From an uncultured Clostridium sp. (GTDB lineage: Bacteria > Bacillota_I > Bacilli_A > RF39 > UBA660), in assembly GCA_946541575.1 (NCBI GenBank), contig CAMNJQ010000065.1, positions 1 to 64,000 of the forward strand: a DNA stretch of 64,000 nucleotides, written 5' to 3'. Positions 1 through 64,000 of the stretch are shown here, piece by piece; position 1 is the stretch's first letter, and each line of letters opens with the position of its first letter. The notes under the pieces were generated by a model that was given only the letters and a program-made list of their open reading frames with translations, did no database searches and was not told the DNA's origin. The translations under genes were made by a program, and so were the position numbers.

Positions 1-89
1 AATGTTAAAACCGCTATTATTGAGATTATTCCTATTATTATTACTGCTCCAATTATTTCGATTAATGTAAAGCCTTTTTTATTCTTCAT
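1..89 (-). CDS. Type IV prepilin-like / pseudopilin protein, N-terminal part only (runs off the window)
   Basis: Reverse complement from position 89 reads MKNKKGFTLIEIIGAVIIIGIISIIAVLT: KGFTLIE prepilin cleavage motif followed by a hydrophobic helix. Confidence 0.8.
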   Translation of the reverse strand, partial: MKNKKGFTLIEIIGAVIIIGIISIIAVLT

Positions 90-125
90 ACAATCTACCT
101 CTATTTTATATTATAACATAATAAT

Positions 126-1055
126 CTACTTAAAAATACATTTCTCTTCATAATCATCTATTAATTTATTCACTATAAAAGCTTTATCTCTAATCTTACT
201 TAATATTATTCTTTTAAAAAATTTACTATTTGAATACTTAATTATTAGAACGTGCATTTCAGATAATGTTTTGTTAAGCTTTTCATAGCTTCCATTAACT
301 CCAATAACATCATCAAAAAGATTTGGTATTTCTTCTATAAAACCATTTAATCTTAACTTATTTATTGTTGAAGTAAATGTTTTATTCTCCACCAAAGATT
401 TACATACATATTTTTGATATGAATATGCATTTGATTCATATCGATCTCCATTAATCTCTCCATTTATTGCAAATAACAAATTAGCTATTTCACTATTTTC
501 AATATTAAATTTTCTAAAAGAATTAATGATATTAATGATTTCTTCCGTATCGTTTGTATTAAATATTTCTTCTAAAGTAACTTCATTAGATTTTTTCAAA
601 ATATTCAATGTCTTTTTATCATAAATTGTTCTACTTAATCCTGTCCTAACATAAACATATTTTTCATCATATATAATTTCATTATTAATAGAATTAATAG
701 CATGATTTATTTCATGAACAAGATCATCTATTAAAGTAGATAAATCAGTTGATGAATAATTGTTAACTATTATATATTTTTCAGTTCTATAATTACCATT
801 TTCATTTTTTAATAATCTATTAAAAGAAGCACTTATCATATTATTATCTTTCTCAGAAGTATATATTTCCACCTCATTAAAACATTTTAACACCAAATTT
901 TCATATGAAATACCATACTTATAAACAAACACGGGAACAATCAAATATAATAAATGTCTTATATTAGAATCATATTTATATTTATCACAAATATTATTAA
1001 CAAAAGAAATATATTTATTTAAAAATATATTAATATTACTTTGATTTAAATCCAT
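126..1055 (-). CDS. Hypothetical protein with HExxH zinc-metallopeptidase-like motif
   Basis: 309-aa ORF containing DLVHEINHAINS (HExxH); starts 5 nt after the dinB stop. Confidence 0.6.
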   Translation of the reverse strand: MDLNQSNINIFLNKYISFVNNICDKYKYDSNIRHLLYLIVPVFVYKYGISYENLVLKCFNEVEIYTSEKDNNMISASFNRLLKNENGNYRTEKYIIVNNYSSTDLSTLIDDLVHEINHAINSINNEIIYDEKYVYVRTGLSRTIYDKKTLNILKKSNEVTLEEIFNTNDTEEIINIINSFRKFNIENSEIANLLFAINGEINGDRYESNAYSYQKYVCKSLVENKTFTSTINKLRLNGFIEEIPNLFDDVIGVNGSYEKLNKTLSEMHVLIIKYSNSKFFKRIILSKIRDKAFIVNKLIDDYEEKCIFK

Positions 1056-1059
1056 ATAA

Positions 1060-2247
1060 TCATTCCTTTTTTTCTAGTAAAGAAGCCGGATTAATAATAT
1101 TACTTCCGTACTTATCTTTTATTTTATCAAGTGCAAACTGTACTTTGTCATTGTCACTACCATTAGAATTAAAAATATCATTTTGAATTATCTTTTCTTC
1201 TACTAGACCTGATAGTCTTATACCTATATTTCTTATTTTCTCAAAATTCCAAGATTTATACAATATATCAATTACATAATCATATATTTCGTTATTTGAA
1301 CATATTGGGTTTTCAATAGTAATCTGTTTTGAATAGCTAACAAAATCATATGTTTTAAAAGTAACTGTAACAACTGTAGCATATAGTTTTTTTCTTCTTA
1401 AACTTCTTCCTATATCATCAACCTGTTTTAAAAGTATTTTTTTTAAATAATCTATATCGTCACTATCATGATCTAAAGTTAAAGATACACTTATGCTTTT
1501 ATTTACTGACACACTAGAATCAACAATAGAATCATCTATTCCATTAGCATGATTCCATAATTCCATCCCAAGATTTTTAAACTCTTTAACTAATAAAGTT
1601 GGATTTGCTTTCGCAACATCTCCTATCGTTTTATATCCCATTTTAGTTAGCTTTTCAGATGTTTTTTTCCCAACCATAAACAAATCATTAATTGGTAATG
1701 GCCACATTTTTGTTTTAATTTCATTATTAAATAAAGTATGTACTTTATTAGGCTTTTCAAAATCGCTCGCCATTTTAGCACATAATTTATTATTAGCTAT
1801 TCCTATATTAACTGTAAAGCCAAATAATTTATATATTTCATCCTTAATTTTATAAGCCAGTGTTATTAAATCATCATAAATATAGTGCATTCCACTCATA
1901 TCAACAAAGCATTCATCAATTGAAAATCTTTCAACATCAGGAGAATATTTAGATATATAATTAAACATTTTATCAGACATTTCACGATAATAATGATAAT
2001 TAGGCGGATATACTTTAACATTTGGACATTTCTTTCTAGCTTGATATAAAGTTTCCGCAGTTACAATACCAAATCTTTTTGCCACTGGACTTTTAGCCAA
2101 AACAATACCATGTCTTTTATCTTCATCTCCACCAATAACAGATGAAATAGTTCTGATATCAATTGGATAACCTTCACTTAACAATTTAACAGCAGTCCAA
2201 GACAAAAAAGCATTATTAACATCTATATGAAAAATTACTCTATCCAT
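1060..2247 (-). CDS. dinB: Y-family DNA polymerase IV
   Basis: FHIDVNNAFLSW, SIDECFVDMSG and NIGIANNKLCAKMASDFEKPNK motifs typical of DinB/UmuC. Confidence 0.93.
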   Translation of the reverse strand: MDRVIFHIDVNNAFLSWTAVKLLSEGYPIDIRTISSVIGGDEDKRHGIVLAKSPVAKRFGIVTAETLYQARKKCPNVKVYPPNYHYYREMSDKMFNYISKYSPDVERFSIDECFVDMSGMHYIYDDLITLAYKIKDEIYKLFGFTVNIGIANNKLCAKMASDFEKPNKVHTLFNNEIKTKMWPLPINDLFMVGKKTSEKLTKMGYKTIGDVAKANPTLLVKEFKNLGMELWNHANGIDDSIVDSSVSVNKSISVSLTLDHDSDDIDYLKKILLKQVDDIGRSLRRKKLYATVVTVTFKTYDFVSYSKQITIENPICSNNEIYDYVIDILYKSWNFEKIRNIGIRLSGLVEEKIIQNDIFNSNGSDNDKVQFALDKIKDKYGSNIINPASLLEKKE

Positions 2248-2334
2248 AAAACCACCAATTATATTATAGAAAGTATTTTCGATTGATTCAACATTATAAT
2301 TTATGTTAGAATAAAAACATAGGAGATATATTAT

Positions 2335-2553
2335 ATGAATGAAGATAATAAATCATTTCAACAAATGAATGAAGAAGAAAGAATAACTGCAATAATATAT
2401 AGTGATCCGGAATTGCGAGAATTATATAGCACTAATAAAGAGGAAGCTATAGCACAAGCAAGAATTAAAATGTTTGAAAATGCAGAAATTGATTCAGTTC
2501 CATTAACTACTAAAAGAAATGATGAAAACGAAGAATATAGTCCAAGAATGTAA
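2335..2553 (+). CDS. Small hypothetical protein, 72 aa
   Basis: Intact ORF with upstream RBS-like aggagat; divergent from dinB. Confidence 0.5.
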   Translation: MNEDNKSFQQMNEEERITAIIYSDPELRELYSTNKEEAIAQARIKMFENAEIDSVPLTTKRNDENEEYSPRM

Positions 2554-2564
2554 GGAGAAAGAAA

Positions 2565-2771
2565 ATGAAAGAAAAAATTGATGAAATCGTAAAGAAAGTT
2601 CAAAGTGATCCAAAGATGCTTGAAAATTTTCAAAAAAATCCAGTTAAAGCTGTTGAAGACATAGTTGGAGTTGATTTACCAGAAGACCAAATTAACAATA
2701 TTGTTGATGGAGTTAAAGCAAAAATCAACTTAGACAGCATTGGAAATTCAATTAAGGGATTATTGGGATAA
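2565..2771 (+). CDS. Small conserved-looking protein, 68 aa
   Basis: ORF preceded by aaggagaaag RBS and followed by an intrinsic terminator; FQKNPVKAVEDIVGVDLPEDQINNIVDGVKAKI. Confidence 0.65.
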   Translation: MKEKIDEIVKKVQSDPKMLENFQKNPVKAVEDIVGVDLPEDQINNIVDGVKAKINLDSIGNSIKGLLG

Positions 2772-2772
2772 T

Positions 2773-2806
2773 AAAAAAGAGCTACAAAAAGCTCTTTTTT
2801 ATTTTA
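2773..2806. terminator. Bidirectional intrinsic terminator between the 68-aa ORF and gpmI
   Basis: aaaaaagagctacaaaaagctctttttt inverted repeat with A/T tracts. Confidence 0.85.
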
Positions 2807-4316
2807 TTAAACACTCTCCATTCATTTCTTCTGGAATAGGAAGTCCAATTATTTTTAACATTGTAGGAGCAATATCAGCAAGTTTACCATCCTTCAATTC
2901 TATTCCTTCTTTAGTAACAATACAAGGAACAGGGAAAGTTGTATGACTTGTTACTGGATTATGAGATTCATCCCACATCATATCACAATTTCCATGATCA
3001 GCAATAATTATCAAAGTTCCATCTAATTCTTCAACAACTTTATGATAAATTTTAGCTAAACATTTATCCATATCTTCAACAGCTTCTTTCGCAGCATCAT
3101 AATTACCTGTATGTCCAACCATATCTCCATTAGCAAGATTCATAATTGTAACATCAAAATTATCTACTTCCTCTAAAAACTTATCAGTAACAATATAAGC
3201 GCTCATTTCAGGCATCAAATCATATGTAGCTACTTTAGGAGATGGTATTAATATTTTTTTCATGTCTGGATATTCTACTTCACGACCACCATCAAAGAAG
3301 AAAGTAACATGGGCAAACTTTTCTGTCTCTGCAATTCTTAACTGACTAATATTATTATCATGTAAATAATCTACTAAAATATTTTTCATATCCAAATCGT
3401 TAAATGCGTGTGGAGCTTTAACAGACTCTACTACAGGAAACATAGTTAGAACTTTCAAATTATTGAATTTCTTTAAATGTAAATTTTTCTCTAAAGCTTT
3501 ATCATTAACAAAATCAACATTTGTAAAACAAGTAAATAACTCTCTTAATCTATCTTTTCTAAAATTAAAAGTTATAACTCCATCATTATCATTTAAAGGA
3601 CAATTATTTATTAATCCTGGAATAACAAATTCATCATATACTTCTTTATCATAGTTTTCTTTTATTAAATCTTTATAAGATTTATAAACAGGCCCATCAC
3701 CATATACAATAGCATCATAAGATAGTTTTAATCTATCATAGTTATCATCTCTATCCATTCCATAATATCTTCCTGAAATAGTAGATATTTTTCCAAATCC
3801 CAATTCATCTATTTTTTCTTGTAACTTATCTAAATATTTAAGAGCACTATCTCTAGGAGTATCTCTACCATCTAAGAACAAATCAAAGTAAACATCTGTA
3901 ACTTCTTTTTCTTTGCATAAGTCTAAAAGTCCTAATAGATGATTTATATGTGAATGAACTCCACCATCTGATAATAACCCCATAAAATGAAGATTTGATT
4001 TATTACTTTTTACATGATCTAATACTTCTAATATTTTATCATTTTCTCTAATTGAACCATCTTCAATAGCAGCAGTAATTGCTTGCAAAGGTTGAAGAGC
4101 AACTCTTCCACTACCTAAATTCATATGTCCAACTTCACTAGTTCCCATTTGTCCTTCAGGAAGCCCCACAGCAGTACCACTTGCCTGTAATATTGAATGA
4201 GGATACTTTTTCATAAGCAGATCAAATGTTGGCTTATTAGCGTTTTTAAATGCGTTACCATCTGGATTTTCTCTTATTCCACATCCATCCAAAATACATA
4301 AAACTAATTTTTTCAT
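2799..4316 (-). CDS. gpmI: 2,3-bisphosphoglycerate-independent phosphoglycerate mutase
   Basis: ILDGCGIRENPDGNA, TSEVGHMNLGSGR, FFFDGGREV, IADHGNCD motifs. Confidence 0.97.
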   Translation of the reverse strand: MKKLVLCILDGCGIRENPDGNAFKNANKPTFDLLMKKYPHSILQASGTAVGLPEGQMGTSEVGHMNLGSGRVALQPLQAITAAIEDGSIRENDKILEVLDHVKSNKSNLHFMGLLSDGGVHSHINHLLGLLDLCKEKEVTDVYFDLFLDGRDTPRDSALKYLDKLQEKIDELGFGKISTISGRYYGMDRDDNYDRLKLSYDAIVYGDGPVYKSYKDLIKENYDKEVYDEFVIPGLINNCPLNDNDGVITFNFRKDRLRELFTCFTNVDFVNDKALEKNLHLKKFNNLKVLTMFPVVESVKAPHAFNDLDMKNILVDYLHDNNISQLRIAETEKFAHVTFFFDGGREVEYPDMKKILIPSPKVATYDLMPEMSAYIVTDKFLEEVDNFDVTIMNLANGDMVGHTGNYDAAKEAVEDMDKCLAKIYHKVVEELDGTLIIIADHGNCDMMWDESHNPVTSHTTFPVPCIVTKEGIELKDGKLADIAPTMLKIIGLPIPEEMNGECLIK

Positions 4317-4332
4317 ATTCTAATCTCACTTT

Positions 4333-5607
4333 CTATACTAAATCTCCAAAACAAAATGTTGCATACAAAGGAATATATCTTATACCCCTCTTAATACAAA
4401 AATTATCTTGAGTAACCCTAATTGCTTCAATTGGTTTAAATTTCTCTATATATACAGATAATGCTTTAGATTTAGTCTTATTAAATGGAACTAATTCTAT
4501 TGGTATTATGTTACCAGTTCTAGTTTGAATAACAAAATCAATATAAGCTTTTCCTAAAGACTGATAATAATATAAACTAAATCCACAACTTATCAAAGAC
4601 ACTGCTACACTATTTTCATATAAAATTGATTTTAGTTGATCATCACTATCAACAATTGATTTATTTATATTTAATTTTTTATATAAAAGTCCAGTATCAT
4701 TCATGTAAACTTTAAAGATATCTTTATCTTTGAAATTACTAATTGGAGATTTAACATCTTGAAGCTTATAACATTTATATATAAAACCATTATTATGTAA
4801 AAAAGTCAATGCATTTTCATACTCTTTACTTCTTCCACCATCTTTAATTAATCCATATTGAAATTTTTTATTAGATTTTAAAAGTTGTTCTGAAATACTA
4901 TTATATACTTCATTACTACGAATAATATCAATTAAGTTTTCTTGTAAAGACATCTCTTTATTATATGAATCAATTATCTTATCAAAAGAGGAATTAACAA
5001 GTAATAAATTATTTTCACGTATTGATAAATCAACTGCTTCAGGCATCCCACCAGTAAGAATAAATTGATTAAAATAATCCATAGCTACTTTATGAAAAGG
5101 CATTTTACTATTATTTTTAAAAGAATTTCTTATAAATTCAACAAGCTCTTCTTTTCCAATAGCAACTAAATATTCTTCAAAATCCATTGGAAGCATTGAT
5201 TTAAACTGTAATTCAACACCTTTAAATTTAGATAAATTATCTTTTAAAGAAGTAACTATAATCACATGATAATCATTTTTAAATTTACCCAAAGTTTTAA
5301 TAGTATTAACAATTTCAACATCATTAACATTATCTATAACAATTAATGTTTCATTTTTTACAATTTCTTGCTTAGATAAATCACTTAATGCATTAATAAT
5401 TCCATCAATTGTATTTTGTTTTTGTAATACCTCAAGAAGTTTTTTATTATTATTAGCATCAAAATATATTGTATTACGATAATTATTCTCCCCAAACTTT
5501 AATACAGTATAAGTTTTTCCTACTTGCTTGCTACCATAAACTACTAATGGTTTTCTGTTAACATCGAATTGCCATTTTTCAAGGAATTTATTTATTTTAC
5601 GCTCCAT
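4333..5607 (-). CDS. AAA-14/DUF4143-type ATPase
   Basis: Walker A-like VVYGSKQVGKTYTVLKFG, GGMPEAV motif; start adjusted to MERKINKF. Confidence 0.8.
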   Translation of the reverse strand: MERKINKFLEKWQFDVNRKPLVVYGSKQVGKTYTVLKFGENNYRNTIYFDANNNKKLLEVLQKQNTIDGIINALSDLSKQEIVKNETLIVIDNVNDVEIVNTIKTLGKFKNDYHVIIVTSLKDNLSKFKGVELQFKSMLPMDFEEYLVAIGKEELVEFIRNSFKNNSKMPFHKVAMDYFNQFILTGGMPEAVDLSIRENNLLLVNSSFDKIIDSYNKEMSLQENLIDIIRSNEVYNSISEQLLKSNKKFQYGLIKDGGRSKEYENALTFLHNNGFIYKCYKLQDVKSPISNFKDKDIFKVYMNDTGLLYKKLNINKSIVDSDDQLKSILYENSVAVSLISCGFSLYYYQSLGKAYIDFVIQTRTGNIIPIELVPFNKTKSKALSVYIEKFKPIEAIRVTQDNFCIKRGIRYIPLYATFCFGDLV

Positions 5608-5682
5608 AAAGTGACCTCCAATATCATTTTTCATACTATATAATATAATAATAGCAAATAAAAGTCAAGCAGATAAAATACT

Positions 5683-5708
5683 AAAAAAAGATGACTAAAT
5701 CATCTTTT
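5683..5708 (-). terminator. Intrinsic terminator overlapping the AAA+ gene stop
   Basis: aaaagatga-ctaaa-tcatctttt stem with flanking A tract (T tract on minus strand). Confidence 0.8.
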
Positions 5709-7269
5709 ATTGTATTAAATTATCAATATTAATATCTTCATCTGTAATAGTAACTAACAAGTCTTTTCTCTTTTTTTCTTGAGTATTTGTCGCATGTCTA
5801 ACAATAGTTTTTTCATACATATTTCTAACAAATCTTGCATTTCCAAAATTCTTAGTATTAATATTACTTTCTATTATAGATTTTGCTTTATTAATAGCAC
5901 TATCAGTTATTTTAAAACCAGCTTTATTAATAAATGATTTAAATATTTCAATTAATTCATCAACTGAATAATCTTTAAATGTTAATGTATATCCAATACG
6001 AGAAACAATTCCAGAATTTGAATTTAAAAAGTCTTGCATTTCTTTAGTATATCCTGCAAAAATTACAACTAAATCGTCTCGATAATCTTCCATAGCTTTA
6101 ATCAAAGTTGCAATTGCTTCATCATTATATGAGCCATTATCACTAGCTAAAGCATAAGCTTCATCAATAAATAAAATACCACCTTTTGCTCTTTCTATTA
6201 CAGCATTAGTCTTAGGAGCAGTTTGTCCAACATATTCAGCAACTAAATCTTTAGAAGATACTTCTATAAGTTTATTCTCTTTAATATAACCTAAATTATA
6301 TAAAATACCAGATAATAGTCTTGCAACAGTAGTCTTACCTGTTCCAGGATTTCCTAGAAATAACATATGCAAATTTATATCTTTAATTTTTAATGTCCCT
6401 TCAGTTTTTTGTTTCAAAGTAATTAAACTAACTAAATCATTCAATGCATCTTTAACATCTTGTAACCCAACTAAATCATTTAATTCTTCAAATATCTGTT
6501 CATTAGATTTAGATTCACCATATTTTGGAATATCATTATTAAAAGAAATATAATTAATTAACTTATCTCTATAAGTAATATAATCATCTAATGTTTTATT
6601 ATAAGTATTTGTAATATAATCTAATAAAGATACACTTTTTTCTTCATCTAATATAACTTTTGATTTAACTTCATTATAAACGTCTTGAATATCAGGCCTT
6701 ATACCAACTAATTCAAAAGTAAAATATTTATTTTTTAAATCATTATCGTAAGTCAAAAAAGAATCAATATTATTTTTATTATCAATTAAAATAGAAATAT
6801 TTTTTTTACTTAAATTGTTTTTTAAATTAAATAAAAATAAATTCTTATCTTGAACATCTTGACTATCAAATGCCTTTAAATCAGTATATGTAACAATTCC
6901 ATTCTTATAAATTGATGACAAATCAGTATTTTTATTTAAGTTAAACATTGATAAACTAGTAGAACTACTATTTGTAATATAACTACCAGATTTGCTTTTA
7001 AAAATATTAACAACTTTATTAATTGTTTCTTTATTATCACAAACTAGTTTAATATTAAAAGTAATATAATTATTTGTTTTTGAATTATTATAATTATCCA
7101 TATATAAAATAATCTTTTTTAATAATTCAATTGATTTTTCATCTAATAAAAGATTATCCATATCAATTTCTTCATTAACTTCTTCTATTTTCTTAAAATT
7201 TGATTGATCAGTTAATAAACTACTACCAAAAAAGTCATCATACATTTTACTAAAATTATTATTATCCAT
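5707..7269 (-). CDS. SpoVK/CbbX-like AAA+ ATPase with unassigned N-terminal region
   Basis: LGNPGTGKTTVARLLSG Walker A, GGILFIDEAYAL Walker B. Confidence 0.88.
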   Translation of the reverse strand: MDNNNFSKMYDDFFGSSLLTDQSNFKKIEEVNEEIDMDNLLLDEKSIELLKKIILYMDNYNNSKTNNYITFNIKLVCDNKETINKVVNIFKSKSGSYITNSSSTSLSMFNLNKNTDLSSIYKNGIVTYTDLKAFDSQDVQDKNLFLFNLKNNLSKKNISILIDNKNNIDSFLTYDNDLKNKYFTFELVGIRPDIQDVYNEVKSKVILDEEKSVSLLDYITNTYNKTLDDYITYRDKLINYISFNNDIPKYGESKSNEQIFEELNDLVGLQDVKDALNDLVSLITLKQKTEGTLKIKDINLHMLFLGNPGTGKTTVARLLSGILYNLGYIKENKLIEVSSKDLVAEYVGQTAPKTNAVIERAKGGILFIDEAYALASDNGSYNDEAIATLIKAMEDYRDDLVVIFAGYTKEMQDFLNSNSGIVSRIGYTLTFKDYSVDELIEIFKSFINKAGFKITDSAINKAKSIIESNINTKNFGNARFVRNMYEKTIVRHATNTQEKKRKDLLVTITDEDINIDNLIQ

Positions 7270-7298
7270 ATTTTTTTACCTCTATTTAATTATATAAG

Positions 7299-7325
7299 AA
7301 AAAGGATGATAAATCATCCTTTTTA
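7299..7325 (-). terminator. Intrinsic terminator between telA-like and AAA+ genes
   Basis: aaaaaggatga-taaa-tcatccttttt hairpin. Confidence 0.75.
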
Positions 7326-7332
7326 TACTTAT

Positions 7333-8484
7333 TTACTCACCTTTTTTTTCAACTTTTATTTGTAACATTTTATCTTTTAATTCTTTTTCTATATTTTCAA
7401 GTTCTTTTTCAGATTCTTGACGTTTAATCTTACCTTGTTCATGTATTTCTATAACTTTATCCAAAGTCTCTAAAATATTTTGATTTGTTTTCTTTAAAGT
7501 TTCAATATCTACAATTGCTTTTTCGCTTTCTTCAGCAACTTTAATAGATCCTTGCTTTAATGTTTCACTATTTTTAACAAGTAATTCATTAGTTAATTTA
7601 GATACTTCTTGTTGATGTTTTAAAGCTGTCTTAGAATGATTAATACCTAATGCTAAAACCATTTGGTTCTTCCATAATGGTATAGTATTAGTTATTGAAC
7701 TTTGAATTTTTTCGACAAGTTCAGCATCATTATTTTGAAGTAATCTAATTTGTGGTGCCATTTGTAAAGAAATAATTCTAGTTGTTTTTAAATCATAGAT
7801 TTTCTTTTCAAAACGATTAATAACATTTTCCAAATCATTAACTTTTTGAATATCCATTTGATCTTTAGTTTCTTCTGCCTTTTTACGAAGTTCAACTAAA
7901 TCTTTAGTTTTTAACTCTTCAATTTTCTTCTCACCAGCAATAATATAAAGTGATATTTCTTTGAAAAACTCTAAGTTTTTTTGGTACATAGTATCATAAA
8001 TATTAATGTCTTTTAACATTAATAACTTATCTTTTTCCAAACCACTTTCAATAGTAGTTATGTTATTTTCAATTTTATTATATTTTGAAATTAATTTGTC
8101 AATTTCTTTCTTAGCACTAGAAAATATCTTTTCAAAAAATGAAGTATGATTAGAATCATCAACAGCTTTATCAAAAGACTTAATTTCACCAACTAAATCA
8201 CTAAGTAACTTACCTGTTTCTCCAGCATCTTTTGTCCTAACTTTTTCTAAAACTGAATCACTAAATTTTGAAATTTTATCTTGAGCAGCACTACCAAATT
8301 GAATTATTTGAGTTTGATCATTAACATCAATTTCATTATTAAACTTTTCAATAGCATTTTTTTCGTCTTCAGTTAAATTATCATAATTTAGAGATGATTC
8401 AATTTCCTTTTCATCAGCTACATTTTTTACATCTACTAGTTTCTCTAGCTCTTTTTGTTCCATTTTTTCAACTTTTAATTCCAT
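7333..8484 (-). CDS. telA: TelA/YaaN family (toxic anion resistance) protein
   Basis: Coiled-coil protein with LQMAPQIRLLQNNDAELVEKIQSSITNTIPLWKNQMVLALGI, characteristic of the TelA family. Confidence 0.85.
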   Translation of the reverse strand: MELKVEKMEQKELEKLVDVKNVADEKEIESSLNYDNLTEDEKNAIEKFNNEIDVNDQTQIIQFGSAAQDKISKFSDSVLEKVRTKDAGETGKLLSDLVGEIKSFDKAVDDSNHTSFFEKIFSSAKKEIDKLISKYNKIENNITTIESGLEKDKLLMLKDINIYDTMYQKNLEFFKEISLYIIAGEKKIEELKTKDLVELRKKAEETKDQMDIQKVNDLENVINRFEKKIYDLKTTRIISLQMAPQIRLLQNNDAELVEKIQSSITNTIPLWKNQMVLALGINHSKTALKHQQEVSKLTNELLVKNSETLKQGSIKVAEESEKAIVDIETLKKTNQNILETLDKVIEIHEQGKIKRQESEKELENIEKELKDKMLQIKVEKKGE

Positions 8485-8485
8485 A

Positions 8486-9685
8486 CTAATTTCCTTTCAA
8501 AAATTCTATTAATTTATTATATGTGTCCATCTTAAGAGATGATACAGTACTTGAAATAACTTTTGGAACTGCAAGACCAATCTTAGTTACATCATAACTT
8601 CCACCAGTAATTCCAGTTCTAAATCCATACTTTTCCCAAGCTATCTTTTGAATTTCTTCATCATTATAGGCTTCTAATAATAATTTTCCATTCTCTGTAA
8701 ACGCTGCAAAGCAGTGACTATTCCAAATTGTTGGAGCTGGATAAAGTATTCTTATACTATCTTTTACTTGTTCAAATCCATTAGGATTAGAATTAGCAAA
8801 ATCAATTATACTTTTTTCATAATCTACAATCATTGGATTTCCACCCATACCTGTTTTTAAATATCTTTCAAACAAATCTGCAGGTGTATTATTCATATAA
8901 CCAGATTTAATATAAAAATCTCTTAGTTTTGGCAAATTATTTGCGATATTTTCACTTGTAACTTCTCCACCTGATAAAATTGATAAAAGTAAACCATAAT
9001 ATGTTGCTCCTGGAGATGATGTTACTGGATCAGTTGACCCTATATTAATTGAACCATAAAGATCTTTAAGGCCAATTTCACTCCATTTCTTACCACTTAA
9101 AATATAATTCATTAACTTATTCATATCAGAAATAAAATAAACACCATCATCATTAACAGTTACAATTCCTTCATTTTGAAGAGCATCAACAACTTCTTTC
9201 CAACTATAAATAACAATTGGAGTATTTAACGTAAGTCCACCAGATAAAACTGTATATCTATCAGATTCTCCTAATTCTTTATTTGGATAATTTTTATAAT
9301 AGTCATAAAATCTTTGATCTGAAGTAAATAAAGCATCATATTTAGAAACATCTGGAGAGTTAATTGTTAAATTTTCACCATTAGAAATTCTCGAAATAAC
9401 ACTATCATTTCCTAATCCAACTTTTTCTCTTATTAATGGCCATAAAATAGTTTTACCATTACTCCAAGTATCATAAACAGCATTTATTTTATACTTCTCT
9501 CTTAATATTTTATTTACATCTGGATCTGCAAGGAAATCTTCCTTTCCACCACCAGTTGCAACATATATTGTTGTTAAATCAGAATAGTCTTCACCAGAAC
9601 TTTTACCGGAAAAAGTTTTAATTCCAATTATTACTCCAATAAGTACTAAGAAAATAACTATACCAATTATTTGTTTTTTATTCAT
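8486..9685 (-). CDS. Membrane-anchored extracellular solute-binding-like protein
   Basis: N-terminal TM helix IIGIVIFLVLIGVIIGI then a type 2 periplasmic-binding-like domain; no lipobox; start adjusted to MNKKQII. Confidence 0.65.
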   Translation of the reverse strand: MNKKQIIGIVIFLVLIGVIIGIKTFSGKSSGEDYSDLTTIYVATGGGKEDFLADPDVNKILREKYKINAVYDTWSNGKTILWPLIREKVGLGNDSVISRISNGENLTINSPDVSKYDALFTSDQRFYDYYKNYPNKELGESDRYTVLSGGLTLNTPIVIYSWKEVVDALQNEGIVTVNDDGVYFISDMNKLMNYILSGKKWSEIGLKDLYGSINIGSTDPVTSSPGATYYGLLLSILSGGEVTSENIANNLPKLRDFYIKSGYMNNTPADLFERYLKTGMGGNPMIVDYEKSIIDFANSNPNGFEQVKDSIRILYPAPTIWNSHCFAAFTENGKLLLEAYNDEEIQKIAWEKYGFRTGITGGSYDVTKIGLAVPKVISSTVSSLKMDTYNKLIEFLKGN

Positions 9686-10307
9686 TTGAATCATCACCAT
9701 CCTTAACTACTAAATCATTACTATTATAGCCATCTGACTTAAGCATTTGATTATATACTTTCATTTCTGCTTCATTATTTTCAATATCGTTTTGATATAA
9801 ACTATTAAGAATCTTTCTAAAAGCCAAAGAAGTTTCCTCAACCATTTTAGCACTATTCTTCATAAACTTTTTACTATCTTTCGAAGTTAATTCTTGATTT
9901 TCTATTTCGTCATATCTATCTATTATGTTAACACAAACTGGTAAATAATAATCAAGAAATTTATTAGAAGTTGAATTATTAATATTATTTTTTTCAATAG
10001 TGTTAATTATCTTATTAGTTGTAGAATTAATATTCTTTAAATATTTTTTTACAGTTTCATCTTCTATTTCTTTTATCATGTCAGAAATATGTTTATTACT
10101 CTTCTTTGCACTATCAATTTTTTTTGATAAAGATTCTTCTTTGAAGTCATATTTCTTTTCCTTAGAATCTCCCATAATTAATTCAGAAGCAACGTATGCA
10201 CCAGCTCCAATTACCAAAGAAGGAATAATTGCAACAGAAAGCCCTAAATAACCAATTGCAAAAAACGAAGCACCTACTACACCAGAAACAATCTCTTTAT
10301 TTTTCAT
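9678..10307 (-). CDS. XpaC-like protein
   Basis: Two N-terminal hydrophobic segments then helical domain; 'DYYLPVCVNIIDRYDEIENQ' resembles XpaC; linked to TelA; overlaps the next gene by 8 nt. Confidence 0.6.
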   Translation of the reverse strand: MKNKEIVSGVVGASFFAIGYLGLSVAIIPSLVIGAGAYVASELIMGDSKEKKYDFKEESLSKKIDSAKKSNKHISDMIKEIEDETVKKYLKNINSTTNKIINTIEKNNINNSTSNKFLDYYLPVCVNIIDRYDEIENQELTSKDSKKFMKNSAKMVEETSLAFRKILNSLYQNDIENNEAEMKVYNQMLKSDGYNSNDLVVKDGDDSNE

Positions 10308-10309
10308 AA

Positions 10310-11923
10310 TTAGTTATATCCTCTTACAGCTTTAAATGCTTTCAATAAATCAGAGCGACCATCAAATACTTTGCCATTACTTAACTTAGCTAATGAATTT
10401 AATTGATCTTCTGAAGCTTGTGCAAATGTAATGGAATAAATTGGTATTTCTCGATTAGAATTTGAATAGGCTTCTTTTACCTCAGAATATGTTCCAACAT
10501 TTCCCTCTCCATCAGTCATTACAACAATTGAAACATTATATTCATCAGACTCATCTTTCAACATATTAATAGCTTTCTTAACTGATGGGTAAAGTGAAGT
10601 ACCTCCCATAGGCTCCTCATTAAAAATCTTATATAAGGCATCAGCAGTGTTATCACCTGAAAATGTATTAAATACTTCTAAATCATTATTAAATAATATC
10701 ATATCTATTTTATCATATTTAGAAAATTGAATTAAATTTAAAGTTGCTTTCTCACCAAAAATAAATTTCATAGAATCTCTTAATGAATCTATTCCCTCGC
10801 CATACATACTACCAGAGTAATCTAAGCAAAAAACAACATGTAATGGTTTTCTAAATTCAGACTGATATAAATTCAATGCTGCTAATATTACTTCTTTACT
10901 TGGATATTTAACAGAAGAAATATATTTAGAAGTATCAATTCCCCAATCAGGATTAAATAGTTTTTTATCTGCACTATTGGTTACACCGCCATACCATGTA
11001 CGCCTTCCTAATGATGCGAGTACATTTTGTCCTTCATCACTTAAAATATAAGATTGGAAATCTAAAAAAGTCTTTTTCTTAGCTTCTATTCCATTATTGA
11101 CAAAAACTAAAGGAGAATCAGATATTGAAACACCATCAACAGGATATATTAAATACAAAGGCTCTTTTCCCATTTGAACCAATTTTTTATTTATATTAAT
11201 TATAGATGACTCATATGTTACAGCAGCATCATAATCTCCTGAAACAAACGATTCTTCTAAAAAGTCTTCATCTCCTGATGTTCTCTTAAGACCAGAAAAG
11301 AAAGATTTCATTTTTGATTTAAGACTATTATTATCCAAATGTTCCAATTTTAAAACTTCTGGATTACCTGCTAAAGTAGCTAAAATATTAAGATAAGCAG
11401 AAGCACCACTATTTGTCATAATAGGATTAGCCATACTAAAATTAAGACTTCCTTTTTCTATTAAGGATAACAAATCTTCCATAGTAACTTTTTTATCCAT
11501 AAGCCCTAAGCTTCTAGCAGTTGATTCTTTAACCCCAAACACTATTGGAGTAATACTAGTAGACTTCAAATTACTTGTTTTTACAACTGAAGAATCTAAC
11601 ATATCAAGCCATATTGAATTAGATGACCAAATCGCATCATATTTTACTCCACTATTAAGAATTTCTACAATTTCTAAATTATCAGCATAGTCTATTTTTA
11701 CTTCTATATCATTCTTATTAGCATACTCTTTAATAGTATTTTCCATTTCTTTATTATCTGGAGTAGTTATAATACTAAAAACATTTTCATCATACACATT
11801 AGACAATTGTTCTGTTTTTGACATATCATTAGCTGAATAAAAAATAGTAAACATAAAATATAATACAAACAAAACAATAATTACTGAAACAATAGAGCTA
11901 CTACTATCTTTTCCCTTTCCCAT
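10310..11923 (-). CDS. TM-anchored solute-binding domain fused to von Willebrand factor A domain
   Basis: N-terminal TM; PBP-like region; C-terminal vWA MIDAS DYSGSMYGEG and MTDGEG. Confidence 0.82.
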   Translation of the reverse strand: MGKGKDSSSSIVSVIIVLFVLYFMFTIFYSANDMSKTEQLSNVYDENVFSIITTPDNKEMENTIKEYANKNDIEVKIDYADNLEIVEILNSGVKYDAIWSSNSIWLDMLDSSVVKTSNLKSTSITPIVFGVKESTARSLGLMDKKVTMEDLLSLIEKGSLNFSMANPIMTNSGASAYLNILATLAGNPEVLKLEHLDNNSLKSKMKSFFSGLKRTSGDEDFLEESFVSGDYDAAVTYESSIININKKLVQMGKEPLYLIYPVDGVSISDSPLVFVNNGIEAKKKTFLDFQSYILSDEGQNVLASLGRRTWYGGVTNSADKKLFNPDWGIDTSKYISSVKYPSKEVILAALNLYQSEFRKPLHVVFCLDYSGSMYGEGIDSLRDSMKFIFGEKATLNLIQFSKYDKIDMILFNNDLEVFNTFSGDNTADALYKIFNEEPMGGTSLYPSVKKAINMLKDESDEYNVSIVVMTDGEGNVGTYSEVKEAYSNSNREIPIYSITFAQASEDQLNSLAKLSNGKVFDGRSDLLKAFKAVRGYN

Positions 11924-12006
11924 AAAAACAATCACACTCCTTTATTTATTCACACTATTATTATAAAATTTATTAAAAAGAAACACAATAAAAAAGAAAA
12001 ATATTA

Positions 12007-12630
12007 CTATAATACTTTTCTACGTTTCCTTTTATATGAATTATCAAAACTAATAGAAGAAAAATCTGAATTTAAAACAATAGAAAGTTCTTCTTCTACA
12101 ATTTTAGAATCATATAATTTTATTTCATTATATAATTCATGAATCATATTATCGTCACTATTTTTAATGGCATTATCAAATTTACCTTTCCAAAATCCAC
12201 GACTAAAGTTAATATCTGGTAAAAGTAAATAGTAAAATCCTAAATCATTCATTTCTCCAAGAGTATATCCTAACTGATATAATTCTTTTTTTGGATCATC
12301 AGAAGAAAAATTATATGTACTTAAAGGATCTCTTTCTATAATATTTCCAAAATCATCACTAGTCCAGCTATATTTTTCATAATAATTTCTAAGTCTATTT
12401 AATCTATCATTTGGCACATTGTCGAAATCTATAATATAATCAATTCCAATAACTTTAAGCAAATCATTTGCTTCATCAGCCCATAAACTATTGTTAATAT
12501 CATTTATTTCACTATGAAATGATTTTTCTATATTATATAATTCTTTTCTAATATCAATAAGATCATAATTTTCTCTTATTTCTTCTAAAGTATCTTTTTC
12601 ATACATATCTCTTCTTTTTTTATTTCCCAA
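12007..12630 (-). CDS. Hypothetical protein, 207 aa
   Basis: Intact ORF upstream of and codirectional with the vWA/TelA cluster. Confidence 0.5.
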   Translation of the reverse strand: MGNKKRRDMYEKDTLEEIRENYDLIDIRKELYNIEKSFHSEINDINNSLWADEANDLLKVIGIDYIIDFDNVPNDRLNRLRNYYEKYSWTSDDFGNIIERDPLSTYNFSSDDPKKELYQLGYTLGEMNDLGFYYLLLPDINFSRGFWKGKFDNAIKNSDDNMIHELYNEIKLYDSKIVEEELSIVLNSDFSSISFDNSYKRKRRKVL

Positions 12631-12649
12631 AATACACCTCCAAAAGGCA

Positions 12650-13414
12650 TTAAAGATTTTTACAATAATCTAATCTAAGTTTATCTGCAACAGTTACAAT
12701 AAATTCAGAATTAGTAGGTTTTGCCTTATCTATATCAACACTGTGACCAAATATTTCTTCCATTAGATCCCAGTTGCCTCTATTCCAACTAACCTCAATT
12801 GCATGACGAATTGCTCTTTCTACTCTTGAAACAGTAGTAGCAAATGTTCTTGCAATATCAGGATATAATTCTTTTGTAATTCCTCCAATAAAACTTGGAT
12901 TATCATATATAAGCATTATACCTTCTCTTATATACTGATATCCTTTTATATGAGAAGGAACTCCCAATTCATGTAAAATCTTAGTAACAGAAATTTGTAA
13001 ATTGTTATGATATATATCTATAGTACGTACATTACTATTATTTTTAAAACAGCTTACTATTTTTCTTTCTAAGTCAGATAATTCAAATGGTTTTAACATA
13101 AAATAGTCTATACCAAATTCTGACACTCTTCTAATCATTTCATCAGAATTACATGAAGTTGTTACAATTACTTTTTTATCAATTAAACTTTTCTTCATCT
13201 CTTCTAAAATATCTAACCCATCTTTTTTAGGTATTATTAAGTCTAAAACTACTACATCGTAATCACTTTGACACTCCTTAATCAATTTTAGCCCTTCTAC
13301 ACCATCATAAGCTTCTAAACATATATTGATATTTGCGTGATCACTAAAATACTTCTTTACCATGTTGATTAATTCTACATCATCATCAATCATAAGCACT
13401 TTAATGTTATTCAT
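12650..13414 (-). CDS. spo0A: Stage 0 sporulation master regulator Spo0A
   Basis: Receiver domain ([20 protein letters not shown]) and C-terminal [22 protein letters not shown]; start set to MNNIKVLM after RBS. Confidence 0.95.
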
Positions 13415-13515
13415 ATTTATCCTTTCTTCAACTGCACGCAATATAATTATAGTAAAAGAAAAAAATAAAGTACATAGCATATTTTATCTACTTATGTAAA
13501 AAAATGTCGATAAAA

Positions 13516-13543
13516 GTAAAAATGTGAGTTATCTACTCACATT
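13516..13543 (-). terminator. Terminator after tpiA
   Basis: aatgtgagt-tatct-actcacatt hairpin overlapping the tpiA stop, T-rich downstream on minus. Confidence 0.75.
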
Positions 13544-14249
13544 TACTCATAATATATAAAAATTCCTCAGGTTTTGTACTTGCTCCACCAATTAAATAAC
13601 CATCAACTATATCAAGTTGATTTAATGTATCCACATTTTTTTGATTAACGCTTCCACCATATAATACACTTACTCTTTTTCCATACTTATCCTGTATTAA
13701 ATCTTTAATATAGTATGTTACATCCTCTATATCTTCATTTGTTGGAACTTTTCCAGTACCAATTGACCAAACTGGCTCATAAGCTACAATTACTTTTTCC
13801 ATATCGTCTGGATTTAATTCATCAAAAACTTCCATAATTTGTTTTCCAACAACATCTTTTGTAACATTATTTTCTTTATCTTCTAAATGTTCACCAACAC
13901 AAAAAATAGGAATTATATCATTCTTAAATAAATTATTAATCTTATTAACAAACATATGACCATTTTCATGTTGATCACTTCTTCTTTCAGAATGTCCAAC
14001 AATTGAATATGAAACACCTAAAGAATTTAACTGCTCAGCACTAACTTCACCTGTTGAAGCACCATTTCCCTTTTCAGAAACATCTTGACTACCAACTAAA
14101 TATTTTGACTTATCTAGATATAAATCAATATAAATAGAACTAGGGCAAACTACAACATTATTGCAATTTCCTTTTTTTGTTTTTTCAATAAAATCTAAAA
14201 CTTCACTCCTATTTAGATATGTTTTTTGATTTCCTACGACTAATTTCAT
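13533..14249 (-). CDS. tpiA: Triosephosphate isomerase
   Basis: VGNQKTYL, IVGHSERR, VAYEPVWSIGTGK, LYGGSVN motifs. Confidence 0.97.
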   Translation of the reverse strand: MKLVVGNQKTYLNRSEVLDFIEKTKKGNCNNVVVCPSSIYIDLYLDKSKYLVGSQDVSEKGNGASTGEVSAEQLNSLGVSYSIVGHSERRSDQHENGHMFVNKINNLFKNDIIPIFCVGEHLEDKENNVTKDVVGKQIMEVFDELNPDDMEKVIVAYEPVWSIGTGKVPTNEDIEDVTYYIKDLIQDKYGKRVSVLYGGSVNQKNVDTLNQLDIVDGYLIGGASTKPEEFLYIMSKCE

Positions 14250-15495
14250 TTTTATCTTTACTCACTTTCTTACTATTTTTTATTTTTCCAACCAATTTAC
14301 CGATAACACCATAATTATCATATTTTTTATGTTCGATAGCATGTTTATAAACATCTAGTGCTCTTTCGCCATAATATTTTGAACTATGAACTTCCGCATT
14401 TAATCTTGCTTGTTTTTGTAATAATTTCAATTTATTCTTATCATTAAATAACTCTAATACAATATCAACATACTCTTCTTTATTTTTAAATATTCTTCCA
14501 TTCAAACCATCAACTACTGTATTTCTAAAACTTTCGTCATCAATGCATATTGGTGCTATTGAAGCTGCCATTGCTTCAATAACAGTTAATCCTTGTGTTT
14601 CACTAGTTGATGCTGTTGCAAAAACATCAGCAGCACGATAATACTTTGGTATATCTTCCCATGGAACTTTTCCAACAAAAATCACATTTTCTTCAATTCC
14701 AAGATTTTTTGCCATATTTTTATAATTGTCCATATCAGGACCATCACCAATTATTATTAAATTGATCTTTTTATTACTTTCATTAATTAATTTTTGTCCT
14801 TCTAACAAAAGATCAATATTCTTCTCTTGAGCAATTCTACCAACAAATAGAATATTAAAATCTTTTTTAGAAATTCCAATTTTTTTTCTAACTTCTTCAA
14901 CATCCTTTTCATCTATGTTTTCAGCATAAAATCTATCAATTTCAATTCCAGTTGGAATAATATAAATATTTTTGTCAACATTATACTTTTCTTTAAATAA
15001 ATCATAAATCTTCTTTGTAGGTACAATTAACTCATTAGCAGTTTTGTCACAATAAAATTGAGTCAAATATTCAACTATTTTTTTACTAGGTTTATCAAAA
15101 TAACCCTTAGTAATATAGTAAATATAATCTTCATATAAAGTATGATATGTATGAACAAGAGGAATATTATATTGTCTTGCTACAAATCTTGCAAAAGTTC
15201 CAACACTAAATTCTGTATGTGAATGAATTACATCTAACTTCCACTTTCTAATAATATTCATCGCTCTAATAGGATAAACACTTGTAACACGATAGTCATA
15301 AATTCCAATTGGTAGTCCTGGAATTCTTATAACTGTATTATCTTCATCAAATTTATAATGAAATGTCTCATTATTTAATGTTACTACAAATACTTGATGT
15401 CCCTTCTTTTCTAATGCTTTTTTTAACATATAAACACTAGTAGAAACCCCATTAATAAATGGAGGATATGTATCTGTAAATAAACCTATTCTCAT
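14209..15495 (-). CDS. GT4-type glycosyltransferase, diacylglycerol-glucosyltransferase-like
   Basis: MRIGLFTDTYPPFINGVSTSV, HSHTEFSVGTFAR, STSETQGLTVIEAMA; overlaps the tpiA start by 41 nt. Confidence 0.85.
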   Translation of the reverse strand: MRIGLFTDTYPPFINGVSTSVYMLKKALEKKGHQVFVVTLNNETFHYKFDEDNTVIRIPGLPIGIYDYRVTSVYPIRAMNIIRKWKLDVIHSHTEFSVGTFARFVARQYNIPLVHTYHTLYEDYIYYITKGYFDKPSKKIVEYLTQFYCDKTANELIVPTKKIYDLFKEKYNVDKNIYIIPTGIEIDRFYAENIDEKDVEEVRKKIGISKKDFNILFVGRIAQEKNIDLLLEGQKLINESNKKINLIIIGDGPDMDNYKNMAKNLGIEENVIFVGKVPWEDIPKYYRAADVFATASTSETQGLTVIEAMAASIAPICIDDESFRNTVVDGLNGRIFKNKEEYVDIVLELFNDKNKLKLLQKQARLNAEVHSSKYYGERALDVYKHAIEHKKYDNYGVIGKLVGKIKNSKKVSKDKNEISRRKSKNISK

Positions 15496-16496
15496 TTTTT
15501 TGCATCTCCTTTAAAAAACCCCAGTGATATTCCTCCAATAAGAACGCCAAAATAATAAGTAATACTACGCCAAATAATTAACGAAGCATTCAAAGGAGCA
15601 GATGGTAATGAATTTTCAAAGAAAAGTAAATATGAGCCTTCAATACCAACACTTCCACCAGGAATTGGAACAAAATTACCTACTAATAATATAAATGCTG
15701 ATGAAACAAATACTTGCATCAATCCTATATTATAACCTAAACTTTTAAAGACAAAATAAGGAATTAAATAAAAAATAACTAATGCAACAAAATTTAATAA
15801 AATACAGCTTAAAAATAATTTCATATTTTTCTTAAGCATTGTACCACTTTCATTATATTCTTCTAATTTTTCATTTAACAATAATGTCGTTTTCTCAACA
15901 TCTTTTATAATTTTAAATTTAACACCTAATTTAAGAGCAATCTTAACAACAAAATTACTAAACTTTTTAGAAAAACTTACAAATATTAAAAATAGTCCAA
16001 TTATTATATTTATAACAAATCCCAAAATAATCATATTTCCTAAGATTGGAGTTAATGAACATAAATTATATCTAAAGTTTAATCCTAAAGCAATAAATCC
16101 GATTAGAATTAAAGCTATTTGATACATTATAAATTCTTGAACGATAATATTAGTGGCATTAGCTACTTTAATTCCACTTTTAGTAAGCATATATACTTGC
16201 ATTGGTTCTCCACCAGTTGCAAAAGGAGTAATACCATTAAAGAATTGAGTAATCAAAGTTTGATGTAGTATTACTCTGAATTTAATTTTTTTCTTATATC
16301 TTTTAACAACTAAATACAATGATAATGCTCTAAAAAACCAATACAGTACAATTAATAAAAAACTAAATAAAATTAACCATTTATTTGCAAGTAACATATT
16401 ATCAACTATAGATTGAAAATTATCTTTTAAGATAAAATACATTACTACAACAGCAATTAGTAATAATATAATAGTATTTCTTTTAGCATTCTTCAT
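15492..16496 (-). CDS. YbhN/UPF0104-type integral membrane protein (lysylphosphatidylglycerol synthase TM-region-like)
   Basis: Multi-TM protein with TPFATGGEPMQVYML and PIPGGSVGIEGSYL motifs. Confidence 0.85.
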   Translation of the reverse strand: MKNAKRNTIILLLIAVVVMYFILKDNFQSIVDNMLLANKWLILFSFLLIVLYWFFRALSLYLVVKRYKKKIKFRVILHQTLITQFFNGITPFATGGEPMQVYMLTKSGIKVANATNIIVQEFIMYQIALILIGFIALGLNFRYNLCSLTPILGNMIILGFVINIIIGLFLIFVSFSKKFSNFVVKIALKLGVKFKIIKDVEKTTLLLNEKLEEYNESGTMLKKNMKLFLSCILLNFVALVIFYLIPYFVFKSLGYNIGLMQVFVSSAFILLVGNFVPIPGGSVGIEGSYLLFFENSLPSAPLNASLIIWRSITYYFGVLIGGISLGFFKGDAKK

Positions 16497-17674
16497 TATT
16501 CAGAAATAGAAACTACACCAGGTAATTCTTTTCCTTCCATAAACTCAAGTGTAACTCCTCCACCTGTTGAAGCATGGCTTACTTTATCTTTATATCCTAA
16601 ATTACTTGCAGCAGCAACAATATCTCCACCACCTAAAATAGTAGTAGCATTAATATTAACTAATTTATTTAAAACTCTTTCTGTTCCCTTAGCATAATTA
16701 GAGAATTCATATACACCTAAAGGTCCATTCCAAAATACAATCTTAGCTGTATCTAAAATACTTGAAAATAATTCAACAGTCTTTGAACCGATATCTAATC
16801 CCATTTCATCTGAAGAAATGTTTTCTACTAATACTTCTTTAAATGGCACATCATTAGAATATTCTTTAGCAACAACAGTATCTACAGGTAAAACTATTTT
16901 ATCTGGATTTTCACTCATTATTCTCTTACAAAAATCAATGCTTTCTTCATCCAAAATAGATTTTCCAATATCAATTCCTTTTGCTTTTTCAAAAGTAAAT
17001 GCCATTCCTCCACCAATTAGAATTTTATCAGCTTTTTTTACTAAATTTTCAATTACTCCAATCTTATCAGATACTTTACTTCCACCCAAAACAACTACAA
17101 ATGGATGCTCTGGATTTACTAATACAGAAAGAGCATTAACCTCTTTTTCAACTAAGAATCCTAATCCACTAGGTAAATGACTTGCTATTCCTACATTTGA
17201 AGCATGTGCTCTATGAGCAGTTCCAAATGCATCATTAATAAATAAATCACCTAAAGAAGCCCAATATGCACCTAGTTCAGGATCATTTCCACTTTCTTTT
17301 TTACCTGGAACATCTTCATATCTTGTATTTTCCATTAACATAACATCACCAGATTCTAGTGAATTAACCATAGATTCAAGTTCTTTTCCACGTGTTACTG
17401 GGCAGAATTTAACTTCTTTATTTAATAATTCACTTAATCTAACAGCAACAAGCTTTAAACTATTCTTCTCTTTATCAGCTTCTTCTTTAATTCTTCCTAA
17501 ATGAGACATTAAAATTAGTTTTGCACCATTGTCTAATGCATACTTAATAGTAGTAAGACTTTGAACTATCCTATTATCATCTATAATTTTCCCATCTTTA
17601 ATTGGAACATTAAAGTCACATCTAATAATAACTTTTTTATTATTTAAATCATAATCTCTTATTGTTTTTTTCAT
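16496..17674 (-). CDS. pgk: Phosphoglycerate kinase
   Basis: RCDFNVPI, LMSHLGRIKEE, VVLGGSKVSDKI, GGGDIVAA. Confidence 0.97.
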   Translation of the reverse strand: MKKTIRDYDLNNKKVIIRCDFNVPIKDGKIIDDNRIVQSLTTIKYALDNGAKLILMSHLGRIKEEADKEKNSLKLVAVRLSELLNKEVKFCPVTRGKELESMVNSLESGDVMLMENTRYEDVPGKKESGNDPELGAYWASLGDLFINDAFGTAHRAHASNVGIASHLPSGLGFLVEKEVNALSVLVNPEHPFVVVLGGSKVSDKIGVIENLVKKADKILIGGGMAFTFEKAKGIDIGKSILDEESIDFCKRIMSENPDKIVLPVDTVVAKEYSNDVPFKEVLVENISSDEMGLDIGSKTVELFSSILDTAKIVFWNGPLGVYEFSNYAKGTERVLNKLVNINATTILGGGDIVAAASNLGYKDKVSHASTGGGVTLEFMEGKELPGVVSISE

Positions 17675-17765
17675 ATTTATCTCCTATTCAAAGAATATTA
17701 TATCAAATTTATTAAATATTGAAAAGTCCTTATAAAAAAAGTAAAATGTGAGTTTATTCTAGAAT

Positions 17766-17795
17766 AAAAAAAAGTTAGCGACTTTAGTCACTAAC
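17766..17795 (-). terminator. Intrinsic terminator after gap
   Basis: gttagcgact-tt-agtcactaac with A8 on plus (T tract on minus). Confidence 0.8.
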
Positions 17796-17812
17796 AATTA
17801 TTTTAATTAAAA

Positions 17813-18814
17813 TTATTTCATTAAGTATTTTGCTGTTCTAACCATTTGAGATGAATAACTCATTTCATTATCATACCATGCAACTACTTTAACTAATTGC
17901 TTTCCATCAACATCTAATACATTTGTTGATAAACCATCAACAACTGCACCATAATGACAACCAATTACATCACTTGAAACAATTGGATCCATTGTAAATT
18001 TAATTGTTTCACTTTGATGATTTTCAAAAGCTTTGTTAACTTCTTCAGCAGTTACATTCTTCTTTAACTCTAATGTTAAATCAACAACAGAACCTGTAGG
18101 CACTGGAACACGCATTGCAGCACCATCTAATTTTCCTTTTAATGCAGGAAGTACAAGTCCTATTGCACTTGCAGCACCAGTTGAAGCAGGAACAATATTT
18201 GCAGCACATGCTCTTCCACGTCTAGCTTTAATTCCTTTTTTATGTGCGATATCAAGTGTTGCTTGATCATTAGTATAAGCATGAACTGTTGTCATATATC
18301 CTTTAACAATTCCATATTCATTTTCAAGTACGTTAAGTACTGGAGCTAAGCAGTTTGTTGTACAACTTGCTGCAGAAATAATCTTTTCACTACCATCTAA
18401 TGTTTCATGATTAACATTATAAACAATAGTCTTTAAATCACCTTTCGCAGGAGCTGAAATAATTACTTTCTTTGCACCAGCAACTATATGAGCATTTGCT
18501 TTTTCATCACTAGTAAATGCACCAGTACATTCAAATACTACATCTACTCCTAAACTTCCCCATGGAAGTAAAGATGGATCTTTTTCTGCATAAACAGGTA
18601 TCTCTTTTCCAGATACTACTAATTTATCACCAGAAAAACTAATATCATCTAATTTGTAATTTCCATGATTTGTATCATATTTTAACAAATATGCTAACTG
18701 TTCTGCATCAGTTAAATCATTAATTGCTACAATTTCAAAATCAGGATCATTATCCATCAAACGAAATACTAACCTTCCAATCCTTCCAAATCCATTAATT
18801 GCTACTTTTACCAT
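17813..18814 (-). CDS. gap: Glyceraldehyde-3-phosphate dehydrogenase
   Basis: VAINGFGRIGRLVFR, ISAASCTTNCLAPV, WYDNEMSYSSQMV. Confidence 0.97.
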   Translation of the reverse strand: MVKVAINGFGRIGRLVFRLMDNDPDFEIVAINDLTDAEQLAYLLKYDTNHGNYKLDDISFSGDKLVVSGKEIPVYAEKDPSLLPWGSLGVDVVFECTGAFTSDEKANAHIVAGAKKVIISAPAKGDLKTIVYNVNHETLDGSEKIISAASCTTNCLAPVLNVLENEYGIVKGYMTTVHAYTNDQATLDIAHKKGIKARRGRACAANIVPASTGAASAIGLVLPALKGKLDGAAMRVPVPTGSVVDLTLELKKNVTAEEVNKAFENHQSETIKFTMDPIVSSDVIGCHYGAVVDGLSTNVLDVDGKQLVKVVAWYDNEMSYSSQMVRTAKYLMK

Positions 18815-18832
18815 ATTTTATCATCCTTCCTT

Positions 18833-20485
18833 TTATTTAAAACAACTTCCACCAATAAATTCTCTTAATAAAGAGTCATCAGGTATTGCCTCTGAAGTTA
18901 TTGGTAAAAATGTTTTTAACATATTAATTAATCTTACAGCATCTTTATACTGAGGACTAGTATTAGGCACAGAGTATAATAAAGGCTCAACATATGTCTT
19001 TAAAACACCTATTTCATATATTAATGCTGTATTGAAAACTACATCAGCAGAATCTTGATTAGGGAAAATATGTTTTTCCTCACCCAATCTAACTTTTTTC
19101 CATCCTTTTAATGTATCTTCTACTTTGTATCCTCTTGTTCTATTATCTCTAACAATTCTTCTTAATAATCTATTATCTGTTGTAGATATTCTATTATGAT
19201 TATCAATTGATAAAACTGTCAATGGAGATAAATATATTTTAAATTTATTCTTTCTATCAATAGAAGTCAATATCTTATCATTTAAAGCATGAATTCCTTC
19301 AATAATTAAAACTTCATTACTTCCTAAATAAGTTTCTTCAGTTCCAGGCTCAGATTTTCCAGTTATAAAATTATACTTAGGAAGTCTTACGCCTTTTCCA
19401 TTCAATAAATTTTTAACATCTACATCAAATGCTTTGATATTAATAGCTTCCAAACATTCAAAGTCATACTCACCATTTTCATCCTTTGGAGTATTTTCTC
19501 TATCTACGAAATAATTGTCCATTTCTATTTCTCTTGGCAATAATCCAAAACTTCTTAAATACATAGATAGCTTTTTACAACTTGTAGTTTTTCCTGAAGA
19601 AGATGGCCCAGCAATCAAGATAACTTTAACATCTTTCTTTCTACTAACAATTTCACGAGAAATACTTAATAGTCTATTGCTTTGCAACATTTCTTCAATT
19701 CTAATTATATCATCTGCTCTTCCATTTGAAACTACTTTATTTAAATCAGGAACATAACCTATCTTCATGAGATCTGCCCACTTTTGATATTCATTAAATA
19801 CATCAAATAGCATAGGATGATGCTCATAAGGCTTTATACCATCAATATAAATAGTTGGGAATAACAATACAAAACCTCTATTATTTAACCATTTTAAATC
19901 AAAATCCTTAAGTACACCAGTACCTATAGGCATTAAGCTAAAGAAATAATCATATAACCCACCTAGCTTATATAAAGTAACATTTGAACTAGTATCATAA
20001 TGAAGTAAGTTTACTTTTGAAACATCCTTATGAAATTTAAAATATTCTATAGCTTCATCTCTTGCCACATTACATTTAGTAATGGACATATCTTTATCTA
20101 CTAATTCAAGCATTTTATCTTTAACCATTTTAAGTTTCTTCTCAGTTATATCAAAATTAGAAGTAATATAAATACCTTTATCAATAGAATATTTAACTGA
20201 AACTTTAGCACTATAGCCAAACAGATTTGAAATAGAATAAGATAGTAAAAATATTAAGCCATTAACATATACTCTATTTCCCATTGAATCTTTTAAATCT
20301 ACAAATTTAATATCTTCTTTTGCATTTACATAATCATTTAATTCTTTATATTTATTCCCAATTTTAGCTAATAATATTGGATATTTAAACTTATCACGAT
20401 ACTCATCAGCCAAATCTTTATAAGTAATGCCGAATGTAATATTTCTTTTTTCTCCCATCACTGAAATTTCTATATTATTTATCAT
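18833..20485 (-). CDS. TGS/ThrRS-SAD-like plus uridine kinase-like nucleoside kinase
   Basis: N-terminal TGS-like region and C-terminal kinase VILIAGPSSSGKTTSCKKL. Confidence 0.88.
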   Translation of the reverse strand: MINNIEISVMGEKRNITFGITYKDLADEYRDKFKYPILLAKIGNKYKELNDYVNAKEDIKFVDLKDSMGNRVYVNGLIFLLSYSISNLFGYSAKVSVKYSIDKGIYITSNFDITEKKLKMVKDKMLELVDKDMSITKCNVARDEAIEYFKFHKDVSKVNLLHYDTSSNVTLYKLGGLYDYFFSLMPIGTGVLKDFDLKWLNNRGFVLLFPTIYIDGIKPYEHHPMLFDVFNEYQKWADLMKIGYVPDLNKVVSNGRADDIIRIEEMLQSNRLLSISREIVSRKKDVKVILIAGPSSSGKTTSCKKLSMYLRSFGLLPREIEMDNYFVDRENTPKDENGEYDFECLEAINIKAFDVDVKNLLNGKGVRLPKYNFITGKSEPGTEETYLGSNEVLIIEGIHALNDKILTSIDRKNKFKIYLSPLTVLSIDNHNRISTTDNRLLRRIVRDNRTRGYKVEDTLKGWKKVRLGEEKHIFPNQDSADVVFNTALIYEIGVLKTYVEPLLYSVPNTSPQYKDAVRLINMLKTFLPITSEAIPDDSLLREFIGGSCFK

Positions 20486-20644
20486 TTAATCCCTCTATTC
20501 TACAAAATAATTTTATCAAAAATTAAAATAAAATACAAATTATTATATTATAAATAATTACTTATATACTTAATATTATAAAAAAAAATGAAAAGAATGT
20601 ATATAAAAAAATAATTATAATAATTATAATAATAGGTGATAACA

Positions 20645-21226
20645 ATGAATTTAGTGCCAATTATTATAGAAAATGAAAACGGAAAAGAAAAAAGTTATGA
20701 TATTTATTCTAGATTGCTAAAAGATAGAATTATTTTTTTATGTGGAGAAATAAATGATGAACTAGCTAATTCAGTTATAGCAGAACTACTATATTTAGAT
20801 TCACAAAGTAATGAAGATATCTATCTTTACATCAATTCTCCAGGAGGAGAAATAACTGCAGGAATGGCTATATATGACACAATAAATTACATAAAAAGTG
20901 ATGTATCAACAATTTGTATAGGCATAGCAGCATCTATGGGAGCTTTTTTACTGCTTTCTGGAACAAAAGGAAAAAGATACTCACTAGAAAATAGCGAAAT
21001 AATGATTCATCAGCCATTAGGTGGAGTAAAAGGGCAAGCAACAGAAATAAAAATTGTCGCTGAAAGAATATTAAAAATTAAGAATAAATTAAATAAAATA
21101 ATATCTAAGAAAACAAACATTCCAATAAAAAAGGTTGAAAAAGACACAGAAAGAGATTATTATTTAGAACCAATAGAAGCATTAAAGTATGGAATTATAG
21201 ACAAAATAATAAAAAATAAATCATAA
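20645..21226 (+). CDS. clpP: ATP-dependent Clp protease proteolytic subunit
   Basis: [29 protein letters not shown] (Ser), SEIMIHQP (His), DTERDYYL (Asp). Confidence 0.95.
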
Positions 21227-21241
21227 TGATTTATTTTTTTA
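21211..21241. terminator. Bidirectional terminator between clpP and whiA
   Basis: aataaatca-taa-tgatttatt with flanking A/T tracts. Confidence 0.75.
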
Positions 21242-22157
21242 ATCTATTTGCAAGTTCTCTTATTTTTCTAAACCTATGGTTTAAACCAGACTTAGTAATA
21301 TTTGTATTGGTTTCTAATGAGATTATTTGACTAAGTTCAGATAAAGATGTTTCCGGATATTTTTTTCTATATAAACAAGCTTCACGTATTTTATCATTTA
21401 ATAAATCAAATCCCATTTCATTTTCAATCAATTCTATGTCCTTTAATTGTGAGTTACAAGTCTCTATAATCTTATCCATATTTGCTTGTTCACAATTATT
21501 TAATCTATTAGTGTTATTTTTTTGCTCCTTATATATTCTTATATTTTCATAATACAATACTGCTTTAAAAGCACTTATGATTTTTAAAAAATCGCTTATT
21601 TTTTCTGCTTCTTTAATATAGACCATATATTTGGTATCACGTACTATTATTTTTGAGTTCATATCAAATTCATTAAGTAATCTCTGAACAAATACAGCTT
21701 CATATTTATTCTCAAAACCAAACTCTAAATGATATTGAGAGGTTTTTGGGTCATTAATACTTCCTTTAGATAAAAAAGTTCCTCTTAAATATGCTTTTTT
21801 ATCTTCTATAGAATCAATCATATAATCTCTTGGATTTTCAATAAAGTTACCATCTAAATTAAAAACAGACAAATCATTCAAAATTGATTGAACTTTTGAA
21901 TTAATAGATATTATATATATTTTTTTCTTGCTGAAATTTGCTATTTTCTTTTGTTCTATTATGGCATCTACACCATAAATTGATTTAATCAATAAATAAA
22001 TTCTTTTAGCAACTTTTGCATTTTCAGTCGACAATTCAACAATATTATTAGATACTTTTGCATTACTTCTTACAAAAGCAGATAACTCAGCTATATTTTC
22101 TGTATTAGAAAACGAAAGTAAACATATTTCATTTTTCACATTAGTAGTAAAAGACAT
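21231..22157 (-). CDS. whiA: WhiA DNA-binding protein
   Basis: N-terminal MSFTTNVKNEI, LAGLIDADG-like core, C-terminal HTH LSELSQIISLETNTNITKSGLNHRFRKIRELA. Confidence 0.93.
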   Translation of the reverse strand: MSFTTNVKNEICLLSFSNTENIAELSAFVRSNAKVSNNIVELSTENAKVAKRIYLLIKSIYGVDAIIEQKKIANFSKKKIYIISINSKVQSILNDLSVFNLDGNFIENPRDYMIDSIEDKKAYLRGTFLSKGSINDPKTSQYHLEFGFENKYEAVFVQRLLNEFDMNSKIIVRDTKYMVYIKEAEKISDFLKIISAFKAVLYYENIRIYKEQKNNTNRLNNCEQANMDKIIETCNSQLKDIELIENEMGFDLLNDKIREACLYRKKYPETSLSELSQIISLETNTNITKSGLNHRFRKIRELANRLKK

Positions 22158-22246
22158 AATATCACAAATAACCAATAAATTGATTCCTTTCATTCACTTT
22201 TTTAAACTTAATGCTTATTATACAACAAAACCACATAAAATGTGGC

Positions 22247-22888
22247 TTAATTTATAAAAAGATATAAAATAGAAACTATAATAATTAATGAACAAAATAG
22301 CAAAGATGGGTAAAAAAGTTTATTGATTAATGCTGTCTTATTATTGTAATCAAATAAATCACTATTTTCTTCTTCATCACTTTGTTCATAAAAAGCACTA
22401 GCCGCATTACTTAAAACTTTTCTATAAGAATTAGTATTACTAGCTCCATCCAATCTTCTCTCTTGCATTTTTTTATCTAAATAGTCACAATAATACTCAT
22501 CACTTCCAAGATTAAAAACATTATTAAAATAATTATAAAAATCATTTCCTTGATTTACAGAAGAGCATATATCATTTAAATTTAACTGAAACCATTCTGT
22601 TGATACATTAGAAAAGTCCTTAAATCCAGTAGATAAGCTTAAATACGTACCTAACATCAATTTCGCAAAAGATAAACTATTCTCTCGTTTCTCTACATTA
22701 TAGTTATTAAAGTTATCTTGATATGCAAACTTAAAACCATTATCATAAATTATATTATTACTGGAAAAATAAAGTATAGCCATTCCATTATTATGAGCTT
22801 CTTTCATTTTTTTTGACAAATTATAAAACACTTTACCTACTTCAGTATAATCATTATTATAAGAAAAATAATCAGTTAAAGTTTGCAT
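22247..22888 (-). CDS. Hypothetical tail-anchored membrane protein
   Basis: 213-aa ORF with a single C-terminal TM helix LFYPSLLFCSLIIIVSILYLFIN. Confidence 0.55.
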   Translation of the reverse strand: MQTLTDYFSYNNDYTEVGKVFYNLSKKMKEAHNNGMAILYFSSNNIIYDNGFKFAYQDNFNNYNVEKRENSLSFAKLMLGTYLSLSTGFKDFSNVSTEWFQLNLNDICSSVNQGNDFYNYFNNVFNLGSDEYYCDYLDKKMQERRLDGASNTNSYRKVLSNAASAFYEQSDEEENSDLFDYNNKTALINKLFYPSLLFCSLIIIVSILYLFIN

Positions 22889-22904
22889 ATTATCACCATA
22901 ATAA

Positions 22905-23513
22905 TTATAACATATCTAAGTACAAAGGCATAATTTTTTTTCTAATCCGACGTAACCTATAATCTACATTTTTTCTAGTTAAACATAATAAACTTGCAAT
23001 TTCACTTACAGAAAAAGAATTTAATCTAAGTTCAAAAACCAAAGAGTCTTCAAAATCAAGCTCATATTTATATTTAATCAATTTATTAAACAAGTCTTTA
23101 ATAAAAAAATCTTTTTCAATATCATATTCTGATGGAATTAATTCTTCTAGTAAAGTATCAGAGTCATTTCCAACAGGTTCATTAAATGAAATAGAATAAT
23201 TAAGAACAGAATGTTTGTTTCTTTGATTGGTTCTAATACATGTCTCAATTTGTCTTTTAGCACACAAAATTGCATAAGTATAAAAAAGTGTATTAGAAGA
23301 ATCATAATCATCTAATGCTCTTAGGAAACCAATCATTCCTTCTTGATAAAAATCATCGACACCTAATCCAATATTTTTGTTTTTCGAATAATACTTTTTA
23401 GCAATTATCCTAACTAATCCTGAATATTTTTTTAAAATTGTTTCATAAGCTACATCATTATTTTCTCTAACTTGATAAACAAGTTCATAATCATTTAAAT
23501 CTTTATAGTCCAA
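22905..23513 (-). CDS. sigH: Sigma-70 family RNA polymerase sigma factor, SigH-like
   Basis: Region 2 FYQEGMIGFLRALDDYD, region 4 HTH; mrnC-rlmB-sigH order resembles B. subtilis. Confidence 0.8.
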   Translation of the reverse strand: MDYKDLNDYELVYQVRENNDVAYETILKKYSGLVRIIAKKYYSKNKNIGLGVDDFYQEGMIGFLRALDDYDSSNTLFYTYAILCAKRQIETCIRTNQRNKHSVLNYSISFNEPVGNDSDTLLEELIPSEYDIEKDFFIKDLFNKLIKYKYELDFEDSLVFELRLNSFSVSEIASLLCLTRKNVDYRLRRIRKKIMPLYLDML

Positions 23514-23524
23514 GCATAATCCCC

Positions 23525-24223
23525 CTACTTGTCTAAACTAATCACCTCATAAATCATTATTCCAGCTGCAACAGATGCGTTTAGACTATTAATTTTTCCA
23601 TACATAGGGATTTTTGCTAAATAATCACAAGACTCCAAGACAGCTTTAGATATTCCACTACCTTCATTTCCAATTACTAAAGCAATTTTACCAGTATAAT
23701 CAATATCACGATAATCTATAGTAGCGTCTAAAGCAGTTCCAACAATCCAAAAACCATTTTCTTTTAAATTGTCAATTACATTAATAAGATTAGGAACTCT
23801 AGCAATTTTCATATTTTCTAAAGCACCTGCACTAGTTTTCATAACTGTAGAATTAACTTCAACACATCTATCTTTTGGTATTATTATTCCAAGTATTCCA
23901 GCTGCTTCACAAGTCCTAATAATTGCACCTAAATTATGTGGATCTTCTATGTGATCTAATATAACTATTTTTGCATCTGGAACATCTAAGAAATCTTTAT
24001 AATTAGAGTAGCAAAAATCCTCTATGTCAAGAATTATACCTTGATGAGAATATTTATCAAATTTAGAAAACTCTTTTTTAGAAAGATATTCAACTTTGAT
24101 TTTATTTTTTTCTATTAAAGAATTTATTGTTTTGTCGTCAAATTCCTTTAGCAAAGTTATTTTCTTAACTTTTTCTGGTTTTTGTAAAACTTCTTTTGCA
24201 ACATTCCTACCATATACTAACAT
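23525..24223 (-). CDS. rlmB: 23S rRNA 2'-O-methyltransferase RlmB/TrmH family
   Basis: LDHIEDPHNLGAIIRTCEAAG, VIGNEGSGIS, KIPMYGKINSLNASVAAGI (SPOUT). Confidence 0.93.
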   Translation of the reverse strand: MLVYGRNVAKEVLQKPEKVKKITLLKEFDDKTINSLIEKNKIKVEYLSKKEFSKFDKYSHQGIILDIEDFCYSNYKDFLDVPDAKIVILDHIEDPHNLGAIIRTCEAAGILGIIIPKDRCVEVNSTVMKTSAGALENMKIARVPNLINVIDNLKENGFWIVGTALDATIDYRDIDYTGKIALVIGNEGSGISKAVLESCDYLAKIPMYGKINSLNASVAAGIMIYEVISLDK

Positions 24224-24615
24224 ATACTACCTCCAAGAATAATATTCATTATTTCTTCAATTCTATTTTCTCTATTACTTAACTTTAAATATCCTATTAA
24301 TGCTTCTAATGCAGTAGCATATTTATAAGTAATAACATCACAATTTTTAGGATGTTTTCCACCCTTATGATTTCTAGCTCTATAAATAATTGATAATTCT
24401 TCATCACTAAAAAAATTATTATTTAAAAGCTCATCTAAATATTTAGCTTGATTCACAGCACTAACAAAAGTAACTGCATTTTTTTGTAAATCATTAACAT
24501 TAGATATTTTCTTTTCTATAAGGAATCTTCTAACATAATATTCATATATATTATCACCTAAATAAGCTAAAACCAAAACATTTATATCATTGTAATTAAT
24601 AACAATCACTTCCAA
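24217..24615 (-). CDS. mrnC: Mini-ribonuclease 3
   Basis: LAYLGDNIYEYYVR, YRARNHKGGKHPKNCD, TALEALIGYL. Confidence 0.93.
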   Translation of the reverse strand: MEVIVINYNDINVLVLAYLGDNIYEYYVRRFLIEKKISNVNDLQKNAVTFVSAVNQAKYLDELLNNNFFSDEELSIIYRARNHKGGKHPKNCDVITYKYATALEALIGYLKLSNRENRIEEIMNIILGGSIC

Positions 24616-26249
24616 ACTTCTTTTGCAATATCATTACTAATATCTAATATATAATCAGATCTATCAGTAATTCTTTTTGAATGAGTAACGATTACTATTG
24701 TATGATTTTTTTTCATTTCCATCAATAAATCCATTAATCTTTTTTCATGTTTTTCATCTAAAATGTTAATAACATCATCAATAAGAAGTATTTTACTTTC
24801 TTTTAACAGCATTCTTACAATTACAAGAAGCTTTTTTGAAGACATTGATAGCGGAGTATTATCATCAATCACTGTATCATATCCTTTTTCAAGTTTCATT
24901 ATTTCTTCATCTAATCCAACTAATTTACAAATATCAGTAACTTTTTCAAAATCTGAATTAATCATCGTAAAATTTTCTTTTATTGAAGTATCAAAAAAAA
25001 TCGTTTCTCTTCTTACAGAAGATATTAATGAAAAATAATTTTCATCATTTATATCACTAATATTAACTCCATCTAAAGTAATAGTACCCTCATGTTGCCT
25101 ATTTAATCTCAATAACAAATCAAATATTCCAACTTGAACGGTTTCATTTGCACCCGATAATACAGTTATTGAATCTTTTGGCAACTTAAAACTTACATGA
25201 TTAAGTATAGGATTATCTCTAAAACCATATAAAACATTATTAAATTCTATATCACCATTTAATGACTCTTTATTAAGTTTAGTAGTATTCTTATTTTTAT
25301 TAGAATACTCTCTTATATGATTAAATCTTTGCAAAGATACATTAACATTACGATATTCAACATTTAAAGTTAAAACAATAGTAAAATTATCAATTATTTT
25401 TTGATAATAATTATAAATTACTAAAACAACTCCTACATCAGTATGTCCATTAATTGCTTTTAGTGCCATATAAATAACAGCTAATAATCTAAATAACTCA
25501 AATACAAACAAAATAGCACTATTATTACAATTAAACTGAACATTATACTTTGCATGAGCATCTAGATATTCTTTTCTCCTATTTTCTATATTAGGATATA
25601 TTTTATCAAAGATATTAAAACTTTTTATTTCTTTAATGCCACCAAAATAATCATAAGCTGAAGATGTTAGCTTATCTAATTGAAGTTTTCTTTTTTCATT
25701 ATATTTTTGTACACTATTTCCAAGTTTTATTGCAATTATTAACATTAATATAGAAATTATTAAAGTAAAAGTAAATACATATACATCTAAAAAATAAAAA
25801 TAAATAAATATGACAATAAATTCAAATAATTGCACTACTCTTATAACAAGAGAACTAAAAAATCCAGAAATAATATCAACATCCGTTATTATCATATTAG
25901 TATATTGCCCTGGAGAGAATCTAGATAGACTAAACATCGAATTATCTTTTGTCATTCTAACAGCTTGATCATTATAAAACGAAAACAATTTACTATATAA
26001 TTTATAGTAAGCTATTTGATTATAACCTTCAGAAAATCTATAAATACCTACTAATACAATTGATACAATTAACATAAAAACAGCCATATTAGTATCTTTA
26101 TTTGTAACATAATTTATAGATAAACTAAAAAGAATAGGAATAACTAAAAGTATTCCCCTCAAAACAACAGATACGAAAGTCTTCAAAAAGAATTCTTTTT
26201 TTGCAACTTTCAAAACAATCTTAAGTTCATTAAAAAAAGTATTTTTCAT
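24606..26249 (-). CDS. ABC exporter-like protein (TMD-NBD) with degenerate nucleotide-binding domain
   Basis: Six-TM ABC exporter-like N-terminus; NBD has SGANETVQVG instead of GxxGxGKS/T, VRRET instead of the Q-loop, LSMSSK instead of LSGGQ, LLIDDV Walker B; THS H-loop retained. Confidence 0.8.
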   Translation of the reverse strand: MKNTFFNELKIVLKVAKKEFFLKTFVSVVLRGILLVIPILFSLSINYVTNKDTNMAVFMLIVSIVLVGIYRFSEGYNQIAYYKLYSKLFSFYNDQAVRMTKDNSMFSLSRFSPGQYTNMIITDVDIISGFFSSLVIRVVQLFEFIVIFIYFYFLDVYVFTFTLIISILMLIIAIKLGNSVQKYNEKRKLQLDKLTSSAYDYFGGIKEIKSFNIFDKIYPNIENRRKEYLDAHAKYNVQFNCNNSAILFVFELFRLLAVIYMALKAINGHTDVGVVLVIYNYYQKIIDNFTIVLTLNVEYRNVNVSLQRFNHIREYSNKNKNTTKLNKESLNGDIEFNNVLYGFRDNPILNHVSFKLPKDSITVLSGANETVQVGIFDLLLRLNRQHEGTITLDGVNISDINDENYFSLISSVRRETIFFDTSIKENFTMINSDFEKVTDICKLVGLDEEIMKLEKGYDTVIDDNTPLSMSSKKLLVIVRMLLKESKILLIDDVINILDEKHEKRLMDLLMEMKKNHTIVIVTHSKRITDRSDYILDISNDIAKEVWK

Positions 26250-26257
26250 ATATTCAC

Positions 26258-27643
26258 CTAATGTCTATTTTGTATTCCTAATTCTTCTGTTTCAAAAGTT
26301 CTATCATAACAAATCATATTACCAGAAACAAATCCAACATAACCATTAAAGTATTGAATTTTACGACTAACTCTTTCAGGACTTAACAAACGATTAGCAA
26401 CAATATGTTTAAAATCAGCATTTTTATTATTAACAAGATCGTTTTCAGAAATAATACTAGTTCTTTTTAATACTTTTTTCCCTCCAATTAAAGTAGGTTC
26501 TATCATAAGATACTCTTTTACGTTACTATTAAACTTTTTATTTGTTTGACAAAGCAAAAAATTGCTTCCATCATCTCTAGAATATCTAGATAAGCGTTTA
26601 ATATTAGCTGGTAATTCATTTTTGCTAAGATTATGATCATTATAAGAACAAGCAGTGCTTAATGCTTTATCACTTAAGTACTTTCTAAAGTCATCATTCT
26701 TATCCGTATAAAAATAATTAATCGCATTATTTCTTTCAGCAACATAAATATCTAAACCAGCACTTTCTCCTAAATATATATAATTATAACTATCCCCATT
26801 TGGATTAGAGTAATGTTTCATCTCATGAGTATAAAGTGTCTTTGGTCTTGAAATAATCTCTAAGTCATTTTGAATCTGATTTTTAGTTTTAACTTTAGAA
26901 GGAATTACTATCTCTTCTGACTGAGATCTTATATCATGTGCCCAATGACTATAAAAATCTTTGCTATCCTGAGTACCAAAGTATTCAAATGTACACTTAC
27001 CATCACGAGATTTATTGCAAACATCCCACGTTAAATCTAATAAATAATAATCACCATCAAGCCTTACTGCATTCCAAGAATGGTTACTTGGAACATTTTG
27101 ATATAAGCAATATATACCTAGTCTATCCATCATTTCTTTAAATATTAATGCAAACCCAGCACAGACAGCTCTATTATACAAAAGTCCATTTAAACTTCTA
27201 GACACATCTAACCCATTAATAAAATCACTACCATTATTATAAAACATCGACTCACACAATGATCTATATACATACATACATTTTTGAGATTCTGTCCATG
27301 AATAGTCGATTTTTCTTTCAATTGATTCAAATATCTTTATAATATTAGATAAATTTTTTGGATAAAGTATTGTTCTATTAATATACTTATCATCTAAATA
27401 TTTTCTTTTATTAATATAATCTAATCCACCCAAAACACTAAATTTAATGTTTCTACCATCTATTAAACTAATAATTTCACTATTCTGTCCTTTAGTATTA
27501 TTTAATAATAAAAGTATTGGTTGATTTAATGAATTTAATTGATTAACATCTTCAAATGTAATTTGACCATTAACAAGAAAGCAACGTTTTGAAGATAAAG
27601 TAAGACTAGATGATGGTGCTTTTACTTCTACAAATCTAGCCAT
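26258..27643 (-). CDS. Transglutaminase-like superfamily protein
   Basis: Cys-His-Asp motif series NRAVCAGFALIFKEMM, SNHSWNAVRL, YYLLDLTWD. Confidence 0.8.
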   Translation of the reverse strand: MARFVEVKAPSSSLTLSSKRCFLVNGQITFEDVNQLNSLNQPILLLLNNTKGQNSEIISLIDGRNIKFSVLGGLDYINKRKYLDDKYINRTILYPKNLSNIIKIFESIERKIDYSWTESQKCMYVYRSLCESMFYNNGSDFINGLDVSRSLNGLLYNRAVCAGFALIFKEMMDRLGIYCLYQNVPSNHSWNAVRLDGDYYLLDLTWDVCNKSRDGKCTFEYFGTQDSKDFYSHWAHDIRSQSEEIVIPSKVKTKNQIQNDLEIISRPKTLYTHEMKHYSNPNGDSYNYIYLGESAGLDIYVAERNNAINYFYTDKNDDFRKYLSDKALSTACSYNDHNLSKNELPANIKRLSRYSRDDGSNFLLCQTNKKFNSNVKEYLMIEPTLIGGKKVLKRTSIISENDLVNNKNADFKHIVANRLLSPERVSRKIQYFNGYVGFVSGNMICYDRTFETEELGIQNRH

Positions 27644-28241
27644 TTATAACCACATCCTTGTCCACAAATTGACCATTTTTCTCCATTACATAAATCTTCT
27701 TATCAGATTCAGGTAAAATATCCTTAAATTGTTCATATTGATCATGAGAAATTACTAACTCATCAAATCCTAAAGTCAATACATTATCAATATTTTTCAC
27801 TTCGCAATGGGATACATCTAACTTTTTCCCCTGTGCATCAATAGAACTACAATCCATATTTTCTAAGAATATAAATTCATAATAACCAGATACATGAGAT
27901 AGTTCTATATTCGAATTTATAAAATATAATTCATCTGAGCCAAAATGTATATCAGAAGTATAAATATCATCAATAATATCACAATTAAAAAATGTTAATT
28001 TTTTTAAATTAACTATAGAGCATATTTTTTCCATTGAAGGTGCATCTAAAATACAATTTTCAATCATTAGCTCTTTTAAATTATTAAAATAAGTTAAATC
28101 GTTGAAATCAACTTCCAAAAAATCTCCATCATAGTCAATTCTGTTAATAGAAATTGTATCAATCGAATCTAATTCTTCTTTAGAAAAAGAATCACGTTTC
28201 GAATATAAACTATCTAATAATCTTAAAATACTTTCTGTTTT
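27636..28241 (-). CDS. LRR-like hypothetical protein
   Basis: Irregular leucine-rich repeats (YFNNLKELMIENCIL, VNLKKLTFFNCDI); overlaps the next gene by 8 nt. Confidence 0.55.
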   Translation of the reverse strand, partial: KTESILRLLDSLYSKRDSFSKEELDSIDTISINRIDYDGDFLEVDFNDLTYFNNLKELMIENCILDAPSMEKICSIVNLKKLTFFNCDIIDDIYTSDIHFGSDELYFINSNIELSHVSGYYEFIFLENMDCSSIDAQGKKLDVSHCEVKNIDNVLTLGFDELVISHDQYEQFKDILPESDKKIYVMEKNGQFVDKDVVING

Positions 28242-28306
28242 CATGAATATCACCCCAATGATACACTATTCTATTATAATTCTATCACAAATAAACAAAT
28301 ATTACA

Positions 28307-28822
28307 CTATTTATCTAATAAAAAATATGCAGAATTACTAGACATCAAATTAATCATTTTAAAATTTTCAAAGTTTTCTGAAGCTATTCCATAATAATAG
28401 GAAGCATTTTCCATTTTTTTTGAAATACCATTAATTACAGATTTTTCATTATATAAATTCAAATTAAAGTAATATGATATACCATTATCCATATTAATAT
28501 CATCAATCATTTTATATTGATCTTCCTCACTTAAACCATATATTGCTAAATTTTTTGAAATATATTGTACTGCATTTTCTCCTCTATAAACTGTATAAGT
28601 GCCATAATAATAATTATCATTTAAATTATTTTTATCCTTATACCAATAAAATGTTTTATCTTTATTAAATACTATATACGAATCATCAGAAACTATAAAT
28701 GAATTACCAATAATCTTTTCATAATCATAATTATCATATTTTTTATCTTTAAAAAGAAAAGGAATAATAATTAAAATGATTAAAAAAAGAACAACACAAA
28801 TATACTTATAATACTTTTTCAT
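28307..28822 (-). CDS. Hypothetical membrane-anchored protein
   Basis: N-terminal TM YICVVLFLIILIIIPFLF; otherwise unassigned. Confidence 0.5.
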   Translation of the reverse strand: MKKYYKYICVVLFLIILIIIPFLFKDKKYDNYDYEKIIGNSFIVSDDSYIVFNKDKTFYWYKDKNNLNDNYYYGTYTVYRGENAVQYISKNLAIYGLSEEDQYKMIDDINMDNGISYYFNLNLYNEKSVINGISKKMENASYYYGIASENFENFKMINLMSSNSAYFLLDK

Positions 28823-28845
28823 AAAATAATCCTCACTATCACTAT

Positions 28846-28873
28846 ATAAAAAGAATTCACAAAGTGAATTCTT
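28846..28873 (-). terminator. Terminator overlapping the NlpC/P60 gene stop
   Basis: aagaattcac-aaa-gtgaattctt perfect 10-bp stem. Confidence 0.8.
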
Positions 28874-29939
28874 AAACTCTTCTTACAGAAATAATTCTAT
28901 TTCTTCCTCCATATTTCCAACCAGAAACACTACTTTGAATTACTCCCTTTGATCTATTTGCTGCATGAACCATCTCACCATTACCTATATATAATGATAC
29001 ATGAGTTGGAGTTCCGCTTGAATTATCAGACCAAACAATAATATCTCCAGGTTGCATATTTGCTTCAGAAACACCATTTCCGTTAGATGCTATACCAGCA
29101 GCAGTTCTTGATAATGACTTTCCAAACAAACTATAAACATAATATACAAGGCCACTACAATCAAAGCCAACTGATGGATTAGCACTAGCATATACGTATC
29201 TACTTCCAACAAGAGATTTTGCAGCATTGACAACTGATGATGTATCTACTGAAGCAGGTCCATTATATGTAGCTCTATAAGTTGTAACAACAGGTTTTGG
29301 TTTTGGCTTTTCAATTACATTAATTTTATATGATGAATCAGTTTCATTTAAATTTTTATCAATTGCTTTAACATTTACGGTATACGTACCAACTTTGTTT
29401 TTATTATAATCAGTTGTAATATAATAATAACCATTTGTTGGATTTTCAATAATTGATTCACTGTAAGATAAATCTCCGTCTACTTCATCAATAACTGATT
29501 TAACGTTAGATTTAAAATCATAATTTGTTCCAGTATATACTGTAATAGAATCCTTATTCAAAGTAATAACTGGATGTTTTGTATCTTTTACTACAACCTG
29601 AATAGTAAACTCTTTTACTACATCCTCTTCACTGATTTCATATTTTAGTTCTTTAACTCCTAAAGTAGAAGTATCAATTTCTCTAGTAAAATCACTTATA
29701 ACACCATTATCTACACCATAAACAAAATTCATAGTATCGTAATTTGGAGTTCCATATTCTATTTCCTTTATAGGATTAAAACTAATATACAACGCATTAA
29801 AAATCTTTTCTTTTCTCAATACCTCATAACGATTATATCCAAATGTTCCAAAAACTATTGAAAGAAAAAAAGCATTTGCAAAAAAGCTAACTATCTTATA
29901 TCTAGTATTCCTCTTCGAGGACGGTAATAATCCCTTCAT
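28872..29939 (-). CDS. NlpC/P60 cell-wall peptidase with Ig-like (DUF5011-type) repeats
   Basis: VGFDCSGLVYYVYSLFG, THVSLYIGNGEMVHA; upstream Ig-like VKDTKHPVITLNKDSITVYTGTNYDF. Confidence 0.9.
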   Translation of the reverse strand: MKGLLPSSKRNTRYKIVSFFANAFFLSIVFGTFGYNRYEVLRKEKIFNALYISFNPIKEIEYGTPNYDTMNFVYGVDNGVISDFTREIDTSTLGVKELKYEISEEDVVKEFTIQVVVKDTKHPVITLNKDSITVYTGTNYDFKSNVKSVIDEVDGDLSYSESIIENPTNGYYYITTDYNKNKVGTYTVNVKAIDKNLNETDSSYKINVIEKPKPKPVVTTYRATYNGPASVDTSSVVNAAKSLVGSRYVYASANPSVGFDCSGLVYYVYSLFGKSLSRTAAGIASNGNGVSEANMQPGDIIVWSDNSSGTPTHVSLYIGNGEMVHAANRSKGVIQSSVSGWKYGGRNRIISVRRV

Positions 29940-30136
29940 TTATAATTCCACCTTCTCATAACATTATGTATAATTTTTTTTGCGCACGTTTTATATTCTA
30001 ACATATCAAAATAAAAAAAGCAAATTTAAAAATATTTCTCATAATAAATTGTATTTCTATACTAATAATGATATGAAATTTAAAAAATAATACAAAAAAA
30101 CAAAAAGACTTTCTACTAAAGTGTAGAAAAATCTTT

Positions 30137-30916
30137 TTATTTTAATATAAATTTCTTGTCTTTCTCTTTATTTTTTTCTAAATCATTAATACGATCAATA
30201 ATAATATCAGAAGGAATATTATCAAAATCTCCTCCATATGTTTGAACATAATTATCTAACTTTTTAACTGCAGCACCAAGTTCATCATCAAATGTATAAC
30301 AACAAATTTCTTCACCTATCAATGGCCTAACCTTAAACTTTTTAAAATCTGACTTTAATTTATATTCATCAGGCAAAACATTTACCCCTTCACAATTATC
30401 AGCCATAATAACCAAAGAATTATTCTCATTAATTAAATTAGCAGCTAATACACCAAAATCAGAATTATAAGCCTTCGCAACTTTAATATTATCTATTATA
30501 TTTTCTTCACCAATAACCCAAATTTCTCCTTGATTATTACCTTCAGATTTCTTAAATGGCTTTTTAAATTGTTCACTTTTATAAACTCTAAAAGTATACT
30601 TTTTATCACCAACATTTGATAAGTGAATTAATAATTCAAAAGCTTTACCATAATCTGTTATATATTCAGGATAAACATATTGATAATTATTATTTACTAA
30701 ATGCATTTCAAACAATTTCATTATGTTTTTTATATCTTTAGTTCTTTCAATTATTTCACTTCCTAATTCCTTACGATTAGAAATTCCCCTTTTATATTCC
30801 TCTTTAAGTTCATTAACAATCATATATTCGTGTATAAACGAACTAAGTTCTTCATAGGAAATGTTACCATTAAATCCATCTCTATAATGATTGTTAATTA
30901 TCTCCTTTATAGTCAT
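30137..30916 (-). CDS. Hypothetical protein, 259 aa
   Basis: Intact ORF; no motif recognised. Confidence 0.5.
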   Translation of the reverse strand: MTIKEIINNHYRDGFNGNISYEELSSFIHEYMIVNELKEEYKRGISNRKELGSEIIERTKDIKNIMKLFEMHLVNNNYQYVYPEYITDYGKAFELLIHLSNVGDKKYTFRVYKSEQFKKPFKKSEGNNQGEIWVIGEENIIDNIKVAKAYNSDFGVLAANLINENNSLVIMADNCEGVNVLPDEYKLKSDFKKFKVRPLIGEEICCYTFDDELGAAVKKLDNYVQTYGGDFDNIPSDIIIDRINDLEKNKEKDKKFILK

Positions 30917-31011
30917 TTTACAAAACCTCCATTGGTAATGACATATTATACACTTAATCTAAAAAGATTACAATATTTTATTTATGTGAATATTAGAATA
31001 TAATTACTAAA

Positions 31012-31043
31012 TAAAAAAGAATTTAAACATCATTTAAATTCTT
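31012..31043 (-). terminator. Terminator after the BspA-like gene
   Basis: aagaatttaaa-catca-tttaaattctt stem. Confidence 0.75.
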
Positions 31044-32712
31044 TCTTCTTAACAAAAAATACTTTTATACAAATACTAGCAATAGTAATTAGTATAATAA
31101 TTAAAAATTCAGTTCCAATATCAAAGTTTTTTAAAGTATTAGGAACATTAATTGATTGCATTTTTTTATATACAGGTTTTATTGTTACATTAGTATCAGG
31201 CATAGTAAATTCATATTCATTATTACTATCAAGTTCAACATAATCTATAACATTATCATTCATATCTGTTATTATAATTTTTTCAACTTCATAGCCTTTT
31301 ATTGCTTTTACTCTAAACTTAACTTTCTTTTGATATTCAACATTTTCCAAATCTTCTATTTCAACATTCAATTCTTCTGTTTCATCTACTTCATCAATAC
31401 TAATTGAACTTTTAATTTTATTTGGATTATAAGTACTAATAAATGATGCTTCAGTTGTACACATTGGTCTAATATAATAGCCTGCCATTGATTCAGTATG
31501 ATGATATAAATTATCTTTAATCTCACGTGCTGTAAAAGCTCTATTTTTTTCTGTGCTATACCATATATCATTTGTATAACCAAAACTTGATCGATAAAAA
31601 TCATAATCGTTACCAATAACAATTTTTTCTAAACAAGTTAAATTATGAAACTCTGCACTAGAAGACCAATTACCAAAATTTGATATGTTTAAATATTTTA
31701 AATTTGGAACACTATTTAGTAACTCACTAATTTGTAGCCTAGCTAAATTTTGATCTAAATTCAAAACTGAAAAATCCAAATATTCAACACCAGAGTCCGC
31801 AAAAGACTTAGATAATGAGTTTATATTTTTTACATCAAGTGTAGAAATATCAACGTGTTTTAAATTAGGACAATGATAAAAGAAATAATCCAGTTTAGTT
31901 AACAAAGATGTATCTAATTTTTCTATATTAACTTTTTCAAGTGCAGGCAAATTCTCAAACCACCCAGTAACACTATTAGGTTTTACAGCATCTTCGAATA
32001 TTATTTCTTTTATATATTTTGATTCCTCACTATAATCCCATCCTCCACTCCATGGATTTGTAAAAGAATTTCCAGTATAATAAATTTTACTACCTATTTC
32101 TTGTTTATTAATATATTTATTCTCTTCATCTCTAAAAAATGTTAAAACTCCTGTATCTTTATCAAGTACTGCATATGCCTGCCCTTGAAGTTCTTCTTCT
32201 GTTGCATGAAACACTTCACCTTTATAAGATGCTCCATATCTTTCTGGGCTATCATCACCATCATCTTTATAAAAAGCAACTAACGGATCAAATAATCCAT
32301 TTGTATAGTTAGGTCTTAGTGAAAAATAGATTATACTATTATCAGAATCAAAAGGAATATTTTCATTGTTATCCATAACTATTTTATATAATTTGTAATT
32401 ACCTACATCACTACTATTTACAGTAAAGCAATGAAAAATAACATTACCATCTTCATCATTTGTTGTTTCATCTAAAACATTATCATCTAAGTCCAATATT
32501 TTATAATTAAATGTTGCCTTATTTTTATCATGTTCAGATAATTCATCTTTATTTATTATTTCTTGTTGAACTCTAATTTCTACTGTTTTCCTATTATTTG
32601 TACTTACATTTTCACAAGAAATATCATCAATTGCATATACATTAAAAGGAATTAAAACAAAATATAAAGAGAAAAAGAAAAGAATTTTTTTTAATATCAC
32701 GATACTCACCAC
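31030..32712 (-). CDS. BspA-like (DUF285/LRR) surface protein with N-terminal pilin-isopeptide-like domain and C-terminal anchor
   Basis: Signal-like N-terminus, EVFHATEEELQGQAYAVLDKDTGVLTFFRDE, LKHVDISTLDVKNINSLSKSF, C-terminal VPNTLKN + TM + KKKEFK. Confidence 0.78.
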   Translation of the reverse strand: MVSIVILKKILFFFSLYFVLIPFNVYAIDDISCENVSTNNRKTVEIRVQQEIINKDELSEHDKNKATFNYKILDLDDNVLDETTNDEDGNVIFHCFTVNSSDVGNYKLYKIVMDNNENIPFDSDNSIIYFSLRPNYTNGLFDPLVAFYKDDGDDSPERYGASYKGEVFHATEEELQGQAYAVLDKDTGVLTFFRDEENKYINKQEIGSKIYYTGNSFTNPWSGGWDYSEESKYIKEIIFEDAVKPNSVTGWFENLPALEKVNIEKLDTSLLTKLDYFFYHCPNLKHVDISTLDVKNINSLSKSFADSGVEYLDFSVLNLDQNLARLQISELLNSVPNLKYLNISNFGNWSSSAEFHNLTCLEKIVIGNDYDFYRSSFGYTNDIWYSTEKNRAFTAREIKDNLYHHTESMAGYYIRPMCTTEASFISTYNPNKIKSSISIDEVDETEELNVEIEDLENVEYQKKVKFRVKAIKGYEVEKIIITDMNDNVIDYVELDSNNEYEFTMPDTNVTIKPVYKKMQSINVPNTLKNFDIGTEFLIIILITIASICIKVFFVKKKEFK

Positions 32713-32847
32713 ACATTACATCTATTCTAATGTAATTATCTCATATCTATACGAGTAAATCAATGCAAAAAATATATATAAAAAAACTTACAAGAACTAT
32801 TTTTAACAATTATTCATAAATTCAGCAAAAGGCAATAATTTAATTAT

Positions 32848-34662
32848 TTATTTAGATTTTTCTCTTTCATAAATAGCTGTCCATATTCCTAAACTTAAAA
32901 TAATTAATAAAAAATTCAATAAACTAACTTCATTATTGGAATTTTTTAATGTATCTGGAACAATTATATCTTCTGATACTACTATTACATGAATTATATA
33001 ATCTATGTTATTTATAGTAGTAGTAACATCTGTTTCTCCCACTTTTAGTGGAATAATAGTATTATTCTCAATTCTTAATATACTAGAATTCTTAATAGTC
33101 CATTCAAATGGTTCTTGTAAAGTCATGGTATTGTCAAATAAGCTTAATAAAGACTTTTCCTTACTTGTAATTTTTAGTTCAACGCTTAATTCTTTGAATC
33201 CTATATATTTATTTACAAATACAGAGGGAGTAGAATTATTATATGGTCTTACGTATGTTGCTGTCTCCAAATCTTTCAATTCAACTAAATGATGTTTCAA
33301 AGATTCTCTATCATATAATACATTATTGTTAGTATTATACCAAAAAGCATCGTTCATCCCAAATGAAGATGAAAAAATATTATAACTGCCAGCCATTCTT
33401 AATATTGATAGATTATTTAGATTTGCTATTCCATTACTTGTTATGTTTTCAAAAGAACTAATGTCTAAAAATCTTAAAGATTTATTACCTTGAACAATAG
33501 ATGATGTACCATACCAGTTTCCAATTTTCCAACTACTTAAATCAAGTGCTTTAAGTCCATCATTACTTCCAAACATAAAATGGGCTCTCATTAATTTACT
33601 TGTATCAAATAGTGAAGGATCAAATAATTGTATTTTAGTTTTATAAAACATATAATCAAAATGCACCACATTACTTGTATCAAAATTATACACTTCAACT
33701 TTTTCTAAATTATCACATTCGCTAAACATAGAATGCATATCTTGTACATTAGATGTATCCCAAGAAGAAAGATCAACTTCTTTTAACTTATGATTATAGG
33801 AAAATAATGAATTAAATGATTCAATTAAAGAAGTATCCAATAAATTAATATTTTCTATCTCTTCTAAATCATCTAAACTATAAAACCAACTACCGCCTCC
33901 ATGACTTCCCCATTCACTCAAATCTTTCGTTCGTGCAATATGTCTTGGCCTAATTGGATCCTTAAATATGATTTTTTTTATTCCTATATAATTACTCCAT
34001 GGAGCATATAAATTACTATTTTCAAAATTTGTATAATAAACAACACAATCATTATATTCATTTCCTGTACATTCATATTGATTATCATAATATTTACCCG
34101 GCTCATCCCTAAAAAAAGTTAATGTTTTTTCCCTACGATTAAAAACCGCATATGCCTCTCCTTGCAATTGTTCTTCAGTAGCATGAAATATTTTACTTGA
34201 ATCACGTTGGGTTCTATATGACCAACCTTCTATAGTTTCATCAACATCTTTTAAATAATGTATTTCACTTGTTCCATTCTCAAAAAAGTATACTCCTACA
34301 TAAACTTCATCTTTATCATATGTATATACATTTTCATTTTCTATAACTTGTTTAACAATATATAAACGATATCCATAATCAATTTCACTTAGGCAAGATT
34401 GGCATCCATTAATATTAACATCGCTTGGAGTAAAAGAAATACTATCAAAATAAACTCTACCATCTTGACTATTCTTTTTTGTCTGAATAATATTTCCATC
34501 ACTATCAATTAACTCAAATGTAAATTCATCTTCTTTAATATCACGATTTTCTAAATCAACATCAACTACTATTTGGTATTCAAAAGACTCAGCATTAACA
34601 TCAAAAGGAAAAAGAATTACTAATAACAAAATCAAAACTAAAATTCTTTTCATAATTTTCAC
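32848..34662 (-). CDS. BspA-like (DUF285/LRR) surface protein, paralogue of the adjacent gene
   Basis: KIFHATEEQLQGEAYAVFNRREKTLTFFRDE, LKEVDLSSWDTSNVQDMHSMFSECDNLE, C-terminal VPDTLKN + TM + EREKSK. Confidence 0.82.
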   Translation of the reverse strand: MKIMKRILVLILLLVILFPFDVNAESFEYQIVVDVDLENRDIKEDEFTFELIDSDGNIIQTKKNSQDGRVYFDSISFTPSDVNINGCQSCLSEIDYGYRLYIVKQVIENENVYTYDKDEVYVGVYFFENGTSEIHYLKDVDETIEGWSYRTQRDSSKIFHATEEQLQGEAYAVFNRREKTLTFFRDEPGKYYDNQYECTGNEYNDCVVYYTNFENSNLYAPWSNYIGIKKIIFKDPIRPRHIARTKDLSEWGSHGGGSWFYSLDDLEEIENINLLDTSLIESFNSLFSYNHKLKEVDLSSWDTSNVQDMHSMFSECDNLEKVEVYNFDTSNVVHFDYMFYKTKIQLFDPSLFDTSKLMRAHFMFGSNDGLKALDLSSWKIGNWYGTSSIVQGNKSLRFLDISSFENITSNGIANLNNLSILRMAGSYNIFSSSFGMNDAFWYNTNNNVLYDRESLKHHLVELKDLETATYVRPYNNSTPSVFVNKYIGFKELSVELKITSKEKSLLSLFDNTMTLQEPFEWTIKNSSILRIENNTIIPLKVGETDVTTTINNIDYIIHVIVVSEDIIVPDTLKNSNNEVSLLNFLLIILSLGIWTAIYEREKSK

Positions 34663-34886
34663 TACCTACCATCTATTATAAATTTATTATATTATATCAT
34701 GAAATGACTAATCAATATTTAAACTAAAATGGCTTTCTAAAATGTAAAGAGAGTTAATAAAAAAAAAACACTAAAATATTATTCTCAAAAAAAATATATT
34801 AGCATAGATTGTGTTTTCATTTTGCATCTAAAAGAATTATGTTTTGGAACAGCTTAAAAGCTTATAAAGTTTGCCACTTGCAAATA

Positions 34887-35027
34887 CTATTTCCTGCTAC
34901 CAATGAACGGATTTATCTTATCCAATCTCAATTGTTCAGACATATAATATTCCTTTAATTAATTTTCTATATATCCATTTATAGCATTCTCATTCTTTCC
35001 TGTAGAATCAACATAATATCATCTACA
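34887..35027 (-). pseudogene. Degenerate C-terminal remnant of IS200/IS605-family TnpA transposase
   Basis: Minus-strand frame reads CR*YYVDSTGKNENAINGYIEN*LKEYYMSEQLRLDKINPFIGSRK*, matching the TnpA ending (WCRGYYVxTVGKN...YIxNQL...DPFxGxK) with two in-frame stops. Confidence 0.75.
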
Positions 35028-35028
35028 T

Positions 35029-35056
35029 AAAAAAAACTAACTATTTCTAGTTAGTT
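35029..35056 (-). terminator. Terminator of ssrA
   Basis: aactaacta-tttc-tagttagtt stem with A tract on plus strand. Confidence 0.8.
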
Positions 35057-35066
35057 ATTATCATAA

Positions 35067-35449
35067 TGGTGGAGCCGGGGAGAATCGAACTCCCGTCCGA
35101 AAAAAACAACATATGAACATCTACAAGTTTAGTTAACTAAACAATTTCACTACACGAAAAACTAATTAACGAATTATCGTATAGCAAGCCTATAAAATTC
35201 ATCCCTGTTTATAGACATCACAAGAATATATCCTACTAAATCAGCCTCTTAAATTTCCCGTAGGAAAAGAAATTAAAGAAGCGCACTTGCTCTAGGTTAT
35301 ACTAGGCAAAAGCTACAGCATTTCTACGAGAGAAAAGTGTAGCAAATGCATTTTTAATTTTGTTTCCAGTTATTTACTGAATGTATTTACGTATACCTCG
35401 ACTTGCCATTCATACTCAGTTAATCCCGTCGAAACCAATAGTCGGCCCC
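35067..35449 (-). ncRNA. ssrA: tmRNA
   Basis: Minus strand 5' GGGGCCGACTATTGGTTTCGACGGGATTAA and 3' CGGACGGGAGTTCGATTCTCCCCGGCTCCACCA; tag reading frame ends ...CGT AGA AAT GCT GTA GCT TTT GCC TAG; adjacent to smpB. Confidence 0.96.
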
Positions 35450-35457
35450 GTGAGGAG

Positions 35458-35466
35458 ATTATAACA
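35458..35466 (-). promoter_or_regulatory. Extended -10 promoter element of ssrA
   Basis: TGTTATAAT on the minus strand about 10 nt upstream of the tmRNA 5' end. Confidence 0.65.
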
Positions 35467-35512
35467 CATTTCAGTGCAATAATCAATCATAAGTCAAAAC
35501 TAAGAAAACATA

Positions 35513-35947
35513 TTATCTTTTATACTTCTTTTCAAGTTCTCGTTTTATATCTCTTTCTTTAATTGACTCTCTTTTATCATAATCTTTTTTACCCTTACAT
35601 AAGCCAAGCAATACCTTTGCTTTATTGTCTTTTAAATACACTTTTAGTGGGATAAGAGTATATCCTTCTAATTTTACTTTATTATCTAATTTAAGTATCT
35701 CTTTTTTATGCATCAATAGTTTTCTTGTTCTTGTTTCTTGATGATTAAATAAATTACCTTCCTTATAAATTCCAATAAAAGAATTTAATAAAAATAACTC
35801 CCCTTTTCTAATATGTCCATAACTATCACCAATATTACAATTTCCTTCTCTAAGTGATTTTATTTCAGTACCAGTTAAAACTATTCCGCATTCATATTCT
35901 TCAACAATAAAATAGTCATGTCTAGCTTTTCTGTTTACAATTTCCAT
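35513..35947 (-). CDS. smpB: SsrA-binding protein
   Basis: [55 protein letters not shown]. Confidence 0.96.
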
Positions 35948-35955
35948 AATTCCCC

Positions 35956-38052
35956 CTATAATTTTTTAACAATTTGAAAATCTATAGTTCTTTCTTCCTT
36001 TGAAGCTTTTATAACCTTTACAACTACACTATCTCCTAATCTATACATTTTATGAGTATCCTCATCTATTAACATTTGGCTATCTTCTTGGAATGTATAG
36101 TAACCATCCAAATCAGTTATTCTAACAAGTCCTTCAATTAAATTATCTAATTGTACAAACATACCAAAACTTGTTACAGATGATATCATTCCCTTATAAG
36201 TTTCTCCTATATGTTGTTCCATATATTCTGCCATTTTCATATCATCAACTTCTCTTTCACAATCAACAGAAGAACGTTCTTTTTCAGAAGAATGATCAGC
36301 TACATAAACTAATTTTTCCTCCCAATGCTTAAGAGTAGAATTGTCAACTTTATTTTCAAATAAGTAAGTTCTTAGTAATCTGTGAACAGTAGTATCAGGA
36401 TATCTTCTAATTGGAGAAGTAAAATGAGTATAACATTTACTTGCTAGTCCGTAATGTCCTAAATTTTGTGGCAAATATATAGCTTTTTGCATATCCCTTA
36501 ACAATAAACTAGATAATACTTTATATTCTTTTTTATCCTTTAAAAAATATAATAACTTTTGCATTGATTTAGGACTTAAATCTTTAATATCAGATGGAAC
36601 AATATATCCTAAAGATGACACAAATGATAAAAATGATTTAATTTTATCTTCTTTTGGATATTCATGAACACGATAAATAAAAGGTAAATCCATATAAAAT
36701 ATATGAGATGCAACACATTCATTAGCCTGAATCATAAAGTCTTCTATTAAACTTTCTCCAGGTCCTTTATCTCTTAATACAACATCATATGGAACACCAT
36801 TTTCATCAACTAAAACTTTAGCTTCATCAGTATCGAAATCAATGTATCCTCTTTCATTTTTATTTTTTCTAATAATATCTGCAAGTTCTTTCATTAACTT
36901 TAAATGATTAACATATGGTTCATATCCTTCCGGAGTTTCTTCACCTTTTAATACTTTATTAACTTTTTTATAAGTCATTTGAATTCTTGACTTTATAACA
37001 CTTTCAAAAATTTCATAATCTACTGTTTTTCCTTTATTATCTATTTCCATAACACATGAAATAGCAAGTCTTTCAACTTGAGGATTCAAAGAACAAATTC
37101 CATTAGATAATTTATGTGGAATCATAGGTATAACACTATTTACTAAGTAAACACTAGTACCTCTTTCCATAGCCTCCAAATCAAGAGGACTACCTTCTTT
37201 AACATAATATGAAACATCTGCAATATGAACTCCTAATTTATAGTTACCATTGCTTAATTTTTCAACAGAAATTGCATCATCAATATCCTTTGTATCGTCA
37301 CCATCTATTGTAAAAATAACCTCATTAGTTAAATCTCTTCTTCCTTTTTTATCAATTTCACTTATCTCTTGTGGAATAGAATCAAGCTCATCTATTACCT
37401 CTTTGTCAAATTCATATTTTATTTGATACTTTTCAACAACAGAAATAATATCTACTCCAGGATCATTTTTATGTCCTAGTATTTTAATAACTCTTCCTTC
37501 ACATTTATTCTTATTTATCTTTTCTATTTGAACAACTACCTTATGTCCATCAACAGCACCCATTGTTTTCTTCTTAGGTATTTCTACATCTAATTTTAGT
37601 TTTTTATCATCTAATATTAAATGTCCATTCCCTTTTTTCGAATAAAATTCTCCAACGACAGTAGACAGATTTCTTTTTAACACTCTAACAATTCTTCCTT
37701 CTCTTCTACCATCTTCTTTGGAATCAGTTATTTCTACAACAACAATATCCCCATCTAAAGCTCCATTTATATTATCCATTGGAATAAATATATCTTCTTC
37801 ACTAGTAACAATAACAAATCCATATCCTTTTTTATTTACAGATAAAGTTCCTTTTCTTAAATTACTATCAGAAAACAACATATATTTCCCTTTATTAGAT
37901 CTATATATTTCCCCATCAGACTCAAGTTCTACTAAAGCTTCACTCATTTCTTTAGTTTCTTCTATAGTTCTATTATTAACTAAAGAATCAATTTCCTCAT
38001 AACTCAAAGCTCTATGAACTTTATTTAGTGCATCAATTATTTTTTCTTTCAT
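35956..38052 (-). CDS. rnr: Ribonuclease R
   Basis: [41 protein letters not shown]-terminal S1 domain. Confidence 0.96.
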
Positions 38053-38104
38053 AATATTCACATCCTAAAAATATTATATAACATTTCTTCATAACTTCCT
38101 AACC

Positions 38105-38132
38105 AAAAAAAAGAGTAAGATAAAACTTACTC
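38105..38132 (-). terminator. Terminator between secG and rnr
   Basis: gagtaag-ataaaa-cttactc with A9 on plus strand. Confidence 0.7.
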
Positions 38133-38174
38133 GCAAATTTTACTATATATTAACACATTTATTTAGCTGAAAAT

Positions 38175-38390
38175 CTACACTAAATTCATAACTAGACAAA
38201 TTATAAAGAATAATCCACCTAAAGTAAAAGTTAATCTACTAATAAATAATTCTGCACCACGTTCTTTTCTTTGACTAAATAAATCAGAATTTCCACCAGA
38301 AATTATTTGAGATGCTCCTTCAGCTTTATTACTTTGTAATAATACAATTGTAATTAATAAAATACTTATTATTAATAAAAATATTTTCAT
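38175..38390 (-). CDS. secG: Preprotein translocase subunit SecG
   Basis: LLQSNKAEGASQIISGGNSDLFSQRKERGAELFISRLTF between two TMs; secG-rnr-smpB-ssrA synteny. Confidence 0.92.
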   Translation of the reverse strand: MKIFLLIISILLITIVLLQSNKAEGASQIISGGNSDLFSQRKERGAELFISRLTFTLGGLFFIICLVMNLV

Positions 38391-38458
38391 CGTATGATTC
38401 ACCCCGTTTACTAGATAATATTTTACCAAACAAAACATAAATATACAAGTGTTTATTT

Positions 38459-39070
38459 TCAGTCATATATATCTTTTTTTATAATTCTTATTAATGATAA
38501 AATAGTTGATATTATTAAAAAGACTAATACTAAGTAAAATCCAATGCCATAAATGTTTCCATCATAAACTACCTTTAATACTTTATAGAAAAGTTTATTT
38601 TTCAAATCAAAATAATCAAAAGCAAAAACTCCCAAAGACAATAATTGAAATATAAGTGCAGGTGCTCTTTTCTTTCCTTTTAATAATGTCAATAATGTAA
38701 TAACTTCAAATATTATAATAAGAATGCCATCTTTTATATCTATTTTATTTGATAACCCATCTACCTTTTCGGTAAATACATAGTTCATTGAGAAATCCCC
38801 AATTGAAATAAATGGTAAGAAACAAGCACCAATACACAAAATAATTGAAATAATTAATAAAATCAGTATTTTTTTATCTTTTTTATAATTATCCTGATTC
38901 TCTTGTTTTTGATAACTCTCTTGGTTTCCTTGATAATTATATATTTGATTATTATCATTAACTGTTTGTCTTAAATCAATCATTTGATTATAAATCTGTT
39001 CTTTCCCACAATAATCACATTTTGTTTGATTATCTTCTAATTCCGCATTACAAAAACTACACCTTTTCAT
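38459..39070 (-). CDS. Zinc-ribbon membrane protein
   Basis: MKRCSFCNAELEDNQTKCDYCGKEQ zinc ribbon followed by 4 TM segments. Confidence 0.65.
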   Translation of the reverse strand: MKRCSFCNAELEDNQTKCDYCGKEQIYNQMIDLRQTVNDNNQIYNYQGNQESYQKQENQDNYKKDKKILILLIISIILCIGACFLPFISIGDFSMNYVFTEKVDGLSNKIDIKDGILIIIFEVITLLTLLKGKKRAPALIFQLLSLGVFAFDYFDLKNKLFYKVLKVVYDGNIYGIGFYLVLVFLIISTILSLIRIIKKDIYD

Positions 39071-39150
39071 TTCTTTTACTACTCCTTTATTACAATATAT
39101 CATATTATAAAAAAATAAATTAGCATCTACCTGCCAATTTATTTTATATT

Positions 39151-40485
39151 TTACAATTCATTTACAAGCTTTTTAAATTCATCTCCGCGATCTTCAAATT
39201 TCTTATATTGATCCCAAGATGCACTAGCTGGAGATAATAGTACTGTGTCTCCTTCTTCTGCTACTTTAAATGCGCTTGGAACTGCCTCTTTCATAGTCTC
39301 AACATTAGTACAAGGAATATTTAATGCTTTTGCAAATTCCATAACTCTATTTCTACACTCACCAAGAGCCACTATATGTTTAACATATTTCATATATTCT
39401 TTTAATTCAAAGAAATCATGTCCTCTATCAAGTCCACCTAAAAGAATAATTACAGGGCTCTTAAATGAAGAAAGCGCTATTTGAGTTGCCTTAATATTCG
39501 TAGCTTTAGAATCATTATAGAATTTAATTCCATTTAGCTCTCTTACAAATTCTATTCTATGCTCTACTCCAGAAAATTCTTTCAAAACATTTATAATTGA
39601 CTCATTTGTAACTCCTAACTCTTTAACTACCATTATAGCAGCCATAATATTTTCATAGTTATGAGTACCAATAAGCTTAATATCAGACAAATCAATTATT
39701 TTCTCATCATAATAATAAATAGCATCATTTTTTATATAAGATCCATTTATTTCTTTTTTACTAGAAAAATATTTAACTGTAGACTTAATATTTTTAGTAG
39801 ATTCCAATACATCTTCATTATCAAAATTTAAAATAGCAATATTATCTTTTGTATGATTTTGAAATATTTTAGTTTTTACTCTTTTATAATTTTCATAAGA
39901 TTTTAAAAAGTCAATATGTGCTGGACTTAAATTAGTCATAACCGCAATATCTGGATTAAATTTTGTCAAATTTTCAAGTTGTTGACATGATGTTTCCATA
40001 ACAATAATATCGTTGTCTTGAAGTTTATCTAAAAAACTAATTAAAGGAAAACCAATATTACCAGTTAAGTGAGCTCTTTTACCTGCTTCTAATAAAAACT
40101 TATATATCAATGTAGTAGTAGTAGTTTTTCCATTAGTCCCAGTAATTCCAACAAGTTTAATATTAGGAGGAAGTAAACGATAAGCCATCTCAACTTCATT
40201 TATTACTTCTACACCCAATTTATGAGCTTCTAAAACATACTTATGGTCAATTGGAACTCCTGGATTCTTAATTAAATAATCAAAAGAAGAATCTAATAAA
40301 TCATCAGGATGACTACCTAAAACAAAATGAATCCCTAACTCTTCAAGTTCTTTTATTTGATCTTGATCATGATCCGTTTTCATATCAGTTAAATAAACTT
40401 CATTTCCCCTTTTAAGTAAAAATTTAGCTGCTTCATAACCACTACGAGCAAAACCAAGTATCAATATTTTATTGTTTACAAACAT
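39151..40485 (-). CDS. murD: UDP-N-acetylmuramoylalanine--D-glutamate ligase
   Basis: GITGTNGKTTTTTL, NLSPAHIDFL, HNYENIMAA, VEHRIEFV, FYNDSKATN. Confidence 0.96.
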   Translation of the reverse strand: MFVNNKILILGFARSGYEAAKFLLKRGNEVYLTDMKTDHDQDQIKELEELGIHFVLGSHPDDLLDSSFDYLIKNPGVPIDHKYVLEAHKLGVEVINEVEMAYRLLPPNIKLVGITGTNGKTTTTTLIYKFLLEAGKRAHLTGNIGFPLISFLDKLQDNDIIVMETSCQQLENLTKFNPDIAVMTNLSPAHIDFLKSYENYKRVKTKIFQNHTKDNIAILNFDNEDVLESTKNIKSTVKYFSSKKEINGSYIKNDAIYYYDEKIIDLSDIKLIGTHNYENIMAAIMVVKELGVTNESIINVLKEFSGVEHRIEFVRELNGIKFYNDSKATNIKATQIALSSFKSPVIILLGGLDRGHDFFELKEYMKYVKHIVALGECRNRVMEFAKALNIPCTNVETMKEAVPSAFKVAEEGDTVLLSPASASWDQYKKFEDRGDEFKKLVNEL

Positions 40486-40574
40486 ATTCATCACTCCAAA
40501 CAAAATTATACTACATATTATTTCAAATTCAATCAAATTATGTTATAATAGAGCTATGATTGCGAGGAAAGCTT

Positions 40575-41891
40575 ATGAAGATAGTAGAAATCAGCCCAAA
40601 TGAATTTGATGATTTTGCAAAAGTACATGAATATGCAAATCCATGGCAAACATCAAACTTTGGACGTGCAGCAGAAACATTAGGATATAATGTATTATAT
40701 TTAGGATTTGAAGAAGGTCTTGCAATAAAAGGTGCAACATTACTTTTGACAAAAAATGTTTATTTAGGTCAAAGTGTTTCATATGCCCCAAGAGGACCAC
40801 TTTTAGATTATGCAGATTATAATTTTACAGAAGAAGCATTAACACTTTTAAAAAGATATCTAAATAGTAGGAAAGTAATGTCATTCACAATGGATCCACC
40901 AATTGTACTAACAATAAGAAACAAATATGGAGCATTAAAAGAAAATGATACAGGTGTAGACAAAAAGCTTGATGCAATTCTTCATGGTGGAGAAATAGTT
41001 AAAGCAAATCCACATGCTAAAGATATAGTTAATTTCTTGTTAAAAAAAGTACATTTAGAATACAGAGGACAAAATTTATTTTTTGAAGGGATCCTTCCAA
41101 GATGGTATGCTGTTACTAACCTACCAATAAATTCAAAAACCTTATTATCAAAGATTGACAAAAGAGTACGTACTAAACTTAGAAAAGCAGCAAAACTAGG
41201 TGTAGAAATATTAAAAGATGAAACAAAAAATATTAATGTTATATATTCAATAGCAAGAGAAAAATTTGATAGACCAATAGAGTATTATAGAAATTTAATA
41301 GAAAATAATCCAGATTGTGAAATATATGTTGCAAGAGTTAATTCAGAAAAATACGTTAATAATAGTAAAATTCTGTATGAAAGAGAATTAGAAAGAAATG
41401 AAATTCTTAATAGAGTAATTCGTGAAAAGAATGCAGCTGGAAGAAATATTCAAAGAGCATTAAATCAAAAAATGGAATCAGACAAAATTATTAATGGATA
41501 TAAAGAACACTTAGTCAAATCAACTCAAACACTAAAAGATTTTCCAAATGGAAGAATAATAGCAATGTGTATAGTTATAAGACATGGTACTAATGTATCA
41601 ATATTTGAAGATGGATATTTAAGACAATACAGCCAATTAAATGCAGCATATCTACTTAGATGGAAAGTAATTGAACAATACTCAAATAGTAACTTAAGAA
41701 CATTCATATTTGGAGAAATAACTGGTGGATTTGACCCTAGAAGAAACCCTCTATATGGAATGAATGAAGCAAAATTATCACTAAGAGGAAGTATACTTGA
41801 ATATATTGGTGAATTTGGTGTAATGACAAATAGAACAATGTATAATTTATATCAAACATCAATTGGCAAAAAAGTAGTATTCAGATTATAA
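40575..41891 (+). CDS. FemAB family peptidoglycan bridge aminoacyltransferase-like protein
   Basis: NPWQTSNFGRAAETLGYNV, YAPRGPLLDY, GGFDPRRNPLYGMNEAKLSLRGSILEYIGEF. Confidence 0.88.
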   Translation: MKIVEISPNEFDDFAKVHEYANPWQTSNFGRAAETLGYNVLYLGFEEGLAIKGATLLLTKNVYLGQSVSYAPRGPLLDYADYNFTEEALTLLKRYLNSRKVMSFTMDPPIVLTIRNKYGALKENDTGVDKKLDAILHGGEIVKANPHAKDIVNFLLKKVHLEYRGQNLFFEGILPRWYAVTNLPINSKTLLSKIDKRVRTKLRKAAKLGVEILKDETKNINVIYSIAREKFDRPIEYYRNLIENNPDCEIYVARVNSEKYVNNSKILYERELERNEILNRVIREKNAAGRNIQRALNQKMESDKIINGYKEHLVKSTQTLKDFPNGRIIAMCIVIRHGTNVSIFEDGYLRQYSQLNAAYLLRWKVIEQYSNSNLRTFIFGEITGGFDPRRNPLYGMNEAKLSLRGSILEYIGEFGVMTNRTMYNLYQTSIGKKVVFRL

Positions 41892-41919
41892 AAACTTATT
41901 CATAACGAATAAGTTTTTT
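41892..41919 (+). terminator. Terminator of femX-like gene
   Basis: aacttattc-ataac-gaataagttttttt. Confidence 0.85.
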
Positions 41920-41922
41920 TGT

Positions 41923-41950
41923 ACAAAAAAAAGTAGACATAGTCTACTTT
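41923..41950 (-). terminator. Terminator of tuf
   Basis: aaagtagac-ata-gtctacttt with A tract on plus. Confidence 0.85.
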
Positions 41951-41956
41951 TATTAA

Positions 41957-43141
41957 TTATTCAATAATTTCAGTTACGTTACCAGCACCAACTGTTCTTC
42001 CACCTTCACGGATAGAGAACTTAGTACCATTTTCAATTGCAATTGGGTGAATTAACTCAACTGTAATTTGAACATTGTCTCCTGGCATAACCATTTCTAC
42101 ACCTGGTTCAAGTTCGATAACACCTGTTACGTCTGTAGTTCTAAAATAGAATTGAGGACGATAATTTGCAAAGAATGGAGTATGACGTCCACCTTCTTCT
42201 TTAGATAGAACGTATACTTGAGCTTTGAACTTCTTATGAGGTGTAACACTTCCTGGTTTAGCAAGAACTTGTCCACGTTCAACTTCTTCACGAGAAATAC
42301 CACGTAATAATACTCCAGCATTATCTCCTGCTTCAGCATAGTCTAATTGTTTACGGAACATTTCAATTCCAGTAACTACTGTTGATTTTGTAGGTTTGAT
42401 ACCAACGATTTCAACTGTATCGTTTAGATTTAACTTACCACGTTCAACACGTCCAGTAACAACTGTTCCACGTCCAGTAATAGTGAATACATCTTCAATA
42501 CTCATTAAGAATGGTTTTTCAGTATCACGTTCTGGAGTTGGAATCCATTCGTCAACTGCATCCATTAATTTATCGATAGCTTCGTTAGCTTCTTTATCTC
42601 CTTCAAGAGCTTTTAATGCAGATCCACGGATAATTGGAGTGTGATCTCCATCAAATCCATATTCATTTAATAAGTCACGGATTTCCATTTCTACTAAATC
42701 AAGTAATTCTGGATCATCAACTTGGTCACATTTATTCATGAATACTACCATTCTTGGTACACCAACTTGACGAGATAATAAGATGTGCTCACGAGTTTGA
42801 GCCATTGGTCCGTCAGTTGCAGCGATAACTAGAATAGCTCCATCCATTTGAGCTGCACCAGTAATCATGTTCTTAACATAGTCAGCATGTCCTGGACAGT
42901 CAACGTGTGCATAGTGACGAGTTGCTGTTTGATATTCAACGTGTGCAGTGTTAATTGTAATTCCACGTTCTCTTTCTTCTGGTGCCTTATCGATATTTGC
43001 ATAGTCTACAAATTCTCCACCAAATTTTTCAGCTTGTCTTTTAGTAATAGCAGCAGTTAATGTTGTTTTACCATGGTCAACGTGTCCAATAGTACCAATA
43101 TTAACATGTGGTTTACTACGATCAAATTTTTGTTTTGCCAT
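41957..43141 (-). CDS. tuf: Elongation factor Tu
   Basis: [20 protein letters not shown] and full-length EF-Tu sequence. Confidence 0.99.
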
Positions 43142-43250
43142 TATATTTCCTCCTTTTAATATATACTCTTATATTTTATCTAATAATTGACAAATTATCA
43201 ACTATTTTTTAATAATCAGAATTCTAAAAATTAGATTCTGTTATTACATA

Positions 43251-45320
43251 TTAATTACCGCTTTTCTTAATAATTTCTTCAGCGATATTTTTTGGAACTT
43301 CTTCATAATGATCGAATGTCATAATAAATGTTCCTCTTCCTTGGCTATTACTTCTTAATGAAGTTGCATAACCAAACATCTCAGCAAGTGGTACCATTGC
43401 AGAAAGCATAATTGCATTTCCTCTTGATTCTTGTCCAAGTGGTTTACCACGACGAGAAGTTATATCTCCCATAACATTACCAAAGTATTCATCAGGAACT
43501 GATACATCTACTTTCATAATTGGTTCTAGAAGAACTGGGTTACAATGTTTCTTTGTTTCTTTAACAGCAAGTGATGCTGCAACTTTAAATGCCATTTCAC
43601 TTGAGTCAACATCATGGTATGATCCATCAAACAAAGTACATTTAACATCTATCATTGGATATCCTGCAAGAACACCAGACTCTAAAGCTTCTTGTAATCC
43701 TTTATCAGTAACAGGAATATATTCACGAGGAACTACTCCACCAACGATAGCATCAACGAACTCATATCCCTTATCTGGATTTGGCTCAAATTTAACCCAA
43801 ACATGTCCGTATTGTCCACGTCCACCAGATTGTTTAATATATTTTCCTTCACAATCTCCAGCTTGTTTAATTGTTTCACGATAAGCAACTTGTGGTTTAC
43901 CTACGTTACATTCTACTGAGAATTCTCTTCTCATTCTATCTACTAATACGTCTAAGTGTAACTCACCCATACCAGCAATAATTGTTTGTCCAGTTTCATG
44001 ATCTGTATGAACCTTGAAAGTTGGGTCTTCTTCAGCAAGCTTTTGTAAAGCAATTCCCATTTTTTCTTGGTCAGCTTTTGACTTAGGTTCAACAGCAAGT
44101 TGAATAACTGGTTCTGGGAATACCATTGATTCAAGAATAACAGGTTTCTTTTCATCACATAATGTATCTCCAGTTGTTGTATCTTTAAGACCAACTGCAG
44201 CAGCTATATCTCCAGTGAATACTTCAGAAATTTCGCTTCTGTTATTAGCATGCATTAATAGAATACGTCCGATTCTTTCTTTTTCATCTTTAGTAGAGTT
44301 TAATACATATGAACCACTACTTAAATGTCCAGAATAAACACGGAAGAAAGTTAATCTACCAACAAATGGATCTGTCATAACTTTAAATGCTAATGCAGCA
44401 AATGGTTGATCATCACTTGGATGTCTTTCAACTTCATTTCCATTTAAATCAGTACCCTTAATTGATTCAATATCAAGTGGTGATGGTAAATAATCAATAA
44501 CAGCATCAAGTAATAACTTAATACCTTTATTTCCTAAAGCAGTACCACACATTACTGGGAAGAATTTAACATCAAGTGTTCCACGTCTAATACATTTTTT
44601 AATGTCTTCAACAGTTAATTCTTCTCCTTCAAGATATTTTTCCATTACTTCGTCATCATACTCAGCAACAGTTTCAATTAAGTCTGCTCTTCTTTTCTCT
44701 GCTTCATCTTTTAAATCAGCAGGTATTTCTATTTCTTTTGCATCTTCTTCTGGTTTTCCATCATATTGATAAGCTTTCATTGTAACTAAATCAATAACTC
44801 CAGAAAATTCACTTTCAGCACCAATTGGCCATTCAATAGGCTTTGCATTAACTCCTAATCTAGATTTAATAGTATCTAAGCTATATACAAAGTCTGCTCC
44901 CATTTTATCCATTTTATTAGCAAATATAATTCTTGGAACTTTAAATTCTGTAGCTTGTCTCCAAACTGTTTCAGTTTGAGGTTCAACTCCAGCTTGTGCA
45001 TCTATAAGTGCAACAGCTCCATCAAGTACTCTTAAACTACGACTAACTTCAATAGTAAAGTCTACGTGTCCTGGAGTATCAATTATATTAAATCTATACT
45101 TTTTCCAATATGCAGTAGTAGCAGCAGAAGTGATAGTTATACCACGCTCTTGTTCTTGTTCCATCCAGTCCATTTGTGATTCACCATCATGTGTTTCACC
45201 AATTTTGTGGATTTTCTTTGTATGGAATAAAATACGCTCAGTACATGTTGTTTTACCAGCATCAATATGAGCCATTATTCCTAGGTTCCTTGTCATCTGT
45301 AAAGATGTTTCACGTGCCAT
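43251..45320 (-). CDS. fusA: Elongation factor G
   Basis: [29 protein letters not shown] and full-length EF-G sequence. Confidence 0.99.
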
Positions 45321-45335
45321 ACTTATATCTCCTTC

Positions 45336-45803
45336 CTACCAACGATAATGAGCAAATGCTTTATTAGCCTCTGCCATTCTATGTGTATCTTCACGTTTTT
45401 TAACAGCTGCCCCCGTACCATTGTAAGCATCTGTAATTTCATTAGCTAAATTTTCTGCCATTCCTTTTCCACCACGAAGTCTTGCATATCTTACTAACCA
45501 ACGTAGTCCTAATGCTTGGCTTCTAGCAGGTGTAACTTCAACTGGTACTTGATAATTTGATCCACCAACTCTTCTTGATTTAACTTCAAGTGTAGGCTTA
45601 ATGTTTTCTAATGCTTTTTCAAAAATAGTTAATGGTTCTTCACCAGTTTTTTCTTTTACTATATCAAATGCTTCATAAAGAATAGTTTGTGCAATTCCTT
45701 TTTTACCATCTAACATAATTGTATTAATTAATTTTGTAACAACTTTTGAATTATATATTGGATCTGGTAAAACATCTCTTTTTACCGCACGTCTCTTACG
45801 CAT
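45336..45803 (-). CDS. rpsG: 30S ribosomal protein S7
   Basis: [27 protein letters not shown]...AFAHYRW. Confidence 0.98.
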
Positions 45804-45837
45804 TTTAAAATCCTCCCTTCATTTTTTTTATATTAAA

Positions 45838-46257
45838 CTATTTACTAGCTTTTGGTTTCTTAGCACCGTATTTACTACGACCTTGTTTTCTATCCTTAAC
45901 ACCAGCAGTGTCCAAAGTACCACGTATAATATGATAACGAACACCGATTAAGTCTTTAACACGACCACCACGAATTAATACGACACTATGTTCCTGTAGG
46001 TTATGACCAATACCAGGAATATAGCAAGTAACTTCAGCTCCATTACTTAAACGAACACGTGCATACTTACGTAATGCAGAGTTTGGTTTTTTTGGTGTCA
46101 TTGTACCAACACGAGTACAAACTCCTTGTTTTTGAGGTGAAAATTTAACTGTTTGCTTTTTAGCAATACTATTAAATCTAAATCCTAAAACAGGTGATTT
46201 GCTTTTTCTAACTTTGTCATGTCTGCTCTTTCTTACAAGTTGATTAATTGTAGGCAT
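45838..46257 (-). CDS. rpsL: 30S ribosomal protein S12
   Basis: [41 protein letters not shown]. Confidence 0.99.
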
Positions 46258-46362
46258 AAAATAAATCTCCTTTCTTTACACATATCCAGGTGTATCATTT
46301 TTGATTTTAAATATAAGTTTTGCACAAAAAAATGCAAAACTCATCAATAAATCGACTTAATT

Positions 46363-46391
46363 AATATATCAATTTATATAATTATTGTCAA
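46363..46391 (-). promoter_or_regulatory. Sigma-A-type promoter of the str operon
   Basis: TTGACA - 17 nt - TATATT on the minus strand upstream of rpsL. Confidence 0.7.
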
Positions 46392-46478
46392 TATTTTTTA
46401 ATAAATATAATAAAATTAATATCAAATATCCTTTTATATTTAAAAGAAATAATATATAATAGCTATAGAGGTGAAAAA

Positions 46479-46856
46479 ATGAAAGGATTTTTTAAAGAAT
46501 TTAAACAATTTGTTTCAAAAGGAAACGTACTTGACTTAGCAATAGCAGTCGTAATGGGAGGAGCTTTTGGTAAAATTGTTACAGCATTAGTAGATAATAT
46601 AATAATGCCACTATTTGGAATTATAGTCGGAGAAAATTTTGCTGGATTAACAGCTGAAGTTAATGGTTCCCCAATAGCATATGGTCTATTTATTCAAGCA
46701 GTAATTGACTTCTTAATTATTTCATTCTTTATATTCTTATTCACAAAAGCAATTAATAAATTCAAGAAAAAAGAAGAAAAGAAAGAAGAAAAGAAAGAAG
46801 AAGAATCTGTTGTATTATTAAAAGAAATAAGAGACTTATTAAAAAAGCAAAAATAA
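46479..46856 (+). CDS. mscL: Large-conductance mechanosensitive channel
   Basis: [44 protein letters not shown]. Confidence 0.97.
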
Positions 46857-46877
46857 AAAGCTTGAAAAAGCTTTTTT
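46856..46877. terminator. Terminator after mscL
   Basis: aaaagctt-gaa-aaagctttttt. Confidence 0.75.
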
Positions 46878-47067
46878 ATTTTGCATAAAAATCTACATAA
46901 CTGTATGATAACTCTCTCTTTATTCTATCTTCATCTTTAACAGCAAGAGGAAGTGATCCACCAATATCATTAATAAGTTTTGCAGCAATAAGTAAGGCAA
47001 GTAAAAGGATTCCTAAAAGTATAAGAAAAGTACCAATTCCCCAACCTTTATTATTAAGTTTAATCAT
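46876..47067 (-). CDS. Small single-TM hypothetical protein
   Basis: 63 aa with TM GTFLILLGILLLALLIAAKLI; RBS-like sequence upstream. Confidence 0.5.
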   Translation of the reverse strand: MIKLNNKGWGIGTFLILLGILLLALLIAAKLINDIGGSLPLAVKDEDRIKRELSYSYVDFYAK

Positions 47068-47191
47068 ACAACCACCATCTTAATTCTATAATAAAAATAA
47101 TATTTAATCAATAAGAATGAATGAATAATTCAACAACTTTTAATAGCACAGCAATATCGTTTTTTACTAGATGTATATATAAATATTAAAT

Positions 47192-47222
47192 AAAAACGGA
47201 TAGAACAATCTATCCATTTTTA
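47192..47222 (-). terminator. Terminator after the Cna-B-repeat surface gene
   Basis: ggataga-acaa-tctatcc, T-rich on minus strand. Confidence 0.7.
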
Positions 47223-50200
47223 TATTTTCTTTTTAAAGTACATACTAATATAAAAATTAAACTAATAACTGAAATTATAAATATTTTTATATACTTATAT
47301 ATATTATCACCTGTATTTACTTCTTTACTATCCATTTCTGTTGGATTTGTATTAGTAAATATAACTTTAGTATTTTTTGTTAATTCTCCTTCACTATCAC
47401 CATCAATATTTTGTTTATAATATGTTTTCTCAGTTATCTTATATTTTATATTTAATGGTAATCTTAGAGTAATTGATTCATTCCCTTTTAATTTAAATTT
47501 ACCAATACCATTTTTTACTTCGATGATTCCCTTTGATGATTCTATATTTGAAATATTATCAATTTCTATTTCAAATTCGAATTCTTCATCTTCTAAAATG
47601 TTTCCTTGAATTTTCTTTTCTACTACTAAATCTAAGAATTCTTTATCAACAACTAGAAGCACTCTATTTTCTTCCACTACTTTTTCATTTATTACAACCT
47701 CATTATTTTCATTAAATTCAAAGCTTACATCTTCAGAATGTAAATAACCATTTGCTTCACCAATTTGCCTTAAAATATATTTTTCATCAACATCTACTTC
47801 TATTGAAAGGACTAAATCTTCTTCTTCATTTATCCATTCTCTTACTACTTCATTTTCTGAATTCAATAATTGAATCTTAACACCAGGAACCACAGATTTT
47901 AACCTATTTACAAGATTCATTTTTATCTTTACAGGATCATTTGATATAGTAACTATTTCTACTTCATTATCATCCTGTTTTATTTTTCCATCTTTATATA
48001 CTATTACCTTTGATTCTTTTGCTCTTTTATATCCAACAGGAACATTAATTTCTTTAATTACATATTCTCCAGGAAGTAACATTGTTTCTATTAATTCACC
48101 TGTAGTAGTAAATTGATAAACCAATTCTCCATCTTTATTATATACCCCAAACAGAGCACCACTTAAATTATTACCATCTTGATCAACTTTACTAAAATAT
48201 ACTTTTTGTGGTTTTGCTTTATTGATTACTTTATCATTTTCATAAGAAACATCATATCCTAAAGTATCTACTTCTCTAACATAATAAGAAATAGTATTAC
48301 CAAAAGTATCTTTATCCTCAACACTTTTAAATTTTATAGGACATCTATTATCTACGCAGTCAGATGTTTTAATCGTAACAATATCATATGGGCTAACTTT
48401 GCTTTCTTTATATAAAACAAATATAAACTCTTTAGGTCTAAAAGTTTCAAATCCTTCATCATCAAACACTTTAACAAATTCTACATCTCGCATATTAGGA
48501 TAATTTATTATAATATTTGAGTTAGGAAAAACTTTATCATCTGGTGTCCACGTATAATGAACGTAATATGAATTTTTTTCATTTAAACTAGCAAAAGTAT
48601 CATTATCACTAATATCTATATAATCATGTGTATATGTATCCTTAGCATTTCCAACAACATAATCATATTTATCTAAATTAACTGGATATATATATTCTAT
48701 TAAAGGATTTTTATCCAATGTCCAAAATTGGTTATTATCTATAGTTTCATAATGCCCATTAGTATTATAATAATAAATATACAAATCATCACTATCAGTT
48801 TCAAAGCAAAACTCACCATCTATTAAATCAATTTTGGAGAAGATTTTCAAATAATTAAGATTATCTTTTTTAGAAACATAATAGTAGTCTTCTCCTTTTT
48901 TTATGGTAAGCATAATATAGGCAGAATTATGATTTAATAAGTAATCTGTAGTTTTAACACAATATCCTGTTTTATTATTAATGCCATATTTTATGTGATA
49001 TTTAGAAAGTTCTTCTTTCACATAATATCTAGCTATACTTCCATCTTCATTATACTTTGGAACGTTCTTAAATTCACCATACCAAGTATTACCATTCTGA
49101 TTGTCTTTTTTTAATGTTGTTGTTGCAATAACTTTACTATCATCTAAAACATTGTATAAATTAAAGTTAACTTCATTTGGTCTTTCTGATTCAAATTCAT
49201 CATCACTCCATACTTTAGAAAATTTATAATTAATTATTGTATTATAATTAATAATAGTGTCTGCATTTGGGAATGGAATTGCATACGAATCCCAATTAAC
49301 TCCAATAAATTTCTCTTTTACATTTTCCTTTGATAAATAATCAATAATATTTAAACTAGAAATTTTTGGTTCACCATCCAAAGTATACTCACGATATTTA
49401 TTAGATAATTTATACTCCCATTTATCTCTATAAACTGGATATATATTTTTTATAGAATTACCAAAATCTCCATACAAGTAAAATAAATTAGATTCAGTAT
49501 TAAAGCATATACTTTTATTAGATACTAAATTTAGTTTAAGTGCATCGGAAGATTCACTAGTGACATTTCCATCAAAAAAATTATCTACAACATACATGTA
49601 ACGATTATCTTTTTGTACCAATATTTTTATATACATATCGTTTGATTCAACAACTCCAAAGTCAATGCAAAACCCATTTCCTTTTGATAAATCATATTTA
49701 AATTTATAATTATTAATACTATTTTCTTTCAAATAATACTTAGCTTCTGACCCATCAGGATTATACTTTGGAATATCATTAAATATTATGTTCCATTCAT
49801 TTTTATCATCATTTCTATACGTTATGGATGATACAACTTTGCTATCATCATTAACATTATATAAATCAAATTTAACTTCAGATGGTCTTAAATATTCATG
49901 CCCTTCATCATCCCATACTTTCTTATAAGCAAAATTTATCTTTTCGGCTCTAAATTTATTTATAATTATATAACAATTCTTTTTTGGAGTTAATGAGCCG
50001 TTCCACTCATAAGTCCAAATAGAATAATCTCGAGGAACTTTTTCATCTTCACTAATATTTAAATAATCATCATACGTTGAAATTCCAAAATTATGTAAAG
50101 GGAACAAAATTTTTCCAATAGTATAACTAGAATACGGCGTATATTTAACCGGATAAATATCATTAATTTTTATTCTTGATTTACCATCAATACTATTATC

Positions 50201-52906
50201 GTTATAATTGTGTAAATATAGATATAATGCTTTAGATGGAATCATGACAATTCTTCCTGAAATATTATCAGGATATGAATGAGATAAAATTGCTTTTCTT
50301 GGATATAAATCATGATTTCTTCCATTACCATTATATTTCAACACACCATCTTGATAATATCCAGTATTAGCACTTTCAAATCCAAATATATTTTCATCAA
50401 ATTTAATTGCTAGTCCATTATACTCCTCATCGGCATCATAAATTACTAAATAATTATCATTACTTTTTCGCTCTTGAATAACATACTCTATTACATTAAA
50501 GGATTCATCAAATATTGGTAAATTTTCTACTGTTTTTTTCCAAATATATTCATCTACTTTATCATTATTAGTTATTTTTACAGTTTTAATTATATTATTT
50601 CTATCTTTGTCATTATAAATATCAATTATCGCTTCAGACGGTCTTATATCTTCATATCCTTCATCATCCCACTTTTTAGTTATATCCAGTGTACGAAGAT
50701 TAAGTCTTGAAGTAATAATTGTTTCATCACCCAAAGTACTTATTTTCTCTATATCAATACCATAATCATTGCTCCAACTATCTCCCCTATACACAAAATA
50801 AAAGTTTTGTGAATGATTAGATATCGAATAATTATAGTGAAATATATAATCATCAGCCAAAGATGTAGGTCGATACATCCATGGATAATTTTCACCATAA
50901 AGTTCTTCTATTTTTCCTGTCATTGAAGCTCTAACACTATTATTATCATAAACGTAATTATACGATGAATATCTTAGATTAGGATTGTTAGATGTTCTAA
51001 TATTTATTGTTTTCCCAGCTAGATTATCACCAATATTGTTTCCATTAAGTGCTAATTCTCTAAGTTCATTATTTACACTAAAATATATATGTGCAGCATA
51101 AGGATACCCAAATTTATTATTATTTCCAAATTTTATTGATAAGCCATCTCTAGAATCATAAGAAGTAACATAATTAGGTATAGCTTTTTCCCTTACAACA
51201 TATTCAATTCTATTACCATTTTCATCATATCTACTTAAATTTTTAAAAACTCCTATCCAATGTGCACTATCATTTGAATCTGCATTATCAACATTTAATG
51301 TTATAGTATTTAAAACATTCGCTTCATCACCTTTTCTATATAAATAGAATATAGATTGATTAGGCCTTAAAGAACTATTATTCGCATCTTCCCAATATTT
51401 ATCAAAAGTTAAATTATATTTATTATAAGAAAATTTTATTTTATCAGCATTTGGAAATGATTGGCGACTTTCTTCCCAGGTATATGATATAATTCTTTTT
51501 TCACTATTTTGTGGATAATCATCATTGTAATAATCTTTCTCAACATCTTCAATATTACTATAATGATTAGGAGCATATTCAGTAAGAATCTGACTATATG
51601 TAGGATAAATGTATTTGATATCCAAATTATAAATATCGCCTTTCATAACTAATTTTCTTAAATTATCCAAAATTGGTACACAATAAGTTTGATTATTTAA
51701 TCTTGAATAATCAAATTCAAAAGATCCATCATTATTATTTATAACTCTAGCAATTGAATCAGCTATTTCAATTTTTTTTGATGTATCTTTATTAAATACA
51801 TTTTCCCCAAATTTTGCACAAAATACATTTGGATAACTATAATCATAATAATTAACATAATTATCATTTTTCACTGGTTTAATAATATATCTTGCTTCAG
51901 TTCCATCTTCATTATATTTTGGAATATCACGAAATGTACCGCTCCATTGATTTTCACCAGAAATATTAGATTCATTTAAACTAATTGATTTATAAATATT
52001 GTCTAAATCATTTTCATTATACAAATTTACAATGACTTCACTAGGACGTTCGTTTTCAAAACCATCGTCATCCCATTCTATGTTGAAATTATAATTCTTA
52101 TATTTGACTGTATTTATTATTAAATCAGCATTTGGAAAATTACTATTTGTAGGCTCCCAAGTATAACTTGATGGAGACAAGCGCGGAAAATGTTCACCAA
52201 AATAATGATTAGAAATACCAGTGAACCACGATCTATTAGTAGTATAATAAGTATTATCACCTGATGGATATATCCTTTTTATATCCAATAATGCATAACC
52301 ATACATATTAATTTTTTTTTGATTTTGGAGCATTGGAACACATATTGTTCTATTACTTAGATCATATGAATAGAATTTTTCATTCGATGAATTCTTACCT
52401 AAAAATTTATATTTATTATTTTCATCAATAAATTCAAAAGAAAGATAATTATTATTTGAATTTGTAAAAGTTGTATTATTTCCAAATTCTATACACAATG
52501 ATTTAATATTTAGCATACTATATTTTTGTGTGTAATTATCAAGATTATCTTGTACGATATAATAATTTGCTAAAGTCCCATTAGAATTATACTTAGGAAC
52601 ATTTTGAAAGGTCCCCTTCCACAAATAAGCTCCGTATCGATTTGCCGAAGTTAATGTCACTGTACTTACAACATCATTTGAATTTAATACATTATACAAC
52701 TTATAAGTAGCACTTTCAGGCCTATACTTCACAAAGTCATCATCACTCCAACTAACTTCAAAATTGAAATCAATTAAATCAGTAGCTCCAGAACTACTTA
52801 TACTGACTCCACTAAATAAATTAGCATTATTAATTCCTATAAAACATGAGATAAATATGCTGAAAATTACTAAAGTCAAAAGTATTGTTATTTTTTTAAT
52901 ATTCAC
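47210..52906 (-). CDS. Giant surface protein with seven Cna-B-like repeats, SpaA-like domain and C-terminal anchor
   Basis: Repeats: SWSDDDFVKYRPESATYKLYN, EWDDDGFENERPSEVIVNLYN, KYWEDANNSSLRPNQSIFYLY, KKWDDEGYEDIRPSEAIIDIYN, KVWDDEGHEYLRPSEVKFDLYN, KVWSDDEFESERPNEVNFNLYN, KVFDDEGFETFRPKEFIFVLY; SpaA-like VYFSKVDQDGNNLSGALFGVY; C-terminal NTGDN + TM + KRKYKNG. Confidence 0.88.
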   Translation of the reverse strand: MNIKKITILLTLVIFSIFISCFIGINNANLFSGVSISSSGATDLIDFNFEVSWSDDDFVKYRPESATYKLYNVLNSNDVVSTVTLTSANRYGAYLWKGTFQNVPKYNSNGTLANYYIVQDNLDNYTQKYSMLNIKSLCIEFGNNTTFTNSNNNYLSFEFIDENNKYKFLGKNSSNEKFYSYDLSNRTICVPMLQNQKKINMYGYALLDIKRIYPSGDNTYYTTNRSWFTGISNHYFGEHFPRLSPSSYTWEPTNSNFPNADLIINTVKYKNYNFNIEWDDDGFENERPSEVIVNLYNENDLDNIYKSISLNESNISGENQWSGTFRDIPKYNEDGTEARYIIKPVKNDNYVNYYDYSYPNVFCAKFGENVFNKDTSKKIEIADSIARVINNNDGSFEFDYSRLNNQTYCVPILDNLRKLVMKGDIYNLDIKYIYPTYSQILTEYAPNHYSNIEDVEKDYYNDDYPQNSEKRIISYTWEESRQSFPNADKIKFSYNKYNLTFDKYWEDANNSSLRPNQSIFYLYRKGDEANVLNTITLNVDNADSNDSAHWIGVFKNLSRYDENGNRIEYVVREKAIPNYVTSYDSRDGLSIKFGNNNKFGYPYAAHIYFSVNNELRELALNGNNIGDNLAGKTINIRTSNNPNLRYSSYNYVYDNNSVRASMTGKIEELYGENYPWMYRPTSLADDYIFHYNYSISNHSQNFYFVYRGDSWSNDYGIDIEKISTLGDETIITSRLNLRTLDITKKWDDEGYEDIRPSEAIIDIYNDKDRNNIIKTVKITNNDKVDEYIWKKTVENLPIFDESFNVIEYVIQERKSNDNYLVIYDADEEYNGLAIKFDENIFGFESANTGYYQDGVLKYNGNGRNHDLYPRKAILSHSYPDNISGRIVMIPSKALYLYLHNYNDNSIDGKSRIKINDIYPVKYTPYSSYTIGKILFPLHNFGISTYDDYLNISEDEKVPRDYSIWTYEWNGSLTPKKNCYIIINKFRAEKINFAYKKVWDDEGHEYLRPSEVKFDLYNVNDDSKVVSSITYRNDDKNEWNIIFNDIPKYNPDGSEAKYYLKENSINNYKFKYDLSKGNGFCIDFGVVESNDMYIKILVQKDNRYMYVVDNFFDGNVTSESSDALKLNLVSNKSICFNTESNLFYLYGDFGNSIKNIYPVYRDKWEYKLSNKYREYTLDGEPKISSLNIIDYLSKENVKEKFIGVNWDSYAIPFPNADTIINYNTIINYKFSKVWSDDEFESERPNEVNFNLYNVLDDSKVIATTTLKKDNQNGNTWYGEFKNVPKYNEDGSIARYYVKEELSKYHIKYGINNKTGYCVKTTDYLLNHNSAYIMLTIKKGEDYYYVSKKDNLNYLKIFSKIDLIDGEFCFETDSDDLYIYYYNTNGHYETIDNNQFWTLDKNPLIEYIYPVNLDKYDYVVGNAKDTYTHDYIDISDNDTFASLNEKNSYYVHYTWTPDDKVFPNSNIIINYPNMRDVEFVKVFDDEGFETFRPKEFIFVLYKESKVSPYDIVTIKTSDCVDNRCPIKFKSVEDKDTFGNTISYYVREVDTLGYDVSYENDKVINKAKPQKVYFSKVDQDGNNLSGALFGVYNKDGELVYQFTTTGELIETMLLPGEYVIKEINVPVGYKRAKESKVIVYKDGKIKQDDNEVEIVTISNDPVKIKMNLVNRLKSVVPGVKIQLLNSENEVVREWINEEEDLVLSIEVDVDEKYILRQIGEANGYLHSEDVSFEFNENNEVVINEKVVEENRVLLVVDKEFLDLVVEKKIQGNILEDEEFEFEIEIDNISNIESSKGIIEVKNGIGKFKLKGNESITLRLPLNIKYKITEKTYYKQNIDGDSEGELTKNTKVIFTNTNPTEMDSKEVNTGDNIYKYIKIFIISVISLIFILVCTLKRKYKNG

Positions 52907-52943
52907 CTGTACTCACCTACTATAGTAATTTTATCATGCAGAC

Positions 52944-52975
52944 AAAAAAAATGGAATAAGATTTCTTATTCCATT
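52944..52975 (-). terminator. Terminator overlapping the rpoC stop
   Basis: aatggaataag-attt-cttattccatt with A8 on plus strand. Confidence 0.85.
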
Positions 52976-55900
52976 AATTCATCTTCTAATTTATCAAGTG
53001 GTTCCTCATCAACAAGTTGAGATGCTAATTCATATTCAACATTCTTATATGCCCTAACACCAGTACCTGCAGGAATAAGTTTACCAATAATAACATTTTC
53101 CTTCAATCCATGAAGTTTATCAACTTTACCTTTAATTGCAGCATCAGTTAATATTCTAGTAGTCTCTTGGAAAGATGCAGCTGATAAGAATGAATCAGTA
53201 TCAAGAGAAGCTTTAGTTATACCAAGAAGAACTGGTTTTCCAGTTGCTGGTTTCTTTCCAGCTATAATTGCTTCTTTATTACCTTCAGTAAATTCGCTAA
53301 AGCTAACAAGTCCACCTGGAATAAATTTAGTATCTCCAGCATCAACTATTCTCATCTTAGAAATCATTCTCTTAGCAATCATTTCAACGTGTTTATCAGA
53401 GATATCAACTGCTTGACTACGATAAACATGTTGTACTTCTTTTAATATATATTCCTGAGTAGTTAGAGGGTCAGTTACTGCTAATAATTCTTTTGGACTA
53501 ATTGATCCTTCAGTTAATTTATCACCAGTATTAACAACACTTCCAACTTCTACTCTTAGCTTAGCACCATAATTAGTAATATGTTCCTTAGTTTCAAGAT
53601 CATTAGTAACACTAATTTTAAATTTACCATGATCTTCATCAATCTTAGTTACTTTACCATTTATTTCTGCAATTGTAGCTTTTCCTTTAGGTATTCTTGC
53701 TTCAAATAATTCTTGAATACGTGGAAGACCTTGAGTAATATCTTCTCCACCAGCAACTCCACCAGTATGGAATGTTCTCATTGTAAGCTGAGTACCAGGT
53801 TCACCAATTGACTGAGCAGCCATAACACCAACAGCTTCTCCAACTTCAACTAAATTACCAGTAGCTAAGTTTCTACCATAACATTTTTGGCAAACTCCAT
53901 TAACTGTATTACATGTTAATGTTGTTCTTATTTCAACTTCTTCAATTCCAGCAGCAATTATCTTATCTGCAATTGATTCAGTAATTAAAGTTAATTTATC
54001 ACAAATAACTTCTTTTGTTTCTGGATTAATAACTTTCTTGTTAGTGAATCTTCCAACAATTCTATCATATAATTTTTCAATTACTTCTCCTGTTTTATCA
54101 TTAATGAATGAACTTACAACAACACCATTTTCTGTTCCGCAATCTTCTTCACGAACGATAATATCATGAGAAACATCTACTAAACGTCTTGTTAAGTATC
54201 CAGAATCTGCTGTCTTTAATGCAGTATCTGCTGATCCTTTACGAGCACCATGTGTTGATAAGAAGAATTCAGCAACTGAAAGTCCTTCTCTAAAGTTTGA
54301 AGTAATAGGTATTTCAACCGGAGTACCATCTGGTTTTGACATGATACCACGCATACCAGCTAATTGTACTAAGTGTGATGTTGAACCACGAGCCTTAGAA
54401 TGCATCATTATGAATATTGGGTTATCCATATCAGCATCAGCCTTAGCAACTAGTTCTTTTTGAACTTCAGCCTTAGCACCATCCCACGTTTCAATTACTT
54501 TATTAAATCTTTCTTCATTTGTAATTAATCCACGATTATATTGCTTATTAATTTTTTCAACCATTTTATTTGCTTCAGCAATTATTTCTTGCTTATTATC
54601 ACTAGTAACAACATCACTAATTGAAATTGTAATACCAGATATAGTTGAATATTTAAATCCTAAATCTTTCATCTTATCAAGCATTATAGAAGTCTCAGTT
54701 GTTTTATATCTTTTGAATACTTGAGCGATTACTTTTTCAAGAATTCCTTTAGCAAAAGGTTTTACTAATGGCATATTCTTAATAATCTCAGGAATATTTT
54801 CTCCTTTTTCAATAAAATACTTATTTGGAGTAATATTTTGAATATTATCATCACTTGGTTCATTAATATATGCAAATGAATCAGGTAAAATTTCATTAAA
54901 TTTAAGCTTTCCAACAGTAGTAACTAAATATTTACCTTTTTGAGTTTCAGTAAATAATTTATATTTAAACGAATCTACTGGAAGAGCAATTCTTGTATGA
55001 AGAGTAATTTCTCTTCTTTCATAAGCCATTAAAGCTTCATTAGAATTTTTAAATATTCTTCCTTCTCCAGGAAGTCCTGCTTTCTCCATAGTAATATAAT
55101 AGTTACCTAAAACCATATCTTGTGATGGAGTAACAATAGGTGATCCATCTTTTGGAGAAAGGATATTATTAGCACCAAGCATTAATAATCTTGCTTCTGC
55201 TTGAGCTTCTTCAGATAAAGGTACGTGAACGGCCATCTGGTCACCATCGAAGTCTGCATTAAATGCAGGACATACTAATGGGTGAAGACGAATAGCTTTA
55301 CCACCAATTAATACAGGTTCAAATGCTTGAATACCCAATCTATGAAGTGTAGGAGCACGGTTTAATAAAACTGGATGCTCTTTTATAACATCTTCAACAA
55401 CGTCCCATACTTTAGGATCTTTGTTATCTATTAAACGTTTAGCTGCTTTAATATTGTGAGCAATATCTCTTTCAACTAATTCATGTATAACATGTGGTTT
55501 AAATAATTCAAGAGCCATATCTTTAGGAATACCACATTGATACATTTTAAGTGATGGTCCAACAACAATAACTGAACGACCAGAATAGTCAACACGTTTT
55601 CCTAATAAGTTTTGACGGAATCTTCCTTGTTTTCCTTTTAACATACTAGAAAGTGATTTCAAAGGACGATTTCCAGCACCTGTAACACTTCTACCACGAC
55701 GACCATTGTCAAATAATGAGTCAACTGCTTCCTGTAACATACGTTTTTCATTTTGAATAATAATTCCAGGAGCATTTAAATCAATTAACTTCTTTAAACG
55801 ATTATTACGATTTATAACACGTCTATATAAATCATTCAAATCAGATGTAGCAAATCTACCACCATCTAATTGAATCATTGGTCTTAAATCAGGTGGAATT

Positions 55901-56598
55901 ACAGGAATGCAATCAAATATCATCCATTCAGGACGATTTCCTGATTTATAGAAAGAATCTAAAACATCAAGTCTTTTAACAAGACGAGTTCTTTTTTGTC
56001 CTTGAGCATTTTCAAGTTCTTTTTCTATTGTTGCTATTTCTTTTTCTAAATCAATCTTTTTAAGCAATTCTTTAATAGCTTCAGCACCCATTCCTACTTT
56101 GAATCCATCACCATATTTTTCATAATATTGACGATATTCTTTTTCAGATAATGTTTGCTTATCTTCTAAAGGTGCAATTCCTTTATCAATTACAACATAA
56201 CTAACAAAGTATAATACTTCCTCTAAGTCTCTTGGAGACATATCAAGAACTAATCCCATACGAGATGGTACACCTTTAAAATACCAAATATGAGAAACTG
56301 GAGTAGCAAGTTCAATATGACCCATACGTTCACGACGAACTTTACTACGAGTAACTTCTACTCCACATCTATCACATACAATGTTTTTATATCTTACACG
56401 TTTATATTTACCACAAGCACATTCAAAATCTTTTGTTGGTCCAAAGATCTTTTCACAGAACAATCCGTCACGTTCAGGACGAAGAGTTCTATAGTTAATT
56501 GTTTCTGGTTTTTTTACTTCACCGTATGACCAACTACGAATTTTTTCTGGAGAGGCAATTCCAATTTTTAATGCTTCAAATTTATTTACTTCTATCAT
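52966..56598 (-). CDS. rpoC: DNA-directed RNA polymerase subunit beta'
   Basis: [21 protein letters not shown] zinc finger, [16 protein letters not shown]. Confidence 0.99.
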
Positions 56599-59500
56599 TA
56601 TTCATCCTCTCCTTCCATAAAATCGTTTTCATATGCTTCATTAAATTCTTTATCTATTTCATCATCTGATAACTCATCATCATCATCTGAATCATCAACT
56701 TCATATCCATCATCTGGATCACTTGGAGGTGGAAGTGGTATATCATCACCTGTAGAAGGAGCAAGTTGTTCTAATTCTTCTTTATCTTCTTCTTCTTCCA
56801 TTTCTTTTAATCCAACAACTTCATTCTTGTCATTAACAATACTAATATCAAGTCCTAAAGCTTGGAATTCTTTCATTAATACTCTAAAGCTTTCTGGAAC
56901 ACCAGCTTGATTTACTTCTTGTCCTTTTATCAAAGCTTCATATACTTTAACACGACCGATAATATCGTCAGATTTATAAGTAATAACTTCTTGTAATGTA
57001 TGTGCAGCACCATAAGCTTCTAGAGCCCATACTTCCATTTCACCAAATCTTTGTCCACCAAATTGTGCTTTACCACCAAGAGGTTGTTGAGTAACCATAG
57101 AGTATGGTCCAGTTGAACGTGCATGTAACTTATCATCTACCATGTGATGTAATTTAATCATATACATAACACCAACAGTTATTCTATTATCAAATGGTTC
57201 TCCAGTTCTTCCATCATATAATGTATATTTTCCATCTGGAGCCATTCCTGCTTCCTTCATCATTTCAGAAATATCTTCTGTCTTAGCACCATCAAATACA
57301 GGAGTAGCAACATAAACACCAAGTTCTTTTGCAGCCATACCTAAATGCATTTCAAGTACTTGACCTATATTCATACGAGATGGAACTCCTTGTGGGTTAA
57401 GCATAATATCAACAGTTCTACCATCTGGTAAATATGGCATATCTTCTTCTGGAAGTACAAGTGAAATAACACCTTTGTTACCATGACGTCCAGACATCTT
57501 ATCTCCAACTTGAATCTTTCTCTTTTGAGCAATATATACACGAATTACTTTAGATACTCCAGCAGGTAATTCATCGTTATCTTTTCTTGAGAATACTTTA
57601 ACATCATGAACAATACCATCTCCACCATGTGGTACACGTAAAGAAGTATCACGAACTTCACGAGTCTTTTCTCCAAATATTGCATGTAATAATTTTTCTT
57701 CTGAAGTAAGTTCAGCCATTCCCTTTGGAGTTACTTTACCAACAAGAATATCTCCTTCTTTTACTTCAGTACCAACTATTACAATACCATTTTCATCAAG
57801 ATTCTTTCTTGCTTCTTCTGAAACATTAGGAATATCACGAGTTATCTCTTCTGGTCCTAATTTAGTTTCACGACATTGCATTTCAAAGTCTTCCAAATGA
57901 ATACCAGTATACACATCATTTTTAACTAATTTTTCATTTAAGATAACAGCATCCTCGTAGTTATAACCATTAAATGTCATAAATGCTACTACAACATTTT
58001 TACCAAGAGCTAATTCTCCTTGATCAGTAGATGGTCCATCTGCTAAAACAGAACCACGACTTACTTTATCTCCAACTTTAACAATAGGTCTTTGATGTTG
58101 ACAAGTACCTGCATTTGATAATTCAAAATTAGATAAATGATATTCATCTTTACCAGTTTTATTTTTTACTACAATACGTCTTGCATCAACATATTCTACA
58201 ATTCCATCAGCTTTTGCAAGAACTTCTACACCAGAATCACGTGCTGCAACATATTCAACACCTGTACCTACAAATGGTGCTTCAGCCTTTAACAATGGAA
58301 CTGATTGACGTTGCATGTTAGCACCCATCAATGCACGAGTTGCATCATCGTGTTCAAGGAATGGGATACAACTTGTTGTAACTGCAACAACTTGTTGTGG
58401 AGAAACGTCAACATAATCAACTTGTTCTGGTTTAACAAGTAAATTCTCTCCACGGAATCTAGCTGGAACAACTTCATCAGTCATTATGTTGTTCTCATCA
58501 ACAGTAACAGTAGCAATAGAAATCATAACATCTGATTCTTGATCAGCAGTTAAATATTCTATCTCATCTGTTAATTTCTTATTAATTACTTTTCTATATG
58601 GAGTCATTATAAATCCATAATCATCAATCTTTGCATAACTAGCTAAAGAAGTGATTAATCCTATGTTTTGTCCTTCTGGTGACTCAATTGGACATATTCT
58701 TCCATAGTGAGATTCATTAACGTCACGAACTTCCATACCTGCTCTATCACGTGATAATCCACCTGGACCTAAAGCAGATAAACGTCTTTTATTTGTTAAT
58801 TCTGCAATTGGGTTTGTTTGATCCATAAATTGAGACAATTGGCTTGAGCCAAAGAACTCTTTCATTGCAGCTGTAATAGGTCTAATATTAATTAAAGTCT
58901 TAGGAGTTACTTCTTCCATTTCTTGAGTAGTCATTCTTTCACGAATAACTCTTTCCATACGAGAAACACCAATTCTAAATTGATTTTGTAAAAGTTCTCC
59001 AACTTGTCTTACACGACGATTTCCTAAATGGTCAATTTCATCGAAATTACCAAATCCATGTAATAAATTTAAATAATATGAAACAGAAGCGAAAACATCA
59101 GAAATAGTCAAACGTTTAACATCAATTGATTGATCATTACCAATTAAAGTAAATACTTCTTTTTTATTGTTTGGATTATAAATCTTAATAGTTTGTACTT
59201 TATTATAAGTATCTAATTCTTCATTAATTTTAATTTCTACTAAGTTATATCCATCAGCAAAAATTTCTTTTAATCTATTAAATACATCTTTATCTATAAC
59301 AGTACCTTTAGAAAATACAACTTCTCCATCAACTTTAATATCTTCTGCTAAAGTTTGATTTAAAACTCTATCTAATACATTTAGTTTACGATTAAATTTA
59401 TAACGACCAACTTTAGCCAAATCATACCTAAATTCATCAAAAAATCTAGTAATTATTTGGTTCTTAGAAGAATCCAAAGTAGATGGTTCTCCTGGTCTTA

Positions 59501-60218
59501 ATTTTTCGTATATTTCAATTAATGCTTCATCAGTATTTCTAGTAGAATCTTTTGATAAAGTATTTTCAATATATTCATCTTTACCAAATAAATTTAATAT
59601 TTCTTCATCACTAGAAAGTCCAAAAGCACGCAAAAGAGTAGTAAGAGGAACTTTTCTAGTTCTGTCAATTCTTACATACAAAACATCCCTGGCATCTGTT
59701 TCAAACTCTAACCAAGTACCTCTTGTCGGAATAATTTGTGAAGTAATACTACTTCTTCCATTTTTATCAACTTCTCTATTAAAATAAACACTAGGAGATC
59801 TAACTAATTGAGATACAATAACACGTTCTGCACCATTAATTACAAAAGATCCACTATCTGTCATTATAGGCATGTCACCTAAAAATATTTCTTGTTCTTT
59901 AACTTCACCAGTTTCATGATTGAATAATCTAACTTCAACCTTAAGTGGTGCAGCAAAAGTTGTTTCTCTATCCTTACTTTGCCTAATACTATATCTAGGT
60001 TCATCAAAATGATAATCACCAAATTCTAGAGATAAAGTACCAGAAAAGTTTTCAACAGGGAATAAATCATCAAAAACTTCTTTAATACCAGTTTCAATAA
60101 ACCACTGATATGACTTCTTTTGAATTTCTAACAAATCTGTTAATTCATAAGTATTTCTAATTCTAGAAAAACTTCTTCTTTGTCTGTGTTCACCACAGTT
60201 AATAATCTTATATGCCAC
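56598..60218 (-). CDS. rpoB: DNA-directed RNA polymerase subunit beta
   Basis: [37 protein letters not shown] and full-length sequence. Confidence 0.99.
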
Positions 60219-60315
60219 TAAAAATTCACCCCTATTACAATAATTTTACAAAGAACAAAATAGCCCAATCTAATACGTAGCCAATTTATATTATTAACAC
60301 ATAAAACGCAAGATG

Positions 60316-60909
60316 TCAACGAGAAAAACACTTAATTACAAAAAAACCTTTTTCCTTTGCAATTATTTCACAATTATATATATCGGATATATCTCTAATT
60401 GCCGTTTTTGCTCCATGATCTTTTCTCATTACAAAATATAGTTCACCTCTTTCACTTAAATGCTCTTTTGCTTCACGCAACATCTTATATACTATTTCTT
60501 TTCCAGCCCTAATCGGAGGATTAGTAATAATATAATCATATTTTTTGTTACTATCAATAGCACTATAACAATCGCTTTCAAAATAATTAATATTACTTAC
60601 TTTATTAAGCTTAATATTCATTTCAAATAAATGTAATGCCCTTTTATTAACATCAACTGCATCAAAATTAGCATCAGTAAGTTTAGAAAGAATAATACTT
60701 ACAACACCATAACCGCATCCAAGATCTAGAACATTACCGCTAATCTTACTAATAGGTAAATTTTCTAAAAGAAGTCTAGTTCCAAAATCCAATTTTTCTT
60801 TTGAAAATACACCATTATCTGTTCTAAACTTAAATTCCGTACCAAAAATATATGTACTAAATTCTTCAATGTTACTAGGTAAATTAACATTTTCAAAATA
60901 TTGAGCCAT
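60316..60909 (-). CDS. Class I SAM-dependent rRNA methyltransferase, RsmC/YbxB-like
   Basis: VLDLGCGYGVVSIILSK, DYIITNPPIRAGKE; located between rplL and rpoB as in B. subtilis; start set to MAQYFENVN. Confidence 0.9.
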   Translation of the reverse strand: MAQYFENVNLPSNIEEFSTYIFGTEFKFRTDNGVFSKEKLDFGTRLLLENLPISKISGNVLDLGCGYGVVSIILSKLTDANFDAVDVNKRALHLFEMNIKLNKVSNINYFESDCYSAIDSNKKYDYIITNPPIRAGKEIVYKMLREAKEHLSERGELYFVMRKDHGAKTAIRDISDIYNCEIIAKEKGFFVIKCFSR

Positions 60910-60922
60910 TATATCACCTTTC

Positions 60923-60964
60923 AAAAAAAAGAAGAGTTAACTACAAAAATAATATAGTTAACTC
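60923..60964 (-). terminator. Intrinsic terminator in the 5' leader of the rsmC-like gene
   Basis: gagttaacta-N11-tagttaactc perfect 10-bp stem followed on minus by ttcttttttttt, just upstream of the RBS. Confidence 0.8.
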
Positions 60965-60977
60965 CTTTCATACGCTT

Positions 60978-61006
60978 ATACTACAATAAAAAAATAGTTT
61001 TTTCAA
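60978..61006 (-). promoter_or_regulatory. Candidate sigma-A promoter driving a short terminated leader RNA
   Basis: TTGAAA - 17 nt - TAGTAT on the minus strand, immediately upstream of the terminator hairpin. Confidence 0.55.
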
Positions 61007-61082
61007 GTTGTTTTCACAAAAATATTAGCAATTATACGTAAAATACCAATCAATAATAAAAATCCAATTAATACATTATTAC

Positions 61083-61119
61083 AAAAAAAGAGTAAATTAC
61101 TTAACATAATTTACTCTTT
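61083..61119 (-). terminator. Terminator after rplL
   Basis: aaagagtaaatta-N7-taatttactcttt 13-bp perfect stem, A tract on plus strand. Confidence 0.85.
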
Positions 61120-61143
61120 AATTACAGAATTGTTAATATATAA

Positions 61144-61518
61144 CTATTTAACTTCTACTTCTGCTCCAGCTTCTTCTAATTTAGCTTTAATTTCTTCAGC
61201 TTCAGCAACTGGAATATTTTCTTTAATAGCTCCACCGTTATCAGCGATAGCTTTAGAATCAGCAAGTCCTAATCCAGTAATTTCTTTAATTACTTTAATT
61301 ACATTAATTTTTGCAGCTCCTGCATTTACTAATGTAACTGTTACTTGACTTGGTCCTTCATCAGCTGCAGCTGCTGGTCCAGCAACTGGTGCTGCTACTG
61401 CTACTGAACTTGGATCTACTCCAAATTCTTCTTTCATAGCGTCTACTAATTCTTTAATTTCTAATAGACTCATTTCTTTTAAACTTTCAATAAAGCTTTC
61501 TTTAGTTAATTTTGCCAT
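61144..61518 (-). CDS. rplL: 50S ribosomal protein L7/L12
   Basis: LLEIKELVDAMKEEFGVDPSS...ITGLGLADSKAIADNGG...KLEEAGAEVEVK. Confidence 0.98.
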   Translation of the reverse strand: MAKLTKESFIESLKEMSLLEIKELVDAMKEEFGVDPSSVAVAAPVAGPAAAADEGPSQVTVTLVNAGAAKINVIKVIKEITGLGLADSKAIADNGGAIKENIPVAEAEEIKAKLEEAGAEVEVK

Positions 61519-61537
61519 TTTTAAAATCCTCCCTTAA

Positions 61538-62032
61538 TTAATTTTCTTCCTTTTGTTTAGCATATAAATCTAAACATATTGATAAGTCTTTTGGAATTCC
61601 CATCATACCAGCTGCAAGCATAGTAAGTAGTCCTTCTCTTGATGGAATTGTTGCAAGTTCTGCAAGTTTTGATTGATCAGTTACTTCACCATCAACTATT
61701 CCAACTTTTAATGTTACAACATCATGTGTCTTTGCAAATTCAGCAACTGCCTTAATTGGTGCAACTGAATCAGTTCCATATGCTAATGCACTAGATCCAT
61801 TCAAATGATCATTTAAGTCAAACTTTAAATCATTAAAAGCTCTAGCCATTAAAGTATTTTTATATACTTTATAATCAGAACCAGATTCTCTTAAAGATTT
61901 TCTTAACTTCTTAGTATCTTCATCTGTTAAACCAGTGTAAGTAAAAATTACAACTGATGCAGAATCTTGAACTTTAGATTTAATTTCATCAATTACTTCT
62001 TGCTTCTTTGCTAAGATTTTCTCACTTGCCAT
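61538..62032 (-). CDS. rplJ: 50S ribosomal protein L10
   Basis: TYTGLTDEDTKKLRKSLRESGSDYKVYKNTLMARAF. Confidence 0.97.
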   Translation of the reverse strand: MASEKILAKKQEVIDEIKSKVQDSASVVIFTYTGLTDEDTKKLRKSLRESGSDYKVYKNTLMARAFNDLKFDLNDHLNGSSALAYGTDSVAPIKAVAEFAKTHDVVTLKVGIVDGEVTDQSKLAELATIPSREGLLTMLAAGMMGIPKDLSICLDLYAKQKEEN

Positions 62033-62068
62033 AAGAATCCTCCTCTATATTTTAATTTATTGGAGCTA

Positions 62069-62165
62069 TAAAAAATCTCTATGCCAAAGGACATAGAGAC
62101 ATTCAAAACAAAGTCTATATTAGTCCTCGGTAGGATTTACTAACAACCTACTGTCTATGGCACCA
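62069..62165 (-). promoter_or_regulatory. Ribosomal protein L10 leader with terminator-attenuator
   Basis: Structured rplA-rplJ intergenic; minus strand tctctatg-tcctttgg-catagaga-ttttt terminator upstream of rplJ, as in L10 leaders. Confidence 0.8.
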
Positions 62166-62196
62166 ACAAATTAATTGTATTATATTACAACATCTA

Positions 62197-62895
62197 CTAA
62201 ATGTCAAAAGAATTTGAAATAATTTTAATTCCAGGACCCATAGTAGTTGCTATTGAAATATTTTTTACGTAATCACCTTTTACTGTAGAAGGTTTAGCTT
62301 TAATTAATACATTCATAAATGCATCTAAGTTTTCAACTAATTGTTCTTCAGTAAAATTAGTATTACCAATTATACCATGAATATTTCCAAAACTATCTGT
62401 TCTATATTCAACACGTCCAGCTTTAACATCATTTACTGCTTTAGTTACGTCAGTAGTAACTGTTCCAGTTTTAGGGTTAGGCATTAATCCCTTTGGTCCT
62501 AAAACCTTACCTAATTTACCAAGAAGTGGCATCATATCAGGTGTTGCAATCATAACATCAAAATCAAACCAGTTTTCTTTTTCAATTTTTTCAAGCATAT
62601 CTGTATCACCAACGAAATCAGCACCAGCTTCACGAGCTTTAGTAGCATTTTCTCCCTTAGCAATAACTAATACTTTCTTTGATTTACCAGTTCCATGTGG
62701 TAATACAATTGCTCCTCTTAATTGCTGATCAGACTTTTTAGTATCAAGATTTAATCTAACAGCTAATTCAACAGAAGCAACAAATTTACTAGTTGATGTT
62801 TCTTTTGCTAATTTTACAGCTTCTTCTTTAGTATAAGCTTTACCTTTTTCAAGTTTATTTAAAGCTTCAACGTATTTTTTACCTCTTTTTCTCAT
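62197..62895 (-). CDS. rplA: 50S ribosomal protein L1
   Basis: [40 protein letters not shown]. Confidence 0.98.
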
Positions 62896-62908
62896 TATTT
62901 TTCCTCCT

Positions 62909-62978
62909 TATGTGGTATAGCGGATAAAAGCGAGTGACGAAATAACGTCACATTCCTCCCACATAGGTATAAACCTAT
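62909..62978 (-). promoter_or_regulatory. Structured rplK-rplA intergenic RNA (candidate L1-binding site)
   Basis: Minus strand: TATGTGG...CCACATA outer pairing enclosing GTGACG-ttattt-CGTCAC hairpin; upstream ATAGGT-ttat-ACCTAT hairpin. Confidence 0.5.
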
Positions 62979-62992
62979 ATGTTATTAATTTA

Positions 62993-63418
62993 CTATTCTT
63001 TTATAGTAACACCCATATTACGGGCAGTACCTTCAACTATTTTCATAGCTTCTTCAACTGTATAACAGTTTAAGTCAGGTAATTTTATTTCAGCAATTTC
63101 TTTTAATTGATCCTTAGTAAGAGATCCAACTGTTTCTTGAGATCCTTTAGTAGATCCTTTTTGAATTTTAGCAAATTTCTTAACTAAGAATGGTGTAGGT
63201 GGAGTTTTAACTACAAAATCAAAACTTCTATCATCATAGATTGTAATTTCAACTGGTAAAACATCTCCCATTTTATCTTTAGTTGCATCATTATACTTAG
63301 TACAAAAATCTTGTAAATTAATTCCTGCAGGTCCTAAAACAGTTCCAACTGGTGGAGCTGGTGTAGCTTTTCCTGCTTGAATTTGCAACTTAACTTTTTT
63401 AACAACTTCCTTTGCCAC
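62993..63418 (-). CDS. rplK: 50S ribosomal protein L11
   Basis: LQIQAGKATPAPPVGTVLGPAGIN; GTG start at 63418 placed 7 nt after aggaggtg. Confidence 0.97.
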   Translation of the reverse strand: MAKEVVKKVKLQIQAGKATPAPPVGTVLGPAGINLQDFCTKYNDATKDKMGDVLPVEITIYDDRSFDFVVKTPPTPFLVKKFAKIQKGSTKGSQETVGSLTKDQLKEIAEIKLPDLNCYTVEEAMKIVEGTARNMGVTIKE

Positions 63419-63451
63419 GAAAAACACCTCCTATATTTTTTAGTTTTCGCG

Positions 63452-63505
63452 AGTGGTCCAAATAGCACTCTTTTTTTGCGCATATGCGCTTTTTCGCTTC
63501 CCACT
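63452..63505 (-). promoter_or_regulatory. Structured rplK leader (candidate L1-binding site)
   Basis: Minus strand AGTGGGAAGCG...CCACT outer pairing enclosing the perfect palindrome gcgcatatgcgc. Confidence 0.5.
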
Positions 63506-63572
63506 AATTAATCTATATAATTAAATATAGCGATTTGATAATATCACTAAATTCATTATTTTGCAAGCATTT

Positions 63573-64000
63573 TTAATCTTTAGCAATTTCAATTTGTGAT
63601 AATTCTGCTTCAACTGCAGTTTCAAGTCCAAATATATCTACATTTAATTCTAATTTTTGACTTGGTAAATCTATTGAAGTAATTACACCATACATTCCTG
63701 CAAGAGCACCAGAAATAATTTTAACTTTTGTACCAACTTGTAATTCTTTATCGACATCAAGTCTACTAATACCCATATTTTTAAGAATATTATCTACTTC
63801 TTGTGGTTGTAATGGAGTAGGTTTAGCTCCTTTACCACTTGATCCAATAAATCCTGTTACTCCAGGCGTATTACGAACAACAAACCAAGCTTCATCACTC
63901 ATTACCATTTCAATTAAAACATAACCTGGAAACATCTTTTTAACTTTTTCTTTAGTTACTCCATCCTTTTCCTCAACAACTTTTTGTTCAGGTACAACAA
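63573..64000 (-). CDS. nusG: Transcription termination/antitermination protein NusG (N-terminus beyond window)
   Basis: KKMFPGYVLIEMVMSDEAWFVVRNTPGVTGFIGS, KOW domain; frame stays open to position 64000. Confidence 0.96.
   Translation of the reverse strand, partial: VVPEQKVVEEKDGVTKEKVKKMFPGYVLIEMVMSDEAWFVVRNTPGVTGFIGSSGKGAKPTPLQPQEVDNILKNMGISRLDVDKELQVGTKVKIISGALAGMYGVITSIDLPSQKLELNVDIFGLETAVEAELSQIEIAKD

Follow-up and report, generated by a model that had tools for sequence, protein, structure and literature searches.

We find that five genes for an SBP-vWA protein (PBPvWA), an XpaC-family membrane protein, a second solute-binding-fold protein (PBP2), a TelA-family protein and a tandem AAA+ ATPase, within the 64,000-nucleotide stretch analysed here (the window), are one fixed-order operon unit as judged from comparative sequence analysis (SBP, solute-binding protein; TM, transmembrane). 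We read this unit as a stress/resistance module of five parts that spans the membrane and extends the xpaC-telA operon, and put the probability of that reading at roughly one half. Gene calling recovers every gene of the original prediction on the minus strand (Table 1), and the short intergenic gaps that it described are present: 2 nt between SBP-vWA and xpaC, -8 or -23 nt between xpaC and PBP2 depending on start-codon choice, and 1 nt between PBP2 and telA, with 63 nt between telA and the AAA+ gene. The xpaC and telA genes, with PBP2 alone between them, thus lie in one tight gene string, as expected of an xpaC-telA operon.

Table 1 Features of the module locus and its flank
Feature	Position in window	Strand	Basis
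Tandem CbbX-type AAA+ ATPase	5707..7269	-	Pfam AAA + AAA_lid_6; AF2, Foldseek
Palindromic hairpin with T-run in the telA/AAA+ interval; possible terminator or attenuator	7299..7324		
TelA-family protein (PF05816)	7333..8484	-	Pfam, hydropathy
PBP2, N-terminal TM anchor and SBP fold	8486..9700	-	AF2 and Foldseek, without Pfam family
XpaC-family membrane protein (PF10112)	9678..10307	-	Pfam, hydropathy
SBP-vWA protein (PBPvWA), N-terminal TM anchor, SBP_bac_11 and vWA	10310..11935	-	Pfam
207-aa gene	12007..12630	-	No Pfam family

The case for a single unit comes from inheritance and order. The five genes, counting the full-length AAA+ gene, occur as a set in the same 6 of 36 genomes of the same family, while the other 30 carry none of them, and the order PBPvWA-XpaC-PBP2-TelA(-AAA+) holds in nearly all of about 80 loci in MAGs of Bacilli and Clostridia, with median gaps of 1, -8, 9 and 18 nt and XpaC found in 80 of 80; 54 loci are complete. 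The chromosomal context varies, with 52 upstream and 48 downstream neighbour families around the module, and pairwise distances among the five proteins correlate at r = 0.67–0.81, a range that no permutation matches and to which shared ancestry of the loci contributes. The expectation of conserved co-occurrence in relatives is therefore clearly borne out. Two elements of the original prediction fall away: the 207-aa gene has no homologue in the 80 loci and is not a member, and the proximity of spo0A is incidental, as most of the family genomes that lack the module have spo0A all the same, and the gene adjoins the module in only three of the six family carriers. A link to sporulation was rejected on the same distribution of spo0A and on the varied contexts of the module.

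A related operon, PBP2-(TelA)-SBP-vWA-two-TM-protein, is also present in Deinococcus, Variovorax, Sphaerotilus and Nonomuraea, which represent three further phyla; TelA is included in three of these four operons, that of Deinococcus being without an annotated TelA. The proteins that NCBI names 'Substrate-binding and VWA domain-containing proteins' in Actinomycetota, Deinococcota and Burkholderiales share the SBP-vWA architecture, with 25–28% identity over 80–90% to the window protein and often with TelA and a PBP2 homologue alongside, but they differ in having lipoprotein-type N-termini, the order PBP2-TelA-SBPvWA-2TM and no AAA+ gene. More distant members, from Miltoncostaea and Streptomyces, have no annotated TelA. 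In other phyla a two-TM protein takes the place of XpaC. No homology between them could be detected (hhalign probability 1.2%), so the protein was rejected as an XpaC, and only position and topology link the two. Composition also varies closer to the window: one relative (G116, locus L206) has an SPFH-domain protein where TelA would be, the AAA+ gene is missing at several complete Clostridia loci as well as in the other phyla, and XpaC-TelA-AAA+ occurs without SBPs in another Bacilli family. We found no description of the five-gene set in the literature covered, which leaves aside the 2012 Ter/TelA comparative paper.

The SBP-vWA protein consists of a TM segment (residues 9–38, by hydropathy), an SBP_bac_11 domain (about 64–310; Pfam, 1.8e-14) and a vWA domain (367–524; 2.7e-11). 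The MIDAS reported for it is intact (DxSxS...T...D), with D372, S374, S376, T446 and D475 all present and invariant across 52 relatives. Neither SBP in the window has a lipobox, as first noted, the sole cysteines being C370 and C330; homologues of SBP-vWA in other phyla carry a lipoprotein-like signal sequence at the N-terminus, and on the strength of these the vWA domain is predicted to lie outside the membrane. PBP2 matches no Pfam or NCBIfam family and has no sequence relative in the PDB, and its AF2 model (pLDDT 77.8) confirms a solute-binding protein fold, every Foldseek match being an SBP (best E = 1.2e-8). An hhalign comparison with the SBP half of PBPvWA (P = 7e-4) identifies PBP2 as an uncatalogued solute-binding-fold family homologous to that half, and PBP2 is, together with TelA, the most highly conserved of the components. 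Its Foldseek matches include molybdate-, sulfate- and ferric-binding proteins, and also many sugar binders with similar E-values, so that the fold match gives no ligand class; assignment of a ligand from sequence was likewise set aside, as there is no PDB sequence relative.

The XpaC protein is assigned by PF10112 (XpaC/Halogen_Hydrol; 8.1e-20, 72 bits against a gathering cut-off of 29.8) and has a hydrophobic hairpin at its N-terminus with a helical region after it. TelA matches positions 1–331 of the 332 in PF05816 (4.6e-116, 388 bits against a cut-off of 30) and, having no TM segment by hydropathy, is predicted to be cytosolic. TelA-only matches in short 'phage' contigs look like bacterial DNA. 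XpaC and TelA share one operon in B. subtilis (xpaC-yaaN(telA)), Listeria (lmo1966-1967) and Lactococcus (llmg_1115-1116) as they do here; those are described as two-gene operons, whereas in the window the pair is embedded with two SBP-fold proteins and a tandem AAA+ ATPase.

The AAA+ protein combines a degenerate AAA-like N-terminal domain (about 40–245) with a canonical CbbX-type ATPase domain (about 255–520), and its PDB relatives include CbbX (1e-73) and, in the EccA relationship, 9lur (8e-59). Foldseek with the AF2 model (pLDDT 82.6) returns CbbX (1e-22) and then the two-domain proteins Drg1, Rix7 and p97. The catalytic residues are intact: Walker A and B, the pore tyrosine and the arginine are invariant in 44–45 of 45 sequences, while the D1 P-loop is missing. 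The earlier description as SpoVK/CbbX-like holds for the CbbX-type domain but not for SpoVK itself (TIGR02881, 253 bits against an equivalog cut-off of 423); the protein shares the canonical ATPase domain and pore-loop tyrosine with the CbbX/SpoVK/EccA family, yet falls under all three equivalog cut-offs, with 193 bits against the NCBIfam EccA model, and has the additional N-terminal domain. The intrinsic terminator proposed upstream of this gene corresponds to a real hairpin with a T-run, which alone is weak evidence, since 12 kb holds only two such sites where chance would give 1.3. It does not set the AAA+ gene apart, because the telA-AAA+ gap in relatives is usually short (the median of 18 nt given above), and the gene belongs to the module. 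The suggested analogy to AAA+/vWA chaperone pairs is weak: MoxR-vWA, RavA-ViaA and CoxE pairs likewise combine AAA+ and vWA genes in a single operon, but the window AAA+ is CbbX-type rather than MoxR, and direct pairing is unlikely because the vWA is predicted to be extracytoplasmic and the AAA+ cytosolic.

Published work on xpaC and telA provides the functional context. The xpaC-yaaN pair is a core sigmaW operon (PMC3498285), the CesSR envelope-stress response of Lactococcus includes upregulation of xpaC-like and telA1 genes (PMC3139573), and an lmo1967/telA mutant is 4-fold more sensitive to nisin and 2-fold more sensitive to tellurite (PMC12791056, PMC11765107). By analogy these phenotypes point to a role in envelope stress, a function transferred to the module, as they belong to homologues without SBPs. 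The envelope-sensing or stress module of the original prediction thus gains from a real gene unit and from this literature, but not from spo0A or the 207-aa gene. We infer a topology, a receptor role, contacts between the parts and an AAA+ target as follows. The two paralogous SBP-fold proteins would act as sensors, receptors held at the outer membrane face by one TM helix (by lipid in other phyla), and the ligand that they bind would be a signal of envelope damage or a toxic ion. The MIDAS vWA of one receptor may make a metal-dependent contact with a partner, and XpaC, within the membrane, would couple the receptors to TelA, which at the inner face may support or reshape the membrane. The tandem CbbX-type AAA+ would reset the complex, or take it apart, by pulling on TelA/XpaC or a client.

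If the two SBPs were instead standard receptors for an ABC importer whose genes lie elsewhere, with xpaC-telA no more than a neighbour, a matching transporter would be expected. Both have the fold of importer SBPs (SBP_bac_11 for PBPvWA, Foldseek for PBP2), but a cognate permease and ATPase is not found: as originally reported, the module contains no ABC permease partner, and none recurs across the 80 loci. A partial test of the host genome, covering BPD_transp_1 (type-I ABC importer) permeases, gave no candidate, as the only one detected adjoins its own NMT1-like receptor and ATPase; PBP2 and SBP-vWA are therefore probably not transport receptors. SBPs without a linked permease do exist in general, and one may be missing from an assembly that is 93.6% complete, but at many loci and in several phyla the SBPs are invariably linked to XpaC/TelA, and a vWA fusion is not a transporter feature, which makes an importer very improbable. 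Extracellular binding of a toxic oxyanion or metal by the SBPs, for sequestration or sensing, with TelA, XpaC and AAA+ executing tellurite-type resistance as in Ter/Kla systems, is less remote though still unlikely. Plasmid KlaB is a TelA-family protein (180 bits), lowered ORF53/TelA/TelB/TelC makes Lactococcus more tellurite-sensitive (PMC13109727), and the SBP_bac_11 match and the anion and ferric binders in the Foldseek list fit such ligands; the many sugar binders in that list have similar E-values, no TerD, TerC or TerB recurs near the module in the 80 loci, and tellurite is no obvious stress in rumen or gut. The RK2 kilA-telA-telB (klaABC) operon was rejected as the same system, since KlaA and KlaC are unrelated to PBP2, PBPvWA or XpaC.

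A surface-assembly or secretion-like machine, in which the CbbX/EccA-type AAA+ handles export or assembly and the vWA and SBP parts form an extracellular scaffold, would draw on the similarity to type VII secretion EccA, on the MIDAS adhesion that vWA domains mediate and on the predicted extracellular parts. We consider it improbable, as the EccA and SpoVK scores lie far under their cut-offs and no secreted substrate, channel or EsxA/EccC-type gene recurs near the module. A role in biological conflict, against phage or toxins, is comparably doubtful. Ter systems that include TelA and TerF-vWA sub-membrane components have been proposed to block entry of phage or xenobiotics (PMC7824862), the distribution of the module is patchy and all-or-none, and one Variovorax copy lies close to a Wadjet operon; against this, PADLOC yields generic AAA homology and no significant family match, which led us to reject a known defence system, and no defence neighbours recur at the 80 loci. 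PBP2 homologues are absent from phage records and viral contigs, and a phage or mobile-element origin was rejected on the same ground.

The stress/resistance module that we favour has consequences beyond this locus. PBP2 represents a sizeable conserved family without a catalogue entry. TelA and XpaC occur in many Gram-positives, pathogens included, and affect survival of nisin, bacteriocins and tellurite; their conserved partners here, with predicted receptors for a ligand, an adhesion domain that depends on metal and a defined ATPase, offer biochemical handles on their mechanism. More tentatively, the module may be a previously undescribed, widespread transmembrane signalling or remodelling machine, built on transporter-type binding proteins repurposed as a receptor pair outside the cytoplasm, one with a MIDAS vWA, that would drive TelA/XpaC and a tandem AAA+ motor at the inner face, a ligand-gated version of the tellurite- and nisin-resistance proteins.

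Of 36 genomes from the host's own family, six (the host G000, G001, G004, G006, G028 and G029) carry SBP-vWA, XpaC, PBP2, TelA and the full-length AAA+ gene together, and none of the five is found in the other 30; in G028, a contig end splits the operon and the AAA+ gene starts another contig. A PBP2 profile scan across 84,980 species genomes returned 157 relatives, and we surveyed the neighbourhoods of the best 80, which come from MAGs of gut and ruminant origin with labels such as Bacilli, Clostridia and Erysipelotrichaceae. PBP2 is accompanied there by XpaC (80 loci), SBP-vWA (77), TelA (77) and AAA+ (62), in a single gene order, which bears out the predicted cluster; some missing partners reflect contig ends, and AAA+ is truly absent from several Clostridia loci. 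Median gaps across relatives, in gene order, are 1, -8, 9 and 18 nt; those in the window are 2, -23, 1 and 63 nt, the second becoming -8 nt if PBP2 starts at M6. Given the median TelA-AAA+ gap, the AAA+ gene is part of the operon despite the intervening hairpin, and this hairpin is probably a feature local to the window. Pairwise distances of the five proteins correlate at 0.67-0.81, part of which is accounted for by common genome history.

Features of the window; the module spans 5707-11935 in the order SBP-vWA, XpaC, PBP2, TelA, AAA+
Feature	Position	Strand	Assignment or location
SBP-vWA	10310-11935	minus	Pfam SBP_bac_11 + VWA
XpaC	9678-10307	minus	Pfam Halogen_Hydrol/XpaC
PBP2	8486-9700	minus	without Pfam assignment
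TelA	7333-8484	minus	Pfam TelA, 388 bits
Hairpin + T-run	7299-7324		between TelA and AAA+ genes
AAA+ ATPase	5707-7269	minus	Pfam AAA + AAA_lid_6
207-aa ORF	12007-12630		upstream of module; no family match in Pfam search
AAA_14 + DUF4143 ATPase	4333-5634		between module and gpmI
tmRNA	35067-35449
Ribosomal protein L10 leader	62061-62178

The flanking genes vary by locus (52 upstream and 48 downstream families), and no sixth recurrent gene appears in more than 12 of the 80 loci. The original prediction had set the module beside spo0A and included the 207-aa gene, and both are ruled out as parts of it: most genomes of the family have spo0A whether or not they carry the module, only three of the family's six carriers have it next to the module, and none of the 80 loci contains a relative of the 207-aa gene.

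SBP-vWA has a single N-terminal TM helix, and its homologues of other phyla start with lipoprotein-like signal sequences, so both domains are predicted to be extracytoplasmic; none of the five MIDAS residues varies among 52 sequences. PBP2, with one TM helix, has no Pfam or NCBIfam entry and no sequence relative in the PDB. Its AlphaFold2 model (pLDDT 77.8) has a clear solute-binding fold, with only solute-binding proteins among the matches listed (best E 1.2e-8, TM-scores about 0.3-0.6); these mix GacH, FutA/FbpA-type iron, sulfate, MctA, ModA and sugar binders and do not point to one ligand. Profile-profile alignment of PBP2 with the SBP half of SBP-vWA (P 7e-4) and a common 'YE(S/K)S...YP' stretch show that the module carries two paralogous SBP domains. 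No recurrent permease is found near the module among surveyed loci, and the one permease detected in the host assembly (93.6% complete; BPD_transp_1 family search) adjoins its own NMT1-like receptor and ATPase; the module SBPs are probably not transporter receptors. This permease, the sole type-I ABC importer permease detected in the host, belongs to an NMT1/Tau-type operon (L226, G000:C21:11000-22827) whose ATPase/SBP genes are separated from it by several genes, among them a recombinase.

The AAA+ protein is a tandem of two AAA-like domains. The first (residues 40-245) has no Walker A motif; the second (255-520) is a canonical CbbX-type domain, 41% identical to CbbX (E 1e-22). As a whole, the protein aligns to the two-domain ATPases Drg1, Rix7 and p97. 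The predicted CbbX-type domain stands, and identity as SpoVK, CbbX or EccA is ruled out by curated cut-offs. A second SpoVK/CbbX-type AAA+, scoring 200 bits, shares another host contig with a distinct vWA protein (G000:C28:34-837 and 13557-13925).

Related operons extend to other phyla. Plasmid records from four genera, Deinococcus, Sphaerotilus, Variovorax and Nonomuraea, hold an SBP-vWA homologue (25-28% identity over 86-91%) with a PBP2 homologue (scoring 60-102 bits against the PBP2 profile) and a ~210-aa two-TM protein close by, and with TelA in all but Deinococcus; a reverse search with Sphaerotilus PBP2 recovers the same four genera and two weaker Streptomyces matches. The two-TM protein occupies the XpaC position, with no detectable homology to XpaC. 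Miltoncostaea and Streptomyces SBP-vWA proteins are more divergent, without annotated TelA. On the Variovorax SRS16 plasmid (L204), the PBP2-TelA-SBPvWA-2TM operon is flanked by a flotillin/OB-fold pair and a Wadjet (JetA) defence operon. Another Bacilli family combines TelA, XpaC and a CbbX-type AAA+ without SBPs, sometimes alongside TPM- or LemA-like genes; at five such loci (L209, L212, L213, L216, L218) the linked AAA+ is longer (634-714 aa), and TPM-domain genes adjoin TelA at L210 and L213.

In B. subtilis, the two-gene xpaC-telA operon is a core member of the sigmaW regulon (PMC3498285), and in Lactococcus, CesSR envelope stress induces it (PMC3139573); garvicin KS induces lmo1966-1967, and an lmo1967/telA mutant shows increased sensitivity to both nisin and tellurite (PMC12791056, PMC11765107). 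TelA is a proposed sub-membrane structural component (PMC7824862). Our literature search, with the key Ter/TelA comparative paper outside its scope, found no description of the five-gene set, and one could exist elsewhere. Unlike the published two-gene operon, the module adds SBPs, a vWA domain and an AAA+ protein, and because the two-gene data fit, we infer an extended, receptor-equipped XpaC-TelA system. The SBP and vWA domains would sense or bind outside the cell, XpaC would couple across the membrane, TelA would act on its inner face and AAA+ would remodel the complex. In a relative (L206, G116), a 320-aa SPFH/Band_7_1 protein (6267-7229) replaces TelA next to PBP2-XpaC-SBPvWA, which points to a role of the system in membrane organisation and suggests that inner-face membrane organisers are interchangeable.
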